DNA of 64,000 bases, taken from Herbidospora cretacea (GTDB taxonomy: Bacteria > Actinomycetota > Actinomycetes > Streptosporangiales > Streptosporangiaceae). The stretch lies in the NCBI RefSeq assembly GCF_001570605.1, contig NZ_BBXG01000012.1, positions 124,001 through 188,000 on the forward strand, read 5' to 3'. Shown here piece after piece: positions 1 through 64,000 of the stretch. Under the pieces are notes generated by a model. It made no database searches. It was not told the origin of the DNA and saw nothing but the letters and a program-made list of their open reading frames with translations. Every line of letters starts with the position of its first letter. Position 1 is the first letter of the stretch. The translations under genes were made by a program, and so were the position numbers.

Positions 1-1228
1 CCACGTCGAGCACCGAGCCCGGCGCCACGTATCCGTCGAGATACCGCACGATCGTGCCCGCGCGGCCGTTCCACCCGAGCACCAGCGTGCGTTCGGGTTC
101 CAGCCTGGCGCGGTCCGCGCGCACGATCGCGTCCTCGTCGATGCCCGCGCTCTGCGAGGCGAGCCGGATCGTGGTGTCGTCCTGGGCGATGACGATGACC
201 TCGTCGCCCTCCGCGATCGGCGTGTCCATCGGCGGGTTCAGCTCCACGCCGCCGGCCCGCCGCAGGCCGATGACGGTGGCCGTCTCGAAAGCGGTCAGAG
301 CCTGGCTGTACGTCTTGCCGCTCAGCGACGGCACCCTGCGGAGATAGATCTCACCGTCGTCGAAGTTCAGCAGGTCCATGCAGACGACCGACATGCCCGA
401 CTGCCGCGACGACTGCACGATGAGCCGCGCCGACGTGTCGTCGGAGTCGACCAGGTGCACGCCCGGCCCGCCCGCGAGCCGCGCGGCGGCCATGTTGCCC
501 GAATCGGCGATGGCGGCCACGACCGGCGGGTGGTCGCCCCGGCGCTTGGCCAGGGCGAGCAGGGTCTTGATGACGTGGGCGTCGGGGTCGTCGCCGGACG
601 GCGACAGCACCACGATCGACCGGGCCGCGCTGAGGTTCATCAGGTCGAGGGCGGCCCACTCGGTGGGGCGGCCGGTCCGGCAGACGATGCGGGTGTGCCG
701 GGTGTCGGGGATGCGGTCGCGCAGGTCGTCCTCCATGGCGACCTTGTCCCTGTCGGCCAGGATCGCGATGACCGACTTGTGGTCCCTGGCCTTCACGAGC
801 TCCGCGACGATCGTGAACACCTGGTCGGACCAGCCGAGGATGACGGTGTGCTGCGTCTCGATGATGCGCGACCGGCCCTTGCGCAGGTCCTCGACCTTGG
901 TCTTGAGCCCGGCCGACAGCAGGCCGACGAACAGCGACACGAAGAACAGCCCGCCGAGCGAGGCGATCAGCATGATCGCCAGATAGGGCGCGGTGCCGTC
1001 GTCGGACGCGATCTTCCCCGGGCTGAGCGTGCGCATCAGCGACGCCCACAGCGCCCCGGAGAACCCGTTCTCGATCTCGCCGGGTGTGAGCAGGACCGCG
1101 AGCGCGCCGACCCCGACGATCAGGGTCGCGCAGAACGCCGCCAGCCACCCGATGAGCGCGCCGGTCCCCCTCGACATGGTGTTGTCGAACCAGTACCGCA
1201 CTCTCTCGCGCATTTTCGCCTGTGCCAC
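1..1228 (-). CDS. CASTOR/POLLUX-type putative ion channel (3' end cut by window edge)
   Basis: Membrane protein with a cytoplasmic nucleotide-binding (RCK/TrkA-N-like) region, of the CASTOR/POLLUX-related ion channel family common in actinobacteria. The visible 409 residues start VAQAKMRERVRYWFDN, followed by two hydrophobic segments (about residues 25-50 and 85-112) and a regulatory region with a Rossmann-like strand (VILGWSDQVF) and a second similar one near the cut (LVLGWNGRAG). The GTG at 1228 is chosen because GGGAGG lies 6 nt upstream; an internal ATG at 1213 would drop five residues. The gene runs off the left edge, so the C-terminus is missing. It is divergent from maf. The transported ion is not shown by the sequence. 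Confidence 0.85.
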   Translation of the reverse strand, partial: MAQAKMRERVRYWFDNTMSRGTGALIGWLAAFCATLIVGVGALAVLLTPGEIENGFSGALWASLMRTLSPGKIASDDGTAPYLAIMLIASLGGLFFVSLFVGLLSAGLKTKVEDLRKGRSRIIETQHTVILGWSDQVFTIVAELVKARDHKSVIAILADRDKVAMEDDLRDRIPDTRHTRIVCRTGRPTEWAALDLMNLSAARSIVVLSPSGDDPDAHVIKTLLALAKRRGDHPPVVAAIADSGNMAAARLAGGPGVHLVDSDDTSARLIVQSSRQSGMSVVCMDLLNFDDGEIYLRRVPSLSGKTYSQALTAFETATVIGLRRAGGVELNPPMDTPIAEGDEVIVIAQDDTTIRLASQSAGIDEDAIVRADRARLEPERTLVLGWNGRAGTIVRYLDGYVAPGSVLDV

Positions 1229-1336
1229 AGGGCCTCCCCGCCGCCGCTCAACCCGGACAAGGTACTCCTCATGACCATCAGCCCGCATATCGGTTGACAA
1301 ACGATGAAAACGACTTCGGGACTAAGGTGGGCTGAC

Positions 1337-1933
1337 GTGACCGAGCTCATTCTCGCCTCCGCGTCCCCCGCTCGCCTGGGCGTTCTCCGCGCCGCCGGGC
1401 TGGAGCCCAAAGTCATCGTCAGCGGTGTCGACGAGTCCGCCGTCACCGCGCCGACCCCCGCCGACCTCGCCCTCGTCCTGGCGAAAGCCAAGGCCAGAGC
1501 GGTCGCCGACACACTTTCCGGCGACGTGCTGGTGATCGGCTGCGACTCGGTGCTGGAGTTCGGCGGGGTGGCCTACGGGAAACCCGCGTCGGCCGAGGAG
1601 GCCACGGAACGGTGGCTGTCGCTGCGCGGACATACCGGACGACTGCTGACCGGTCACAGTGTCATCGACGTGGCCTCGGGGCGTGAGGTGGGCGAGACGT
1701 GCGCGACGACGGTCCATTTCGGGACCCCGTCCGACGCGGAGATCGCGGCCTACGTGGCGAGCGGCGAACCGCTGGCCGTGGCCGGGGCCTTCACCCTCGA
1801 CGGCCTCGGCGGCTGGTTCGTCGACGGCATCGAGGGGGACCACGGCAACGTGCTGGGCATCTCGCTCCCGCTGGTCCGCCGTCTGCTGGGTGAGCTGGGG
1901 GTCGAAGTCACCTCGCTGTGGAGCCGGGCGTAA
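1337..1933 (+). CDS. maf: Maf-family nucleotide pyrophosphatase
   Basis: Predicted cytoplasmic nucleoside triphosphate pyrophosphatase of the Maf/HAM1-like superfamily, which hydrolyses non-canonical or modified nucleotides to monophosphates. The 198-residue product has the family N-terminus ([19 protein letters not shown]), the central [10 protein letters not shown] block and the C-terminal [19 protein letters not shown] block. The GTG at 1337 fits the family start and has AAGGTGG 6 nt upstream; an ATG at 1304 would add eleven unconserved residues. A TAAGGT hexamer at 1323-1328 could equally be a -10 box with almost no 5' UTR. Divergent from the channel gene; the next gene follows after 53 nt. 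Confidence 0.92.
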
Positions 1934-1973
1934 CGGTGCAAGCCCGTGGATCGCGGGTGAGGCGTTGATTCGC

Positions 1974-1979
1974 TAGCCT
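1974..1979 (+). promoter_or_regulatory. Candidate -10 box for a near-leaderless EI24 mRNA
   Basis: TAGCCT ends 7 nt before the ATG at 1987, so transcription is predicted to start at 1986-1987. There is no Shine-Dalgarno sequence between the box and the start codon. No convincing -35 hexamer is seen. Confidence 0.5.
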
Positions 1980-1986
1980 CGCCCTC

Positions 1987-2793
1987 ATGGTCGGTGGTGG
2001 GCCGGTGCGGAAGCAGGCCGGTGGGTTTTTCGACGGGGTCGGGTTCTATCTGCGGGGGATCGGGTGGATGGCCCGGCATCCGCGGTGGTGGCTGTTCGGG
2101 CTGATCCCGGCGCTCATCGCGTTCGCGCTGTTCGCGGTGCTGCTGGTGCTGCTCGGGACCAACGCCGGTGAGATCGCCGCCTGGATGACGCCGTTCGCCG
2201 ACGACTGGGGATGGCGGGAGTTCTTCCGCGGCCTCGTCGGGGTCCTGCTCGTCATCGTCGGCGTCGCGCTCTCGATCGTGCTGTTCACGGCCGTGTCGCT
2301 GGCGATCGGCGAGCCGTTCTACGAGAAGGTCTCCGAGCAGGTCGAGGAGAGCCTCGGCGGGCCCGTCCACCACGACGACACGCCGCTCCTGCTCGGCATC
2401 GCCCGGTCGATCAAGGACAGCCTGGTCACCCTCTGCTATGTCCTGATGTTCACGATCCCGCTGTTCGTCCTCGGGTTCATCCCGTTCGTCGGGCAGACGG
2501 TCGTGCCGGTCATCGGCGCTCTCGTGTCAGGATATTTCCTGACCGTCGAGCTCACCGCGCTCGCCATGGAGCGCCGCGGGATCCGGCGGAGACACCGCTT
2601 CGCGGTGATCAAGGACAATCGCGGCATGTCGCTCGGCTTCGGAGTGGGCGTCTTCGTGACGTTCCTGGTGCCGTTCCTGGCCATCGTGGCGATGCCGTGC
2701 GCCGTCGCGGGGGCCGCGATGATGGTGCGCGACCGGATGCTAGTTCAGGGGCCGGGGCAGCCGGCCTTCCAGCCGCCGCCGCACCGCCTGTAG
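1987..2793 (+). CDS. EI24 domain-containing (CysZ-like) membrane protein
   Basis: 268-residue integral membrane protein of the EI24/CysZ superfamily. Hydrophobic segments lie near residues 33-58 (WWLFGLIPALIAFALF), 80-108, 145-170 and 220-248. The loop after the second segment carries the family hallmark GEPFYEKVSEQVEE. CysZ of proteobacteria imports sulfate, but actinobacterial members have no established substrate, so no transport role is assigned. The start has no ribosome-binding site but a -10-like box ends 7 nt upstream. The last 54 nt overlap the 3' end of the convergent DUF4326 gene. Confidence 0.85.
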   Translation: MVGGGPVRKQAGGFFDGVGFYLRGIGWMARHPRWWLFGLIPALIAFALFAVLLVLLGTNAGEIAAWMTPFADDWGWREFFRGLVGVLLVIVGVALSIVLFTAVSLAIGEPFYEKVSEQVEESLGGPVHHDDTPLLLGIARSIKDSLVTLCYVLMFTIPLFVLGFIPFVGQTVVPVIGALVSGYFLTVELTALAMERRGIRRRHRFAVIKDNRGMSLGFGVGVFVTFLVPFLAIVAMPCAVAGAAMMVRDRMLVQGPGQPAFQPPPHRL

Positions 2794-3513
2794 CTCCGCG
2801 ATCCCGGCGTCGACCAGGCCGATCCAGCGCCGGATCGCCTCCGGGGTGGGCTCGCCGTCGAGTTCGCCCATCAGGTCGCGGACGGCCGTCAGGCGGGGCT
2901 CCGGCTTGCGGCCCAGGTTGGCCATCAGACCGGCGGTCGCGATCTGGCGGTCGGCGTGGTGGCGGGTGAAGCCCCAGCGCTGGCGGCAGTAGTCGTCGAA
3001 CCCGGCGTAGGCGGCGCGGTAGAGCCGCAGGTCGCGGATGCGGGTCAGCGCCTGGCCGGTCCGGCCCAGCCCGCCGGTCCCGGCCGACTCGATCTCCGCC
3101 TCGGCCTCCGCCAGGGCGGCCTGCTCCTCACGGGACAGCGCCGGCCGGGCGACCACGCCCCCCGCGAGCCGCTTGAGCACCTGCCCGTGGCACGGCCCCG
3201 GGACGCACCAGCATCCCAGCACCTTGCCGCGCAGCTCGGGCACCCGCGCGAGCAGCTCGGGCCGCCCCGTCAGGTAGGACTCGTAGCGGCGCAACTGCTC
3301 GCCGCGCAGCGCGTCGTCCTTCTCGTGGGGGTTGGCCCAGTCGCTGCGGGTGTCGATGCGGACGTAGAGCCCCGCGGTCCGCGCCCACGCGATCAGGTTG
3401 GGATGCCCTCGGCGGCGGTTCATGCTGACGATGACCGTCTCTCCGGCCAGCAGGCTCTCCAACCGGGCCCGCTCGTGGCCGGACCATCCATCGGTGACCG
3501 GAACGTCTCGCAT
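2740..3513 (-). CDS. DUF4326 domain-containing protein
   Basis: 257-residue soluble protein. The N-terminal half is a DUF4326 domain: VIVSMNRRRGHPNLIAW, then an Asn-Pro-His-containing stretch (DWANPHEKDD), and the Cys/His-rich GKVLGCWCVPGPCHGQVL near residues 110-130, a likely metal-binding or catalytic site. The second half is helical and charged (Glu/Ala-rich, then Arg-rich) with no recognised fold. ATG at 3513 is used; a TTG at 3522, 5 nt after GGGGAG, is an equally plausible start. The function of the domain is unknown; it often occurs in phage and genomic-island proteins. The 3' end overlaps the EI24 gene convergently by 54 nt. Confidence 0.8.
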   Translation of the reverse strand: MRDVPVTDGWSGHERARLESLLAGETVIVSMNRRRGHPNLIAWARTAGLYVRIDTRSDWANPHEKDDALRGEQLRRYESYLTGRPELLARVPELRGKVLGCWCVPGPCHGQVLKRLAGGVVARPALSREEQAALAEAEAEIESAGTGGLGRTGQALTRIRDLRLYRAAYAGFDDYCRQRWGFTRHHADRQIATAGLMANLGRKPEPRLTAVRDLMGELDGEPTPEAIRRWIGLVDAGIAELQAVRRRLEGRLPRPLN

Positions 3514-3664
3514 GCCCGTCAACGCTGCTCCCCTCGACGCACAACCGTCCCATGCCGCGCGGTTCCATTTGCGGTTTCCAGAGCTATGCCCACAGCGAAC
3601 GCGGTTTTCCACAGCCGCGCCGATGCCCGTTTCCTTCCTCCCGTACGCCGCCACGATCGCCCCC

Positions 3665-4687
3665 ATGCCCATCGACCACCGGCTCCGCCTGTCGTCCCCG
3701 GCCGACGTCCTGGCCGCCATCCCCTACCTGCTCGGGTTCCACCCTGCCGACAGTCTCGTCGTCATCGGCGTCCAACACGCCGCCGTCCGCCTGGCGACCC
3801 GCTGGGACCTCCCGCTCGCCCCCGGCGCCCTCGGCGACCTGCCGCCCCTGCTCGCCCGCGAGAAGGCCGACGCGACCGTCCTGGCCGCCTTCGGCGACGC
3901 CGCGCTGACCGCGCCCGCCCTCGACGACGCGCTGCGCTTCCTGTCGGCCACCGGCGTCGGCGTCCACGACGCGCTCCGCACCCACGAGGGCCGCTACTGG
4001 TCCCACCTCCACGACTGCCCGCCCGGCGGCGTCCACTACGACACCGCCGCCCACCCCGTCGCCGCCGAGGCCGTCGTGCGCGGCATGGTCGCCCTGCCGG
4101 ACCGCCAGGCGCTCGAACGCACGGTCGCCCCCGTGACCGGCCCCGCGCGCACGGCGATGGACCTCGCGGCCGGGCGCGCCGAACGCGAGGTGTGGAAGTG
4201 GGTGGAGAAGGCCGACCCGGCCGCCTACCTGGCCGACGGCATCGCCCGGGTGCGGTCGGCCGTCGAGGTCCACGAGCGCGGCGGCCGGCTGTCCGACGAC
4301 GACGCCGCCCGGCTCGGCCTGGCGCTGTGGATGATCCGGGTCCGCGACGAGGCCTGGACCCTCATCGACGACCGCCCCGCCCACCTGGCGCTGTGGCGCG
4401 ACCTGACCCGCCGCCTGCCGCCCCGCCTGGTCACCCCGGCGGCGTCGCTGCTGGCCGCCGCGGCATGGCGGACGGGCGACTGCGCGCTCGCGTCGATGGC
4501 GCTCGACCGGGCGCTCACGGCCGAGCCGCGCTACACGATGGCGCTGATCCTGACCGAGGCCATCGCCCGGCTGCTGACGCCCGAAGACGTCGGCGACCGC
4601 ATGCCGACACCGGAGCAGCTCGACCGTGAGATGGGACCGCCGTCGATGAGCTGGTTCACTCCGATGGTGGCGCGAATCGCCGGATGA
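3665..4687 (+). CDS. DUF4192 domain-containing protein
   Basis: 340-residue cytoplasmic protein of the actinobacterial DUF4192 family. The N-terminus LRLSSPADVLAAIPYLLGFHPADSLVVIGV is the family signature; the C-terminal third (about 230-330) is a helical, TPR-like region ending before ALILTEAIARLL. The ATG at 3665 places the signature six residues in, as in relatives, but has no Shine-Dalgarno sequence; upstream in-frame starts would add unconserved sequence. Divergent from the DUF4326 gene across 151 nt. Biochemical function is unknown. Confidence 0.82.
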   Translation: MPIDHRLRLSSPADVLAAIPYLLGFHPADSLVVIGVQHAAVRLATRWDLPLAPGALGDLPPLLAREKADATVLAAFGDAALTAPALDDALRFLSATGVGVHDALRTHEGRYWSHLHDCPPGGVHYDTAAHPVAAEAVVRGMVALPDRQALERTVAPVTGPARTAMDLAAGRAEREVWKWVEKADPAAYLADGIARVRSAVEVHERGGRLSDDDAARLGLALWMIRVRDEAWTLIDDRPAHLALWRDLTRRLPPRLVTPAASLLAAAAWRTGDCALASMALDRALTAEPRYTMALILTEAIARLLTPEDVGDRMPTPEQLDREMGPPSMSWFTPMVARIAG

Positions 4688-4696
4688 GGAGGGGCG

Positions 4697-5038
4697 TCAG
4701 ACCCCGTCCGCCTGGCGGCGGCGTTCGTTGTAGGCCCGCATGCGCGCCGGATATCCGGTGAGCTGCACGTCATAAGCGGGCAGCCGCAGATCGCGGGCCA
4801 CCTTCTTGATGACGGCGGGGGAGCCGACCCGGCGCCGGGTCCACTCACCGTCATGGGCGACCGCGACGGCGGTGGTGTCGGTGGCGAAGGTCTCCGGCTC
4901 GACGTAGAACTCCACGCCGACGCGGGACTTCGCGAACTCGATCAATGCCTCGATGTCCTGATCGGTCGCTTCCCGGTCGAAACGCTGCACTTTCGGACCA
5001 CGGTTACGACGGAGTCCGTAGCGGTCACGCCATCTCAT
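4697..5038 (-). CDS. Conserved small actinobacterial protein, unknown function
   Basis: 113-residue basic protein beginning MRWRDRYG, with conserved blocks QDIEALIEFAKSR, GVEFYVEP, GEWTRRRVGSP and PAYDVQLTGYPARMR. Similar small proteins are widespread in actinobacteria and are sometimes labelled oxidoreductase-like, but I see no cofactor motif and assign no function. ATG at 5038 is chosen because upstream in-frame residues are not protein-like. It is convergent with the DUF4192 gene (9 nt apart) and divergent from the DUF1707 gene. Confidence 0.75.
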   Translation of the reverse strand: MRWRDRYGLRRNRGPKVQRFDREATDQDIEALIEFAKSRVGVEFYVEPETFATDTTAVAVAHDGEWTRRRVGSPAVIKKVARDLRLPAYDVQLTGYPARMRAYNERRRQADGV

Positions 5039-5194
5039 ACCCCTTGTATACCGTCCGATCGGGCGCCGCGCGCCCCTCTGGCCCATCTCCGGGGCGGGTC
5101 GGGGACATCCCCGATTCTTCTTCGTCATGGCCTCGGCGACGATGGGAAGAGGCAGACTCGAAGAGACGTGTCTCACAGCGGAAGGCAGGGTTAC

Positions 5195-5803
5195 ATGGCG
5201 GCCTCGTTCTCACCACCAGTGCCGGGCCGCGGACCCACCCCGCCGGCTCAGCTCCGCGTCAGCGACGCCGACCGCGACCAGGTCGTCGAACACGTCAAGG
5301 CGGCCTACGCCGAGGGCCGCCTCGACAAGGACGAGATGGATCTCCGCCTCGACCACGCGATGACCGCGCAGACCCACGCCGACCTGATGCCCATCATGGC
5401 CGACCTCTACGGCCGCGTGCCCACGGCGACGGCCTACCCCAAGCCCTGCGACCGCCCGGCCCGCGCCGCCGACGCCACCGACCGCGCCGCCGACGCCACC
5501 GACCGCGTGGCCGGCGCCGCCGCCCACCTCATCACCCTGACGGGCCTGTTCGTCGTCGGCCCCCTCATCATGCTCCTCACCGCCGGCCGCACCTCGCCCT
5601 ACGTGCGCCGCCACGCCATGGAGGCGCTCAACTTCCACCTGACGGTCTTCGGCGCCACGATCCTGCTCCCGTTCACCGTCGTCGGCATCGTGCTGGTTCC
5701 GCTGTTCTGGGTCCTCGGCATCGTCCTGTCGATCGTCGGCGGCGTCTCCGCCCTGGCCGACGGCGACTTCCGGTACCCGCTCACCATCCGCCTCATCAAG
5801 TAG
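5195..5803 (+). CDS. DUF1707 / DUF4870 membrane protein
   Basis: 202-residue membrane protein joining two common modules. Residues about 18-70 are a DUF1707 domain (LRVSDADRDQVVEHVKAAYA, GRLDKDEMDLRLDHAMTA), usually at the N-terminus of actinobacterial membrane proteins. Residues about 105-200 are a DUF4870-like segment with three hydrophobic stretches and the signature YVRRHAMEALNFHL. Between them is a short duplicated Ala/Asp/Arg linker (RAADATDRAADATDR). The ATG at 5195 has GGAAGG upstream. Function unknown. It is followed by the dispersed repeat at 5831-5910. Confidence 0.85.
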   Translation: MAASFSPPVPGRGPTPPAQLRVSDADRDQVVEHVKAAYAEGRLDKDEMDLRLDHAMTAQTHADLMPIMADLYGRVPTATAYPKPCDRPARAADATDRAADATDRVAGAAAHLITLTGLFVVGPLIMLLTAGRTSPYVRRHAMEALNFHLTVFGATILLPFTVVGIVLVPLFWVLGIVLSIVGGVSALADGDFRYPLTIRLIK

Positions 5804-5830
5804 CCGGGCCGGTTTTCCAAGCCCAAACGC

Positions 5831-5910
5831 CTTCTTTCCGTTACGGCTCCGCCTACTAGGGCACCGCCCGCCGCTTCCAGCGCGCCCCGCAACCGGCGCC
5901 AACCGGCCGC
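5831..5910. repeat. Copy 1 of a dispersed intergenic repeat (about 80 bp)
   Basis: This stretch downstream of the DUF1707 gene matches 38391-38468 downstream of nrdJ. Shared blocks include ACGGCTCCGCC, CCGCCCGCCGC and an identical GGCGCCAACCGGCCGC at the end. Both copies lie after the 3' end of a plus-strand gene and before a minus-strand gene. No coding sense is seen. From here to the ligase stop at 6037 (about 130 bp) nothing else is recognised. Confidence 0.65.
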
Positions 5911-6036
5911 TCCATCCCACCTGGCAACGAGCAGCCATGAACGATCACTTGTGCCGGTGCGACAGGCTGAGCAGCGCCGAAGCCAGGCTGGCGGCTCACG
6001 CCGGCGAAAGTCAGGCACACCGGCTTACTCGTGGGG

Positions 6037-7557
6037 TCAGGCCGGGGGGAGCAGGGCGCGTACCGCTGCGATCTGGTCGGCGTCTTCGGCGCGTTTGTCG
6101 GGGCGGTAGCGCAGGACCCGGGCGAAGCGGAGGGCCATGCCGCCCTCGTAGCGGGTCGACCGCTGCACGCCGTCGAAGGCGATCTCGACGACCAGTTCCG
6201 GCTTGAGGGGGACGGTCCACTCCGTGGTGGGGCCGTCGGCGAGTTCCAGGAAGCGGGCCGTCTGCCAGGCGAGGAGTTCGTCGGTCAGGCCCTTGAAGGT
6301 CTTGCCGAGCATGACGAAGCCGCCGGTCTCCGGGTCGTAGGCGCCCAGGTGCAGGTTGGAGAGTTTCCCCTCGCGCCGCCCGTGGCCCCACTCGGCCGCC
6401 AGGACGACCAGGTCGAGGGTGTGGCGGGGCTTGACCTTGATCCAGCCCGCGCCGCGCCGCCCGGCTGCGTAGACCGTCGCGGGCGCCTTGACCACCACGC
6501 CCTCGTGGCCCTGGCGGACGGCCTCGGCGAAGAACTCCTCGCCCTCCTCGGCGTCCGAGGTGACCAGCCTCGGGGTGATCAGCTCGGCGGGGACGGCGGC
6601 GGTGAGGGCCGCGTGGCGGTCGGCGTCGGGGAGGTCGAGCAGGTCGGCGCCGTCGACGCGCAGGGCGTCGAAGAAGAACACGCTCAGCGGGACCTCGCGC
6701 GGGCCGACCTTGGTCGCGACCCGGCTGGAGGTCACCTGGAACGGCAGCGGGCTGGCGTCCTCCCGCAGCGCGATGACCTCGCCGTCGAGGACGATGTCGG
6801 TCGCCGCCAGGCCGCGGACCGCCTCGGCCACCTCCTGGACCTGCTCGGTGATGTCGTCGAGGGTCCGGGTGAACACGCGCACCTCGTCGCCCGACCGGTG
6901 GGCCTGGATGCGGATCCCGTCGAGCTTCCACTCGATCGCGGCCGGGCCGCCGATCTTCTCCAGCGCGGCGGTCACCGTCGGCGCGCTCTGGGCCAGCATG
7001 GGGGCCACCGGCCGCCCGACCTCCAGGTGGAAGTCGCGCAGCGCCTCCACGCCACCGGCCAGCGCCGCCGCCCCCACGGCGGGCAGCCAGCCCCGGAGCA
7101 TGAGCGCGCGGCGCACCTCGGCCGAGGGCACGTCGGCCGCCTTGGCGATGGCCTCGATCATGACGCCGTCGAGGGCGCCCTGGCGGAGCTCGCCCGTCAG
7201 GAGCCGCCCGAGGAAGGTCTGTTCCTGGCGGGTCGCGGCGCCGAACAGCTCCCCGACGAGGGCGCGGCGGGCGGCCTGGGAGCCGGGGCCCGACTGGGCC
7301 TTGACGCGTTCGAGGAGGGCGTCGATCTGGGTGAGGGTGGCGGTCGCGGCCAGCCGGGGTTCGGGGAGGTCCTGGAGGGAGCGCCAGCCGACGCCGATCT
7401 GCCGCTGCGGGAGCTCGCCCGACAGGTAGGCGATGGCGATCTCGGCCTCCTCGGGCCCCACCCGGGCGAGCAGTTCGGCCAGATGGCGGATCTTCGCCAG
7501 CCGGGCCGAGTCGGCGGCGACGGCCGCGGAGGTCCTGGCAAGATCGATCAGCAACAC
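6037..7557 (-). CDS. ligB: ATP-dependent DNA ligase, LigB-like
   Basis: 506-residue ATP-dependent DNA ligase, close in length and order to mycobacterial LigB. The N-terminal DNA-binding domain contains YLSGELPQRQIGVGW. The nucleotidyltransferase core carries the adenylation motif EWKLDGIRIQAHR (active-site Lys in KLDG) near residue 210, the downstream DGEVIAL and FFFDAL motifs, and GVVVKAP and GWIKVKP. An OB-fold tail follows (VVEIAFDGVQRS). It would seal nicks as an accessory ligase beside the NAD-dependent replicative enzyme. GTG at 7557 has GGCAGGA 7 nt upstream and matches the short N-terminus of relatives; starts further upstream add unconserved residues. Confidence 0.92.
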   Translation of the reverse strand: MLLIDLARTSAAVAADSARLAKIRHLAELLARVGPEEAEIAIAYLSGELPQRQIGVGWRSLQDLPEPRLAATATLTQIDALLERVKAQSGPGSQAARRALVGELFGAATRQEQTFLGRLLTGELRQGALDGVMIEAIAKAADVPSAEVRRALMLRGWLPAVGAAALAGGVEALRDFHLEVGRPVAPMLAQSAPTVTAALEKIGGPAAIEWKLDGIRIQAHRSGDEVRVFTRTLDDITEQVQEVAEAVRGLAATDIVLDGEVIALREDASPLPFQVTSSRVATKVGPREVPLSVFFFDALRVDGADLLDLPDADRHAALTAAVPAELITPRLVTSDAEEGEEFFAEAVRQGHEGVVVKAPATVYAAGRRGAGWIKVKPRHTLDLVVLAAEWGHGRREGKLSNLHLGAYDPETGGFVMLGKTFKGLTDELLAWQTARFLELADGPTTEWTVPLKPELVVEIAFDGVQRSTRYEGGMALRFARVLRYRPDKRAEDADQIAAVRALLPPA

Positions 7558-7590
7558 ACCGTAATCCTGCCGTACCGGCCCTTCCAATGC

Positions 7591-7624
7591 CACGGCCCGG
7601 CCGCCTCTCGGGGACCGGGCCGTG
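7591..7624 (-). terminator. Hairpin after the FKBP gene
   Basis: Perfect 10-bp arms CACGGCCCGG (7591-7600) and CCGGGCCGTG (7615-7624) lie 15 nt beyond the FKBP stop. There is no U-run, so this is a GC-rich actinobacterial-type terminator candidate. Confidence 0.5.
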
Positions 7625-7639
7625 ACGGGCAGGCGAACG

Positions 7640-8014
7640 TCAGTTCACGCCGAGCAGGTCGACGACGAAGATGAGGGTCTCGCCGGGCTTGATGGCCGCG
7701 CCGGCGCCCCGGTTGCCGTAGCCCAGGTGCGGGGGGATCGTGAGGCGGCGGCGTCCGCCGACCTTCATGCCGGCCACACCCTGGTCCCAGCCGGCGATGA
7801 CCCGGCCGCCGCCGAGGGGGAACTGGAACGTGTCGCCGCGGTTCCACGACGCGTCGAACTCCTCGCCGGTGGAGAACGCGACGCCGACGTAGTGCACGCT
7901 CACGGTGTGCCCGGGCTTGGCCTCAGGGCCGTCGCCTTCCCAGATGTCGACGATCTCCAGGTCGGCGGGCGCCGAACCCTCGGGAAAGTCGATCTCGGGC
8001 TTCTCGAGTGCCAC
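7640..8014 (-). CDS. FKBP-type peptidyl-prolyl cis-trans isomerase
   Basis: 124-residue single-domain cytosolic FKBP. The core has VSVHYVGVAFSTGEEFDASW, the active-site strand-loop FQFPLGGGRVIAGWDQGVAGMKVGG, LTIPPHLGYGNRGAG and the closing strand LIFVVDLLGV, in the order of the FKBP12 fold with the conserved aromatic pocket residues (Tyr, Phe, Trp, Tyr). No signal peptide or chaperone insert is present. It should catalyse prolyl isomerisation in protein folding. GTG at 8014 is supported by AAGGAGA 6 nt upstream. A hairpin follows the stop. Confidence 0.93.
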   Translation of the reverse strand: MALEKPEIDFPEGSAPADLEIVDIWEGDGPEAKPGHTVSVHYVGVAFSTGEEFDASWNRGDTFQFPLGGGRVIAGWDQGVAGMKVGGRRRLTIPPHLGYGNRGAGAAIKPGETLIFVVDLLGVN

Positions 8015-8208
8015 GTGGGTCTCCTTGTTTCATGGCGTTCCGCCGGCCACTCCGCGGGCCGGACCGCACGACTCTACCGGCACCTCCGCACGGCTCGTCG
8101 GGCGTGTCGCGGCCTCACCCCCGAAGCCGGGCCCACCTGCCCGGACATCCGGTACGTGCGGGCCCCGGCGAGGGTCTGGTCACGATATTTCGGGACAAGG
8201 CGGATGCC

Positions 8209-8829
8209 TCATCGGCCCTTCGCGGTGGCGTCCGACTCCTCGGCGCGGCGCTGGGCGGGGATCTCGTGCTCGGCGGTCATGCCGTCGGAGGTCATGGGCG
8301 GCAGCGTGCCGGCGCTCGGGGGACGCGCCACGACGACCGTCTCGGCCGGGGCGAGGCCGCCCTGGATGATCGTCTGCGCGCGCTCCCAGACCCCGGCCGT
8401 CACCAGGACGTCGTAGCGTCCGGCCACGATCGAGTTGCGGCTGGTGAAGTCGCGCACGCCACCCTGGAACATGTGGCTGGTGAAGCCGAAGGCCGCCCCG
8501 GCCACGGCGCCCCACAGGATCGACCAGAGGACCAGCCCCACGAACGAGGTCGTGGTGGTGGTGAACAGGCCCAGGAACAGGCCGACGACGAGGCCGAACA
8601 CCCCGCCGCTGACGGCCCCCGTTAAGGCCGCGCGGCCGTTGGTCAGGCGGCCGGTGACCTTCTCCTCCATGCGGAGGTCGGTGCCGACGATGGCGAGTTC
8701 CTGGACCGGGAACCCGGCGTCCGACAGCGTGTCCACGGTCTTCTGGGCCGCGGCGTAGCGGTCGAAGCTGACGAGCAGGCGCCGGTCCGCCTGGGGCATG
8801 GCCGGGCCGTGCGTGGGCGTTTCGTACAT
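8209..8829 (-). CDS. General stress protein (YflT/GSP17M domain) with glycine-rich membrane segment
   Basis: 206-residue protein. Residues about 17-60 form a YflT-like (general stress protein 17M) domain: RLLVSFDRYAAAQKTVDTLSDAGFPVQELAIVG is the visible core, here interpreted from its parts. A Gly/Ala-rich hydrophobic stretch with small-residue packing follows at about 70-125 (GVFGLVVGLFLGLF, ILWGAVAGAAFGF), then a GRYDVLV-type strand, and a disordered charged tail. Proteins of this kind are linked to general stress responses in actinobacteria. ATG at 8829 has GAGGAGG just upstream. It lies downstream of guaB1 on the same strand with 76 nt between. Confidence 0.8.
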   Translation of the reverse strand: MYETPTHGPAMPQADRRLLVSFDRYAAAQKTVDTLSDAGFPVQELAIVGTDLRMEEKVTGRLTNGRAALTGAVSGGVFGLVVGLFLGLFTTTTTSFVGLVLWSILWGAVAGAAFGFTSHMFQGGVRDFTSRNSIVAGRYDVLVTAGVWERAQTIIQGGLAPAETVVVARPPSAGTLPPMTSDGMTAEHEIPAQRRAEESDATAKGR

Positions 8830-8905
8830 CAGGGCCTCCTCGATATCGCTTTGGTGGAAGACCCCCGCCCCTACCCGCACGGCCCGGCCAATCACGCGAA
8901 CACGG

Positions 8906-10853
<1,948 letters not shown>

Positions 10854-10875
<22 letters not shown>

Positions 10876-11516
10876 TCCCAGAGCGGCTCGCCGGTCTCGA
10901 AGCCGACCGGCTCGCCCCACTGGTTGCGGTAGCTCACCTCGTGGACCGGGCGCCTGGGCGCCACGCCCCACCTGCCGGTGGGGTAGCCGAAGGTGACCGT
11001 ACAGGCCAGTTCCCAGCCCTTGCCCTCCGGGACGCCGAGGATCTTCATCGCCTCCGCGCCGTGGAACAGGCCCATGACCGTGGTGAGGGCGGTGCCGACG
11101 CCGTGGCCGCGCGCGGCGAGCTGGGCGTTCCAGACCGAGGGGAAGATCGAGCCGCCGCTGGGGTCGTTGCGGGTGAAGGCGAACAGCAGCAGCGGATACT
11201 CGGCGAAGTGGTCGGCCAGGTGCTGCGACGACTTCAGCACGCTGAGGGTCCGCTGGTCGCCGGTGGCCTCGGCGGTCTCGCGCCGCTCCTTGTAGTGGCC
11301 GGAGTAGAGGCGGCCGAGCGCGTCCTGGTAGAGGGGCGCGAGCCGGTCCTTGACCGACTGGTCGTCGACCAGCAGGAACCGCCAGCCCTGGGCGTTGCCG
11401 CCGCTGGGGGCGCGCACGGCGGCGTCCAGGATCTGACGCTGCACGTCGAGGGGGATGGGGTCGGGCTTGACCCGGCGCATCGCGCGGGTCGTGTAGAGGG
11501 CCTCCAGCAGGTCCAT
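10854..11516 (-). CDS. Nitroreductase-family FMN oxidoreductase
   Basis: 220-residue flavoprotein of the nitroreductase superfamily. The N-terminal FMN-phosphate motif is TTRAMRRVKPDPIP, followed by DAAVRAPSGGNAQGWRFLLV, a helical dimer region, and the C-terminal LGVPEGKGWELACTVTFGYP block, all in family order. It should use NAD(P)H and FMN to reduce an unknown small molecule. Its ATG shares one base with the stop of the upstream CoA-racemase-like gene (TGATG), so the two are translationally coupled and probably serve one pathway. Confidence 0.88.
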
Positions 11517-12622
11517 CAGGCCATGAGTCCTTTCGATCGAAGACTGGTCGCCGTCTCCTCGGACAGACCCCACGCGGTCAGGTCGTCGAGGCGGGTGGCG
11601 GGGGCGAGGTCGCCGGTCCCGGCGCCGAGCAGGCGGGGCGCGGGGGCCGCCTGGGGGATCCCGCCGATCTCGACGAAGGTGCCCCGCGCGGCGTTGTGGG
11701 GGTGGCCGGGGGCCTCGGCCAGGTCCAGGACGGGGGAGACGCAGGCGTCGGAACCGTCGAAGACGGCCTCCCACTCGGCGCGGGTCCGCGTGCGGAACGC
11801 CTCGGTGAGGCGGTCGCGGAGCGCGGGCCAGTCGTTCTGGTCGGGGGGATCGGCCAGCTCCAGTCCCCGGACCAGTTCCGCGTAGAACTGGGGTTCCAGG
11901 GCGCCGACCGCCATGAACTTCCCGTCCTTGGTCTCGTACGTGTCGTACATCGGCGCCCCGCCGTCGAGCAGGTTGGTCCCCCGGGGACCCCAGAAGCCCG
12001 ACCGGGTCAGCGAGTAGAACATGGAGAACAGCACGGCCGCCCCGTCGACCATGGCGGCGTCGACCACGCGGCCCCGGCCGGTCCGCTCGCGTTCGAGCAG
12101 GGCGAGCAGGATCCCGTACGCGAGCATCAGGCCCCCGCCCGCGAAGTCGGCCAGGAGGTTGATCGGCGGCGTCGGCCTCTCGCCGGCCCGGCCGAGCTGG
12201 GAGAGCACCCCGGAGATCGCGAGGTAGTCGATGTCGTGGCCGGCCCTGGGGGCCAGCGGGCCGTCCTGGCCCCAGCCGGTGAGGCGGCCGTAGACCAGGC
12301 GCTCGTTGACGGCGTGCAGGTCGGCGGGGCCGATGCCGAGGCGTTCGGCCACGCCGGGGCGGAAGACCTCGATCACCGCGTCGGCGTGGGCGGCCAGCTC
12401 GCGGAAGGCGGCCGCGCCCTCGGGCGACTTCAGGTCCAGGCCGATGGAGCGCTTGCCCCGGTCCATGACGTCCTTGCGTGGCTTGTCGGTCACCGCGGCG
12501 ACCCGGTCGACCCGCAGGACCTCGGCCCCGTGGTCGGCCAGCATCATCCCGGCGAACGGTCCCGGGGCGAGACCGGCCAGTTCCAGCACCTTGATCCCCG
12601 CCAGCGGGCCACGCGTTTCCAT
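11516..12622 (-). CDS. CaiB/BaiF family III CoA-transferase fold, alpha-methylacyl-CoA racemase type
   Basis: 368-residue protein of the family III CoA transferase fold. It begins GPLAGIKVLELAGLAPGPFAGMMLADHGAEVLRVDR. The catalytic pair of the racemase branch is visible: His in AGHDIDYLAISG and Asp in NLLADFAGGGLML, as in alpha-methylacyl-CoA racemases. The C-terminal third has the EWEAVFDGSDACVSPVLDL block. It likely epimerises the 2-methyl centre of branched acyl-CoAs before beta-oxidation, but relatives can transfer CoA. The ATG at 12622 is used; a GTG six nt earlier is possible. It is divergent from the hydroxyacid dehydrogenase and coupled to the nitroreductase. Confidence 0.88.
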   Translation of the reverse strand: METRGPLAGIKVLELAGLAPGPFAGMMLADHGAEVLRVDRVAAVTDKPRKDVMDRGKRSIGLDLKSPEGAAAFRELAAHADAVIEVFRPGVAERLGIGPADLHAVNERLVYGRLTGWGQDGPLAPRAGHDIDYLAISGVLSQLGRAGERPTPPINLLADFAGGGLMLAYGILLALLERERTGRGRVVDAAMVDGAAVLFSMFYSLTRSGFWGPRGTNLLDGGAPMYDTYETKDGKFMAVGALEPQFYAELVRGLELADPPDQNDWPALRDRLTEAFRTRTRAEWEAVFDGSDACVSPVLDLAEAPGHPHNAARGTFVEIGGIPQAAPAPRLLGAGTGDLAPATRLDDLTAWGLSEETATSLRSKGLMA

Positions 12623-12694
12623 GGTCACGGGCTCAGTAGAACAACATTCGGCAACGACTCGCAACCCGGTCGCAGCGTGTCGAACCAGGCATGG

Positions 12695-12700
12695 CAGTCT
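12695..12700 (+). promoter_or_regulatory. Candidate -10 box for a leaderless hydroxyacid dehydrogenase mRNA
   Basis: CAGTCT (A at -11 and T at -7) ends 6 nt before the ATG at 12707, placing the predicted start of transcription on the A of ATG. No Shine-Dalgarno sequence is present. Confidence 0.4.
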
Positions 12701-12706
12701 GAGCGC

Positions 12707-13690
12707 ATGACCGACTTAGGGCGTCCCTGGCGGTTGCTGGCCCTGCCGCCGTTGCCCGCCGACGCCGTGCGCGGGCTGCTGTCCGGTCTGGGCGACCGGA
12801 TCGATGTCGTCACCCCGCGGACCCGTGACCGGGCCGCCGTGCTCGACCTGCTGCCCGAGGCCGAGATCGTCGTCGGCGACTGGAGTTCCCAGCTCGTCCT
12901 CGACGCCGAGGCGGTGGCCCGCGCGCCGAGGCTGGCGTTCGTCCAGCAGCCCGCCGTCGGGGTCGACGGGCACGACCTCGGCGCGCTCGCCGACGCGGGG
13001 GTGCCGCTCGCCAACACGGCCGGGGTGAACGCCGTCGCGGTCGCCGAGTGGTGTGTCGCGGCGGCGTTCGCGCTGGTCCGGCGGCTCGTCCAGGGCGACG
13101 CCGAGGTGCGGGCGGGGAACTGGCCGCAGCTCACCCTCCAGCCGAGGGAGCTCTCGTCGTGCCGGATCGGGCTGGTGGGGTTCGGCCCGATAGGAGCGGC
13201 CTGCGCCCGGATGTTCACGGCGATGGGCTGCGAGGTGGCCTACTGGTCGCGCTCTCCCAAGAGGGAGACCTACGGCGCGGTCTACGAGGACCTCGACGAG
13301 CTCACCCGCACCAGCGACGTCGTGGTGATCGTCGTCGCGCTCACCGGCGAGACGCGGGGGATGTTCGACGCGGCCCGGCTGGCGACGATGAAGCCCGGCT
13401 CGTTCCTGGTGAACGCGGCCCGCGGCGGCGTCGTCGACGAGAAGGCCCTGCTGGAGGCGGAGAACCTCGCCGGGGCGGCGCTCGACGTGTTCGTCACCGA
13501 GCCGCTGCCGCCCGGCGACCCGCTCCGGTCGAGCGACCGGATCCTGCTGTCGCCGCACGCCGCCGGGGTGACCCCGCAGTCGACGACGCGGCTCATCCAG
13601 TGTGTGGTCGGGAACCTCGCGGCGGCCGTCGGCGGGGCGCCGGTGATCAACGTCGTGAACGGAGTAAACCCCGTGGTCAGACGTCGCTGA
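12707..13690 (+). CDS. D-isomer specific 2-hydroxyacid dehydrogenase
   Basis: 327-residue NAD(P)-dependent dehydrogenase that reduces 2-oxoacids or oxidises D-2-hydroxyacids. The Rossmann motif is IGLVGFGPIGAACARM near residues 155-170. The catalytic Arg is in LVNAARGGVVDE, the Glu in ALDVFVTEPLPPG and the His in ILLSPHAAGVT. The N-terminal substrate domain is about 100 residues, short but within the family range. The exact substrate cannot be read from sequence. ATG at 12707 has no ribosome-binding site but a well-placed -10 box, so the mRNA is probably leaderless. Divergent from the CoA racemase gene. Confidence 0.9.
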   Translation: MTDLGRPWRLLALPPLPADAVRGLLSGLGDRIDVVTPRTRDRAAVLDLLPEAEIVVGDWSSQLVLDAEAVARAPRLAFVQQPAVGVDGHDLGALADAGVPLANTAGVNAVAVAEWCVAAAFALVRRLVQGDAEVRAGNWPQLTLQPRELSSCRIGLVGFGPIGAACARMFTAMGCEVAYWSRSPKRETYGAVYEDLDELTRTSDVVVIVVALTGETRGMFDAARLATMKPGSFLVNAARGGVVDEKALLEAENLAGAALDVFVTEPLPPGDPLRSSDRILLSPHAAGVTPQSTTRLIQCVVGNLAAAVGGAPVINVVNGVNPVVRRR

Positions 13691-13804
13691 CCAGGTCCGG
13701 ACAGTTTTCCCGGGCTTAACGTGTCGAGTCTGGTATGCGGGGGTTTAGGGGGATATGGTGCGCTTGGGAAGATCTCTATCACGACTACACATGGGGGTGG
13801 CGTC

Positions 13805-15175
13805 ATGCCCGAGCGCATGACCAGTATGACCACCCATAGGAGAGCGGTCGAGCAGATTCGCGACTCCTACGCGGCGATTCCCGACGGCTCGGCCCCGCGC
13901 CTGGCCAAAGCCACCACGAATCTCTTCCGCTTCCGCGAACCGGCCAACGGCGCGAAGCTCTCGGCGCGCGACCTCGACCAGGTCATCGCCGTCGACCCGG
14001 AGACGATGACCGCCGAAGTCCAGGGCATGACGACGTACGAGGACCTCGTCGACGCCACCCTGCCGCACGGTCTGATGCCCTTCGTGGTGCCGCAGCTCAA
14101 GACGATCACGCTGGGGGGCGCGGTCACCGGGCTCGGCATCGAGTCGACGAGCTTCAAGGACGGCCTGCCCCACGAGTCGGTGGAGGAGCTGGAGATCCTG
14201 ACCGGCGACGGGCGCATCCTCGTCGCCCGCGCCGACAACGAGTACGCCGACCTCTTCAATGCCTTCCCGAACTCCTACGGAACCCTCGGCTACGCCCTGC
14301 GCATCAAGATCAAACTGGCGCCGGTCAAGCCCTACGTCAAACTGACGCACCTGCGCTTCTCCGACGCCGCCAAGTGCATGCTGGCCATGCAGGAGATCTG
14401 CGAGCGCCGGGAGCACGAGGGGGAGAAGGTCGACTTCGTCGACGGCACCTACCACTCGCCCGACGAGATGTACGTCACCGTCGGCACCTTCGCCGACCGG
14501 GCGCCCTACGCGTCCGACTACACCGGCATGCGCATCTACTGGCAGTCGATGCGCAGCCGCAGCCGCGACTGGCTCTCCATCCGCGACTACCTCTGGCGCT
14601 GGGACACCGACTGGTTCTGGTGCTCCCGCGCGTTCGGCGTCCAGCAGCCGCTGGTACGTTCCCTGATGCCGAAACGCTGGATGCGCTCCGACGTGTACCG
14701 CAAGCTCGTCGGGCTCGACCAGCGTTACGGGCTCACCGCCCGCGTCGACCGCTGGCGGGGCAACCCCCCGCAGGAGTCGGTGATCCAGGACATCGAGGTG
14801 CCCATCGATCGGGGCGCCGAGTTCCTGGACTTCTATGTCAACCACGTCGGGATGACCCCCGTGTGGATGTGCCCGCTCAGGGCGACACGCGACTGGTCGC
14901 TCTATCCACTGGAGACCGGTCGGCTCTATGTGAACTTCGGATTCTGGGGCATGGTGCCTCTCCCCCGGGGACAGCAGGACGGCTACTACAACCGCGCGAT
15001 CGAGCAGGCCGTCCACCAGCTCGAAGGACACAAATCCCTCTACTCGTCGTCCTACTACGAGCGCGACGAGTTCTGGGCGTTCTACAACGGGGAGGCCTAC
15101 TGGCCGGTCAAGCGGTCGTACGACCCCGGAGGTCGGCTGCTTGACCTGTATGAGAAGTGTGTACGGGGAAGGTGA
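13805..15175 (+). CDS. tmsA: FAD-binding oxidoreductase, TmsA/BfaA-like (10-methyl fatty acid synthesis)
   Basis: 456-residue flavoprotein with an N-terminal FAD_binding_4 domain (VIAVDPETMTAEVQGMTTYEDLV, then ITLGGAVTGLGIES) and a C-terminal region rich in aromatic residues, resembling sterol delta-24 reductase. It sits 7 nt upstream of a CFA-type methyltransferase. In mycobacteria this gene pair (bfaA/bfaB, also named tmsA/tmsB) makes 10-methylstearic acid: the methyltransferase adds a methylene to oleate and the flavoprotein reduces it. The same role is inferred here from domain content and pairing. ATG at 13805 has GGGGGTGG upstream; ATGs at 13817 and 13826 are alternatives. Confidence 0.8.
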   Translation: MPERMTSMTTHRRAVEQIRDSYAAIPDGSAPRLAKATTNLFRFREPANGAKLSARDLDQVIAVDPETMTAEVQGMTTYEDLVDATLPHGLMPFVVPQLKTITLGGAVTGLGIESTSFKDGLPHESVEELEILTGDGRILVARADNEYADLFNAFPNSYGTLGYALRIKIKLAPVKPYVKLTHLRFSDAAKCMLAMQEICERREHEGEKVDFVDGTYHSPDEMYVTVGTFADRAPYASDYTGMRIYWQSMRSRSRDWLSIRDYLWRWDTDWFWCSRAFGVQQPLVRSLMPKRWMRSDVYRKLVGLDQRYGLTARVDRWRGNPPQESVIQDIEVPIDRGAEFLDFYVNHVGMTPVWMCPLRATRDWSLYPLETGRLYVNFGFWGMVPLPRGQQDGYYNRAIEQAVHQLEGHKSLYSSSYYERDEFWAFYNGEAYWPVKRSYDPGGRLLDLYEKCVRGR

Positions 15176-15182
15176 TGCACGC

Positions 15183-16442
15183 ATGACACTCGCCGAGATC
15201 TTCGAAAAGGTCGTCGGCACGGGAGCCGGCATCGAGTTCCACGCCTACGACGGGAGCAAGGCCGGTCCGTCGATGGCCGACATCCGGCTTGAGGTCAAGT
15301 CGCCCGTCGCGGTGGCCTACCTCGCGCAGGCCCCCGGCGAGATGGGCCTCGCCAGGGCATACGTCTCCGGGCACCTCGACGTGCACGGCGACATGTATGA
15401 CCTGCTCGACCGGATGTGGTCGATAACGCTCCACGACCTGCCGCTGACGGAGAAGCTCGCCGCCATCCGGGCCCTCGGGCCCAAGCCGCTGCTCATGCGG
15501 GTGCCGCTGCCCCCGCAGGAGGTCCGGCAGTCGGCGATGGCGCGGCTCGGCAGCCGCCACGCCAAACAGCGCGACGCCGAGGCGATCCACCACCACTACG
15601 ACGTGTCCAACCGCTTCTACGAGTGGGTGCTGGGCCCCTCGATGGCGTACACCTGCGCGGTCTACCCCGAGCAGGACAGCACGCTGGAAGAGGCCCAGTT
15701 CGCCAAGTTCGACCTGGTCGCCAAGAAGCTCGACCTGAAGCCCGGCATGCGGCTGCTCGACGTGGGCTGCGGCTGGGGCAGCATGGTCCGCCACGCGGCC
15801 AAGGAGTACGGAGTGAAGGCGCTCGGCGTCACGCTGTCCAAGCAGCAGGCCGAATGGGCGCAGAAGGCCATCGCGGAAGAAGGCCTCGGAGACCTCGCTG
15901 AAGTGCGATTCTCCGACTACCGCGACGTCACAGAAGGCGACTTCGACGTGGTGAGCTCCATCGGCCTGACGGAGCACATCGGCGCCAACCAGCTGAAGAG
16001 CTACTTCACTTTCCTGTACGACAAACTCAAGCCGGGCGGCCGGCTGCTCAACCACTGCATCACCCGGCCCTCCTCCAAAGACCGCACCATCAACAAGACC
16101 GGCTTCATCAACCGCTACGTGTTCCCCGACGGGGAGCTCGAATCGGCCGGCACGCTGATCCGCGAGATGGAGGACGTCGGCTACGAGGTCCGCCACGAGG
16201 AGAACCTGCGCGAGCACTACGCGCTGACCCTCCGCGACTGGTGCAGGAACCTCGACGCCCACTGGGACGAGGCCGTGGCCGAGGTCGGCCAGGGCACCGC
16301 CCGCGTGTGGCGTCTCTACATGGCCGGCTGCATCGTCGGCTTCGAACGCAACAAGGTCCAGCTCCACCAGGTCCTCGGCGTCAAGCTGGGCAAGGAGCAG
16401 AGGTCCGGCGTCCCGCTGCGGCCCTCGCGCGACTGGCCCTGA
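15183..16442 (+). CDS. tmsB: SAM-dependent fatty acid methyltransferase, TmsB/BfaB-like (CFA synthase family)
   Basis: 419-residue enzyme of the cyclopropane-fatty-acyl-phospholipid synthase family. Residues about 1-110 are the lipid-binding N-terminal part. The methyltransferase domain starts at HHHYDVSNRFYEWVLGPSMAYTCA, the family signature, followed by the SAM motif LLDVGCGWGSMV and EHIGANQL. It should methylate the double bond of an unsaturated acyl chain in a membrane phospholipid. With the upstream flavoprotein the product is predicted to be a 10-methyl fatty acid, a lipid class typical of Streptosporangiales. ATG at 15183 lies 7 nt after the tmsA stop. A strong hairpin follows. Confidence 0.85.
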   Translation: MTLAEIFEKVVGTGAGIEFHAYDGSKAGPSMADIRLEVKSPVAVAYLAQAPGEMGLARAYVSGHLDVHGDMYDLLDRMWSITLHDLPLTEKLAAIRALGPKPLLMRVPLPPQEVRQSAMARLGSRHAKQRDAEAIHHHYDVSNRFYEWVLGPSMAYTCAVYPEQDSTLEEAQFAKFDLVAKKLDLKPGMRLLDVGCGWGSMVRHAAKEYGVKALGVTLSKQQAEWAQKAIAEEGLGDLAEVRFSDYRDVTEGDFDVVSSIGLTEHIGANQLKSYFTFLYDKLKPGGRLLNHCITRPSSKDRTINKTGFINRYVFPDGELESAGTLIREMEDVGYEVRHEENLREHYALTLRDWCRNLDAHWDEAVAEVGQGTARVWRLYMAGCIVGFERNKVQLHQVLGVKLGKEQRSGVPLRPSRDWP

Positions 16443-16456
16443 CCGTCTCGCACGAG

Positions 16457-16486
16457 AAAGGGACCCCGGGTGACCGGGGTCCCTTT
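16457..16486. terminator. Bidirectional terminator between tmsB and the sugar dehydrogenase gene
   Basis: Perfect 13-bp arms AAAGGGACCCCGG (16457-16469) and CCGGGGTCCCTTT (16474-16486) with a GTGA loop. The A/T ends of the stem give a short U-tract on either strand, so it can stop both convergent transcripts. Confidence 0.9.
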
Positions 16487-16497
16487 CTGTTGTCCGG

Positions 16498-19047
16498 TTA
16501 CGAGTTCAGGCTCACCTTGACGATGCGGTCGGAGCCGTCGGGCTGGCCGCCGTTGTCGTCGGCGTTGCTGGTGGTGACCCAGATCGCCTGCTCGTCGGGC
16601 ACCTTCTCGACCGCGCGCAGGCGGCCGTAGGCGCCGGAGTAGTAGGCGACCGGGTCGCCCGCCTCGGTGCCGGTGAGGGGGATCGCGTAGAGCCGCTTGC
16701 CGCGCAGCGCCGCCATGTAGACGACGTCGTCGACGATCGCGATGCCGCTCGGGGACGCGTCGGCGGTCGGCCAGGTCTTCTTCGGGTTGGTCATGCCGGC
16801 CTCGTCACACGGGCCCTCGCACTTCGGCCAGCCGTAGTTCCTGCCCGGCTCGATCAGGTTGAGCTCGTCGGTCGTGCTCGCGCCCAGCTCGGCCGACCAG
16901 AGGCGGCCCGCGGAGTCCCAGGCGAGACCCTGCGCGTTGCGGTGGCCGAGGGAGTAGACCCGCGAGCCGTCCGGGTTGCCCGGGGCCGCCTCGCCGGTCT
17001 TGGTGATCCGCAGGATCTTGCCGTTCAGCGATTCCGGGTCCTGCGACAGGCTGGTCTCCTGCGCGTCCCCGGTGGAGACGTAGAGGAAGCCGTCGGGGCC
17101 GAACTTCAGCCGGCCGCCGTTGTGGAAGGTGCTCTTCCTGATCCCGGTCAGGATCGGGGTGTACCCCGACAGGGTGGTGCCGTCGTAGGTCATCTTCGCG
17201 ACGCGGTTGCCGTCCGACGAGGAGTGCATGAAGAACACGTCCTGGTCGGAGGTCCCGTTCCAGCCGGGGGAGAAGGCCGCGCCCATCAGGCCGCCCTCAC
17301 CACCGGTGCCCGTCGACTCCGGCACGGCCCCCGCCTCGGTCTTCGCGCCGTCCTTGGCGACGCGGAACACCTTGAAGCTGTCCCGCTCGGTGACCAGCGC
17401 GAAGTCACCGGCCGGCGACCACGTCACGTCCCACGGGACGGTCCACTGCTCCGAGATCACGGCCGGCGCACCGGGCACCCCGGGCACCCCGGGCGTGGTG
17501 GGAGTGGGAGTCGGACTGGGCTCCGGAGTGGGCTCGACGGTCGGCGTCGGGTCGACGGTCGGCGTCGGGTCCACAGTCGGGTCCACGGTCGGGTCCACAG
17601 TCGGCGTCGGGTCGAGGGTTGGCGTCGGGTCTACGGTCGGGTCCACGGTGGGTTCGACCGTCGGGGTCGCCGGAGGGGTCTCGACCGGCGGGGTGCAGGT
17701 CGGGGTCGGCGTGGGAACCGGGTCGGTCGGCGTCCCGGAGACGGTCGGCGTCGCGCTCGGGGTCTCGCTGGGGGTCGCGGTCGGCGTGGGGACGGGGGTC
17801 GGCCTCGCCGTGGGGGTGACCGTGACCGTCACGGTCACCACCGGCTCCGGTTCGGTGGACTCCGCCGGGATGACCGGGCACGGGGTCGTCGGCGGGGTCG
17901 TCGGCGGGGTCGTCGGCGGCGACGGCGTGCAGGTCGGCGTCGGTTCGGGGGTGTCCGTCAGGGTGGGCGACGGCTCCGGGGTGCCGGGACCGCTGGTCGG
18001 CGTCGGGAGCGGAGTGCCCGACGGGTCGGCCGTGACGGTCGGCGTGGGAGCGGGCGTCTCCGGGGAGCCCGGGGGCGTCGGCTGCGGGGTCGTGTCCTCA
18101 GGGAAGCCGGGCACCGAGTCGGCGAGCGGGATGGGCTCCAGGTCACAGGGCGGCGGCGGTGAGCAGGTCACGGTCGGCGTGGGCTCGGGGACCGGCGGGA
18201 CGCTCTCGCTCGGCGTCGGCAGCGGGCCGGTGGTGGCCTCGGTCTGCGTCCGCGCGGCCACGTCCGCAAGGGGCGTCTCCGAAGGGGTGACCGTCTCCGA
18301 CGGGGTCACCGGCGGGGTCACCGGCGGGGTCGGTCCGGGGGTCCACGTCGGGCACGGTTCCGGGACGACGCAGCCGACGTCCGGCGGGGTGAGCTCCGGC
18401 GGGTCGGGCGGGGTCTCGCCGGGCGGCATCGGGCTGACGCAGGGCACCGGCGTGGGCTCCTGCGTGGGCTCCTGCGTGGGTTCCCCGGTCGGTTCCAGGG
18501 TCGGTTCCGCGCTCACGGACGGGCTCGGGGCCGGCGTCCGGGGCGGGGTGGTGACCGGGAACAGCGTGATGCTGTCGAGATGGGGGTTGCCCCGCCGCGT
18601 GGTGGCCACGACCTTGACGGTGGACTCGCCCTCGGGCAGGTCGGCCTCGACGGCGACGCTGCGCCAGTAACGGGAGGCCCGGAAGCGCACGTCCTCGGCG
18701 ACGACCTCGTCGTTGACGAGCACGTCGGCCTGGAGGGTGCGGCTGGTCACATAGCGGATGTGGATCCGGTTGGGGCCGGCGCCAAGAGGGGTGACCGTCC
18801 ACTCGACGAAGTTGCCGCGCCGGTCGGCGCCGTTGACGTAACCGCGCCCGGTGTATCCCCAGAAGCGCTTCTGGACCACGCCTCGCGATATGGCGGCCGT
18901 CTCGGCCTCGTACCGGATTCCCTTCACATATGGTGTCGTGCGTCTGTCTGGTGTGGTCGTGCTGGCCGTGGACACGGGCACCATCACTGATCCAGTGATG
19001 AGTGCTCCGGTCACGAGCAGCAATAACGAACCGGTGAGCGCGCGCAT
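16498..19047 (-). CDS. Secreted PQQ-dependent sugar dehydrogenase with N-terminal CBM-like domain and long Pro/Thr linker
   Basis: 849-residue exported protein. Residues 1-29 are a signal peptide. Residues about 43-163 form a CBM6/CBM35-like beta-sandwich (IRYEAETA, GNFVEWTV, HLDSITLFPV). Residues about 165-535 are a very long Pro/Thr/Ser/Val linker with short repeats of the VDPTPTVDPT kind. Residues about 540-849 are a soluble glucose/sorbosone dehydrogenase (GSDH) propeller: WSPAGDFALVTERD, GGEGGLMGAAFSP, FHNGGRLKFGPDGFLYVSTGD, GHRNAQGLAWD, GRNYGWPKCEG, in family order. It should oxidise sugars outside the cell using PQQ. ATG at 19047 has GGGGAGA upstream. A carbohydrate-anchored role is inference. 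Confidence 0.87.
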   Translation of the reverse strand: MRALTGSLLLLVTGALITGSVMVPVSTASTTTPDRRTTPYVKGIRYEAETAAISRGVVQKRFWGYTGRGYVNGADRRGNFVEWTVTPLGAGPNRIHIRYVTSRTLQADVLVNDEVVAEDVRFRASRYWRSVAVEADLPEGESTVKVVATTRRGNPHLDSITLFPVTTPPRTPAPSPSVSAEPTLEPTGEPTQEPTQEPTPVPCVSPMPPGETPPDPPELTPPDVGCVVPEPCPTWTPGPTPPVTPPVTPSETVTPSETPLADVAARTQTEATTGPLPTPSESVPPVPEPTPTVTCSPPPPCDLEPIPLADSVPGFPEDTTPQPTPPGSPETPAPTPTVTADPSGTPLPTPTSGPGTPEPSPTLTDTPEPTPTCTPSPPTTPPTTPPTTPCPVIPAESTEPEPVVTVTVTVTPTARPTPVPTPTATPSETPSATPTVSGTPTDPVPTPTPTCTPPVETPPATPTVEPTVDPTVDPTPTLDPTPTVDPTVDPTVDPTPTVDPTPTVEPTPEPSPTPTPTTPGVPGVPGAPAVISEQWTVPWDVTWSPAGDFALVTERDSFKVFRVAKDGAKTEAGAVPESTGTGGEGGLMGAAFSPGWNGTSDQDVFFMHSSSDGNRVAKMTYDGTTLSGYTPILTGIRKSTFHNGGRLKFGPDGFLYVSTGDAQETSLSQDPESLNGKILRITKTGEAAPGNPDGSRVYSLGHRNAQGLAWDSAGRLWSAELGASTTDELNLIEPGRNYGWPKCEGPCDEAGMTNPKKTWPTADASPSGIAIVDDVVYMAALRGKRLYAIPLTGTEAGDPVAYYSGAYGRLRAVEKVPDEQAIWVTTSNADDNGGQPDGSDRIVKVSLNS

Positions 19048-19139
19048 GGAGTTGTCTCCCCGACATCGACTACGGCGGCACTCGCGCCTCCCTACCCGCT
19101 TCCCCACCCCGGAATCATCCAAAATCCGGCAATAAAAGA

Positions 19140-19164
19140 CCGCGCCGGGACGGAACCGGCGCGG
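19140..19164 (-). terminator. Rho-independent terminator of the acyl-CoA ligase gene
   Basis: Nine-bp arms CCGCGCCGG and CCGGCGCGG with a 7-nt loop. On the minus strand the stem is followed by TCTTTTATT, a real U-tract. It lies 14 nt past the stop. Confidence 0.85.
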
Positions 19165-19177
19165 CCCCGACCGCGTC

Positions 19178-20701
19178 TCAGCGCAGTTCGCGCTTCAGGA
19201 TCTTGCCGGTCGCGGTCATCGGGAGTTCGTCGCGGAACTCGACGACGCGCGGGTACTTGTACTGCGCCATCATCTCCTTGCCCCACTCCACCAGCGCCTC
19301 CTCGGTGATCGTCGCGCCGGGCTTGAGGATCACGTAGGCCTTGATCTCCTCGCCGTGCGAGGGGTGGGCGACGCCGACGACGGCGGCCAGCGAAACGGCC
19401 TCGTGGGTCATCAGCACCTCCTCGATCTCGCGCGGATAGACGTTGAACCCACCCCGGATGATCATGTCTTTGGCGCGGTCGACGATGAAGTAGTAGCCGT
19501 CCTCGTCGCGGGTGGCGATGTCGCCGGTGCGGAACCAGCCGTCGTTCATCACCTCGGCGGTGGCCTCGGGCCGGTTGTAGTAGCCCTTCATGATGTTGTG
19601 GCCGCGGATGGCGATCTCGCCGATCTCCGTGGCGGTGTTCCAGCCGGCGTCGATGAGCTTCATCTCCACGCCCCAGATCGGGGTGCCGATCGAACCGGCC
19701 TTGGCGACCCGGCCGGGCTGGTTGAACGAGGCGACGGGGGAGGTCTCCGACAGCCCGTAGCCCTCCAGGATGGGCGTGGAGAAGGTGGTCTCGAAGTCCT
19801 TCAGCACCTCGACGGGCAGCGCCGCGCCGCCGGAGACGGCGGTCTTCAGCGTGGTCGGCACCTGCCCGCCACCGGCGTGGACGGTGGTGAGCAGCGCCCA
19901 GTACATCGTCGGCACCCCGGCGAACAGGGTGATGTTCTCGGCGTTCATCAGCCGCAGCGCCTCGACCGGCTCGAACCGGGGCAGCAGCACCAGCGTCGCG
20001 CGCCGCCGGAACCCGCCGTTCATGACGACGGTCTGGCCGAACGAGTGGAACAGCGGCAGCGTCGCCAGATAGACGTCGTCGCCGGCCGACTCGAACATCG
20101 TGTCGTTGACCAGGGCGTTCATCAGCATGTTCTGGTGGCTGAGCTCGGCGCCCTTGGGCTGCCCGGTGGTGCCGCTCGTGTAGAGGATCACGGCGGTGTC
20201 CGACGGGTCGGTCTGCGCGGCCTCGAACTCCCCGCTCATCCCGCCCAGCGCCGCCCACAGGGTCTCGCCGAACTCCGACTCGGTGGCCAGCGGAGTGGCG
20301 GGCAGCACGTAGAACTGCTCGGCCGACGACGCCTCGAAGCCCGCCTTCCCGCGCTCGCCGAGGGGCAGCTCGGGGGTGCCCTCGAAGCAGAAGAACGCCT
20401 TCGACTGCGAGTCGTCGAGGTGGTAGGCGATCTCCCGCCCCTGCAGCAGCACGTTCAGCGGGACGACCGTCGCGCCCGCCTTCAGGATGCCGAAGTAGAC
20501 GAAGGGGAAGTAGGGCGAGTTCGGGCACGCGAGGGCGACCTTGTCCCCCCCGCCGATGCCCCGCGACACCAGCAGATTGGCCACCTGGTTGGCCACGGTG
20601 TTCACGAACGAGTAGGACAACCGCAGGTCACCGAACACGAGGGCGGTGCGGTCGGGCGCCTCACGGGCGCTGTCCTCCAGCACGATCGACAGATTGAGCA
20701 T
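19178..20701 (-). CDS. Long-chain fatty acid / carboxylic acid CoA ligase (AMP-dependent)
   Basis: 507-residue acyl-CoA synthetase of the ANL superfamily. Visible motifs in order: P-loop VILYTSGTTGQPKGAELSH, LPLFHSFGQ, substrate-pocket VSGGAALP, EGYGLSETSP, GWFRTGDIATRDEDGYYFIVDR, GGFNVYPREIEEVL and the C-terminal catalytic Lys in PMTATGKILKREL. It forms an acyl-adenylate and then acyl-CoA; chain specificity cannot be read. ATG at 20701 has GAAGGA 8 nt upstream. It is divergent from a GMC oxidoreductase and P450, with two palindromes between, and probably activates the acid they produce. Confidence 0.92.
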   Translation of the reverse strand: MLNLSIVLEDSAREAPDRTALVFGDLRLSYSFVNTVANQVANLLVSRGIGGGDKVALACPNSPYFPFVYFGILKAGATVVPLNVLLQGREIAYHLDDSQSKAFFCFEGTPELPLGERGKAGFEASSAEQFYVLPATPLATESEFGETLWAALGGMSGEFEAAQTDPSDTAVILYTSGTTGQPKGAELSHQNMLMNALVNDTMFESAGDDVYLATLPLFHSFGQTVVMNGGFRRRATLVLLPRFEPVEALRLMNAENITLFAGVPTMYWALLTTVHAGGGQVPTTLKTAVSGGAALPVEVLKDFETTFSTPILEGYGLSETSPVASFNQPGRVAKAGSIGTPIWGVEMKLIDAGWNTATEIGEIAIRGHNIMKGYYNRPEATAEVMNDGWFRTGDIATRDEDGYYFIVDRAKDMIIRGGFNVYPREIEEVLMTHEAVSLAAVVGVAHPSHGEEIKAYVILKPGATITEEALVEWGKEMMAQYKYPRVVEFRDELPMTATGKILKRELR

Positions 20702-20729
20702 GGGCCACATCCTTCGGGGGGATCGACAT

Positions 20730-20761
20730 ACCTACCGGTACGTAGGTCACCTTAAAAGGTG
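20730..20761. promoter_or_regulatory. Two adjacent palindromes in the acyl-CoA ligase / GMC-P450 divergent promoter
   Basis: ACCTAC-N6-GTAGGT spans 20730-20747 and contains TACCGGTA at its centre-left. It is followed directly by CACCTTAAAAGGTG (20748-20761, arms CACCTT/AAGGTG). The first resembles TetR-family operators of actinobacterial lipid genes. No TetR gene is in this window. Confidence 0.5.
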
Positions 20762-20794
20762 GACGCGCCCATGTGTGAGGAGTAAGCACGAGGA

Positions 20795-22336
20795 ATGGAG
20801 TTCGACTACGTCATCGTCGGCGCCGGATCGGCCGGATGCGTCCTGGCCGCCCGCCTGTCGGAGCACGCCGCCACCACGGTGGCCCTCATCGAGGCCGGCG
20901 GCAGCGACCGCAAGCTGGAGGTCCGCATGCCGGCGGCCTTCAGCAAACTGTTCGGCACGAGCTACGACTGGAACTACACCACCGCCCCCCAGGCGGAGCT
21001 CGGCGGCCGGGGCATCTACTGGCCCAGGGGCCGCATGCTCGGCGGCAGCTCCTCGATGAACGCCATGATGTGGCTGCGCGGCACCCCGCTCGACTACGAC
21101 CAGTGGGACGTGCCGGGATGGTCGTACGACGAGGTCGAGCCCTACTTCCGCCGCGCCGAACACCGCGTCGGCTCCAACACCGGCGGCGTCTACGGCACCA
21201 GCGGCCCGATCCACATCTCGGAGCTGCGCACCCAGAACGAGGCGACCGGCGCGTTCCTGCGGGCGTGTGCCGAACTCGGCATGACCAGGCTCGACGAACT
21301 CAACGGCGCCGCCACCGAGGGCTTCGGCCCGACCCCCGTCACCCAGGACCGGGGCCACCGCTGGAGCTGCGCCGACGCCTACCTCCGCCCGGCGATGGCC
21401 CGCGGCAACCTGACGGTGCTGACCGCCGCGCAGGCCCACCGCGTCGTGGTCGAGGACGGCCGCGCGGTCGCCGTCGACTACGGGTCGGGGGAGCGGGTGG
21501 TGGCCAGGAAGGAGGTCATCGTCTGCGCGGGCGCGATCGGCTCGCCGCAGTTACTCATGCTGTCGGGCATCGGCGACCCCGATGTGCTCGCCCGCAACGA
21601 CATCCCCGTGGTGCGGGAGTCGCCCGAGGTCGGCGCGAACCTGATGGACCACCTGGCCACCGGCGCCTACTTCCGCTGCCCGAAGCCCATCACGATGTCC
21701 GGCGCGGAGAGCGTGCCCAACCTGCTCAGCTACCTGGTCGGCCGCAAGGGCATCCTGACCTCGAACGTCGCCGAGGCGGTGGCGTTCATCCGCACCTCGG
21801 AGGCCGAACCGGCCCCGGACGTCGAGCTCATCTTCGCGCCCGCCGTGTTCGTCGACCACGGCCGCACCCCGCCCGCCGGGCACGGCCTGACCGTCGCGGC
21901 GGTCCTGCTCCAGCCGGAGTCCCGGGGCCGGGTGACCCTCGACGGCCGCGAGCCCGTCATCGACCCCGGCTACCTGAGCGCCCCGGCCGACCTGCGGCGG
22001 CTCGTCGACGGGCTGAAGGCCTGTCTCGACGTCGGGGCCACCGAGGCGCTGCGGCCCTACGTCAGCGGCACGATCGAGCCGTACACCGATCCGAAGACCG
22101 ACGACGAGATGGCCCAGTGGGTGCGCGACCGGGCCGAGACGCTCTACCACCCGGTCGGGACCTGCCGGATGGGCGCCGACGACGCGTCGGTGGTCGACCC
22201 GGAGCTGCGGGTGCGCGGCGTCGAGGGGCTGCGCGTCGTCGACGCGTCGGTCATGCCGACGCTGAACCGGGGGCACACCCACGCGCCCGTTGTGATGATC
22301 GCCGAGCGCGCGGCCGACCTGATATGGCAGCATTGA
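20795..22336 (+). CDS. GMC-family FAD oxidoreductase (choline dehydrogenase-like)
   Basis: 513-residue flavoprotein alcohol dehydrogenase/oxidase. The N-terminal ADP-binding motif is FDYVIVGAGSAGCVLAARLSE, followed by the GMC signature 1 region WPRGRMLGGSSSMNAMMWLRG, the GMC signature 2 GAIGSPQLLMLSGIG and the C-terminal active-site block YHPVGTCRMG with MPTLNRGHTHAPVVMIAERAADLI. It oxidises a primary alcohol to an aldehyde. GAGGAG and then GAGGA precede the ATG. A P450 gene follows 45 nt later in the same direction, suggesting alcohol made by the P450 is the substrate (inference). Confidence 0.92.
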   Translation: MEFDYVIVGAGSAGCVLAARLSEHAATTVALIEAGGSDRKLEVRMPAAFSKLFGTSYDWNYTTAPQAELGGRGIYWPRGRMLGGSSSMNAMMWLRGTPLDYDQWDVPGWSYDEVEPYFRRAEHRVGSNTGGVYGTSGPIHISELRTQNEATGAFLRACAELGMTRLDELNGAATEGFGPTPVTQDRGHRWSCADAYLRPAMARGNLTVLTAAQAHRVVVEDGRAVAVDYGSGERVVARKEVIVCAGAIGSPQLLMLSGIGDPDVLARNDIPVVRESPEVGANLMDHLATGAYFRCPKPITMSGAESVPNLLSYLVGRKGILTSNVAEAVAFIRTSEAEPAPDVELIFAPAVFVDHGRTPPAGHGLTVAAVLLQPESRGRVTLDGREPVIDPGYLSAPADLRRLVDGLKACLDVGATEALRPYVSGTIEPYTDPKTDDEMAQWVRDRAETLYHPVGTCRMGADDASVVDPELRVRGVEGLRVVDASVMPTLNRGHTHAPVVMIAERAADLIWQH

Positions 22337-22381
22337 TACCGAATGTCGTTCTGGTCCCCCTCCCTCGGAGGCTCCACACTC

Positions 22382-23638
22382 ATGACGATGCCGCCGATCA
22401 CCTCGGCCGCCGATGTCGACCTGTCGGACTGGGAGTTCTGGAAGCGGCCGATGGCCGATCGGGAACACTCCTTCCAGCTGCTGCGTGACCTCGACCGCCC
22501 CGCCTTCTTCGAGGAGCCCGTGGTCTCCTTCGCCAGCCAGGGCCTCGGCTATCACGCCCTGGTGCGGCACGCGGACATCCTGGAGGCCAGCCGCACCCCC
22601 GACGTCTTCTGCTCCGGTGACGGCGGCGCGACGAACATCGTCGACATGCCGCCGGAGTTCGTCGAGTACTTCGGCTCGATGATCAGCATGGACGACCCCC
22701 GCCACGCCCGCCTGCGCCGGATCGTCTCCCGGGCCTTCACGCCCAAGATGATCAAGCAGTTCGAGGACGACGTCGCGGTGGCCGCCACGAAGATCGTCGA
22801 CGATCTGCTGGAGAAGGGCTCCGGCTGCGACTTCGTCGAGGAGGTCGCGGCCCGGCTGCCCCTGAAGATCATCTGCGACATGATGGGCATCCCGGAGAAG
22901 GACTACCGGTTCGTCTTCGACCGCTCGAACATGATCCTCGGCGCACAGGACCCCGAGTACGTCAGCGACCCCGAGGCCATCGCCACGGCGCTGCTCACCG
23001 CCGGCATGGAGCTGCAGCAGCTCGTCCAGGACCTGGCCGCCCACCGGGAGAAGAACCCCACCACCGACCTGATCTCGTCGCTGGTCAACGCCAACATCGA
23101 CGGCGAGCGGCTGACGCTCCAGGAGCTCGGCTCGTTCTTCATCCTGCTCGTGGTGGCCGGCAACGAGACCACCAGGAACGCCATCTCGTACGGCCTGCGC
23201 CTGCTCACCGTCAACCCCGACCAGAAGGCCCGCTGGCTCACCGACGTCGACGGCCTGGCCCCCGGGGCGGTCGAGGAGATCGTGCGGCTGGCCAGCCCGG
23301 TCAACTACATGCGCCGCAAGGTCACCCGCGACCACGTGATGAACGGCAACGAGTACAAGAAGGGCGAGAAGGTCGTCCTCTACTACTGGTCGGGCAACCG
23401 CGACGCCGCCGTCTTCGACGACCCGCTGAGGTTCGACATCGGCCGCAACCCCAACCCCCACGTCGGCTACGGCGGCCCCGGCCCCCACTTCTGCCTCGGG
23501 GCCCACCTGGCCCGCCGCGAGATCACCGTGATGTTCCGGGAGCTGCTCACCCGGGTGCCCGCCATCGAGGGCGGCTCACCCGAGCGGCTGTTCTCCAGCT
23601 TCATCAACGGGACCAAGCACATGACCTGCGAGTTCTAG
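22382..23638 (+). CDS. Cytochrome P450, CYP124/125/142-like
   Basis: 418-residue soluble P450. The I-helix oxygen-activation motif is VVAGNETTRNAIS (Asn replaces the usual Gly), the ExxR motif is in EEIVRLASPVNYMRR, and the heme loop is GYGGPGPHFCLGAHLARRE with the Cys ligand near residue 368. The sequence style (the AGNETTRN helix and the ending NGTKHMTCEF) resembles the CYP124/125/142 group, which omega-hydroxylates branched lipids and steroid side chains; this assignment is by eye. No ferredoxin or reductase gene is adjacent. ATG at 22382 has CGGAGG upstream. Its stop overlaps the convergent membrane protein gene by 4 nt. Confidence 0.9.
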   Translation: MTMPPITSAADVDLSDWEFWKRPMADREHSFQLLRDLDRPAFFEEPVVSFASQGLGYHALVRHADILEASRTPDVFCSGDGGATNIVDMPPEFVEYFGSMISMDDPRHARLRRIVSRAFTPKMIKQFEDDVAVAATKIVDDLLEKGSGCDFVEEVAARLPLKIICDMMGIPEKDYRFVFDRSNMILGAQDPEYVSDPEAIATALLTAGMELQQLVQDLAAHREKNPTTDLISSLVNANIDGERLTLQELGSFFILLVVAGNETTRNAISYGLRLLTVNPDQKARWLTDVDGLAPGAVEEIVRLASPVNYMRRKVTRDHVMNGNEYKKGEKVVLYYWSGNRDAAVFDDPLRFDIGRNPNPHVGYGGPGPHFCLGAHLARREITVMFRELLTRVPAIEGGSPERLFSSFINGTKHMTCEF

Positions 23639-25698
23639 GACTTCTTGATCGAGTCGAGGATCGTGTTGACGTCCGGGAGCAGGTCGTCGCGCAGGTCCGG
23701 GATCTGCATGTAGACGATCGACGGGACCTCGGCGCCGGTGTTCACCGCGGCCACCACGACCAGGGTCCCGCCGCCGTCGTCGGTCACCTTGTAGGCGGCG
23801 GCCTGGCCCAATCCGCCCGGTAGCTTCTGCGCGCCGACCTTGGCGACCTTGTTGGGCTTGGGGAAGATCGTGTTGCGGGCCCGGACCACCACGCCGTTCA
23901 GCACCGGCCGCATGTCGGTCGGCGACTTGTACTGCGAGGCGAGGTCGGCCGGGAGCTGACCGGTCATGACCGTGGCGAACCAGGGCTTGCCCTTGGAGGT
24001 GAGCCCGGCGCTGACGAACTGGCGGGTCGTGTAGCCGTAGGTCGCCTTCACCGTCTGGGTGTCGGCGTCGGTCTTCCACTGGCCGCCGAGCATCGCGATC
24101 GTGATCCCGGCCGCCTCGTCGGTGACGTCGCCCTTCACGGCCGACTTCTCGCCCTCGTACTGCGGGATGCCGTTCCCCTGGGCGGGCGCCGACGCGGCCG
24201 GCTTGGCCGACGGCTTGCCCGAGGAGACGGGCTGCGCCGTGGTCTCGGCGGCCGAGCTGAGCGGCCCGGCCAGGAACGCCCACAGCAGCGCCACGATCAG
24301 CGCGACGAGCACCGAGCCGACGAGCGCGAACAGCCAGACCGGCTTGCCCTTCTCGTCGTCCTCGTCGTCGTCGGTGGTGTGCTGGCCGTCGCCCCAGACG
24401 GTGTTCCACAGCTCCTGCTGGCGGGCGGCCGGGGGCGTCTTCGGGCCGCTGATCTGGCCCGCCGTGACGAACGGCTTGTAGGGGTCGTCGTGGGGGAGCT
24501 GCTGGACCAGGTGCTCGCCCGTGGTGGGGCCGTAGTGCTGGGCCTGCGGCGACGGCTGCGGGGGCATCTGCTGCTGGGGCATCTGCGGCGGGGCCGTCTG
24601 CTGGGCCGGCTGCTGCGGGGGCGCCGGCGGCTGCGGCGGGGCGGCGTGGCCGGGCGGGCCCATGGTGACCGTGCGGTCGGTGGCCGGGGCGGCCTGCGCC
24701 TGCATCGCGGCCTGGGTGGCGGCCTGCGCCTGGGCGGTCTGGTAGTTCTGGTGCTGCTCGTCGACCGGGTGGGGCACGCGGGGGTCGAACGGGCCGCGCG
24801 GGGTGCCGAACACGGTCGCCGGTTCCTGGTAGGAGAACGGCGGCTGCGCCCCGTTCTCGACCGGGCGGGGCGGGAACGACGGGCTCCGCTCCTCGGTCCG
24901 GGGGAACACGTTGGGCGCCGAGGCCCAGGGCCCCTCCTGCGGGGGGAGCTCGGGGAAGCCGGGGCCGGTCTGCTGGGCCGGCCGGGGCGGGGGTTCGGGG
25001 AAGTTCATCGGAGGAGGGAACACCGGTCCACTGCCGGCCCTGACGGGCGGCGGGAAGTCGGGGGCGGGGGGCCCGGGGCGTACGGGAGGAGCGGCGCCGG
25101 CGGGCGGCGGGAAGGCGGGGTAGTCCTCGGCCGGGCCGAAGGGGCTCGCCGGGGGCCGCACCGGTGGCGGCACCGGGAACGGTGGATGCTCCTGCATAGG
25201 GGCCTGGATCGGCGGGCTCTGCGGGCCGGTCTGGTGCTCCGGGCGCTCCTCGAACCGGTCGTCGAACCCGGGGGACTGGTGCCGGCCGGGCGGGGCGGCG
25301 ACCGGGTGAGGCGGGAACGAGCCGCCGGGCGGGGTCTGCGGGCCGGTGTGGCGGCCGTGCGGTGCGCCCTGGGGCATGCCCTGAGGTGCGCCCTGGGGTG
25401 TGCCGACAGGGTTCGGCGGATACGAGGCGGCGGGCGGCGGCACCTCGGGCCACGCCGGCGGGACTTCCGGCCAGGCCGGGCCGCGCCGAGGATCGCTGTG
25501 CTCCGAGGGCATGGAACCTCCCGAGATCATGCCCGAATTAGACGTGCTTGGCATGATCTCATGCGCGCCAGGGGCCGGGGCGGCGAAACTGGAAAAGCCC
25601 CCTCTGAACGTCTCGCCCGTGGGGTCGGTCGGCGGATCCTGCATCGGAAGGTCCGCCTGCGGGAAGTCCGGGTCGCGCCTCGGGTCGACAGAGTTCAC
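23635..25698 (-). CDS. Pro-rich single-pass membrane protein, unknown function
   Basis: 687-residue protein with three parts. Residues about 1-440 are a disordered, Pro/Gly/Gln-rich cytoplasmic region with WPEVPPAWPEVPP and many PP and MPQQ-type repeats. An acidic stretch (DDDEDDEKG) precedes one membrane segment at about 460-485 (LFALVGSVLVALIVALLWAFLAG). Residues about 500-687 are an extracellular domain ending PDLRDDLLPDVNTILDSIKK. No known domain is recognised. The GTG at 25698 is preferred because TACCCT ends 6 nt upstream (leaderless) and codon use is coding-like from there; ATG at 25512 with GGGAGG just upstream is an alternative start. Confidence 0.75.
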   Translation of the reverse strand: MNSVDPRRDPDFPQADLPMQDPPTDPTGETFRGGFSSFAAPAPGAHEIMPSTSNSGMISGGSMPSEHSDPRRGPAWPEVPPAWPEVPPPAASYPPNPVGTPQGAPQGMPQGAPHGRHTGPQTPPGGSFPPHPVAAPPGRHQSPGFDDRFEERPEHQTGPQSPPIQAPMQEHPPFPVPPPVRPPASPFGPAEDYPAFPPPAGAAPPVRPGPPAPDFPPPVRAGSGPVFPPPMNFPEPPPRPAQQTGPGFPELPPQEGPWASAPNVFPRTEERSPSFPPRPVENGAQPPFSYQEPATVFGTPRGPFDPRVPHPVDEQHQNYQTAQAQAATQAAMQAQAAPATDRTVTMGPPGHAAPPQPPAPPQQPAQQTAPPQMPQQQMPPQPSPQAQHYGPTTGEHLVQQLPHDDPYKPFVTAGQISGPKTPPAARQQELWNTVWGDGQHTTDDDEDDEKGKPVWLFALVGSVLVALIVALLWAFLAGPLSSAAETTAQPVSSGKPSAKPAASAPAQGNGIPQYEGEKSAVKGDVTDEAAGITIAMLGGQWKTDADTQTVKATYGYTTRQFVSAGLTSKGKPWFATVMTGQLPADLASQYKSPTDMRPVLNGVVVRARNTIFPKPNKVAKVGAQKLPGGLGQAAAYKVTDDGGGTLVVVAAVNTGAEVPSIVYMQIPDLRDDLLPDVNTILDSIKKS

Positions 25699-25704
25699 GA
25701 GATG

Positions 25705-25710
25705 AGGGTA
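25705..25710 (-). promoter_or_regulatory. Candidate -10 box for a leaderless mRNA of the Pro-rich membrane protein
   Basis: On the minus strand TACCCT spans 25710 to 25705. The expected start of transcription is 25698, the G of the GTG start codon. No ribosome-binding site is present. Confidence 0.5.
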
Positions 25711-25819
25711 AACGAAAGGGACAACCGAGGTCACAATGGATCTATCACCATCCGATATCGGCCCTTTACTCAGCGTGTAAGATCGACACTTATTCGTCAG
25801 CGCCCCTTGCGAACTGCGC

Positions 25820-25825
25820 TACGCT
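25820..25825 (+). promoter_or_regulatory. Candidate -10 box of the leuS leader transcript
   Basis: TACGCT ends 6 nt before the ATG of the leader peptide at 25832, so the predicted mRNA begins with that ATG. The same hexamer at the same spacing precedes the PatB-like gene at 32365. Confidence 0.55.
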
Positions 25826-25831
25826 TGGCCT

Positions 25832-25879
25832 ATGCGTGCCGCGAACCTGCTTCTTACCGGGCCGCGTCGAGCGAGCTGA
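25832..25879 (+). CDS. Leucine-rich leader peptide of leuS
   Basis: Fifteen codons, MRAANLLLTGPRRAS, with three consecutive Leu codons (CTG CTT CTT) at 25847-25855. Two of them use CTT, which is rare in this GC-rich genome. The stop codon lies in the loop of a stable hairpin whose left arm overlaps codons 10-14. This is the layout of a transcription attenuator: ribosome stalling at Leu codons when leucyl-tRNA is scarce would change hairpin folding before leuS. Leu leader peptides have been described upstream of leucine genes in actinobacteria. No ribosome-binding site precedes it. Confidence 0.65.
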   Translation: MRAANLLLTGPRRAS

Positions 25880-25900
25880 TCGAGCAGCCTCGACGCGGCC
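25860..25900 (+). promoter_or_regulatory. Attenuator-like hairpin in the leuS leader
   Basis: Perfect 12-bp arms GGCCGCGTCGAG (25860-25871) and CTCGACGCGGCC (25889-25900), extended by GCTG/CAGC in the loop. Downstream, a CCCC...GGGGGG stretch ends in TTTCTTT (near 25925-25933) and could form the competing terminator. leuS starts 91 nt beyond that. Confidence 0.6.
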
Positions 25901-26023
25901 GCCCCTCGTGCTTGAGCCCGGGGGGTTTCTTTATGGGCGAGACGCGGACGACCGAAGGGCGGACGTGGCTCGCCCCGCGAATCTGCCCCAAGAAGCAGGT
26001 GTCGATAAATCAGGAGATCAAAC

Positions 26024-28477
<2,454 letters not shown>

Positions 28478-28531
28478 GAGCAGCATTGACGCCCGAGCCG
28501 ATATCTCGAACATCGTCGGGCGTGCGGTCCG

Positions 28532-28554
28532 GGCATGCCTCGGCGGGGCATGCC
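28532..28554. terminator. Weak stem-loop after leuS
   Basis: The self-complementary octamer GGCATGCC occurs twice (28532-28539 and 28547-28554) and can pair across a 7-nt loop. No U-run follows. It could terminate leuS or bind a regulator of the cellulase gene; neither is shown. Confidence 0.3.
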
Positions 28555-28557
28555 TGA

Positions 28558-30264
<1,707 letters not shown>

Positions 30265-30272
30265 CCTGAACG

Positions 30273-30301
30273 GCCCGCCACCCTTTGTGGGGGTGGCGGG
30301 C
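30273..30301 (+). terminator. Terminator of the cellulase gene
   Basis: Perfect 11-bp arms GCCCGCCACCC (30273-30283) and GGGTGGCGGGC (30291-30301) with loop TTTGTGG, starting 8 nt after the stop. No clear U-run. Confidence 0.8.
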
Positions 30302-30662
30302 ACGTTCGATTCCCTGGGCACGGAAGACGCCGCTGCGAAAAGCGCCTGGGCGATGCGAGGAAATCGCCGTGACGAATGGCCGAGAACGACAGGAACCCCG
30401 CGCTCGGCAAGCACGATCCCCATCGGGATTACCGCATTTCAAAGGCGCGCTTGTCGTGTTCGACAATCGGCTCAGCTTGGTCAGGCGGCCGATCTCCGGG
30501 CCGACCGTTCATCCGTGGCCGGAAGTGCGCTCCGACATATCGGCGCTGCCTGGTGTCCTCCCTGCCCGCACGGACCTGTTCCCGACCGGACCCGCCTCGG
30601 CCCTTTCGGGTTGGAATGGGCAGGACTCAGTCGGTTGAGTACCTCAGCGCACCGTTATGCGT
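30302..30662. other. Gene-free stretch between cellulase and the next gene
   Basis: About 360 bp. Several overlapping frames are open, but none has coding-like codon use, a ribosome-binding site or a recognisable protein. GC content looks lower than in the neighbours. I see no RNA gene or repeat in it. Confidence 0.4.
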
Positions 30663-31265
30663 TCAGATCGCGAGCATCGGCCGCTTGCTGATGTAACAGG
30701 GGTGTTCGGCGTTCAGCCATTCGGTCGTGAGGCGGAACCCGGTGAGACGTTCGGCGATGGCCAGGGCGTTGGCCGCCCAGGTGACGGGCTCGGCGCCTCG
30801 CGCCAGCAGCGGAGGTTCTCCCACGATCTCCTCAAGGGAGATCGGCCCCTCGACCCACGGCTCGTCGTTCCGGTGGACGACCAGCAGGGCCTCCGCGTCG
30901 GCGGCGTAGGTGAAGGTGTGAGAGTCGTGAGGGTGGAGCAGGAGCGAGAAGGCGGTCCCCTTCTTGGAGAGCGCGAGAAGCGTGCCGGTGCGGGCTCCGC
31001 CGTCCCCGAACGGCTCGACGCAGACGAGCCACGGACCCGCCTTGGCGAGCAGGATCTCGCTGCCGGAATGGCCCCGCAGCTGGAAATCCTTGAAAGCCGC
31101 GGAATGGCAGTCGTCGAACGAGAGGGAGAGCTCTGAATCGGGGTCGCCGCCGAGAATGTCGAGGGCCGTCTCGGACTCCAGGCCGGAGATCCAGGTGATG
31201 GTGCCCCAGTGGGACAGCGCCCGCTTGTCTTCAAGCAGCCCGAGATAGTGAGAAACGTCGGTCAC
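30663..31265 (-). CDS. Hypothetical protein, possibly DUF6461-like
   Basis: 200-residue soluble acidic protein: WGTITWISGLESETALDILGG near the start, LLAKAGPWLVCVEPFG, then SLLLHPHDSHTFTYAADAEALLVV, and the C-terminal WAANALAIAERLTGFRLTTEWL. The pattern recalls actinobacterial DUF6461 proteins, but this is tentative and no function is assigned. Its GTG at 31265 overlaps the stop of the upstream aminotransferase-like gene by 4 nt (GTGA), so it is translationally coupled to it. Confidence 0.7.
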   Translation of the reverse strand: MTDVSHYLGLLEDKRALSHWGTITWISGLESETALDILGGDPDSELSLSFDDCHSAAFKDFQLRGHSGSEILLAKAGPWLVCVEPFGDGGARTGTLLALSKKGTAFSLLLHPHDSHTFTYAADAEALLVVHRNDEPWVEGPISLEEIVGEPPLLARGAEPVTWAANALAIAERLTGFRLTTEWLNAEHPCYISKRPMLAI

Positions 31266-32365
31266 CTACGTATTCTGTCGAGGATCTCGTCCAGGATGGG
31301 GCCCGACGTGCCGAAATTGAGCCGGATCCAGGTGTCCGGAGCGCCGTAGATCGTGCCGGCGGCGACCATGACCCGGGCGTCGCGTTGCAGGACGGCCGCG
31401 GCGTCGGGAATGCCCGTGTCGATCCAGGCCAGATAGGTGGCCTCCGGGATCCGGTAGGTCCAGCCGGCCGGCAGCCGCTGGGCCACGGTCTTGCGGTTAC
31501 GGTCGAGGATGGCGAGGACCTCTTCGAGCCACGCGTCACACTGCCGCCAGGCCGCGTCGGTGGCGGCGACGGCCAGGACGCTCGGGTTGCCGTACAGGTT
31601 CGGCGGCCGGGTGGCCAGCGCCGCACGGGCTCGCGCGGAGCCGATGTGGGCGACCGCGCAGTGCACGCCCCCCATGTTGAAGGCCTTGCTGGCCGACGTG
31701 ATCGTGACCGTCCGGCCGGGCCGGAGCAGGCCGAACGGGATGTGCTCGTTCGGGGCGAAGGTCAGGTCGGCGTGGATCTCGTCGGAGATCACCGTCAGGT
31801 CGTGCCGGTCGGCGTAGTCGGCCAGTTCCTCCAGCTCCGTACGCGTGAAGCACCGCCCCGTCGGATTGTGCGGGTTCACCAGAAGCAGCACCCGCGCGCC
31901 ACCGGGGTCGGCGGGCAGCTCGGCCCGCCAGGTCTCCCCGTCGGGGACCAGCGGGATCGGGACCGGCGGCCGGTTCATCGCCTCCAGGGTCATCAGGAAG
32001 GCGTTGTAGGTCGGGGTGTGCACGAGCACGCCCTCGCCCGGCACGGTCAGCACGTCGAGGAGCGCCTGGAGCGACTGGTTGAGGTCGGTGAAGGCCTTGA
32101 CGTGGGCGGGATCGGGGTGGAAGCCGTAGCGGGCGGCCATCCGTTCGGCGAACGTCTCGGGCAGCGGCAGACCGGGCTGCTCCCAGGGCCAGTCGGGGTA
32201 GCCGAGATCGGTGGAGACCCGGTGCATGACCGCGTCCCGGATGGGCTGCGCCACGGGAAAGTCCATGTCGGCCACCCACGCGGGGATCACGTCGGGCGCG
32301 GCCTGCACCCATTTGGTCCCGTCACGCCTACGGGCCTGCTCCACGGTCAATCGATCAAGTTCCAC
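31262..32365 (-). CDS. MalY/PatB-type PLP-dependent C-S lyase or aminotransferase
   Basis: 367-residue fold-type I PLP enzyme. It begins with the PatB-like DGTKWVQAAPDVIPAWVADMDFPVA, and contains LLVNPHNPTGRCF, VISDEIHADL (PLP-binding Asp), the Schiff-base Lys in ITSASKAFNMGG and the C-terminal Arg in WIRLNFGTSG. Members are cystathionine beta-lyases or related C-S lyases in sulfur amino acid metabolism, and some are aminotransferases. The GTG at 32365 has no ribosome-binding site; TACGCT ends 6 nt upstream, so the mRNA is probably leaderless. It is followed by a coupled gene of unknown function. Confidence 0.88.
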   Translation of the reverse strand: MELDRLTVEQARRRDGTKWVQAAPDVIPAWVADMDFPVAQPIRDAVMHRVSTDLGYPDWPWEQPGLPLPETFAERMAARYGFHPDPAHVKAFTDLNQSLQALLDVLTVPGEGVLVHTPTYNAFLMTLEAMNRPPVPIPLVPDGETWRAELPADPGGARVLLLVNPHNPTGRCFTRTELEELADYADRHDLTVISDEIHADLTFAPNEHIPFGLLRPGRTVTITSASKAFNMGGVHCAVAHIGSARARAALATRPPNLYGNPSVLAVAATDAAWRQCDAWLEEVLAILDRNRKTVAQRLPAGWTYRIPEATYLAWIDTGIPDAAAVLQRDARVMVAAGTIYGAPDTWIRLNFGTSGPILDEILDRIRR

Positions 32366-32371
32366 GCAAAC

Positions 32372-32377
32372 AGCGTA
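32372..32377 (-). promoter_or_regulatory. Candidate -10 box for a leaderless PatB-like mRNA
   Basis: On the minus strand TACGCT spans 32377 to 32372, putting the predicted start of transcription on the G of the GTG at 32365. The remaining 32378-32558 stretch shows no gene or other signal. Confidence 0.5.
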
Positions 32378-32558
32378 TGACGTGACGAAAACGTCGCATA
32401 GGGATCTACCGGACCCCAGCAGTCACCTGGTGCAGGCAAGGAGAGCGACATACTCTGCGGAAGCTTTCCCGGCCCAGGGCACACCAGCTATCGCGGACCT
32501 TTGCCATGAACCGACACGTCAGCTGCCAGCTCGAGAAACAGACTGAATGCGGCCGGGT

Positions 32559-32651
32559 AACGGCTGCCACTTGATCAACGGACGCGGTGAACGGCTGCTG
32601 TCTGATCAACGGACGCCGAGAACGGCCCCCATTTGATCAACGGACAGAGCG
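32559..32651. repeat. Three tandem 31-bp repeats containing TTGATCA-type cores
   Basis: Units start at 32559, 32590 and 32621, each beginning AACGGC and sharing TGATCAACGGAC at the same offset. Multiple internal repeats with TTGATCA cores are typical of IS21-family element ends, so this may be a solo end of a lost element. No transposase fragment is seen on either side. Confidence 0.6.
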
Positions 32652-32665
32652 CTCCGCCCGGGGCG

Positions 32666-32697
32666 GATCTGCGGCTGAAGGGGTGCAGCCGCAGATC
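32666..32697 (-). terminator. Terminator of lexA
   Basis: Perfect 12-bp arms GATCTGCGGCTG (32666-32677) and CAGCCGCAGATC (32686-32697) with an 8-nt loop, 12 nt past the lexA stop on the minus strand. No U-run. Confidence 0.75.
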
Positions 32698-32709
32698 TGC
32701 GCCGTGTGC

Positions 32710-33429
32710 CTAAAGCTTGCGGAGGACCGCCGTCACCTTGCCGAGGACGGTTGCCTCGTCGCCCGGGATCGGCTCGTAGTTGGGGTTGTGGGGGACCAGC
32801 CACACGTGGCCGTCTTTGCGCTTGAAGGTCTTCACGGTGGCCTCGCCGTCGATCATCGCGGCCACGATGTCGCCGTTGTCGGCGACAGGCTGCTGACGGA
32901 CGACCACCCAGTCGCCGTCGGCGATGGCCGCCTCGATCATCGAGTCGCCGGAGACCTGGAGGAGGAACAGGGTGCCCTCGCCGACGAGCTGCTTGGGCAG
33001 CGCGAAGACGTCTTCGAGGTTCTGCTCGGCCAGGATCGGCCCACCTGCGGCGATGCGCCCCACGAGGGGAACATAGGCCGCCGTCGGGCGGTTGAAGCCG
33101 GAGTCTTCCTCGGCGGCGTCGGGATCGACCCAGAGGACCGGCTCCCCGGGCAGACGCACCTCGAGGGCGCGCGGGCGATGGGGGTCGCGGCGCAGGTAGC
33201 CCTTGCGCTGAAGGGCGGTGAGCTGGTGGGACACACTCGACGTGCTCGTGAGCTGCACCGCCTCACCGATCTCGCGCATCGACGGTGGGTAGCCCCGCTG
33301 CTGGACCGAGTCGCGGATCACCTCCAGGATCTTGCGCTGCCTGGGGGTGAGCCCGAGCGAGTCGCGGCGGCGCACCGCCAGATCGCTCACGCTCTCGTCG
33401 CGCTGGCTGGCCAGCCCGTCGTTGTTCAC
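32710..33429 (-). CDS. lexA: LexA SOS repressor
   Basis: 239-residue repressor and self-cleaving protease of the SOS response. The N-terminal winged helix is [20 protein letters not shown]...[12 protein letters not shown] with [18 protein letters not shown] as recognition helix region. The cleavage site Ala-Gly is in [14 protein letters not shown], the catalytic Ser in [14 protein letters not shown] and the Lys in [13 protein letters not shown] at 33429 has GGGAGGTG 7 nt upstream. A LexA box 68 nt upstream indicates autoregulation. Divergent from the LysM protein gene, the order known from mycobacteria (lexA, chiZ/Rv2719c, nrdR). Confidence 0.97.
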
Positions 33430-33496
33430 CTGGGCACCTCCCAATCCGTGTTCCTCACGTCGCACAGAGCGACGCTACCGCGATTCAAGATCAATA

Positions 33497-33512
33497 TCAA
33501 ACAGTTGTTCGA
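33497..33512. promoter_or_regulatory. LexA (SOS) box
   Basis: TCAAAC-AGTT-GTTCGA fits the actinobacterial SOS consensus TCGAAC-N4-GTTCGA with one mismatch. It lies between lexA and the divergent LysM gene and can control both. Confidence 0.8.
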
Positions 33513-33564
33513 TTGCCCTCGAAAACGTCGGTGGCGTGGTGTACAACATCGTACGGGAGTTCGA

Positions 33565-33580
33565 TCGACATCGTGTTCGA
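33565..33580. promoter_or_regulatory. Second, weaker SOS-like box
   Basis: TCGACA-TCGT-GTTCGA has a perfect right half and two mismatches in the left half of the SOS consensus. It is 49 nt upstream of the LysM protein start. Confidence 0.4.
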
Positions 33581-33629
33581 TTCACGCGATCTTTCTTCCG
33601 TCCTGCAGGGGCAGTCGAGGAGGTTCACG

Positions 33630-34880
33630 ATGAAGCCCACGCAGAACAACGCCACTCCGACCTCATCCACACCCTCGAAGCCGACTCCTCCGAAGTCCAC
33701 CCCTGGGGTGTCCGCATCTCCTTCCCGCATCCGGCCGCCGAGGGCTGCGGATCCGGGTCCGGGGGAGCGGGTTGCTTCGCAATCCACGCTTTCGAACGTC
33801 CGGCCGCCGAGAGTCGCAGATTCGGGCTCGGTGGTGCGCGCCACTTCGGAACCGGCTCGGTCGGATATCTGGCCGCCGAAGGCCGGGGATCCAGGTCCGG
33901 CGGAGCACGTTCTGTCGCAACCCACGCCTTCTGATATCCGGCCTCAGAGAGTCGCAGATTCGGGCTCGGTGGCGCATGCCACTTCGGAACCGGCTCGGTC
34001 GGGTATCCGGCCGCCGAGGGCCGCGGATTCGAACCGGGCGGAGCTTATTCCTCTGCAGTCAGTTCCTTCGAGCATTCGGCTGCCGAGAGTGGCTGATTTC
34101 CGTCCGGCGGAGCATTCCCCTTCGCGATCCGCGTCTTCGAACATTCAGCCGCTGACGGCCACGGAGCCGGCTGAGCGCACCCATATGAAGCGACGCCATC
34201 TCGCCCTGGTCCCGGCTCTGCCGGATAACGGCCAGGCGCGGACGAGTCGGGACAAGGAACCATCAGGGCAATCCAGGTCGAATCGTCGTCCGGGGCGGCG
34301 TGCGGGCAATGATGCGGGCCAAGGCCCGAGGGCTGTCGCCACGGCACGCACTCGAGACGCGGCGTCCCAGCAAGGCGGTGCTCGCGCCGGGAGCGCAGTC
34401 AGGGGGCCCGCTGATCGCCTCGTCGCCGGCAGGGCCGCGCGGCCACGCGGGAACAGCCCCGTCGGCATGAGTGCGGTGCCCGGCAAGGCGGCGCGGCCGC
34501 GGTGGGGTGATGTCCAGCGCCCCGCTGCCGCAGGCGCCGGTCCGGTGGGGGCGCAGGCCCGGAAGGCCGGCGCTCCGCCGATCCGGCTCACCCGCCGGGG
34601 CCGGATAGTCCTCGTCGCCCTCATCGCCGCGCTTAGTCTGGCCGTCGGGTGGCTGGGCACGCGGGCCGCCGTGACCGCCTCCGCCGGCCCTTCGGTCGAG
34701 GGGTTGACCTCTGTCACGGTCCAGGAGGGCGACACCCTCTGGGAGATCGCCGCGGCCAACCCCGGAGAGGGCGACCCGGCGGTCAGAGTTCGCGAGATCA
34801 TGGATCTCAACGGGTTACCCGATCCCCTCATCCGGCCAGGCACGACGCTCTATCTGCCCCGTGACGTCCCAGGTCAGTAG
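33630..34880 (+). CDS. LysM membrane protein, probable SOS-induced division inhibitor (ChiZ/DivS/YneA-like)
   Basis: 416-residue protein. Residues 34-171 are six tandem 23-residue repeats (see separate entry). Residues about 185-320 are a basic disordered region. One membrane segment follows at about 323-347 (IVLVALIAALSLAVGWLGT), and residues 362-416 are an extracellular LysM domain (VTVQEGDTLWEIAAANPGEG to RPGTTLYLPRDV). Position next to lexA and nrdR, SOS boxes and the TM-LysM layout match the mycobacterial ChiZ, corynebacterial DivS and Bacillus YneA group, which delay division during DNA damage. ATG at 33630 has GGAGG 6 nt upstream; an internal ATG at 34185 would remove all repeats but lacks a good ribosome-binding site. 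Confidence 0.82.
   Translation: MKPTQNNATPTSSTPSKPTPPKSTPGVSASPSRIRPPRAADPGPGERVASQSTLSNVRPPRVADSGSVVRATSEPARSDIWPPKAGDPGPAEHVLSQPTPSDIRPQRVADSGSVAHATSEPARSGIRPPRAADSNRAELIPLQSVPSSIRLPRVADFRPAEHSPSRSASSNIQPLTATEPAERTHMKRRHLALVPALPDNGQARTSRDKEPSGQSRSNRRPGRRAGNDAGQGPRAVATARTRDAASQQGGARAGSAVRGPADRLVAGRAARPRGNSPVGMSAVPGKAARPRWGDVQRPAAAGAGPVGAQARKAGAPPIRLTRRGRIVLVALIAALSLAVGWLGTRAAVTASAGPSVEGLTSVTVQEGDTLWEIAAANPGEGDPAVRVREIMDLNGLPDPLIRPGTTLYLPRDVPGQ
33729..34142 (+). repeat. Six tandem 69-bp repeats inside the LysM protein gene
   Basis: Six in-frame units of exactly 23 codons, each starting with a variant of IRPPRAAD. Units 2 and 4 are almost identical (SGSVVRATSEPARS and SGSVAHATSEPARS), while units 1, 3, 5 and 6 are more divergent, so an A/B pair may have been duplicated. 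The region is open in several frames, as expected of expanding repeats. Confidence 0.85.
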
Positions 34881-34941
34881 GCCCCTGAGAGGCGTGGGGT
34901 TCGAGTTGCGATCTAGGGGACTCGCTTCTAGGGTTGGGGAC

Positions 34942-34986
34942 CACAACATCTAGTGGTCGTGCTCATTGAGCTCACCATAAATTGTG
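34942..34986 (+). promoter_or_regulatory. Pair of NrdR boxes upstream of nrdR-nrdJ
   Basis: CACAACATCTAGTG (34942-34955) and CACCATAAATTGTG (34973-34986) are both imperfect CAC-N8-GTG palindromes with an A/T centre, as NrdR boxes are. Their centres are 31 bp apart, three helical turns, the usual phasing for cooperative NrdR binding. Confidence 0.75.
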
Positions 34987-35054
34987 TTTCCTTTGCCGCA
35001 CCTCATGACATGTGGGGGCGTGCGCGAGCGTCTGGTCAGTGAGGAGGCGACGGC

Positions 35055-35513
35055 GTGCATTGCCCGTTCTGCCGTCATCCCGACACCAGGGTCGTCGACA
35101 GCCGGTCGACGGAAGACGGCGGGGCGATCCGCCGCCGGCGCACCTGTTCCGAATGCGGGAGACGGTTCACCACGCAGGAGACGGTCCTGCTGATGGTGAG
35201 CAAACGCAGCGGGGTGACCGAGGCGTTCTCCAGGGAGAAGGTCATCGCCGGGGTCCGGCGGGCCTGCCAGGGGCGTCCCGTCAGTGAGGACTCACTCGCG
35301 CAGCTCGGGCAGAGGGTGGAAGAGAGCATCCGCGCCTCCGGGGTCGCGGAGATCCCCGCCCACGAGGTCGGCGTCGCGGTTCTGGGGCCGCTGCGCGATC
35401 TCGATGAGGTGGCTTATCTACGGTTCGCCTCGGTCTACCGGGGGTTTGAGACCCTCGCCGACTTCGAGGTCGAGATTCAGCAACTCAAGGCACATGCCAA
35501 GGGGGAGTCATGA
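35055..35513 (+). CDS. nrdR: Transcriptional repressor NrdR
   Basis: 152-residue regulator of ribonucleotide reductase genes. The N-terminal zinc ribbon has [17 protein letters not shown] and [14 protein letters not shown] (four Cys), followed by an ATP-cone domain ([48 protein letters not shown]) that senses ATP/dATP. GTG at 35055 has GAGGAGG upstream. Its last codons overlap the nrdJ start by 4 nt (ATGA), so the two are co-translated, and two NrdR boxes upstream indicate feedback repression of the operon. Confidence 0.97.
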
Positions 35514-38335
35514 CGGAGACGGTCAACGGCACATCCACGCGCACCCGGCGTGGACGGGCCAAGGGGTTGAAGGTGAAGCGGATCTTCACCACCGAGGGCG
35601 TCCACCCCTATGACGCGGTCGAGTGGGAGCGTCGTGACGTCGTCATGACCAACTGGCGCGACGGTTCGGTCAACTTCGAGCAGCGCGGGGTCGAGTTCCC
35701 GGCGGCCTGGTCGGTCAACGCGGCCAACATCGTGACCACCAAGTACTTCCGCGGCGCGCTCGGCACGCCGCAGCGCGAGTGGAGCCTGAAGCAGCTGGTC
35801 GACCGGGTGACGGGTGTCTACACGCGCACCGGCGTCGAGCACGGCTATTTCGCCTCCGACGAAGACGCGGAGATCTTCGACCACGAGCTGAAGCACGCCC
35901 TGGTCCACCAGCTCTTCGCGTTCAACTCGCCCGTGTGGTTCAACGTCGGCACCCTCTCGCCGCAGCAGGTCAGCGCCTGTTTCATCCTGGCCGTCGACGA
36001 CACCATGGAGTCGATCCTCGATTGGTACAAGGAAGAGGGCGTGATCTTCAAGGGTGGTTCGGGCTCGGGTGTGAACCTGTCCCGCATCCGCTCCTCCAAG
36101 GAACTGCTCTCCTCGGGCGGCACGGCCAGCGGCCCCGTCTCCTTCATGCGCGGCGCCGACGCCTCGGCCGGGACCATCAAGTCGGGCGGCGCCACCCGCC
36201 GGGCGGCCAAGATGGTCGTGCTCGACGTCGACCACCCCGACATCGAGGAGTTCATCGAGACGAAGGCGCGTGAGGAGGACAAGATCCGCGCCCTCCGCGA
36301 CGCCGGGTTCGACATGGACCTCGGCGGCAAGGACATCGTGTCGGTGCAGTACCAGAACGCCAACAACTCGGTCCGCGTCAGCGACGAGTTCATGCGCCAG
36401 GTCGAGACCGGCGGCAAGTTCGGCCTCCGCGCCCGCCTCACCCACGAGGTCATCGAGGAGATCGACGCCAAGGACCTGTTCCGCAAGATGGCCAAGGCGG
36501 CGTGGGAGTGCGCCGACCCGGGCGTGCAGTACGACGACACGATCAACGACTGGCACACCTGCCCCGAGACCGGCCGGATCACCGCGTCCAACCCGTGTTC
36601 TGAGTACGTCCACCTCGACAACTCCTCGTGCAACCTGGCGTCGATCAACCTGCTGAAGTTCCTCACCGACGACGACACGTTCGACATCGCGCGGTTCGTC
36701 AAGCTGACCGAGCTGATCATCACCGCGATGGACATCTCGATCACCTTTGCCGACTTCCCGACCGAGAAGATCGGCGAGACCACCCGCGCCTACCGGCAGC
36801 TCGGCATCGGCTACGCCAACCTGGGCGCGCTGCTGATGGCCACGGGCCACGCCTACGACTCCGACGGCGGCCGGGCCATCGCGGCGGCGATCACGTCGCT
36901 GATGACCGGTGCGTCCTACCGCCGCAGCGCGGAGCTGGCGGGCATCGTGGGGGCGTACGACGGCTACGAGCGCAACGCCGAGCCGCACAAGCGGGTCATG
37001 CGCAAGCACGCCGCGGCCAACGACGCGGTCCGCACCATCGACGCGATGGACAAGGCGATCCACGCCGAGGCGACCAAGCAGTGGCAGGAGTGCCTCAAGC
37101 TGGGCGAGAAGAACGGCTGGCGCAACGCCCAGGCGTCGCTGCTCGCCCCGACCGGCACCATCGGCCTGATGATGGACTGCGACACCACCGGCATCGAGCC
37201 CGACCTGGCCCTGGTCAAGTTCAAGAAGCTCGTCGGCGGCGGCTCGATGCAGATCGTCAACCAGACCATCCCGCGCGCCCTGCGTCAGCTGGGCTACCAG
37301 GAGGAGCAGGTCGAGGCGATCGTCGAGTACATCGCCCAGAACTCCCACGTCGTCGACGCCCCCGGCCTCAGGCGCGAACACTACGAGGTGTTCGACTGCG
37401 CGATGGGCGAGCGGGCGATCGCGCCGATGGGCCACGTCCGGATGATGGCCGCGACCCAGCCGTTCCTGTCGGGTGCGATCTCCAAGACGGTCAACCTGCC
37501 CGAGTCGGCCACGATCGACGACATCGAGCAGGTCTACCTGGAGGGCTGGCGGCTCGGCCTCAAGGCCCTGGCCGTCTACCGCGACAACTGCAAGGTCGGC
37601 CAGCCGCTGTCGGCCGGCAACAACACCAAGAAGACCGAGGAGGCCGCGGTCGTCGCCGAGCCGGAGACCAGGGTCATCGAGGTCTCCCGGCCGACCCGCC
37701 GCCGCATGCCGAACAGCCGCCCGAGCATCACGACCCGCTTCACGGTCGGCGGCGCGAAGGGCTACATGACCGCCTCGTCCTACCCCGACGACGGTCTCGG
37801 CGAGGTCTTCCTGAAGATGTCCAAGCAGGGCTCGACCCTCGCGGGCGTCATGGACGCCTTCTCCGTGGCGATCTCGATCGGCCTCCAGTACGGCGTGCCG
37901 CTCGACACCTACGTGCAGAAGTTCGTCAACATGCGCTTCGAGCCGGCCGGCATGACCGACGACCCGGATGTCCGCATGGCGCAGTCGGTGATGGACTACA
38001 TCTTCCGCCGCCTGGCCCTCGACCACCTGGCCTACGAAGACCGGGCGGCCCTGGGCATCTTCTCGGCGTCGGAGCGGGCGGCGCAGCAGCGCGGAGAGGA
38101 CCCGGCGGCCCAGATCGACACCGCCGCCCTGGCCCAGTCGGCCCCGATAGAGCCGCCGGTGACCAAGCCGGTCCCGGTCGCCGAGCCGGTCCGCGCCCCG
38201 AAGGAAGGCCACCTGGAGGGCCACCAGGGCTTCACGGCCGACGCCCCGCTCTGCATGACCTGCGGGATCAAGATGCGCCCTGCCGGTAGCTGCTACGTCT
38301 GCGAGGGCTGCGGCAGCACCAGCGGCTGCAGCTAG
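35510..38335 (+). CDS. nrdJ: Vitamin B12-dependent ribonucleotide reductase (class II)
   Basis: 941-residue adenosylcobalamin-dependent enzyme reducing ribonucleotides for DNA synthesis without oxygen. Motifs in order: [42 protein letters not shown], the active-site loop [41 protein letters not shown] and a C-terminal Cys-rich tail ([21 protein letters not shown]), which carries the redox-shuttle and zinc-ribbon-like cysteines. The length is typical for the actinobacterial NrdJ. It is coupled to nrdR and under the NrdR boxes. Confidence 0.97.
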
Positions 38336-38345
38336 CCGGAGACTT

Positions 38346-38384
38346 CCCGGGCTGACCTGCCTGAACAGGGCGGGTCAGCCCGGG
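38346..38384 (+). terminator. Terminator of nrdR-nrdJ
   Basis: Perfect 12-bp arms CCCGGGCTGACC (38346-38357) and GGTCAGCCCGGG (38373-38384), 10 nt past the stop. The dispersed repeat follows immediately. Confidence 0.8.
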
Positions 38385-38390
38385 ATTCCA

Positions 38391-38468
38391 TTCTTCCGTC
38401 ACGGCTCCGCCCACCACGGCGCCGCCCGCCGCCCAGGGCGCTCGCCGCGTCCGGCGCCAACCGGCCGC
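38391..38468. repeat. Copy 2 of the dispersed intergenic repeat
   Basis: Matches 5831-5910 over about 78 bp, ending in the identical GGCGCCAACCGGCCGC. It lies between the nrdJ terminator and the 3' end of the serine hydrolase gene. Confidence 0.65.
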
Positions 38469-38483
38469 GCCGCCCGCGCGCCG

Positions 38484-39602
38484 TCACGACAGAACTTCGA
38501 GCACCGCCTCGACCAGGTTGGCCGCCCGCCTGTCGCTGACCGGGTCCTGCACGTGGTTCATCACGTACCCGAACGCCAGGCCGCGCGCCGGGTCGGCGAA
38601 GCCCAGCGACCCTCCGTAGCCGGAGAACCCGAACGCCCCCGGGCTGTGCCAGAACAGGTCCGGAGTCGGCAGCCCGAACCCCAGCCCGATCCTCACCGGC
38701 ACCCGCAGCACCTTGTCCACCCCGCTGACCTGCTCGGCCGTCGCCAGCGCCAGGGTCCCGGGGCTGAGGATCCGCCCGTCGAGCAGGGCCGCGTAGAAGC
38801 CCGCCAGCCCCCGGGCGGTGCCCGTGCCGTTCGACGACGGGAACTCCGCCGCCAGCTGGGCCGGGTCGTTGTGGTCGAGGAACGGCGTCACGGCCATCGA
38901 CGCCCGCATCGTCAGCGACGTGGGGTCGAAGTAGGGACGCAGCGCCTCGGGCAGGGTCGCCGGGTCGACCGACAGGTCGATCTTGGGGGAGACGATCCGG
39001 GCGGCCCGACGGTGTTCGGCGACCGGGAGCCCGATCCGGAAGTCCAGCCCGAGCGGCCCGGTGATCTCCTCCCGCAGATACGTCCCCAGGGAGCGCCCCG
39101 ACACCCGGCGCACCACCTCGCCGACCAGGAAGCCGAAGGTGTGGGCGTGGTAACCCGACTCCGTTCCGGGTTCCCACAACGGCCGCTGCGCCTCCAGGGC
39201 GGCGATCATCGGCTGCCAGGCCACGGCCTCGGCCGGGGTGACGGGGGTGTCCAGGGCGGCCAGGCCCGCCTGGTGGGTGAGCAGCCAACGTACGGGAATG
39301 TCGGGTTTTCCGAACTCCGGCCAGTAGTCCGTGACGGGCGCGTCCAGGTCCAGGACGCCTCTGTCGACGAGGTGCAGGGCGCAGGCGGCGGTGATCGCCT
39401 TGGTGGTGGAGAAGACGACCTGGAGGGTGTCCTCGGTCCAGGGGCGGCCTTCCGCGGCGTCGCCGCCCCACAGGTCCACGACCTTCTCGCCGTCGACGTA
39501 CGCGCAGACGGCCGCGCCGATCTCGGAGCAGTGGGTGAAGTTGCCGGCGAACGCCTCGTGGACGCGTTCGAATCCGGGTGCTGTCGTGCCGTGAACGGGC
39601 AT
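38484..39602 (-). CDS. Serine hydrolase of the beta-lactamase / EstB family
   Basis: 372-residue enzyme of the class C beta-lactamase-like esterase family. The nucleophile motif is VVFSTTKAITAACALHLV (Ser-x-x-Lys, near residue 68), the second motif is around SGYHAHTFGFLVGEVV (Tyr general base), and the C-terminal GFSGYGGSLGFADP takes the place of the KTG-like loop. No signal peptide is visible, so it is probably a cytosolic esterase rather than a secreted beta-lactamase. GGAAGG precedes the ATG at 39602. Substrate unknown. Confidence 0.88.
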   Translation of the reverse strand: MPVHGTTAPGFERVHEAFAGNFTHCSEIGAAVCAYVDGEKVVDLWGGDAAEGRPWTEDTLQVVFSTTKAITAACALHLVDRGVLDLDAPVTDYWPEFGKPDIPVRWLLTHQAGLAALDTPVTPAEAVAWQPMIAALEAQRPLWEPGTESGYHAHTFGFLVGEVVRRVSGRSLGTYLREEITGPLGLDFRIGLPVAEHRRAARIVSPKIDLSVDPATLPEALRPYFDPTSLTMRASMAVTPFLDHNDPAQLAAEFPSSNGTGTARGLAGFYAALLDGRILSPGTLALATAEQVSGVDKVLRVPVRIGLGFGLPTPDLFWHSPGAFGFSGYGGSLGFADPARGLAFGYVMNHVQDPVSDRRAANLVEAVLEVLS

Positions 39603-39634
39603 GCGTCATCGCCTTCCGGCCAGGGAGGGAAAGG

Positions 39635-40012
39635 TCAGCGGCGCCAGGTCTCGATGAGCCAGGCGCAGATCTCCGGCTCGGTCATCTCGGGGAACTCCTC
39701 GCCGAACGTCGCCAGCGCGCGGAGCGCCTCGTCGCGGTCGAGGCCGTGGTCGGCGGCCGCTTTCAGGTAGTCCTGGCGGGCCGCCGGGGGGCGTCCGCCG
39801 CCGGCGCCGCGGCCGGGCAGGCCCTCGCGCCAGCGGACGATCTCGCCGAGGCGGTCGGGGCGCCAGCCGGGGGCGCCGTCGATCTCGACGTCAGGGTCGG
39901 GGAAGGGGTGGGCGGAGTCGCCCGGATAGCGGGCCCGCCATTTGTGCACCGCGTGACGGCTCACCCCCAGCGCCTCGCCGATGCCGAGAACGCCGAGGTA
40001 TCGCTCGGTCAT
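39635..40012 (-). CDS. Small HTH DNA-binding protein, unknown function
   Basis: 125-residue protein. The N-terminus is a helix-turn-helix (LGVLGIGEALGVSRHAVHKWRARY, residues about 6-29) followed by a charged linker and a helical C-terminus (DYLKAAADHGLDRDEALRALATFG). The fold resembles excisionase/MerR-type short HTH proteins. It is divergent from a beta-propeller gene, and the shared intergenic region holds two copies of a palindrome; it is a natural candidate to bind them. Weak ribosome-binding site (GAGG) before the ATG at 40012. Confidence 0.7.
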   Translation of the reverse strand: MTERYLGVLGIGEALGVSRHAVHKWRARYPGDSAHPFPDPDVEIDGAPGWRPDRLGEIVRWREGLPGRGAGGGRPPAARQDYLKAAADHGLDRDEALRALATFGEEFPEMTEPEICAWLIETWRR

Positions 40013-40071
40013 GGTGCCTCAACTCGTCCGTCCGCCTCCTGGTGGGTCACTTTCTACCACGACAGAACATC

Positions 40072-40114
40072 GTCTCCTGGAGAGACAATGTAGTACAACG
40101 TCTCTGTAGGAGAC
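40072..40114. promoter_or_regulatory. Two copies of the palindrome GTCTC-N5-GAGAC
   Basis: GTCTC-CTGGA-GAGAC (40072-40086) and GTCTC-TGTAG-GAGAC (40100-40114), centres 28 bp apart. The second covers the expected -35 position of the plus-strand promoter, so a bound protein should repress the beta-propeller gene. The region is conspicuously less GC-rich than its surroundings. Confidence 0.7.
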
Positions 40115-40123
40115 AACGTTTTG

Positions 40124-40129
40124 TATGAT
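40124..40129 (+). promoter_or_regulatory. Candidate -10 box for a leaderless beta-propeller mRNA
   Basis: TATGAT, the best -10 hexamer in the window, ends 6 nt before the GTG at 40136, putting transcription start on the G of the start codon. Confidence 0.65.
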
Positions 40130-40135
40130 CGGCCG

Positions 40136-41071
40136 GTGCGTCACGTCTGGGAGAGATCGCTCCACATCGGCGGACACGCAGCGAGGCCGGCGGTGCGTCC
40201 CGACGTGATCGTCGTGTACGAGCGCCACACCCGGCTGGTGTGCCTGGACCCCCGTGACGGCTCGGTGCGGTGGGACGTCCCGACCGAGCGGTGGCCCCGC
40301 GAGATCGTCCTGGCGGGAGAGCGGGTACTGCTCGGCGGCTCTGATCTGCGCTGCCTTGATCTGGCCACGGGGGCGTGCGTCTGGCGTACGTCGATGCGGG
40401 AGTGGAGTGCGCATGCCGTGGTGTGCGGCTCCTTGGTCGTCTTCGGGGGATGGCGTGGCTACACCCCGGTCGGGGCGGCGGATCTGGAGACGGGGGCGGT
40501 GGTGTGGCGGGCCGAGGCCAGGTCGGCCACGGTGAGACCGGCCGCCTGGGGTGACCGCGTCGTGTTCGGGCACGGCGACCGGGCCTGGCTGGCCGACCCG
40601 CGCACCGGGGCCGAAGCGCACGGCTGGCGGCTGCCGGAGCCGCTCTACGGTGAGGACCTGTCGGAGGTGTTCCGGGTCGCCGACCCCGTTCGATGCCTGG
40701 CCAGGACAGAGTCGCGGCAAGTCGTGGAGCTGCGGCTGTCTACCCCCGAGGTCCGGTACGCCGAGTGCCCGTTCGACTGGCCGAGGATCCTGCCGTTTCT
40801 CGTCGCGGAGCCCTTGGGCGGGGTGATCGGTGCGGCGGGACGGGTCGCCACGGGGGAGCGGCGCATCTACGCGATCCACGACCTGGGCGGTGGCCGGGTG
40901 CTGATGGTCACGAAGGGGGCCCTCCGGGTGGTCGCGTTCGAAACGGCGCCGGGAATGTCGTCACATTCGGGAGGGTTGCCCGAAGTATGGAGATCGGATT
41001 CATTGGCAGTGGGCACATCGGTTCCGCAGTGGCGCGGCTGGCCGTCGACGCCGGTCACACCGTCGTCATGA
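40136..41071 (+). CDS. PQQ-like beta-propeller repeat protein, cytoplasmic
   Basis: 311-residue protein with repeated WD/PQQ-like blades: LVCLDPRDGSVRWDVPTE, LRCLDLATGACVWRTSM, AADLETGAVVWRAEA and AWLADPRTGAEAHGW. No signal peptide or PQQ-binding residues are evident, so it is a structural propeller rather than a PQQ enzyme. The GTG at 40136 is supported by the -10 box ending 6 nt upstream; no ribosome-binding site is present. The last 85 nt overlap the next gene, and the final 25 or so residues look unlike a propeller blade. Likely regulated by the paired palindromes upstream. Confidence 0.72.
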   Translation: MRHVWERSLHIGGHAARPAVRPDVIVVYERHTRLVCLDPRDGSVRWDVPTERWPREIVLAGERVLLGGSDLRCLDLATGACVWRTSMREWSAHAVVCGSLVVFGGWRGYTPVGAADLETGAVVWRAEARSATVRPAAWGDRVVFGHGDRAWLADPRTGAEAHGWRLPEPLYGEDLSEVFRVADPVRCLARTESRQVVELRLSTPEVRYAECPFDWPRILPFLVAEPLGGVIGAAGRVATGERRIYAIHDLGGGRVLMVTKGALRVVAFETAPGMSSHSGGLPEVWRSDSLAVGTSVPQWRGWPSTPVTPSS

Positions 41072-41613
41072 GCAACTCGCGCGGGCCCGAGACCCTGGCG
41101 GACCTGGTCGCGTCGCTCGGCCCGGCCGCTTCCGCGTCGACCGCCGAGGGCGCGGCCGAGGCGGGGGACATCGTGGTCGTCACGGTGCCGTTCCACGCGT
41201 ACAAGAAGGTGCCGGTGGCGCCGCTCGCGGGGAAGATCGTGATCGACACCAACAACTACTACTTCGAGCGGGACGGGCGGTTCCCGGACATCGACTCCGG
41301 CGAGAAGACCCCGTCGGGGCTGCTCCAGGAGCACCTGCCGACCTCGAAGATCGTCAAGGGCTTCAACAACATCATGGCGGCGCACCTGCTGTCCGACGGG
41401 ACCCCGCCGGGCACGCCGAACCGCCGGGCCCTGCCGATCGCGGGTGACGACGCGGAGGCCAAGAAGCTGGTCGCCGACCTGATCGACTCCTTCGGGTTTG
41501 ACGTCGTGGACGTCGGCCCGCTGTCCGAGGGCTGGCGGCACGACCGCGACAAGCCGGCCTACGTCGACCGCTTCAACGCCGACGAACTGAGGGCCGCGCT
41601 CGCCAAGGCGTGA
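40987..41613 (+). CDS. NADPH-dependent F420 reductase-like Rossmann protein
   Basis: 208-residue protein. The N-terminal MEIGFIGSGHIGSAVARLAVDAGH dinucleotide-binding motif and VVMSNSRGPETLADL (phosphate-recognising Asn-Ser-Arg) are typical of the F420-NADP oxidoreductase-like / ProC-like group, followed by DIVVVTVPFHAYKKV, IVIDTNNYY, KGFNNI and GFDVVDVGPLSEGW. Whether it uses F420 cannot be told. GGGAGGG lies about 12 nt before the ATG at 40987. It begins inside the end of the propeller gene. Confidence 0.85.
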   Translation: MEIGFIGSGHIGSAVARLAVDAGHTVVMSNSRGPETLADLVASLGPAASASTAEGAAEAGDIVVVTVPFHAYKKVPVAPLAGKIVIDTNNYYFERDGRFPDIDSGEKTPSGLLQEHLPTSKIVKGFNNIMAAHLLSDGTPPGTPNRRALPIAGDDAEAKKLVADLIDSFGFDVVDVGPLSEGWRHDRDKPAYVDRFNADELRAALAKA

Positions 41614-41655
41614 CCGATACGTTCCAAAATCCGCAGGGCCGGAAATATCTATTCG

Positions 41656-41699
41656 GGACGCGCCGGATGTGCACGGATATCACAGCTTTCGGCGCGTCC
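41656..41699. terminator. Long-loop hairpin upstream of the MBL hydrolase
   Basis: Perfect 10-bp arms GGACGCGCCG (41656-41665) and CGGCGCGTCC (41690-41699) with a 24-nt loop. It may terminate the preceding gene, but it also sits just before the next start. Confidence 0.4.
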
Positions 41700-41717
41700 T
41701 GTGGTACAGACTGAACC

Positions 41718-42494
41718 ATGATCGAAGTTGCGGACGGGGTCTGGATCCGGCGGCACGCCGAGCTCGACCTCACCCTGGGGCTCATCGTGGGCGACACCGG
41801 CTGCCTGGTCGTGGACACCGGCATCGACGAGGCCTTCGGGCAGGCCTGGGCGAACGCGATCCGGGAGATCACCGATCTGCCCTGGACGGTCGTGCTGACC
41901 CACGGGCACTTCGACCACGCCTTCGGCACCGCCGCCTTCGGCGGGTGCTTCGCCTCCGAGGGGTGCCGGGAGGCGCTCGTCGAGACCGCCCACCAGCAGG
42001 CCGCCGAGTGGTCGGCCCAGTTCCCCGGGGTCGCCACGGCGCCGCTGGTGCTGCCGCTGCCTGCCCCCTTCAGCGTGGATCTGGGCGGGCGCGAGGTCCT
42101 GCTCAGCCACCCCGGGCCGGGGCACACCGGGCATGACCTGGTCGTCCAGGTCCCGGACGTGAAGGTGGTCTTCGCCGGTGACCTCGTGGAGCAGGGCGCG
42201 CCGCCGCAGTTCGGCGACTCCTATCCGGTCGCGTGGCCGATGGCGCTGGAGAAGATCCTCGACGCCGGTCCCGGCCTGGTCGTGCCCGGCCACGGCGACC
42301 CCGTGACGCCTGACTTCGTGGAGCGGCAGCGCACCGAGATCACCGAGATCGTCACGCTGTGTGAGCGGCTCAACCGTGGTGAGATCGACCTCGAAGGGGC
42401 CGTCTCGCGATCGCCCTATCCGCGCAAGACGCTGGAGGAGGCGCTGGCCAGGACTATTCGGCGGCGTCCTCTTCGAAGGCCAGACGGTCGCTGA
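41718..42494 (+). CDS. MBL-fold metallo-hydrolase
   Basis: 258-residue metallo-beta-lactamase-fold hydrolase. The zinc-binding motif is VVLTHGHFDHAFG (HxHxDH, residues about 58-70), the third-ligand His lies in HPGPGHTGHD, and the bridging Asp in VVFAGDLVEQG with a final His in VVPGHGDPV. It may be a thioesterase, glyoxalase or lactonase; the substrate cannot be read. No signal peptide. Its 3' end overlaps the convergent YbjN gene by 41 nt. Confidence 0.87.
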   Translation: MIEVADGVWIRRHAELDLTLGLIVGDTGCLVVDTGIDEAFGQAWANAIREITDLPWTVVLTHGHFDHAFGTAAFGGCFASEGCREALVETAHQQAAEWSAQFPGVATAPLVLPLPAPFSVDLGGREVLLSHPGPGHTGHDLVVQVPDVKVVFAGDLVEQGAPPQFGDSYPVAWPMALEKILDAGPGLVVPGHGDPVTPDFVERQRTEITEIVTLCERLNRGEIDLEGAVSRSPYPRKTLEEALARTIRRRPLRRPDGR

Positions 42495-42897
42495 GCCAGC
42501 GGTGGAACTTGATCGCCGACCTGACCCAGTGGGCGACGATGGTCATGAGGTGTTCGTAGGTGACCCCGGCGCCGATGTAGAGCTGGGCGTCGCCGATCAC
42601 GCGGATCACGCCGTTGTCGGGCGTGAAGGCGTAGACCTTGGGCCACATGGTGTCGGCGTTCCACTCGTTGAGCGCGGTGAGCAGAAGCGGCTTCTCGTCG
42701 ACGGAGTAGTGGCGGTCGTAGAAGGTGCGGATCGTGAACAGGTCGCCTTCTGACCCGAACAGGAAGAAGACGGTGAGCGCCTCGGTGGAGATCGCGAGGT
42801 CGCCGTCTGCGTCGAAGGTGAAGTCGATGTCGAGCTCGTTGAGGATCTCGATGATCAGTTCCTGGTCGGGCTGGACCACGGCCGGGGAATGGCTCAC
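42454..42897 (-). CDS. YbjN domain-containing protein
   Basis: 147-residue protein of the YbjN / type III chaperone-like fold: ELIIEILNELDIDFTFDADGDLAIS, FFLFGSEGDLFTIRTFYDRHY, LLTALNEWNADTMWPKVYAF and IRVIGDAQLYIGAGVTYEHL match the family in order. These proteins are thought to act as chaperone-like or regulatory factors; no partner is evident here. GTG at 42897 has AGGATGGGGGG upstream. The tail overlaps the convergent MBL gene. Confidence 0.85.
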   Translation of the reverse strand: MSHSPAVVQPDQELIIEILNELDIDFTFDADGDLAISTEALTVFFLFGSEGDLFTIRTFYDRHYSVDEKPLLLTALNEWNADTMWPKVYAFTPDNGVIRVIGDAQLYIGAGVTYEHLMTIVAHWVRSAIKFHRWLSDRLAFEEDAAE

Positions 42898-43012
42898 CCC
42901 CCCATCCTGACAGACCTGGGCCCCGGATTCATGAGCCTGCGGGGTGAGTTCGCTCAGCGCGTCGTGATGAGGGTATGGGACCTGGAAAGGCCCCAAAAGG
43001 TGGGAAATCATC

Positions 43013-43777
43013 ATGAACGGTACGATTCTCGTCACCGGCGGCACCGGACTGCTGGGCCGCCAGGTCATCGCGGAACTGCAGCGGACCGATCAGGAGGTCC
43101 GCGACCTGTCCCGGAGCACCCAGGGTCCCTATCGGGGCGACCTCGTCACCGGCGAAGGGGTGACCCGGGCCGCCGAGGGGGCGGGCACGGTCGTCCACCT
43201 GGCCAGCAAGCCGCCGGGGAAGACCGACGTCCAGGCGACCCGCAACCTGCTCAAGGCTCTCAAGCCCGGCACCCACGTGGTCTACATCTCGATCGTGGGG
43301 GTCGACCGGCATCCCTACTCCTACTACCAGGTCAAGCGCGCCTGCGAGGATCTGGTCGAGGCCTCCGGGCTGCCGTACACGATCCTGCGGACGACCCAGT
43401 TCCACGACTTCATGGCCTCGCTCGCGCGGTCGGTGGCCCGGTCGCCGATCGTGCCGGTCCCGGCCGGATGGGCGTCGCAGCCCATCGCGATCCCGGAGGT
43501 CGCCGCCCAGCTCGCCGCTCTGGCGATGGGCGACCCGGCGGGGCTGGTCGCCGACATGGGCGGGCCGCAGGTGCTCACCCTGCGGGAGATCGTCGAGCTC
43601 TACCTGACGGCGGAGGGCAGGCACAAGCCGATCGTCGAGCTGAACGTCCCGGGCAAGGTGAGCGCGGCCTTCCGGGCCGGCTACCAGCTCGCGCCGCAGC
43701 ACGCCGTCGGGCGGATCACCTTCGAGGAGTTCCTGAAGGGCGGTGTGCCCTCGACGTCCTACTTCCGAAAGGCATGA
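43013..43777 (+). CDS. NmrA-like / atypical SDR NAD(P)-binding protein
   Basis: 254-residue atypical short-chain dehydrogenase. The N-terminal TILVTGGTGLLGRQVIAELQ binds NAD(P); YISIVGVDRHPYSYYQVKRACEDLV contains a YYxxK-like pair, followed by LPYTILRTTQFHDFM. It resembles NAD(P)-dependent epimerase and NmrA-like proteins used as redox sensors or oxidoreductases. AAGGTGGG lies upstream of the ATG. The 18-bp palindrome that marks the next operon starts 6 nt after its stop. Confidence 0.85.
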   Translation: MNGTILVTGGTGLLGRQVIAELQRTDQEVRDLSRSTQGPYRGDLVTGEGVTRAAEGAGTVVHLASKPPGKTDVQATRNLLKALKPGTHVVYISIVGVDRHPYSYYQVKRACEDLVEASGLPYTILRTTQFHDFMASLARSVARSPIVPVPAGWASQPIAIPEVAAQLAALAMGDPAGLVADMGGPQVLTLREIVELYLTAEGRHKPIVELNVPGKVSAAFRAGYQLAPQHAVGRITFEEFLKGGVPSTSYFRKA

Positions 43778-43782
43778 CGGAA

Positions 43783-43800
43783 CAAATGATGCATCATTTG
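43783..43800. promoter_or_regulatory. Perfect 18-bp palindrome, probable GntR operator
   Basis: CAAATGATGCATCATTTG is a perfect palindrome 51 nt upstream of the MBL-CoA transferase operon. A possible -10 box TAATGT lies at 43812-43817, so the palindrome would cover the -35 region. Related GCATCATT and ATGCATTATT sequences occur in the divergent region at 47355-47410. Confidence 0.65.
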
Positions 43801-43851
43801 TATCGATCATGTAATGTTCCTTCCTAATTGTGCGATGGAAGGAGCCGCCGG

Positions 43852-44817
43852 ATGTTCCAGGCCGATTCGGTCACGGTCACAGTCCTGGTCGAGAACTGGG
43901 TGGACATGCTGCTGCCCGACGTGGACGACCACTGCGTCAGCCGCTACGGGCTGATCGAGCACTTCGACGGCAAGAAGGTGCCGCCGCAGGCCGAGAACGG
44001 GATCAGCATGCTCGTCGAGGCCACCCGGGGACGCCACACCACCCGGGTGCTCTTCGACGCCGGCCTCACCGGCACCGTGCTCGCGCACAACATGAGGGTC
44101 CTCGGGGTGGACCCGGGCTCGATCGACCACCTGGTGATCAGCCACGGCCACCCCGACCACTTCGGCGGCGTGCACACCTTCCTCGGACTGGCCGGGCGCC
44201 GGGTCCCGGTGGCCACCCACCACGACGCCGAGCTGCCGCGCTACGCCGTGATGGGCGACGGCCGGGTCTCGCCGGTCTACAACACCGCCTTCACGTTCGG
44301 CCAGGTCGAGGCCAGCGGCGGCGCGCCCGTGCTCACCCGCGACCCGCTCGACCTCGGCTGGGGCGTCTGGACCACCGGCGAGATTCCGCGGAACGTCCCG
44401 TTCGAGGCGGCCGCGCCGCCGTTCGAGCGCGGCGCGCCGGGGCTCTACCAGGTCTCCGGGACCGGCGAGGTGCGCCGCGACGAGGTCATGGACGAGATGG
44501 GCCTGATCATCGACGTCAAGGACCAGGGCCTGGTGGTCCTCACGGGCTGCGCGCACGCCGGGGTGATCAACACGCTCAACCAGGCGAAGGCGATCGCGGG
44601 GGACAAGCCGATCCGGGCCGTGCTCGGCGGCTTCCACCTGGGGTTCCCGACCACGCCGGCGAAGAACGTCGAGCTCACCGCCGAGGCCTTCGCCGATCTG
44701 GACGTGAGGACGGTCGTCCCGATGCACTGCTCCGGCCTGCGCAGCCACGCCCACATGTCCTCCGTGCTGGCCGGCCGTTACGTGCAACCCTCCGTCGGGA
44801 GCGTGTTCACGTGGTGA
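43852..44817 (+). CDS. MBL-fold metallo-hydrolase, first gene of catabolic operon
   Basis: 321-residue MBL-fold protein of the group that includes methanopterin-biosynthesis-like hydrolases: VLVENWVDMLLPDVDDH at the start, the metal motif LVISHGHPDHFGGVHTF (residues about 98-114), ELTAEAFADLDVRTVVPMHCSG with its Cys/His near the C-terminus, and LVVLTGCAHAGVINTL. Substrate unknown. AAGGAG precedes the ATG. Its stop overlaps the start of the CoA transferase gene, so they are coupled. Probably controlled by the palindrome at 43783. Confidence 0.85.
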   Translation: MFQADSVTVTVLVENWVDMLLPDVDDHCVSRYGLIEHFDGKKVPPQAENGISMLVEATRGRHTTRVLFDAGLTGTVLAHNMRVLGVDPGSIDHLVISHGHPDHFGGVHTFLGLAGRRVPVATHHDAELPRYAVMGDGRVSPVYNTAFTFGQVEASGGAPVLTRDPLDLGWGVWTTGEIPRNVPFEAAAPPFERGAPGLYQVSGTGEVRRDEVMDEMGLIIDVKDQGLVVLTGCAHAGVINTLNQAKAIAGDKPIRAVLGGFHLGFPTTPAKNVELTAEAFADLDVRTVVPMHCSGLRSHAHMSSVLAGRYVQPSVGSVFTW

Positions 44818-46028
44818 AGGACCTCGCGGGGGTGCGGGTCGTCGCGGTCGAGCAGGCGGTCGCGGTGCCGCTCTGCTCCCGGCACCTGGCCGACATGGGC
44901 GCCGACGTGATCAAGGTCGAGCGGCTCTCCGGCGACTTCGCCCGCGACTACGACGACTTCGTGGCCGGCATGTCCAGCCACTTCGTCTGGCTGAACCGGG
45001 GCAAGCGCAGCGTCGCGCTCGACCTGAAGACCTCCGAGGGGCGGCGGGTGCTGGGCGAGCTGCTCCGCACCGCCGACGTGCTGGTCTGCAACCTCGCGCC
45101 GGGCGCGTTCGACCGGATCTTCACCGACGACGACCTCCTGGCCCTGAACCCCCGCCTGATCAGGTGCTTCCTTTCGGGCTACGGCACCCGCGGCCCCTAC
45201 GCCGACCGCAAGGCCTACGACATGCTCATCCAGGGCGAGGCCGGGGTCGTGACCGCGACCGGCACCCCCGCGCAGCCGGCCAAACCGGGCGTCTCGCTGG
45301 CCGACCTGAGCGGCGGCGCCTACGCCCTGTCGGCCATCACGGCGGCGCTGTTCTCACGCGAGAGGACCGGGCGGGGGCAGCGCATCGACGTGGCCATGTT
45401 CGACGTGCTCCTGGAGTGGATGAGCCCCCTGCTGCTGGCCCAGTCGCACGCCGGGACCGCGCCGGAGCCGGCCGGGCTGAGCCACGCGAGCATCGCGCCC
45501 TACGGCCCCTACGTGTCGGCCGACGGCGACCTGGTGCTGATCGCGGTCCAGAACGAGGGCCAGTGGCGGCGGCTCTGCGAGGTCGTCGTGGGGGACCCCG
45601 GGCTGGCGGCCGACCCGGAGTTCGCGCTCAACACCGACCGGCTGCGGAACCGGGAGCGCCTCGAAGCGGTCGTCGAGGCCGCGCTCCGGGCGCTGCCGAC
45701 CCAGGAGCTGACCGACCGGCTGGAGCGGGCCGACGTGCCCAACGCGCGCCTCAACCGGCTGCCCGACGTGCTGGAACACCCGCAGGCGCGGGCCACGGGC
45801 CGATGGTCGCCGGTGCTGCTGCCGGACGGCGGGAAGGCCACCGTCGTGACCTCGCCCTTCCACCCGGGCGGCGCGGAGGAGGAGCTCAGGGCTGTCCCGG
45901 CCGTCGGCGAGCACACCGCCGAGGTGCTCGGCGAGCTCGGGATGTCGCGGGAAGAGGTGGCCGGCCTGGTCGCGGCCGGAGTGGCCCGTCAGTCGTTGTC
46001 GATCTCGAAGGGATCGGGGACGTCATGA
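44814..46028 (+). CDS. Family III CoA transferase (CaiB/BaiF)
   Basis: 404-residue CoA transferase. It begins LAGVRVVAVEQAVAVPLCSRHLADMGADVIKVER, and contains LALNPRLIRCFLSGYGTRGPYADRKAYDMLIQGEAG, where the Asp of AYD is the expected acyl-anhydride carboxylate, and ALFSRERTGRGQRIDVAMFDV. It moves CoA from a donor such as succinyl- or acetyl-CoA to a carboxylic acid. Unlike the racemase-type gene at 11516 it lacks the GHDIDY pattern. Two consecutive GTGs (44811, 44814) are possible starts. The 3' end overlaps the GntR gene convergently by 40 nt. Confidence 0.9.
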   Translation: MKDLAGVRVVAVEQAVAVPLCSRHLADMGADVIKVERLSGDFARDYDDFVAGMSSHFVWLNRGKRSVALDLKTSEGRRVLGELLRTADVLVCNLAPGAFDRIFTDDDLLALNPRLIRCFLSGYGTRGPYADRKAYDMLIQGEAGVVTATGTPAQPAKPGVSLADLSGGAYALSAITAALFSRERTGRGQRIDVAMFDVLLEWMSPLLLAQSHAGTAPEPAGLSHASIAPYGPYVSADGDLVLIAVQNEGQWRRLCEVVVGDPGLAADPEFALNTDRLRNRERLEAVVEAALRALPTQELTDRLERADVPNARLNRLPDVLEHPQARATGRWSPVLLPDGGKATVVTSPFHPGGAEEELRAVPAVGEHTAEVLGELGMSREEVAGLVAAGVARQSLSISKGSGTS

Positions 46029-46666
46029 CCGACGAGGTGCCTGGCCAGCGCGAGGAAGCTGTTGGTCAGGTGCACCTCGGTGGCGCGGGCGAGCGCCTCG
46101 GTGTCGCCCGCGCGGGCCGCTTCCAGGATCGTGCGGTGCTCGCGGGCGGCCTCCTCGCCCCGGCTCTCCACCACCTGGAGCATGTCCCACGGGAACCGTT
46201 GCCAGAGCAGCGCCACCTCCTCGCGCAGGCCGTCGTTGCCGCAGCGGTCGTAGAAGAGGAAGTGGAACTGGCGGTTCCTCTCGTTGAGCGTCGTGCGGTC
46301 GCCCGCTGTGAGCGCCGCCTCCATCTCCTCGACCAGCCGCTGGGCGAGGTCGAGGTCCTTCGGCGACAGGCGGCGCGAGGCCCGGCGCATGGCGTAGGGC
46401 TCGACCGCCATGCGCAGCAGGTAGACGGTCTTGACGCGGTCGTAGTCGGCGTCGGCGACCCGGACCCCGCGATGGGGCTCGCTGATGAGCATGCCCTCGG
46501 CCTCCAGCAGGCGCAGCGCCTCGCGGACCGGGGTGATGCTCGTCTTGAACTGGGAGGCCAGCACGTCCTGCCGGATCCGGCTGCCCCGCGCGAGCTCGCC
46601 CGCGGAGATCATGCGGCGCAGCTCCGCGACGATGATGTCGCGCTTGGTGCGCGGACTGCCGGTCAT
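45989..46666 (-). CDS. GntR-family regulator, FadR/FCD subfamily
   Basis: 225-residue transcription factor. The N-terminal winged helix (IVAELRRMISAGELARGSRIRQDVLASQFKTS, split here by its HTH) ends ITPVREALRLLEAEGML; the C-terminal FCD domain is all-helical with metal-binding His residues in NRQFHFLFYDR, AREHRTILEAARAGD and TEVHLTNSF. It likely represses the flanking catabolic genes and is released by an organic acid from the pathway. Its ATG overlaps the stop of the alpha/beta hydrolase gene by 4 nt, so they form one operon. Confidence 0.92.
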   Translation of the reverse strand: MTGSPRTKRDIIVAELRRMISAGELARGSRIRQDVLASQFKTSITPVREALRLLEAEGMLISEPHRGVRVADADYDRVKTVYLLRMAVEPYAMRRASRRLSPKDLDLAQRLVEEMEAALTAGDRTTLNERNRQFHFLFYDRCGNDGLREEVALLWQRFPWDMLQVVESRGEEAAREHRTILEAARAGDTEALARATEVHLTNSFLALARHLVGHDVPDPFEIDND

Positions 46667-47361
46667 GAGGGTTCCTCCTGCGCTTCGGCGGCGCGGTGAA
46701 AGGCGTCGAGAATCCCGCGGAAGCCGCGAGGGTCGTCGACGTAGGCGACGTGCCCGGCCACGGGAAGAGTAACGTAATCCGCCCCGAGGGTGGCCGCCAG
46801 TGATCGCGCCGCCTCCTCCGGCACCCTCCCGTCGTGCTCCCCCCGGAGGACGGCGGCGGGGACCCGCGCGTCGGGAACACTCCAGCTCAGCGCCGCTTCC
46901 AGGGCGCTCAGCAGTCCGGCGGGCCGCATCCCGGCCATCGCCCGCGCGAAGACCTGCCGAGCCGCGCTCTCACGATGCAGGGTCGCCCGCACATAAGAGG
47001 TGGCGAACCCCGTCATGCCCTGCGTGTCGATCGCCCTCGCGGTGGCCGTCACGCGCTCCGGGCCTCCCGTCGCGGGGAAACCCGCCAGAAACAGGGACGC
47101 GACCCGTTCCGGCGCCGCCCGGAGGACTTCCAGCGCCACGAAGGCGCCCAGCCCCGAGCCCGCGACGTGGAATCGCGGCCCGGTTTCCAGGCAGGTCGCG
47201 ACCGCTTCCGAGGTGTCGAACACCTCGTCCCCCCGCGTACCGTGACCGGGGAGGTCGGGGGCGGAAAACCGGCTCTGATCTGCGGCGATGACGTCGGCCC
47301 AGGTCTCCCCGGAGGCGCCGAGCGTGTGCAGCAGCAGTACAGGATGCCTCAGATCATGCAT
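46663..47361 (-). CDS. Alpha/beta hydrolase
   Basis: 232-residue alpha/beta hydrolase. HPVLLLHTLGASGETW carries the oxyanion-hole strand, FHVAGSGLGAFVALEVL the nucleophile elbow (G-S-G-L-G), AVLRGEHDGRVPEEAA the acid Asp and LPVAGHVAYVDDP the catalytic His. The layout resembles 3-oxoadipate enol-lactonase-like hydrolases, which open lactones or esters. It is transcribed with the GntR gene and divergently from the ABC transporter operon, so it probably acts on the imported compound. Confidence 0.88.
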   Translation of the reverse strand: MHDLRHPVLLLHTLGASGETWADVIAADQSRFSAPDLPGHGTRGDEVFDTSEAVATCLETGPRFHVAGSGLGAFVALEVLRAAPERVASLFLAGFPATGGPERVTATARAIDTQGMTGFATSYVRATLHRESAARQVFARAMAGMRPAGLLSALEAALSWSVPDARVPAAVLRGEHDGRVPEEAARSLAATLGADYVTLPVAGHVAYVDDPRGFRGILDAFHRAAEAQEEPS

Positions 47362-47410
47362 TATTAACTCTCATGACACATCACTCTTGTATAGGAGGCA
47401 TCATTATGCA
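47355..47410. promoter_or_regulatory. Divergent control region between hydrolase-gntR and the ABC operon
   Basis: CATGCATTATT overlaps the hydrolase start and GCATCATTATGC (47398-47409, arms GCAT/ATGC) lies at the start of the ABC leader. Both resemble half of the 18-bp palindrome at 43783, so one GntR protein may act at both places. The AGGAGG at 47393-47398 is next to the second site. Confidence 0.45.
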
Positions 47411-47459
47411 ACAGTACGTCGCATGTCACTGCACGACCGGCGCAAGAACGCCACGCTGA
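47406..47459 (+). CDS. Short ORF with the best ribosome-binding site, overlapping the ABC ATPase start
   Basis: ATG at 47406 lies 7 nt after AGGAGG and opens 17 codons (MQQYVACHCTTGARTPR) in a different frame from the ABC ATPase, whose ATG at 47423 is inside it. Either it is a regulatory upstream ORF, or the ATPase start involves a frame shift or sequence error. Confidence 0.35.
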   Translation: MQQYVACHCTTGARTPR

Positions 47460-48238
47460 CCAGCCCCGGCAGGGGCGGCGCGGCCGTCACCATCGACGGC
47501 GTCACGATGCGGTTCGGGGACCGTGTCGCGGCGTCGGACATCCGGGTCGACGTCGCGCCCGGCGAGATCGTCTCCGTCGTCGGCCCCTCGGGCTGCGGCA
47601 AGACGACGCTGCTCCGTGCGGTGGCCGGGCTGCTCACCCCGTCCGAAGGGAGCGTGAAGGTCGACGGCGAGGCCGTCGACGGCACCCCCGACGGGGTCGG
47701 GATGGTCTTCCAGCACTTCGGGCTGTTCCCGTGGAAGACCGTCGAGGCCAACGTCGCCTACCCGCTGCGGCTGCGCGGCCTCCCCAAAGAGGAGATCGCG
47801 GCCCGCACGCGCGAGCTGATCGGCATGGTGGGCCTCTCCGGATTCGAGAAGTCCTACCCGCACCAGCTCTCCGGCGGCATGCAGCAGCGCACGGGCCTGG
47901 CCCGCGCGCTGGCCGTGCGGCCCCGGGTGCTCCTCATGGACGAGCCCTTCGGGGCGCTCGACGCGCAGACCGCCGAGGTGCTGCGCTTCGAGCTGCTCCG
48001 CATGTGGGAGGAGCGCCCGATCACGATGCTGTTCGTCACGCACTCGATCGACGAGGCGGTGCTGTTCGGCGACCGGGTGGTCGTGCTGAAGGGCCGTCCC
48101 GGCAGGGTGCACGAGGTCATCGACGTCGCGCTGCCACACCCGCGCGACCGTGCGGTGGCGAGGTCGGAGGCGTTCGCCGCGCTGCGGGAACGCGTCTGGT
48201 CTCTCGTCATGTCCCCCGACGCCGGTCAGGCGGGCTAG
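47423..48238 (+). CDS. ABC transporter ATPase, NitT/TauT (SsuB) type
   Basis: 271-residue ATP-binding subunit of an organic-anion importer. Walker A is VVGPSGCGKTTLLRAVAG, the Q-loop is in GMVFQHFGLFPWKTVEANV, the signature is HQLSGGMQQRTGLARALA and Walker B is RVLLMDEPFGALD, with the switch His in LFVTHSIDEAV. The FPWKTV and SIDEAV forms are typical of SsuB/TauB. The nearest good ribosome-binding site serves an overlapping short ORF, so the ATG at 47423 is not certain. First gene of a six-gene operon. Confidence 0.92.
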   Translation: MSLHDRRKNATLTSPGRGGAAVTIDGVTMRFGDRVAASDIRVDVAPGEIVSVVGPSGCGKTTLLRAVAGLLTPSEGSVKVDGEAVDGTPDGVGMVFQHFGLFPWKTVEANVAYPLRLRGLPKEEIAARTRELIGMVGLSGFEKSYPHQLSGGMQQRTGLARALAVRPRVLLMDEPFGALDAQTAEVLRFELLRMWEERPITMLFVTHSIDEAVLFGDRVVVLKGRPGRVHEVIDVALPHPRDRAVARSEAFAALRERVWSLVMSPDAGQAG

Positions 48239-48279
48239 AAGCACAACGGTGCCCCTCGGGCACCTGGGAAGGACGGCAG

Positions 48280-49293
48280 ATGTTGTCGATCAAGCGCCTG
48301 GGAGTGGCCGCGCTGGCCATGGCCTCCCTCACCGCCCTCGCCGCCTGCGGCGGGGGAGCCTCCGGCGACGAGGGCGACGCCACCACACTGAGCGTCGGCG
48401 TCCCGGGCATCCCCCCGGTCTTCGTCAACCTCATGGCCTACGTCGCCGAGCAGAAGGGCTACTTCAAGGACGGCGGCGTGACCGTCACCCTGCGCCCGCT
48501 CCCCACCGGGGCCGACGTCGGCCGCGCCATCCAGAGCAAGGAGCTCGACGGAGGCATCGTCGGCACCTCCGGCGCGGTCGCGCTGCGCGCCTCCGGGGGC
48601 AACGTGGTCGCCATCCTCGGCAACGAGAATCCGTCGTTCCTCATCGCCTCCTCCGACCCGGCGGTCACCGACTGCGCCTCGCTCAAGGGCCGGACCATCG
48701 CCGTCGACGGCGCGGGGGCACCCAAGGCCCTGTCGGTCAACACGATGATCGCATCCTGCGGGCTGACGGCCGCCGACATCACCACCGTCAACGTCGGCGG
48801 CCCCCAGTCGGTCGACGCGCTGATCGCCGGGCAGGTCGACACCGCCGTGCTGCACCCCGACGAGCTCGCCGCCGTCAACCAGAAGGCCAAGGCCCACGAG
48901 GTGGTCGCGCTGGCCAAGGTCGACCCGGTCTCCCACTACACGATGCTCGTCACCCGCGAGGACGAACTGGCCGACGGCGGCAAGCGCCCCGCATGGGTGA
49001 AGGCCGTGGCGGCGCTGCACAAGTCGATCGCGTACATCAACGACCCGGCCAACGCCGACGACGTCGCGCAGATCGCCGCGACGATGACCAAGCGCACGCC
49101 GGAGATCTCCAAGACGGCGCTGGCCGAGTTCGTCGGCATCAAGTTCTGGCCGGCCGACGCCGGGCTGGCCCGCGAGCGGGTCGACAAGGCCGTCGCCGAC
49201 CAGGTCAAGGCCGGGAACGTGGCCGCCGACAAGGCGCCCGAGTACGACGACTTCGTCGACCTCACGGTGTTCGATGAAGCACTCGGGAAGTGA
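48280..49293 (+). CDS. ABC transporter substrate-binding lipoprotein (NMT1/SsuA-like)
   Basis: 337-residue periplasmic-type binding protein anchored as a lipoprotein. Residues 1-22 form a signal peptide with lipobox LAAC. The mature part has VNLMAYVAEQKGYFKDGGVTVTL and GADVGRAIQSKELDGGIVGTSGAVAL, the NMT1/THI5/SsuA pattern for small anions such as sulfonates, nitrate, pyrimidines or aromatic acids, then SLKGRTIAVDGAGAPKALSV and DALIAGQVDTAVLHPDEL. The ligand is not predictable by eye; neighbouring enzymes suggest an ester or lactone-containing acid. The end overlaps the first permease gene. Confidence 0.9.
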   Translation: MLSIKRLGVAALAMASLTALAACGGGASGDEGDATTLSVGVPGIPPVFVNLMAYVAEQKGYFKDGGVTVTLRPLPTGADVGRAIQSKELDGGIVGTSGAVALRASGGNVVAILGNENPSFLIASSDPAVTDCASLKGRTIAVDGAGAPKALSVNTMIASCGLTAADITTVNVGGPQSVDALIAGQVDTAVLHPDELAAVNQKAKAHEVVALAKVDPVSHYTMLVTREDELADGGKRPAWVKAVAALHKSIAYINDPANADDVAQIAATMTKRTPEISKTALAEFVGIKFWPADAGLARERVDKAVADQVKAGNVAADKAPEYDDFVDLTVFDEALGK

Positions 49294-50047
49294 CTCACGG
49301 CCCCGTGGGGTCGCGGTCTCGCTGGCCGGCCTGGCGCTCGGGCTGATCGCCTGGCAGGTCGCCGGTCAGCGTGACCCGGTCCTGCTCGCCACCCCGGTCA
49401 GGTCGTTCGAGGCGCTGGCCGGGATGGTGGCCGACGGGACCCTGCCGGCCGCGCTGCTCGACACCGGCCTGCTGTTCCTGGTCGGCCTGGCCGCCGCGAT
49501 CGCGGGCGGGGTCGGCTACGGCCTGGTCCTGTCGCGGTCGAGGGTGCTGCGCGGGAGCACCGGATGGCTGGTGTTCGCGCTGCAGTCGGTGCCGATCGTG
49601 GCGCTCGCGCCGCTGATCCTGGCGGCGTTCGGGTTCGGGTTCGGGGCCAAGACGCTGGTGGTCTTCCTGAGCGCGGTCTTCCCGATCCTGATCAACACGG
49701 TCGAGGGCGCCAGGCACGCGCCGAAGACCCTGCTGGAGGTCGCGAAGGTCCACCGCAGCGGCGAATGGCCGCTGTGGCGGGACGTGCTCATCCCGCACAC
49801 CCTCCCCTACGCGATGAGCGGGATCCGGCAGGGCATCGCGATGGCGTTCGTCGGGACGTTCATCGCCGAGTTCTTCCTCCAGGCCACCGGGATCGGCGGG
49901 CTGCTGCTGTCGGCCTCGGCCCGGTTCGACTCGGCGACCGTGCTCGGGCTGACCGTCCTGGTGTCGGTGATCGCCGCCCTGCTGATGGGCCTCGGGCGGC
50001 GGCTGGAGAAGGCGTTCGCGCCCTGGCGTCAGGGGAGCACCGAATGA
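49274..50047 (+). CDS. ABC transporter permease 1 (SsuC/TauC type)
   Basis: 257-residue inner-membrane permease with about six hydrophobic segments. The BPD-type cytoplasmic loop for ATPase contact is EVAKVHRSGEWPLWRDVLIPHTLPYAMSG, with VPIVALAPLILAAFGFG and IAEFFLQATGIGGLLL also typical of the family. It starts 20 nt inside the binding-protein gene and overlaps the second permease by 4 nt. Confidence 0.9.
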   Translation: MKHSGSDSRPRGVAVSLAGLALGLIAWQVAGQRDPVLLATPVRSFEALAGMVADGTLPAALLDTGLLFLVGLAAAIAGGVGYGLVLSRSRVLRGSTGWLVFALQSVPIVALAPLILAAFGFGFGAKTLVVFLSAVFPILINTVEGARHAPKTLLEVAKVHRSGEWPLWRDVLIPHTLPYAMSGIRQGIAMAFVGTFIAEFFLQATGIGGLLLSASARFDSATVLGLTVLVSVIAALLMGLGRRLEKAFAPWRQGSTE

Positions 50048-50844
50048 CCGCCCTGGCCTCGCGGAGGAATTCGCGAGAGAAGTCGTTCGCGCCGCCCGGG
50101 GATCTGCTGGGCAAGGTCGTCGCGGTCGTGGTCCTCCTCGGGGTGTGGCAGGCGGCCGGATCGGCGTTCCTGCCCGACTACCTGCCGACCCCCTTGGGCG
50201 TGATCACCGAGCTGATCCCCACGCTGACCTCCTCGGCGTTCCTCACCGCGCTGGGGGAGACCGTCGGCGCGGTGCTGCTCGGGCTGGTGCTGGGATGTGT
50301 GCCCGGGACCGCCGCCGGGCTGCTCATCGGCCGGGTCGGCTGGCTGCGGCAGCTCAGCACCCCGTACATCAGCGGGCTGTACGCCATGCCGATGCTGGCG
50401 ATCGTGCCGATGGCGACGATCTGGTTCGGCTACAACAACCTCACCCGGGTGATCGTGATCGCGCTGTCGGCGTTCCTGCCGTGCGCGGTCTCCACCGCCG
50501 ACGGGGCCCGGTCGCTGCCGGCCAACCTGGGCGACGTGGCCCGGGTGCTCAACGTGCCGCGCGGCCGGTTCGTGCTCGACTTCGTGCTGCCCTCGGCGCT
50601 GCCGTTCGCGGTGGCCGGGGTGCACATCGCCGTCGGCCGCGCCCTCGTCGGGGCCGCCGCCGTCGAGTTCCTGGCCAACATCGACGGGCTGGGCACGTTC
50701 ATCCTGACCAACGCGCGGTCGTTCGCCCAGAACCAGGCGTTCGCAGGCGTCCTCGTGCTGGCACTCCTCGGCGTCCTGGCCCGCGCCGGAACCGAACGGC
50801 TGATCCGGCGCGTCGCGCCGTGGCAGCAGACCCACCAGGACTAG
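50044..50844 (+). CDS. ABC transporter permease 2 (SsuC/TauC type)
   Basis: 266-residue permease, partner of the preceding one, so the importer has a heteromeric channel. It has the family N-terminal segment VVVLLGVWQAAGSAFLPDYLPTP, the GLYAMPMLAIVPMATIWFG helix and the ATPase-contact loop LGDVARVLNVPRGRFVLDFVLPSALPFAVAG. ATGA overlap with the first permease gives translational coupling. The CocE-type hydrolase gene follows after 12 nt. Confidence 0.9.
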   Translation: MTALASRRNSREKSFAPPGDLLGKVVAVVVLLGVWQAAGSAFLPDYLPTPLGVITELIPTLTSSAFLTALGETVGAVLLGLVLGCVPGTAAGLLIGRVGWLRQLSTPYISGLYAMPMLAIVPMATIWFGYNNLTRVIVIALSAFLPCAVSTADGARSLPANLGDVARVLNVPRGRFVLDFVLPSALPFAVAGVHIAVGRALVGAAAVEFLANIDGLGTFILTNARSFAQNQAFAGVLVLALLGVLARAGTERLIRRVAPWQQTHQD

Positions 50845-50856
50845 GAGCCCTGTCTG

Positions 50857-52569
50857 ATGATCGTCGAATGGGACGTGCCGATCGAGACCGACGACGGAGT
50901 CGTCCTGCGCGCGGACGTCTTCCGGCCCGACACCCCCGGCCGATACCCGGTCGTGCTCACCTACGGCCCCTACGCGAAGGGCCTGTCCTTCCAGGAGGGC
51001 TATCCGAGCGCGTGGAACAAGATGGCCGCCGAACACCCTGACGCGCTGGAGGGCTCCTCCAACGTCTACCAGGCGTGGGAGGTCGTCGACCCGGAGAAGT
51101 GGGTCCCCGACGGCTACGTCTGCGTGCGGGTGGACTCCCGCGGCGCGGGCGCGTCCCCGGGCGTGATCGACTGCTTCTCGCCGCGGGAGACCCGCGACTA
51201 CTACGAGTGCGTCGAGTGGGCCGGGACCCAGGAGTGGAGCAACGGGAAGGTCGGCCTGAACGGCATCTCCTACTTCGCCATGAACCAGTGGCATGTCGCC
51301 TCGCTCCAGCCGCCCCACCTGGCCGCGATCATCGTCTGGGAGGGCGCGGCAGACTGGTACCGCGACGCCACCCACCACGGCGGCATCCGCACCACGTTCT
51401 GGGACAACTGGTACGGGATGCAGGTCACGACCGTCCAGCACGGACTGGGCGAGAACGGCCCGCGCAACCCGGTGACTGGGGCCCTGGCCACCGGCTCCGC
51501 CACCCTCACCGAGGAGGAGCTGGCGGCCAACCGGGCCGACCTGGGCGGGAGCATCCAGGCCCACCCCCTCGACGACGCCTACCACCGCGACCGCTCGCCG
51601 GTGTGGGACCGGGTGACGGTGCCGGTGCTGTCGGCGGGCAACTGGGGCGGCCAGGGGCTGCACCTGCGCGGCAACACCTACGGCTACCTGCGCGCGGCCT
51701 CGGAGCACAAGTGGCTGGAGATGCACGGCGACACCCACTGGTCCCTCTTCTACGCCGACTACGGCGTCGACCTGCAGAAACGGTTCTTCGGCCACTTCCT
51801 GGCCGGGCAGGACACGGGGTGGGCGAAGCAGCCTCCCGTGCAGCTCCAGGTCCGCCACGTCGACGCGACGTTCACGCCCCGCTTCGAGGAGGGGTGGCCG
51901 ATTCCCCGGACGAGATGGACCCGCCTCTTCCTGGACGCGGCCGACCTGTCACTGGGCGAGTCACTGGGCGAGCCGTCGGCGCCCGCGCAGGTCACGTATG
52001 AGGCGACCGGCCGGGGAGTGCAATTCGAGCTGCCCGCGCTGACCGAGGAGACCGAGATCACCGGCCCGCTGGCGGCGAAGCTGTTCGTGTCGTCGTCGAC
52101 CTCCGACGCCGACCTGTTCCTGGTGGTCCGGGTGTTCGACCCGGCGGGGGAGGAGGTCGCCTTCCAGGGGGCGCTCGACCCGCACACCCCCGTCGCGCAG
52201 GGCTGGCTGCGGGCCTCCCACCGCGAGCTCGACGCGGAGCTGTCGCAGCCCTGGCTGCCCGTCCACACCCACACGAACCCGGAGCTCCTGGTCCCCGGCG
52301 AGATCTACGAACTCGACGTGGAGATCCTGCCGACCTGCCTGGCGGTGCCCGCCGGCTACCGGATCGTGCTGGAGGTCCGCGGCCGCGACTACGAACACGA
52401 CAAACCGGCCGGTCACCTGTCGAACCTCCGCAACCCGCTCAAGGGCTGCGGCCCGTTCCTGCACGACGACCCCCGCGACCGCCCGGCCGAGGTCTTCCAC
52501 AACGAGGTGACCCTCCACACGGGCGGCGACCACGCCTCCCACCTGCTGCTTCCCGTGGTTCCCGCCTGA
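50857..52569 (+). CDS. CocE/NonD-family hydrolase (X-Pro dipeptidyl-peptidase S15 type)
   Basis: 570-residue acyl esterase/peptidase-like enzyme. The N-terminal alpha/beta domain begins VEWDVPIETDDGVVLRADVFRPD and RYPVVLTYGPYAKG; the nucleophile elbow is GKVGLNGISYFAMNQW (Ser in GIS), the acid region lies near DRVTVPVLSAGNWGGQGLH, and the His near KWLEMHGDTHW. The C-terminal third is the jelly-roll (ETEITGPLAAKLFVSSSTSDADLFL) typical of cocaine esterase. It likely cleaves an ester or amide of the imported compound inside the cell, as no signal peptide is present. AGGAG precedes the ATG. Confidence 0.9.
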   Translation: MIVEWDVPIETDDGVVLRADVFRPDTPGRYPVVLTYGPYAKGLSFQEGYPSAWNKMAAEHPDALEGSSNVYQAWEVVDPEKWVPDGYVCVRVDSRGAGASPGVIDCFSPRETRDYYECVEWAGTQEWSNGKVGLNGISYFAMNQWHVASLQPPHLAAIIVWEGAADWYRDATHHGGIRTTFWDNWYGMQVTTVQHGLGENGPRNPVTGALATGSATLTEEELAANRADLGGSIQAHPLDDAYHRDRSPVWDRVTVPVLSAGNWGGQGLHLRGNTYGYLRAASEHKWLEMHGDTHWSLFYADYGVDLQKRFFGHFLAGQDTGWAKQPPVQLQVRHVDATFTPRFEEGWPIPRTRWTRLFLDAADLSLGESLGEPSAPAQVTYEATGRGVQFELPALTEETEITGPLAAKLFVSSSTSDADLFLVVRVFDPAGEEVAFQGALDPHTPVAQGWLRASHRELDAELSQPWLPVHTHTNPELLVPGEIYELDVEILPTCLAVPAGYRIVLEVRGRDYEHDKPAGHLSNLRNPLKGCGPFLHDDPRDRPAEVFHNEVTLHTGGDHASHLLLPVVPA

Positions 52570-53330
52570 TGGTCCGGGCGGCCCTGTTCGTCCCCGGCGA
52601 CCGCCCCGACCGCTTCGCCAAAGCGGCCGCCGCCGGGGCGGACGAGATCATCCTCGACCTGGAGGACGCCGTCGCCCCCGCCGCCAAGACGGCCGCCCGC
52701 GAGGAGGTCCGGGCGTGGCTGTCGGGCGGCGGTTCCGGGATCGTACGGATCAACGCGCGCGGGACCGCCTGGCACGCCGGCGACGTGGCTTTGGTGCGGG
52801 AGTTCGGCTGCCCGGTGATGATCCCCAAGGCCGAGGCGGCGGCGGACGTCTTCGGAACTGCCTACCCCTTGATCGAGACCGCCACGGGACTGCTCCACGC
52901 CCGGGAGATCTGCGCGGCGCCGGGCGTGGTGCGCCCGGCGTTCGGAAGCGTCGACCTGGCGGCCCAACTGGGCGTCGACCCGGCCGACCGGACGGCCCTG
53001 TGGCACGCCCGATCCCTGCTCGTCCTGGCGGCGGCGTCGGCCGGCGTCGGACCGCCGCTGGACGGCGTCACCACCGACCTGACCTCGCCGGAGACGCTAC
53101 GTGAGGACGCGGCGCATGCGGCGTCGCTGGGGTTCGGCGGCAAGCTGTGCGTTCACCCGGAACAGGTCGCGCCGGTGCTGGCGGCGTTCACGCCCTCGGC
53201 CGAGGACCTGGCGTGGGCCAGGGAGGTCATGGCCGCCTCGACCGGCGGGGTGGCGGTGGTGCGAGGCCAGATGGTGGACAAACCCGTGGTGGACCGGGCC
53301 CGGCGGATGCTCCGGACAGCCGGTGGCTGA
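52569..53330 (+). CDS. HpcH/HpaI aldolase / citrate lyase family CoA-ester lyase (CitE-like)
   Basis: 253-residue TIM-barrel lyase. The start ALFVPGDRPDRFAKAAAAGADEIILDLEDAV has the family Arg and the metal-binding acid cluster (LDLEDAV); VRINARGTAW, CPVMIPKAEAA, LIETATGLLHAREI, the second acid in FGSVDLAAQLG, and FGGKLCVHPEQV follow. Stand-alone CitE-like proteins cleave or form malyl-, citramalyl- or similar CoA esters. Here it could split the CoA thioester made by the CoA transferase upstream. Its ATG overlaps the hydrolase stop by one base (TGATG). Last gene of the operon. Confidence 0.9.
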   Translation: MVRAALFVPGDRPDRFAKAAAAGADEIILDLEDAVAPAAKTAAREEVRAWLSGGGSGIVRINARGTAWHAGDVALVREFGCPVMIPKAEAAADVFGTAYPLIETATGLLHAREICAAPGVVRPAFGSVDLAAQLGVDPADRTALWHARSLLVLAAASAGVGPPLDGVTTDLTSPETLREDAAHAASLGFGGKLCVHPEQVAPVLAAFTPSAEDLAWAREVMAASTGGVAVVRGQMVDKPVVDRARRMLRTAGG

Positions 53331-53362
53331 GAGCGGTGGGCCGGCGTCGTTCGTCAGGACAA

Positions 53363-53409
53363 GTGACGGGGTGGCCGACCGTGTTCAGGCACGGCCGGCA
53401 CCCCGTCAC
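53363..53409 (+). terminator. Terminator of the ABC-hydrolase-lyase operon
   Basis: Perfect 11-bp outer arms GTGACGGGGTG (53363-53373) and CACCCCGTCAC (53399-53409), with inner pairing of CCGTG and CACGG. No U-run. Confidence 0.75.
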
Positions 53410-53669
53410 CGTGGTGCTGCCGCGCGGCGCGCCGATTGCCGCGCGGCTCTCACGGGTTGATACGGCCGTTCAGGCGACCGTGGTCGGGCCATTCGTACGG
53501 GGAAATCTGATGATTTTGGCGTCGCGGTACGCTCGCAGGTCGATGACCGTTGAATCGCCCCTGATCTCGCGGTGAGACGCGCGGCGGCGTAGAGCCGACG
53601 TGATGTCTCTGACCTTCGCTAGCGACGGCACCACCTTGAGCATCGTTCTCCCCCGCCGTGATGGTTCCC
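53410..53669. other. Gene-free, less GC-rich stretch after the operon
   Basis: About 260 bp with no convincing gene, RNA or repeat. Two short open frames on opposite strands have no coding-like codon use. GC content drops toward 53600-53740, where the shortened GH42 gene ends. Confidence 0.4.
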
Positions 53670-55382
53670 TTACCTCTCACCATGTGTACCGGTTGAATCG
53701 TAAGAGGGGTGTAAAAGGCAGGTCAGAAGCTTTTCATGGGCTTTGTCGGTCAATCGGGTGGACAAGTACCAGGCGTTACCGAAGCGGGTGATCGCCGGGC
53801 TTCCGTCCGGGTAGGCGACGACGGCCTCCGCGCCGTCGAGGGCGATCTCCTCGCTCCAGAGGGAGGCTTCCGTGCCGTCCGAGAGGATGAGGGGCGCGGC
53901 GAGGGGGCGGTGCTCCTTGATCGTGATCCCGAAGGCGGGGAGCCGGCCGCCGAGGCGCACCCGGAGGTGCTCGTCGGTGACGGCGGAGAAGTACGACATC
54001 AGCAGGGTGCCCTCGAAGGCGGCGAGGTTGGCCAGGGCGGCGTCGGTGACCGGGAGCAGGCTGGGGACGACGACCAGCCTGAACGGCGAGAGATCCTGTT
54101 CCGGGTGGACGAAGGCGACGTGGTGCCCGGCCCGGTAGAGGAGCCGATGGGGCTGTTTGACCGCTTCCAGGTAGTCGAGGTCCCGGGAGGGGAGACCGCG
54201 ATTCTGGAGCGCCCACCACGCCTCGTCGTCCCACACGATCGCGACGTCACGCCTCTGCTCACGGCCGGCGGGGGCCCTGGATGCGAGGGTTTCGCCCAGG
54301 GCGACGATCTCCCGGAACGTCCGGGTGTCGGGGCCTGCGTGGGGGAGCATGCCGTGGTGCCACTGTTCCGCGCCGCCCCGGGAGGCGCGCCACTGGAAGA
54401 ACATCGCGCCGATCGATCCACGTTCGACGTGGATCAGGGTGGTCCGGGCGAGGTCGCCAGGTGGGCGGGGGAGTGTGCGGTCTCGGGTGTACTCGACCGC
54501 CGCCGCCTGTTCCATCAGGATCCACGGCTTGTCGCCGGCCCATGAGCGGGCCAGGTCGGCGGTGAAGGCCGACTCCTCGGCCAGGTCGCCGGTGGGATAG
54601 TCGTCGACGGCCACCAGGTCGACCTCGCGGGCCCATTTCCAGTGGTCGACGGGCACCCAGGAGCCGAAGGCGAAGTTCGTGGTGATCGGCCTGCCCGTGG
54701 GGCGCAGGATGTCGCGCTGTTCGGTGAAGTGGGCGAGCATCTCGTCGGAGAGGAACCTGCGCCAGTCGAGCGCCTGCGCCGGGTTCGGCAGCCATTGGGT
54801 GGCTCTGGGCGGCAGGATCTCGTCCCAGTCCGCGTAGCCCTGCGACCAGAACGCGGTGGTCCAGCGGTCGTTCAGGGTGGCCAGGTCGCCGTGGCGGGCG
54901 CGCAGCCAGGCGCGGAAGGCGCGGGCCGCGTGGTCGCAGTGGCACCAGGTGCCGTACTCGTTGTGGACGTGCCACATCGCCAGCGCCGGGTGGCCGCCGT
55001 AGCGGTCGGCCAGCACCGCCGCCAGTTCCCTCGAAGCCGCTCTGTACGCCGGTGCGCTCACACAGTAGGTGTCCCGGCTGCCGTGGCTGAGCCGGGTGCC
55101 GTCGGCGGCGACCGTCAGCGTGTCCGGATGCTCGCGGCCGAACCAGGGCGGCGGGGACGCCGTCGGCGTGGCCAGGTCGACCTGGACGCCGTTGTCGTGG
55201 AGCAGGTCGAAGACGCGGTCGAGCCAGCCGAACTCCCAGCGTCCCGGCTCGGGCTGGAGGCTGCTCCACGCGAAGACGCCGAGCGTGACGAGGTTGACCC
55301 GGGCCCGGCGCATGAGGGCGACGTCCTCCAGCCAGACGTGCTCGGGCCACTGCTCCGGGTTGTAGTCGCCGCCGAAGAACAT
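53670..55382 (-). CDS. GH42 beta-galactosidase, C-terminally shortened
   Basis: 570-residue cytoplasmic glycosidase. It starts MFFGGDYNPEQWPEHVW, the GH42 signature, with the acid/base Glu142 in MWHVHNEYGTWCHC and the nucleophile Glu291 in WILMEQAAAVEYT, then GSIGAMFFQWRASRGG. Domain B (trimerisation, VVVPSLLPVTDAAL) is present, but the protein stops after WYLSTRLTDKAHEKLL and an atypical tail; usual members run to about 650-690 residues, so the C-terminal small domain is missing. Catalytic parts are intact. Divergent from a GH31 gene; probably removes beta-galactosyl units from plant oligosaccharides. Confidence 0.88.
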   Translation of the reverse strand: MFFGGDYNPEQWPEHVWLEDVALMRRARVNLVTLGVFAWSSLQPEPGRWEFGWLDRVFDLLHDNGVQVDLATPTASPPPWFGREHPDTLTVAADGTRLSHGSRDTYCVSAPAYRAASRELAAVLADRYGGHPALAMWHVHNEYGTWCHCDHAARAFRAWLRARHGDLATLNDRWTTAFWSQGYADWDEILPPRATQWLPNPAQALDWRRFLSDEMLAHFTEQRDILRPTGRPITTNFAFGSWVPVDHWKWAREVDLVAVDDYPTGDLAEESAFTADLARSWAGDKPWILMEQAAAVEYTRDRTLPRPPGDLARTTLIHVERGSIGAMFFQWRASRGGAEQWHHGMLPHAGPDTRTFREIVALGETLASRAPAGREQRRDVAIVWDDEAWWALQNRGLPSRDLDYLEAVKQPHRLLYRAGHHVAFVHPEQDLSPFRLVVVPSLLPVTDAALANLAAFEGTLLMSYFSAVTDEHLRVRLGGRLPAFGITIKEHRPLAAPLILSDGTEASLWSEEIALDGAEAVVAYPDGSPAITRFGNAWYLSTRLTDKAHEKLLTCLLHPSYDSTGTHGER

Positions 55383-55403
55383 GCCCCGTTGACTCTCCCG
55401 TTT

Positions 55404-55456
55404 GTTTGCTCCTCAAACTAAAACCGCGTTGACGTTTGTTGGGATGGACGGCAAAC
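55404..55456. promoter_or_regulatory. Divergent GH42/GH31 promoter with repeated GTTTG/CAAAC
   Basis: GTTTG-CTCCT-CAAAC (55404-55418) and GTTTG (55434-55438) paired with CAAAC (55452-55456) across 13 nt. A TTGACG -35 (55429-55434) with CAAACT 17 nt later (55452-55457) could be the GH31 promoter, so the second site would block RNA polymerase. The motif is reminiscent of ROK- or LacI-type sugar operators; no such regulator gene is in view. Confidence 0.55.
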
Positions 55457-55494
55457 TAATTCTCGGACAGTCCTCACACCGTTGGAGTGCAGCG

Positions 55495-57774
55495 ATGCCG
55501 TACCGCCCCCCGTTGATCGCGCGCGAGTACTTCGTCGCCGACCCTCCCGAGCTGCCCCTGCGGCGGCACGGCGAAGGTGGGCTCGCGAAGCTGGCGCGGG
55601 CCGAGGTGGTGGCCTCCGACGGGAGCGGCGTCACCCTCAAGGGGGTCACCTCGACCGAGGAGACGCTCGTCGTCCAGGTGAGCGCGGCGGGCGAGGGGAT
55701 CATCCGGGTCAAGCTGAGCGAGCAGGCCGACGCCAGGACCCGGTCGGCGCGGGCCCTGCGGCTGACCCGGCCGGTGGAGTCGGCCGCCGAGGTCACCGTC
55801 GGGGACGAGAGGGTCGTCGTGGACGCGGGGGCCGTACGGGCGGAGATCCGCCTGAACCCCTGGAACCTGCGCTTCACCGACCCCGGCGGACGGACCCTGA
55901 CGGAGCAGGACCCCGGCCGTCCCGATATTTCCGGACGCCTCCGCACTCTCCCCTTCGGCCGCTCCCAGGTCGACGGGGTCACCCTGGCCTACCACGAGAC
56001 GTTCCTGGTCCCGGCCGACGAGGCGTTCACCGGGTTCGGGGAGTCGTTCACGCCGCTCGACAAACGCGGGCAGCGGCCGCTGATGTGGAACTTCGACGCC
56101 TTCGGGGCGGAGTCGCAGCGGGCGTACAAGAACGTGCCCTTCTACCTGTCCAGCCGGGGATACGGGATCGTCGTCGACAGCGGGATGCCGGTCGAGTTCG
56201 ACATGTGCCAGTCGACCCACAGCGACGTGCAGATCGTGGTGCCCGACGACCTGATCGACTACTACGTCCTGGGCGGCCCCGAGCCCGCCGACGTGCTGCG
56301 ACGGCTCCACGCGCTCACCGGTCCGGCGGTGCTGCCGCCCAAGTGGGCGTTCGGGGCGTGGATCTCCTCGGGGTTCTTCCGGGACAGCCAGGAGCGGGTG
56401 CTCGACCGGGCGCGCAAGATCCGCGATCGGGGCATCCCGTGCGACGTGCTGCATCTCGACACGTTCTGGCAGATCGACGGACACTGGTCCGATCTGCGGT
56501 GGGACCGGGCGGCCTTCCCCGATCCGGAGGGAATGCTGGCGGAGCTGGACAGGCAGGGCTTCAAGGTCTGTCTCTGGATGAACCCGTACATCTCCCATCT
56601 GAGCCCCTCCTTCGAGGAGGCGGCGAGCAGCGGCTACCTCCTGCTGACCCGCGACGGCGAGGCCTACGTGGCCGACGCCTGGCACGGCTCCTACCCGGCC
56701 TGCGGCATCGTCGACTTCACCAACCCCGCCGCCCGGACCTGGTTCCGCGGCCTGCTGAAAGGGCTGCTGGAGCAGGGCGTGCAGGTCTTCAAGACCGACT
56801 TCGCCGAGGGGGTTCCGGCCAACGCGGTCGCCTACAACGGGATGTCCGGGACGGAACTGCACAACGTCTACTCGCTGCTGTTCAACGACCTGGTCGCCGA
56901 GGTGACCCGCGAGGTCGCCGGGCACGGCCTGGTCTGGGCCCGCTCGTCCTACCTGGGCGGCCAGCGCCACCCGGCGCAGTGGAGCGGCGACGTCGACGCG
57001 ACCTACCCGGCGATGGGCAGCACCATCCGGGGCGGCCTGTCGCACGGTCTGTCCGGCATCGCGTTCTGGAGCCACGACGCGGGCGGTTTCACCGGGACGC
57101 CGACGCCCGACCTGTTCGTCCGGTGGGCCCAGTTCGGGGCGCTGTCTCCGCTGGTGCGCTTCCACGGCACCACCAGCCGCGAGCCGTGGGAGTTCCCCGA
57201 GAACGCCGAACGCGCGGTGGTCGCCGCCCTGCGGCTGCGCTACCGGCTGATGCCCTACCTCTACTCGACGGCCGTCGAGGCGGTCGAGACGGGCCTGCCG
57301 ATCATGCGCGCCCTCTGTGTCGACCAGCCGCACGACCCGGTGAGCTGGCAGGCCGACCTCCAGTACCTCCTCGGCCGCGACCTCCTCGTCGCCCCGATGA
57401 CCTCCGCCGACGGCACCAGGGACGTCTACCTCCCGGCCGGGACCTGGGTCGACCACTGGACCGGCGAACACCACGCGGGCGGCCGCCACATCCGCGTCTC
57501 CCCGCCCCTGGACCGCATCCCCCTGTACGGACGCCTCGGCGCCCTCATCCCCACCACGACCCCCGGCGTGACCGTGACCGACGGCCCGGAGATCTCCCTG
57601 CTCGTGTACGGCCTCCCCGACGGCGAGAGCCGGACCGTCGTCCGCGACGACGACGGGGAGACGGTCGTGACGGCCGTCCACGACCGAGAACGGCTCGTCG
57701 TGCGGACGGAGGGGCCCAAGACGGTCGTCCAGGTGGAGATCGTGGGCGGCGCGGCGGAGATCGCCATCGAGTAG
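55495..57774 (+). CDS. GH31 alpha-xylosidase (YicI-like)
   Basis: 759-residue glycosidase, close in length to E. coli YicI (about 770). The N-terminal beta-sandwich includes TGFGESFTPLDKRGQ and WNFDAFG. The barrel holds WAFGAWISSGFF, DVLHLDTFWQ, VCLWMNPYISHLSP, the nucleophile Asp435 in GVQVFKTDFAEGVP, GLVWARSSYLGGQRHPAQWSGD (acid/base Asp in WSGD) and ISGIAFWSHDAGGF-type block. The KTDFAEG form fits alpha-xylosidases. It should release alpha-xylose from xyloglucan-like oligosaccharides. ATG at 55495 has GGAG 7 nt upstream. Divergent partner of the GH42 gene. Confidence 0.9.
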   Translation: MPYRPPLIAREYFVADPPELPLRRHGEGGLAKLARAEVVASDGSGVTLKGVTSTEETLVVQVSAAGEGIIRVKLSEQADARTRSARALRLTRPVESAAEVTVGDERVVVDAGAVRAEIRLNPWNLRFTDPGGRTLTEQDPGRPDISGRLRTLPFGRSQVDGVTLAYHETFLVPADEAFTGFGESFTPLDKRGQRPLMWNFDAFGAESQRAYKNVPFYLSSRGYGIVVDSGMPVEFDMCQSTHSDVQIVVPDDLIDYYVLGGPEPADVLRRLHALTGPAVLPPKWAFGAWISSGFFRDSQERVLDRARKIRDRGIPCDVLHLDTFWQIDGHWSDLRWDRAAFPDPEGMLAELDRQGFKVCLWMNPYISHLSPSFEEAASSGYLLLTRDGEAYVADAWHGSYPACGIVDFTNPAARTWFRGLLKGLLEQGVQVFKTDFAEGVPANAVAYNGMSGTELHNVYSLLFNDLVAEVTREVAGHGLVWARSSYLGGQRHPAQWSGDVDATYPAMGSTIRGGLSHGLSGIAFWSHDAGGFTGTPTPDLFVRWAQFGALSPLVRFHGTTSREPWEFPENAERAVVAALRLRYRLMPYLYSTAVEAVETGLPIMRALCVDQPHDPVSWQADLQYLLGRDLLVAPMTSADGTRDVYLPAGTWVDHWTGEHHAGGRHIRVSPPLDRIPLYGRLGALIPTTTPGVTVTDGPEISLLVYGLPDGESRTVVRDDDGETVVTAVHDRERLVVRTEGPKTVVQVEIVGGAAEIAIE

Positions 57775-57811
57775 GCCCGGCGATCAGGGCCGCTTCGAGA
57801 TCATGGTCGAG

Positions 57812-57817
57812 TAGGGT
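57812..57817 (+). promoter_or_regulatory. Candidate -10 box for the 57825 gene
   Basis: TAGGGT ends 7 nt before the GTG at 57825; predicted transcription start is 57824-57825. No ribosome-binding site is present. Confidence 0.4.
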
Positions 57818-57824
57818 CCCGCTG

Positions 57825-58202
57825 GTGCCCGCAGAACGCCTGGCGACCGAGGTCGCGGAGATCCACGACTTCTACGGCGGCCTCTTCCTCGTCGACGCCG
57901 GGAGCGGGGAGGAGCTGGGCGTCGAGCCGCTCCCGGGCGGCGGAGGCTCACGATCGGGTTACGTTCGCTGGGAGCGGTGGGACGGCCGCCCGCCGCGTGA
58001 CGAAGCCTGCGCACTCCTCGACCAGAGGCGGCTCGCGGTGCCCTCCGGGGTGATCGAGCTGCGCGGCGGTTTCAGCATGGATATGCCTGGCTGGGCGTTC
58101 GACCTGGCAGAACCCGGTGCCGTGTGGTCCATGCGCGTCGACCGGCATGTGCTGGCCGAACTGCCGATGCTCACCTATCTGGTGATCAGGTTCTGGCCCT
58201 AG
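57825..58202 (+). CDS. Hypothetical protein
   Basis: 125-residue soluble acidic protein: ATEVAEIHDFYGGLFLVDAGSGEELGVEPLPGG at the start (in two blocks), a central GVIELRGGFSMDMPGWAFDLAEPGAVWSM-type beta region and a hydrophobic C-terminus (LPMLTYLVIRFWP). No family recognised. Codon use is like its neighbours. GTG at 57825 is chosen on codon use and the upstream -10 box. It lies 50 nt after the GH31 gene and 61 nt before the first kinase gene; a link to either is not shown. Confidence 0.65.
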   Translation: MPAERLATEVAEIHDFYGGLFLVDAGSGEELGVEPLPGGGGSRSGYVRWERWDGRPPRDEACALLDQRRLAVPSGVIELRGGFSMDMPGWAFDLAEPGAVWSMRVDRHVLAELPMLTYLVIRFWP

Positions 58203-58251
58203 AGCCGGCGCGGGGTTGACGAATGGTCAAATCGGGCGGGTCCGGTTTCGC

Positions 58252-58257
58252 TATTCT
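58252..58257 (+). promoter_or_regulatory. Candidate -10 box for the leaderless kinase operon mRNA
   Basis: TATTCT ends 6 nt before the ATG at 58264, so transcription is expected to start on the A of ATG. No ribosome-binding site is present. A TTGACG lies too far upstream (58216) to be its -35. Confidence 0.55.
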
Positions 58258-58263
58258 CCCGCT

Positions 58264-59754
58264 ATGGCCGAATCGATCGGGGAACGACTGGCCTCCCGAT
58301 ACCTCCTGCTGCGCCCCCTCGGCGCCGGCGGCATGGGCACCGTCTGGCTGGCGCGGGACGAGATGCTCGACCGCGAGGTCGCCGTCAAGGAACTGCGGGT
58401 TCCCGAGGGCATGGGGGATCGGGAGCGGGCGGAGCTCGTCACCCGGGTGATGCGCGAGGCCGAGGTGACCGCACGGCTGCGGCACCCGGCCGTCGTCAGC
58501 GTGCACGACGTCCTGGTCGAGGACGGCCGTCCGTGGATCGTGATGGAGCGGCTCAACGGGCGCTCTCTCTCCGCAGAGATCGCCGCCCACGGCGGCATGC
58601 AGGCGGGCGCGGTGGCCGAGGTCGGGGCCCGGATGGTCGACGCGCTCGCGGCGGCGCACGCCCACGGCGTGCAGCACCGCGACGTCAAGCCGGGGAACGT
58701 GTTCCTGACGGTCGACGGGCGGGTGGTGCTGACCGACTTCGGCATCGCGCGGCAGGCCGACACGACCAACCTCACCGGCGACGGGATGCTGATCGGCTCG
58801 CCGGGCTACATCGCGCCCGAGCGGCTGGAAGGCGACCCGGGCGGGCCCGCCTCCGACCTGTGGTCGCTCGGGGCGACCCTCTACACCGCGCTGGAGGGGG
58901 TGCCGCCGTTCCGGGGGAACCACGTGCAGGTCATCCAGGACACGCTGACCTCGCCGGTGCCCCTGCCGCGCACGACCGGGCCGCTGGCCACGCTGATCGC
59001 CTGGCTGATGGCGCGCGACCCGGCCGACCGGCCCGACGCGGCGACCGCCGGGCGGCTGTTCCAGGAGATCGTCAAGGGCGGCAACCCGCAGATCGCCCCG
59101 CCGAAGCGCCACACTGTCCCGTGGATCGCGCTGGCCGCCGGGCTCGCCGCCGTCGTGGTGGCGGCCGTGGTGGTCGTCGTTCCGTGGGAATCCGGCGAGG
59201 AGCCGGCCGTGGCGCGTCAGCGCGGCCCGGCGCCGGTGTTCGGGCAGGCCGTGGACTTATGCCGGGTGGTCCCCGCCGCCCAGGTCAAGACGCTGCTCGG
59301 GCAGGACGCCCGCCCGCAGGAGATCGACGGCGGCTGCCAGTGGACGATCAAGGGCACCGGCCTGCGCCTGGAGCCCGCCACCGACTCCGACACCCCCGAC
59401 TGGTGGGACCTCACCCCGGAGGCGGCCCGCGCCCTCTACGGGGGCATCCAGCGCCGCGTCGCCAACCAGCCCCGTGACGGCTCCCTCATCTGGTACGAGA
59501 TCGGCGCCAACCGCCGCCTCCCCACCGTCGCCTCGGCGGTCCGGCCGCTGACCGGCGTCGGCGAGGAGGCGTTCACCTGGGACGTCACCTCGGCCGAAGG
59601 CCGGATCATCGGCGTCGACGTCTACTTCCGCGTCGGCGACTTCGTCGGCCTGCTCGAATACGCCGACCTGGGCGAGCGCACCGCCGACCAGATGCGCACG
59701 GGCGCCGAGACCGCCGCCCGCACCGCCGCCGACTCCCTCTGGGACCTGGCGTGA
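58264..59754 (+). CDS. Receptor-type Ser/Thr protein kinase with DUF3558-like extracellular domain (1)
   Basis: 496-residue membrane kinase. Cytoplasmic kinase domain at about 12-270: glycine loop LGAGGMGTVWLA, Lys in VAVKEL, HRDVKPGNVFL, metal-binding Asp in LTDFGIARQ, and PGYIAPERLEG; it is an RD kinase with an activation loop Thr-rich stretch (DTTNLTGDG). One membrane segment at about 287-306. The extracellular part has Cys333 (VDLCRVVPAAQVKTLLG) and Cys358 (GGCQWTIKG) followed by LTGVGEEAFTWD, a DUF3558/lipoprotein-like sensor pattern; no PASTA repeats. First gene of a coupled trio, overlapping the next by 4 nt. Confidence 0.92.
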   Translation: MAESIGERLASRYLLLRPLGAGGMGTVWLARDEMLDREVAVKELRVPEGMGDRERAELVTRVMREAEVTARLRHPAVVSVHDVLVEDGRPWIVMERLNGRSLSAEIAAHGGMQAGAVAEVGARMVDALAAAHAHGVQHRDVKPGNVFLTVDGRVVLTDFGIARQADTTNLTGDGMLIGSPGYIAPERLEGDPGGPASDLWSLGATLYTALEGVPPFRGNHVQVIQDTLTSPVPLPRTTGPLATLIAWLMARDPADRPDAATAGRLFQEIVKGGNPQIAPPKRHTVPWIALAAGLAAVVVAAVVVVVPWESGEEPAVARQRGPAPVFGQAVDLCRVVPAAQVKTLLGQDARPQEIDGGCQWTIKGTGLRLEPATDSDTPDWWDLTPEAARALYGGIQRRVANQPRDGSLIWYEIGANRRLPTVASAVRPLTGVGEEAFTWDVTSAEGRIIGVDVYFRVGDFVGLLEYADLGERTADQMRTGAETAARTAADSLWDLA

Positions 59755-61022
59755 CGCTGATCGCCGGCCGCTACCGGCTCGCCGAACCCCTCGGAAAGGG
59801 CGGCGCGGGCACGGTCTGGCGCGCCCACGACGAGCTGCTGCGGCGCGAGGTCGCGGTCAAGCAGATGCGGACCCCCAGCGACCTCGGCCCCGGTGAGCTG
59901 GCCGAATACACCTCCCGGGCGATCGGGGAGGCGCGCGCCGCCGGGAAGCTCAACCACCCGTCGATCGTGAAGATCCACGACGTGGTGCCCCACGAGGGCG
60001 CGCCGTGGATCGTGATGGACCTCGTGCCTGGCACCTCCCTCGACAAGCTGCTGCCGCTGCCGAGCGAACGGGTCGCCGAGATCGGCCTGGCCGTCCTCGA
60101 CGCCCTGGAGCTCGCCCACGCCCACGGCATCCTGCACCGGGACGTGAAACCGGCCAACGTGCTCGTCGGCGACGACGGGCGGGCCATGCTGGCCGACTTC
60201 GGCATCGCCGCCCCCTTCGGCGCCGACCCGGCCGACGGGTCGGGGTCGCCGGCGTACATGGCCCCGGAGCGGTTCCGCGGCCTGCCCGCCGGGCCGCCCT
60301 CGGACCTGTGGTCGCTCGGCGCGACCCTCTACGCGGCCGTGGAGGGCCGGGGCCCCTTCCACCGCAACCTGCCCGCCGCCGTCGTGGCGGCCGTCGTCAT
60401 GCACGACCCGCCCCCGATGGCGCAGGCCAGCCCGGCCCTGGCCCGCGCGGTCGGCGCGCTCCTCGCCAAGGACCCCGCCCACCGCCCACCGGCGGCCACC
60501 ACCCGTCACCTGCTCCGGGACGCCGTCGCCGCCGTCCCCGCCCGCCCCCGCCGGACCGGCAAATGGGCCCTCGCCGCCGCCCTCACGATCGGCGTCGGCG
60601 TCGCCGCCGGATGGGCCGCCTCCCAGTTCACCTCGGGCCCGGCCGAGGTCCCCGGCCGGTTCACCGCCGCCCCCGACGCCTGCCAGAGCCTCACCTCCGC
60701 GCAGATCACCCGCCTGCTCGGCACCCAGGCCGACGCCGAACCGACGTCCGACGGCGGCTGCCGCTGGATCAACCGCACCGGCGGCGCCGAAGTCGTCGTC
60801 GGCTACCGCCTGACCACCGCAGCCGCCCAGAACCGCCCCGAAGGCGCCGAGAACGTGACGGGCGTCGCCGACGAGGCATACGTGGCCCCCGCCGACGGCG
60901 GCGCCACCGTCTGGTTCCGGAGAAGCAACCTGTCCGCCCAGGTCACCTACAAGTCGCCCGGCGACGACACCACGGAGCGCGCCCGCCAGGCCGCCCAGCT
61001 CGTCGCAGCCGGAATCGGCTGA
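59751..61022 (+). CDS. Receptor-type Ser/Thr protein kinase with DUF3558-like extracellular domain (2)
   Basis: 423-residue paralogue of the preceding kinase. Kinase domain at about 7-255: LGKGGAGTVWRA, VAVKQM, HRDVKPANVLV, LADFGIAAPF, SPAYMAPERFRG. The membrane segment is at about 278-300 (WALAAALTIGVGVAAGWAA). The short extracellular domain has Cys311 (DACQSLTSAQITRLLG) and Cys337 (GGCRWINRT) with VTGVADEAYVAP, parallel to kinase 1. The activation loop lacks the Thr-rich stretch of kinase 1. GTG start overlaps the stop of kinase 1 (GTGA), and the third gene follows 15 nt after the stop. Confidence 0.92.
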   Translation: MTLIAGRYRLAEPLGKGGAGTVWRAHDELLRREVAVKQMRTPSDLGPGELAEYTSRAIGEARAAGKLNHPSIVKIHDVVPHEGAPWIVMDLVPGTSLDKLLPLPSERVAEIGLAVLDALELAHAHGILHRDVKPANVLVGDDGRAMLADFGIAAPFGADPADGSGSPAYMAPERFRGLPAGPPSDLWSLGATLYAAVEGRGPFHRNLPAAVVAAVVMHDPPPMAQASPALARAVGALLAKDPAHRPPAATTRHLLRDAVAAVPARPRRTGKWALAAALTIGVGVAAGWAASQFTSGPAEVPGRFTAAPDACQSLTSAQITRLLGTQADAEPTSDGGCRWINRTGGAEVVVGYRLTTAAAQNRPEGAENVTGVADEAYVAPADGGATVWFRRSNLSAQVTYKSPGDDTTERARQAAQLVAAGIG

Positions 61023-61037
61023 CCAAGGAGTCCCCCA

Positions 61038-64000
61038 ATGTCCGAAGACCCCCAGAAGCCCCGGAACCACCTGCGCGCGGTCCCCACGCCCCCGGAGGAC
61101 ACGCCCCCAGCGGACCCCCCGGGCGAGGCCTTCGGCTCTCCTGTACGGGATGCGCGCCCCGCCTACGACGAGGACGACCCCGCCACGGGCGAACTCCCCA
61201 GGGCGACCGGCATGCCCTTCCCGCGCCGGACGGGGGAACCCGGCGCCCCGAGAATCGGCGACCCGACCAGGGTCGCGTCCTGGCGCTCACCCACCCAGCC
61301 TCCGGAGAGACCCGCCTCCGAGAAGCCCTCCGAGACCCCCTTCCCAGCGGAACCCCCACAACGACCGGGCCGGGGACCGAAGGGCTCCGGCCCGGCCCCC
61401 GACGAGGCCGACCCCTTCGGCGCGATGCTCCGCGACCTCGACAAGACCGCGTCCGCCAAGGACGGCGACCAGGCTGAGACCCCAGGCCGCACAAGCGATG
61501 GCGCGCCGGGCCGACCGAGCGACGGCGGCCCCGCGAACCGTCTGAGCGGCGGCGGCCCGGCCGACCGCCGGAGTGACGCTGGGTCGACCGGCCGTCTGGG
61601 CGGTGGCGGCTCGGGCGACCGCCAGGGTGGGGGAGGCGCTTCAGGTCTGGGTGATGGTGGCCCTTCCGACCGTCAGGGCGACGCCGGCGCGACTCGACGT
61701 CTGGGCCCAGGTGGTCCGGCTGACCGTCAGGTTGATGGCGGACCTGCTGCCCGTTTCGGTGACAGCGGTTCGGCCGGCCGTCCGGGCGGCAGTGGATCGG
61801 GTGACCGTCAGGGTGATCGCGCTGCCGGTTCCCGGCTGGGAGACGGCGGCTCCGTGAGTCAGCCCCGTGGTGGGGATGCCGCCCAGTCCAAGCCCGGGGA
61901 GTCGCCCGCTCGGCCGCAGGGCGGCGAGCCCGCCGGCAACGAGCCCGCGACCACGCAGTTACGCGACAGCGCCTCCGAGTTGCCCCGCCGCATCCCGAAG
62001 TCGGCCAAGCGGCAGGAGGCGCCGCCCCCTTCGTCCCCGTCCGACCGGCCGGGCTGGTTCGAGACCCCGTCGGGCCAGCCGCGTCAGCCGGACCTCCCGC
62101 AGCCTCCGCCCGGTCAGATCCGCCCGCCCGCGCTGTTCGGTTCGCCCGTCCCCGAGCCGCCACCCGGCGGCCGGTCCGACTTCCGTGACTTCGGCCGCCC
62201 GGCCGCCCCCGGACGCGGCGGCGGCCCGGTGCCCCACCACCCCTCGGACCAGCACGCGCCGGGCGCCAACGGCGTCTCCCCGGTAGGGGAGAGGCCCGAG
62301 TCCGGCCCGAACTTCGACGCCTTCACCGCCCACCGGTCCCCCCAGCCTCCCGGTAACCAGCCCTGGCCAGCCGCCGGCCCCCAATGGCCCGGCATGCCCG
62401 AGCCGCCCGCCGACCCGCGCCAGTCCCCGCCGCCCCCGCCCGTCACCCCGCCGCAGCAGCCCGCGGCTTCTGGCTGGCCCCCCGCGCAGGACCACGGCTG
62501 GCCGGACCCGGCCTCCCGGACCGACCCGCAGGCCGACGCCCCCTGGGCGGGCATGGTGCCCAAGGCCGACCCCCAGTGGCCCGACGCGGACGCGCACGCC
62601 GTCACGCAGTGGCCCGGCATCGAGCCCGTCGGCGACGCCCAGCGCCCCGGCGCGCAGTGGCCCGGGAGCGAATCCCCGAGCGACGGTCAGCGGTCCGCCG
62701 CGCAGTGGCCCGGGAGCGAATCCCCGGGCGACGGTCAGCGTCCTGGCGCGCAGTGGCCTGGGAGTGAGTCGAAGGCCGAGCCTCCCGCCGCGCAGTGGCC
62801 CGGGGCCGAGCCTCAGGGGGAGACGCGGCGGGCCGGTGGGCAGTGGCCCGGGGCCGAGTCCAAGGCCGACGCCCCCTGGCCCGGGGCCGAGTCGCGGCCC
62901 GACGCGCAGCTTCGCGGAGCGGGTTCGCCCCCCGGCGCCCAGTGGCCCGGTGCGGAGTCGTCGGGCGACCACCCGTGGCCCGGGGCCGAGGCCAGACCCG
63001 GACAGGACAGCCGTTCCGAGTCCCGTCAGGAGGGGTCCGGGCTGACCGCCCCGGGGTCGGCGTGGTCCACGCCCTCCGAGGGCACCGCCTGGCCACCCTC
63101 CGCCGAGGAGGCGCGGGCCGCGTCCGAGGCGCCCGGCCCGCACGGTCACGTCCCCCGGGGCAGTGAGCGCTGGCGCGCCCCCTCCGAGGGGAACCGGCCG
63201 CCGCAGGGCCCGTGGTCGCCCTCGGCCCCGCAGAGCTCGCTCAACGGGTCGGGGCCCGAGGGCACGGCTGTCCTGGGCCAGCCCCCGGCCGGTGGGGGCG
63301 GGGAGCCGTGGCAGGCGCAGAGCGGGTGGCAGCAGAACTCCGGGCCGTGGCAGGGCACCACCCAGCCCGGCTGGGCGCAGCCGCCCGGTCCGCCGCGCAA
63401 GAACAGGTGGCTCTGGCCGCTGGTCGCGGCTGTGGTGGTGCTGGTCGTGGCGGGCGGCACGTTCGTCTTCTTCCAGACCACGGGGGGCGAGACCCCGCAG
63501 GCCGCGCCGCCCAGGACGGGGGCCTCCCCGGGGGCGACGGGCGCGGCTCCGGCCGTGCCGAACGGCGACCCCAAGTCGACCGACTTCGACGTCTGCGCGA
63601 TGCTCGACCCGGAGCAGACCGAACGGCTCGTCCCGGCCGCCAAGATCGACATGCGGATGAACGACAACCGCGACGACAGCCTGGTCAGCTACGTCAGGTG
63701 GACGTGTGAGTGGACGAACCGCAACATCTCGTACGGCGAAGTGAACCGCCAGCGGCAGATCACGGTGAACGTGGCACGCTACGAGGCCATCGGCGACACC
63801 ACCGCCGACAAGGCGGCCACGATCCAGTACGACGGCCAGAAGCGCCAGTGGGACTACACCGCCTCGGTCTCCAACGACGAGCGCTACTACTCCAAGCCCC
63901 AGGTCTACTCGGGCATCGGCGACGCCGCCATCGCCCAGTACCAGTGGACGCGGGACGACGACTACCGCTACGCCTTCGGCACCGGCTTCGGCCGGGTCGG
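61038..64000 (+). CDS. Large single-pass membrane protein with disordered repeats and DUF3558-like domain (3' end beyond window)
   Basis: At least 987 residues, open to the window edge. Residues 1-790 are a cytoplasmic, disordered Pro/Gly/Asp/Ser-rich region with two repeat types (Gly-rich GDRQGD units and AQWPGSES units). The membrane segment is at about 792-812 (WLWPLVAAVVVLVVAGG). Outside it, Cys853 (FDVCAMLDPEQTERL) and Cys890 (WTCEWTNRN) are followed by YSGIGDAAIAQY, the same order as in both kinases upstream. ATG at 61038 has AAGGAG 9 nt upstream. Co-transcription suggests it is a partner or substrate of the kinases. Confidence 0.88.
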   Translation, partial: MSEDPQKPRNHLRAVPTPPEDTPPADPPGEAFGSPVRDARPAYDEDDPATGELPRATGMPFPRRTGEPGAPRIGDPTRVASWRSPTQPPERPASEKPSETPFPAEPPQRPGRGPKGSGPAPDEADPFGAMLRDLDKTASAKDGDQAETPGRTSDGAPGRPSDGGPANRLSGGGPADRRSDAGSTGRLGGGGSGDRQGGGGASGLGDGGPSDRQGDAGATRRLGPGGPADRQVDGGPAARFGDSGSAGRPGGSGSGDRQGDRAAGSRLGDGGSVSQPRGGDAAQSKPGESPARPQGGEPAGNEPATTQLRDSASELPRRIPKSAKRQEAPPPSSPSDRPGWFETPSGQPRQPDLPQPPPGQIRPPALFGSPVPEPPPGGRSDFRDFGRPAAPGRGGGPVPHHPSDQHAPGANGVSPVGERPESGPNFDAFTAHRSPQPPGNQPWPAAGPQWPGMPEPPADPRQSPPPPPVTPPQQPAASGWPPAQDHGWPDPASRTDPQADAPWAGMVPKADPQWPDADAHAVTQWPGIEPVGDAQRPGAQWPGSESPSDGQRSAAQWPGSESPGDGQRPGAQWPGSESKAEPPAAQWPGAEPQGETRRAGGQWPGAESKADAPWPGAESRPDAQLRGAGSPPGAQWPGAESSGDHPWPGAEARPGQDSRSESRQEGSGLTAPGSAWSTPSEGTAWPPSAEEARAASEAPGPHGHVPRGSERWRAPSEGNRPPQGPWSPSAPQSSLNGSGPEGTAVLGQPPAGGGGEPWQAQSGWQQNSGPWQGTTQPGWAQPPGPPRKNRWLWPLVAAVVVLVVAGGTFVFFQTTGGETPQAAPPRTGASPGATGAAPAVPNGDPKSTDFDVCAMLDPEQTERLVPAAKIDMRMNDNRDDSLVSYVRWTCEWTNRNISYGEVNRQRQITVNVARYEAIGDTTADKAATIQYDGQKRQWDYTASVSNDERYYSKPQVYSGIGDAAIAQYQWTRDDDYRYAFGTGFGRV
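61512..61857 (+). repeat. Gly/Asp/Arg-rich degenerate repeats in the large membrane protein
   Basis: About seven imperfect units of 15-18 residues alternating GRLG-GGGSG and DRQGD-GGPA type blocks, for example ADRRSDAGSTGRLGGGG and SDRQGDAGATRRLGPGG. Unit borders are approximate. Confidence 0.6.
62637..62997 (+). repeat. WPG(S/A)ES repeats in the large membrane protein
   Basis: Nine or so copies of a short motif AQWPGSES or PWPGAES at intervals of about 10-17 residues. Copies near 62655 and 62703 share long identical DNA stretches, so the repeat is recent or under exchange. Confidence 0.7.

Follow-up and report, generated by a model that had tools for sequence, protein, structure and literature searches.

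Which signals bacterial receptor Ser/Thr kinases sense, and whether these proteins act as homodimers or in mixed complexes, are largely open questions. The second is raised by a locus of Herbidospora cretacea (genome of 8.28 Mb), in which two receptor Ser/Thr kinases (K1 and K2) and a kinase-less membrane protein (M3) are encoded one after the other at the end of the window, i.e. the whole stretch of 64,000 nucleotides analysed here (contig C12:124001-188000). The three proteins probably constitute one heteromeric membrane receptor kinase module with M3 as a kinase-less co-receptor, its assembly, ligand and output being postulated from the evidence presented below.

The adjacency and coupling of the three genes claimed by the original prediction were recovered from the ORF coordinates: K1 runs from an ATG at 58264 to a TGA at 59752-59754, K2 begins with a GTG at 59751 (a 4-nt overlap with K1), and the ATG of M3 (61038) lies 15 nt past K2, M3 reaching 1243 aa when read beyond the window end in the contig (Table 1). 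No sigma-70 promoter or terminator was found at 57700-61100, a search that the GC-rich genome makes uninformative. Membrane segments were defined as the strongest hydrophobic stretch within the C-terminal part of each trio protein. The number of Lys and Arg per 15 residues was higher before than after this segment in K1 (4.45 against 1.56, 55 sequences), K2 (4.23 against 1.46, 56 sequences) and M3 (2.85 against 1.42, 59 sequences), which predicts a cytoplasmic position for the kinase domains and the M3 arm and an extracellular one for the C-terminal parts.

Table 1. Features of the K1-K2-M3 locus (window positions, except where prefixed L009).
Feature	Position	Strand	Evidence
K1, 496-aa single-pass receptor Ser/Thr kinase	58264..59754	+	ORF; Pkinase 153.4 bits
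K1 kinase domain, aa 15-260	58306..59043	+	Pfam PF00069
K1 transmembrane segment	59125..59181	+	Hydropathy peak of C-terminal 300 aa
K1 extracellular PsbP/PknH-sensor-like domain	59182..59751	+	AlphaFold2, Foldseek, hhalign
K2, 423-aa single-pass receptor Ser/Thr kinase	59751..61022	+	ORF; Pkinase 144.7 bits
K2 kinase domain, aa 8-249	59772..60497	+	Pfam PF00069
K2 transmembrane segment	60567..60623	+	Hydropathy peak of C-terminal 270 aa
K2 extracellular domain	60624..61019	+	hhalign 99.5 to K1, 97.8 to M3d1, 97.2 to M3d2
M3, kinase-less putative co-receptor	61038..64000, on to L009:8769 beyond the window	+	ORF
M3 cytoplasmic Pro-rich arm, ~793 aa	61038..63416	+	Tandem repeats of 27, 48, 33 bp
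M3 transmembrane segment	63417..63473	+	Hydropathy peak of C-terminal 520 aa
M3 extracellular domain 1 (M3d1)	63579..64000 in the window; whole L009:7579-8160	+	AlphaFold2, hhalign d1-d2 98.8
M3 extracellular domain 2 (M3d2)	L009:8215-8766, beyond the window end	+	AlphaFold2, hhalign

Judged by score and catalytic residues, K1 and K2 are Hanks-type Ser/Thr kinases. Both exceed the Pfam cut-off of 31.7 bits for Pkinase; the catalytic signature KHRDKNDFG is present in 55/55 K1 sequences and KH[QRH]DKNDFG in 55/56 K2 sequences, the remaining one (L101) being truncated by a contig end. The HRD position of K2 reads HQD in 27, HRD in 25 and HHD in 3 sequences, with one cut sequence (n = 56). An activation-loop Thr occurs in all 53 K1 loops found and in 20/54 K2 loops; since the other 34 K2 loops have no Thr, activation of K2 by loop phosphorylation is unsure, and these counts suggest that K2 may need K1 or be activated in another way. 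In the part of M3 inside the window, no kinase match was obtained in Pfam up to E 1, and no output domain was recognised by Pfam. PASTA kinases (PknB, PrkC) have the kinase domain type and the single-pass topology in common with K1 and K2, and differ from them in their extracellular PASTA repeats: as had been predicted for this sensor, K1, K2 and M3 (its in-window part and its ectodomain) gave zero PASTA matches at E up to 1, and K1 and K2 scored 222.5 and 202 with the PASTA-kinase model NF033483, i.e. under half of its cut-off of 450.

Profile comparison indicates that the four trio ectodomains are homologous in all six pairs. The landmarks described in the original prediction (a first Cys, a Cys-x-Trp motif and a Gly-containing turn) are present as DLC...GGCQW...GVGEEA in K1, DAC...GGCRW...GVADEA in K2 and DVC...TCEW...GIGDAA in M3; its claim that all three proteins end outside the membrane in one domain type holds as to the type and needs amending as to number, because M3 bears two copies, not one, the second beyond the window end, which gives the trio four such domains. 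After thinning of near-copies (46 of 55 K1, 44 of 56 K2 and 46 of 59 M3 sequences retained), the Cys pair is invariant in K1 (46/46), K2 (44/44) and both M3 domains (46/46). In addition to the hhalign probabilities of Table 1, K1 matched M3d1 at 97.2 and M3d2 at 95.6, the latter pair having been weak (42.3) with earlier, smaller alignments. Scores of the six domain pairs were 58.5-138.4, against 10.8-17.7 for reversed profiles (probability under 1) and a maximum of 21.9 in 180 column shuffles. The tandem ectodomain (421-453 aa in the 46 thinned sequences) is the conserved part of M3; the K2 ectodomain has 132-133 aa in Herbidospora against 147-202 aa in other genera (thinned set).

Unrelated folds of the C-terminal domains, named beforehand as evidence against a shared sensor, were not what was obtained: the AlphaFold2 models (pLDDT 94.2 for the K1 domain and 89.4 for the M3 domain pair) gave K1 and both M3 domains one predicted topology (two short helices, three strands, a long helix, 4-5 strands and a long C-terminal helix), and the K2 fold was assigned from its profile match to K1 (99.5). 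When the K1 domain was submitted to Foldseek, the highest TM scores among the 50 matches listed were those of the PknH sensor (4esq, 0.57) and the TiME protein (7cu9, 0.54), with PsbP, Apa and LpqN also among them (TM 0.27-0.45). The K1 model aligned to 4esq with TM 0.57/0.56, Foldseek probability 1.00 and E 2.1e-3; as no match of this model was obtained at E 0.001, the PknH likeness is one of fold class only. With the two-domain M3 model, the top Foldseek matches were mixed and for the most part meaningless; there were single-domain matches to MTC28, EagT6, PsbP, LpqN and DcrB (TM 0.30-0.48 by target length), which we take to be PsbP/MOG1-type folds. No sequence relatives were found among solved structures up to E 10 with the K1 and M3 ectodomain profiles. 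Filing of the domains as PknH_C was rejected, the matches staying below the cut-offs: a search of this genome with PF14032 gave no match at E 0.001, and the hhalign probability was 0.1-0.4 only, with no sequence-level match.

PknH of Mycobacterium tuberculosis is likewise a receptor Ser/Thr kinase whose sensor is globular, non-PASTA and of the same fold class, and its domain type, like that of the trio, also occurs in lipoproteins (LpqQ, LprH, LppH, LpqA and Rv3705c, as listed in the accessible text of PMC4118811). According to the accessible parts of the respective sources, the PknH cleft has been proposed for ligand binding (PMC3601408), and a small ligand in it has been proposed to alter localisation or oligomerisation (PMC3601408, PMC4118811). 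PknH_C has two intramolecular disulfides (accessible text of PMC3601408), whereas each trio domain has one conserved Cys pair; neither a partner kinase nor a kinase-less partner of PknH is mentioned in the accessible text of PMC3601408 and PMC4118811.

The resemblance to DUF3558 proposed in the original prediction was borne out in substance, formal membership failing in the proteins of this genome. DUF3558 (PF12079) is the sole Pfam family that matches the K1 domain at E up to 1 (10/10 orthologues, best 5e-6) and the most frequent Pfam match of the M3 ectodomain (8/11, with YusW in 7/11), and its Cys and Cys-x-Trp landmarks are present in the trio domains. Bit scores in this genome (K1 21.0-23.4, K2 18.1-18.4, M3 22.5-25.7) are below the gathering cut-off of 34.1, for which reason filing of the domains as DUF3558 was rejected. 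Over the whole genome the four best places of the profile are a kinase on contig C18 (33.2 bits), M3, K1 and K2, all below the cut-off, and the match spans profile positions 8-98 in M3, 30-96 in K1 and 29-96 in K2 (of 173). Comparison with a rough DUF3558 set gave hhalign probabilities of 0.2-20, weak evidence either way, the set having 15 sequences of which at least one (L183) was in the wrong frame. The C18 protein (L240:8585-10342, minus strand), the top DUF3558 match of the genome, is a receptor kinase whose residues are intact and whose C-terminus resembles DUF3558.

Outside the family, nine genomes of one Streptomyces-like genus (placed by inference) carry the domain in secreted, mostly lipobox-bearing, kinase-free proteins, with two adjacent frames bearing it at 7/9 loci (L168-L176); L176 presumably also contains an rtcB-like frame. 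A 16-sequence profile of these proteins matched K1 at 95.7 (over 63 columns, the last third to half of the domain), K2 at 97.9, M3d1 at 96.5 and M3d2 at 97.2 (hhalign; reversed controls 0.1-0.2). DUF3558 lipoproteins and the Streptomyces-like pairs have the Cys ... Cys-x-Trp ... G-x-G-(D/E)-x-A layout in common with the trio; both, unlike the trio, are secreted or lipid-anchored and without kinases. The same domain in secreted proteins offers a tractable route toward the ligand.

A profile scan for M3 in 84,980 species genomes, performed by peptide patterns with which distant relatives may be missed, yielded 58 loci in nine genera, all Streptosporangiaceae: Herbidospora (85-88% M3 identity in six named species), Acrocarpospora, Microbispora, Sphaerimonospora, Planotetraspora, Microtetraspora, Nonomuraea (in which [Actinomadura] parvosata, L137, was counted on our assumption), Planomonospora and Thermoactinospora. 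A viral home for M3 was rejected, as one profile scan with two peptide patterns returned no relative in viral contigs. The order K1-K2-M3 on a single strand is kept at 54/58 loci; the remaining four (L101, L107, L111, L150) are truncated, their contigs starting within K2 or M3. K1 and K2 overlap or are directly adjacent (-11 to +2 nt) in 53/53 cases measured (of 55), by a method that picks the start nearest the stop and favours small values; the spacing between K2 and M3 is close except in L118 (~1.4 kb). The trio neighbourhood, whose absence from related genomes would have spoken against a functional unit, is thus kept across nine genera, while for each of 538 flanking frames (ten reference loci, within ~8 kb, at least 110 aa, antisense frames included) matches in the flanks were limited to at most five genera. 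The flanks differ between genus groups, and no hint of function was found among the neighbours.

Strong K1 (at least 200 bits) and strong M3 (at least 170 bits) are found in an identical set of 38 genomes out of 150 of the family, an overlap compiled from two tables assumed to be drawn from the same 150 genomes. Weaker K1-type matches were present in 28 more of these genomes, and those examined mark a four-gene array. Outside the family, where 17 candidates were scored per genome, weak matches (E 7e-4 to 8e-8; the best one per genome lying in an open frame of 238-402 aa) were obtained in 11/197 class genomes, nine of them of the Streptomyces-like genus. In some genomes K2 is followed by a tandem pair of M3-type proteins (L139, L144; G095, G190, G246, G283, G304, G322), and in G293 an additional strong K1 occurs with no additional M3.

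In the four-gene array of relatives (L044-L049, L238, L239; eight examined), every protein has the extracellular domain of the trio. Seven of the eight read kinase, degenerate, kinase, degenerate, and L046 reads kinase, degenerate, degenerate, kinase. According to the alignment, the first kinase of L049 has R in place of the catalytic K. The second protein of that array lacks any kinase match and resembles M3 in combining the domain with a membrane segment and a Pro-rich arm. Two further loci contain two degenerate genes (L043) and three kinases with intact residues plus an M3-like frame (L042). This frame (L042:6147-7328, minus strand, 394 aa) lies on the opposite strand beside three kinases of the trio type, and its overlap with the long reading frame of the first kinase leaves its limits unsure.

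A domain tree was built from 16 loci chosen for genus spread and the array proteins, 100 of 103 rows being kept after removal of three long branches. Each trio slot forms its own clade (bootstrap/SH-aLRT: K1 99/94, K2 99/85, M3d1 100/99, M3d2 100/99), the two M3 domains group together (97/89), and K1 and the first array protein form one clade (100/99). Array positions one and two form clades; the third and fourth do not (3 and 2 changes). The grouping of K1 with the first array protein, together with the slot clades, indicates that the two modules share an ancestor and that the trio positions have been kept apart. Among explicit origins, M3 as a fusion of the second and fourth array receptors was rejected (AU p 0.006 and 0.005) and simple tandem duplication of K1/K2 was disfavoured (AU p 0.011); a grouping of K2 with the third array protein is compatible with the tree test (AU p 0.065).

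A giant disordered arm serving as phosphorylation scaffold, proposed from the H. cretacea protein, is not supported as a general feature of M3. Arm length (starts inferred as the first ATG/GTG after K2) is not conserved and varies from 22 to 800 aa in 55 sequences: it is at most 60 aa in 15/55 orthologues (24-29 aa in Thermoactinospora and two Planomonospora), and at least 494 aa in nine, all of them Herbidospora or Acrocarpospora. The part that appears mostly persistent is a small Thr-containing (Thr-Pro) juxtamembrane stretch. T-x-P (x not P) is found within 45 residues before the membrane in 49/55 M3 sequences, against a mean of 22.3 and a highest count of 35 in 200 shuffles, the pattern having been picked after viewing the arms and in related species that are not independent (24/55 are Nonomuraea); Thr is absent from the last 45 arm residues in 2/55.

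It is plausible that the trio co-assembles or senses a common ligand. Activation of Hanks-type kinases commonly proceeds by dimer-mediated activation-loop phosphorylation. In a heteromeric receptor, the four related ectodomains would surround an extracellular ligand or a component of the wall, either as a hetero-oligomer or with a cleft between them, and this assembly would place the kinase domains of K1 and K2 close enough to trans-phosphorylate; M3 would contribute ligand binding through two domains without a kinase, and its cytoplasmic Thr site may be phosphorylated and then read by a phospho-binding partner. The kept gene order, the overlap or abutment of the K1 and K2 genes, the homology of all six domain pairs, the co-occurrence of K1 and M3, the turnover of the flanks, the slot clades and the T-x-P site argue for such a complex, as does the correlation of ectodomain distances beyond kinase-domain distances (partial r 0.18-0.40, p 0.001-0.002), a modest one from which shared ancestry is not fully removed. 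The sister array, which pairs active kinases with pseudokinases bearing the same domain, points the same way. Weighing on the other side are the second K1 of G293, the genomes with double M3, the L118 gap and the K2 loops without Thr, and separate receptors derived by duplication would have shared domains as well.

This last arrangement is the main rival and seems rather unlikely: one ancestral sensor would have been duplicated, and K1, K2 and M3 would sense separate related ligands independently, being together only by co-transcription. Duplication accounts for the homology of the shared domain, and the single clade of K1 and the first array protein implies that the sensor type predates the trio; it fits less well with an order unbroken at 54/58 loci while the flanks turn over, with strong K1 and M3 confined to the same 38/150 genomes, and with an M3 that has no recognised output domain of its own. 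Alternatively, M3 could be mainly a substrate, the receptor pair phosphorylating the arm, the arm docking downstream proteins and the ectodomains only localising M3. The long Pro/Ser/Thr-containing arm of Herbidospora and Acrocarpospora and the persisting juxtamembrane T-x-P are what such a role would predict, whereas an arm of 22-800 aa, made partly of repeats, next to a conserved tandem ectodomain makes it improbable. Even less probable is a decoy or inhibitor, whose tandem domains would sequester ligand or keep K1 and K2 apart until ligand arrives; a kinase-less receptor with duplicated domains and the degenerate kinases of the related array would suit this role, and the present data do not separate activation from inhibition.

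Several Ser/Thr kinases also stand side by side in another actinomycete, Streptomyces coelicolor (SCO4775-4779: PkaH, SCO4776, PkaD, PkaI, PkaJ). The accessible text of PMC4416010 suggests that multiple kinases are necessary there for one process, the spore wall, and reports independent transcription with gaps of 93-173 bp; it mentions neither a kinase-less member nor a shared ectodomain, both of which the trio has. No description of the trio layout was found in the accessible literature searched. The trio would belong to a known kind, receptor Ser/Thr kinases with a PknH-like sensor fold, and be new in its multi-protein layout. Its presence in Herbidospora and related soil actinomycetes suggests that bacteria, like animals and plants, may assemble cell-surface kinase receptors from several different partner proteins. 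More tentatively, it is possible that Streptosporangiaceae use obligate heteromeric receptor Ser/Thr kinases, with fixed non-interchangeable subunits (active kinases, pseudokinases and kinase-less tandem-domain co-receptors) joined by one PsbP-like extracellular domain, as a bacterial counterpart of the HER2/HER3 or BRI1/BAK1 receptors. The trio is small, self-contained and widely kept, and its sister array mixes active and degenerate kinases, which makes heteromeric signalling directly testable.

Past the window end, three tandem kinase-like membrane proteins are encoded convergently with the trio (L009:11817-17423, i.e. C12:191817-197423, minus strand). One of 557 aa retains intact residues (HLD, DFG), two of 636 and 674 aa are degenerate, and weak matches to PD40 or beta-propellers were obtained for their C-terminal parts. 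In other Herbidospora (L033-L037), convergent kinase-like frames adjoin the trio too.
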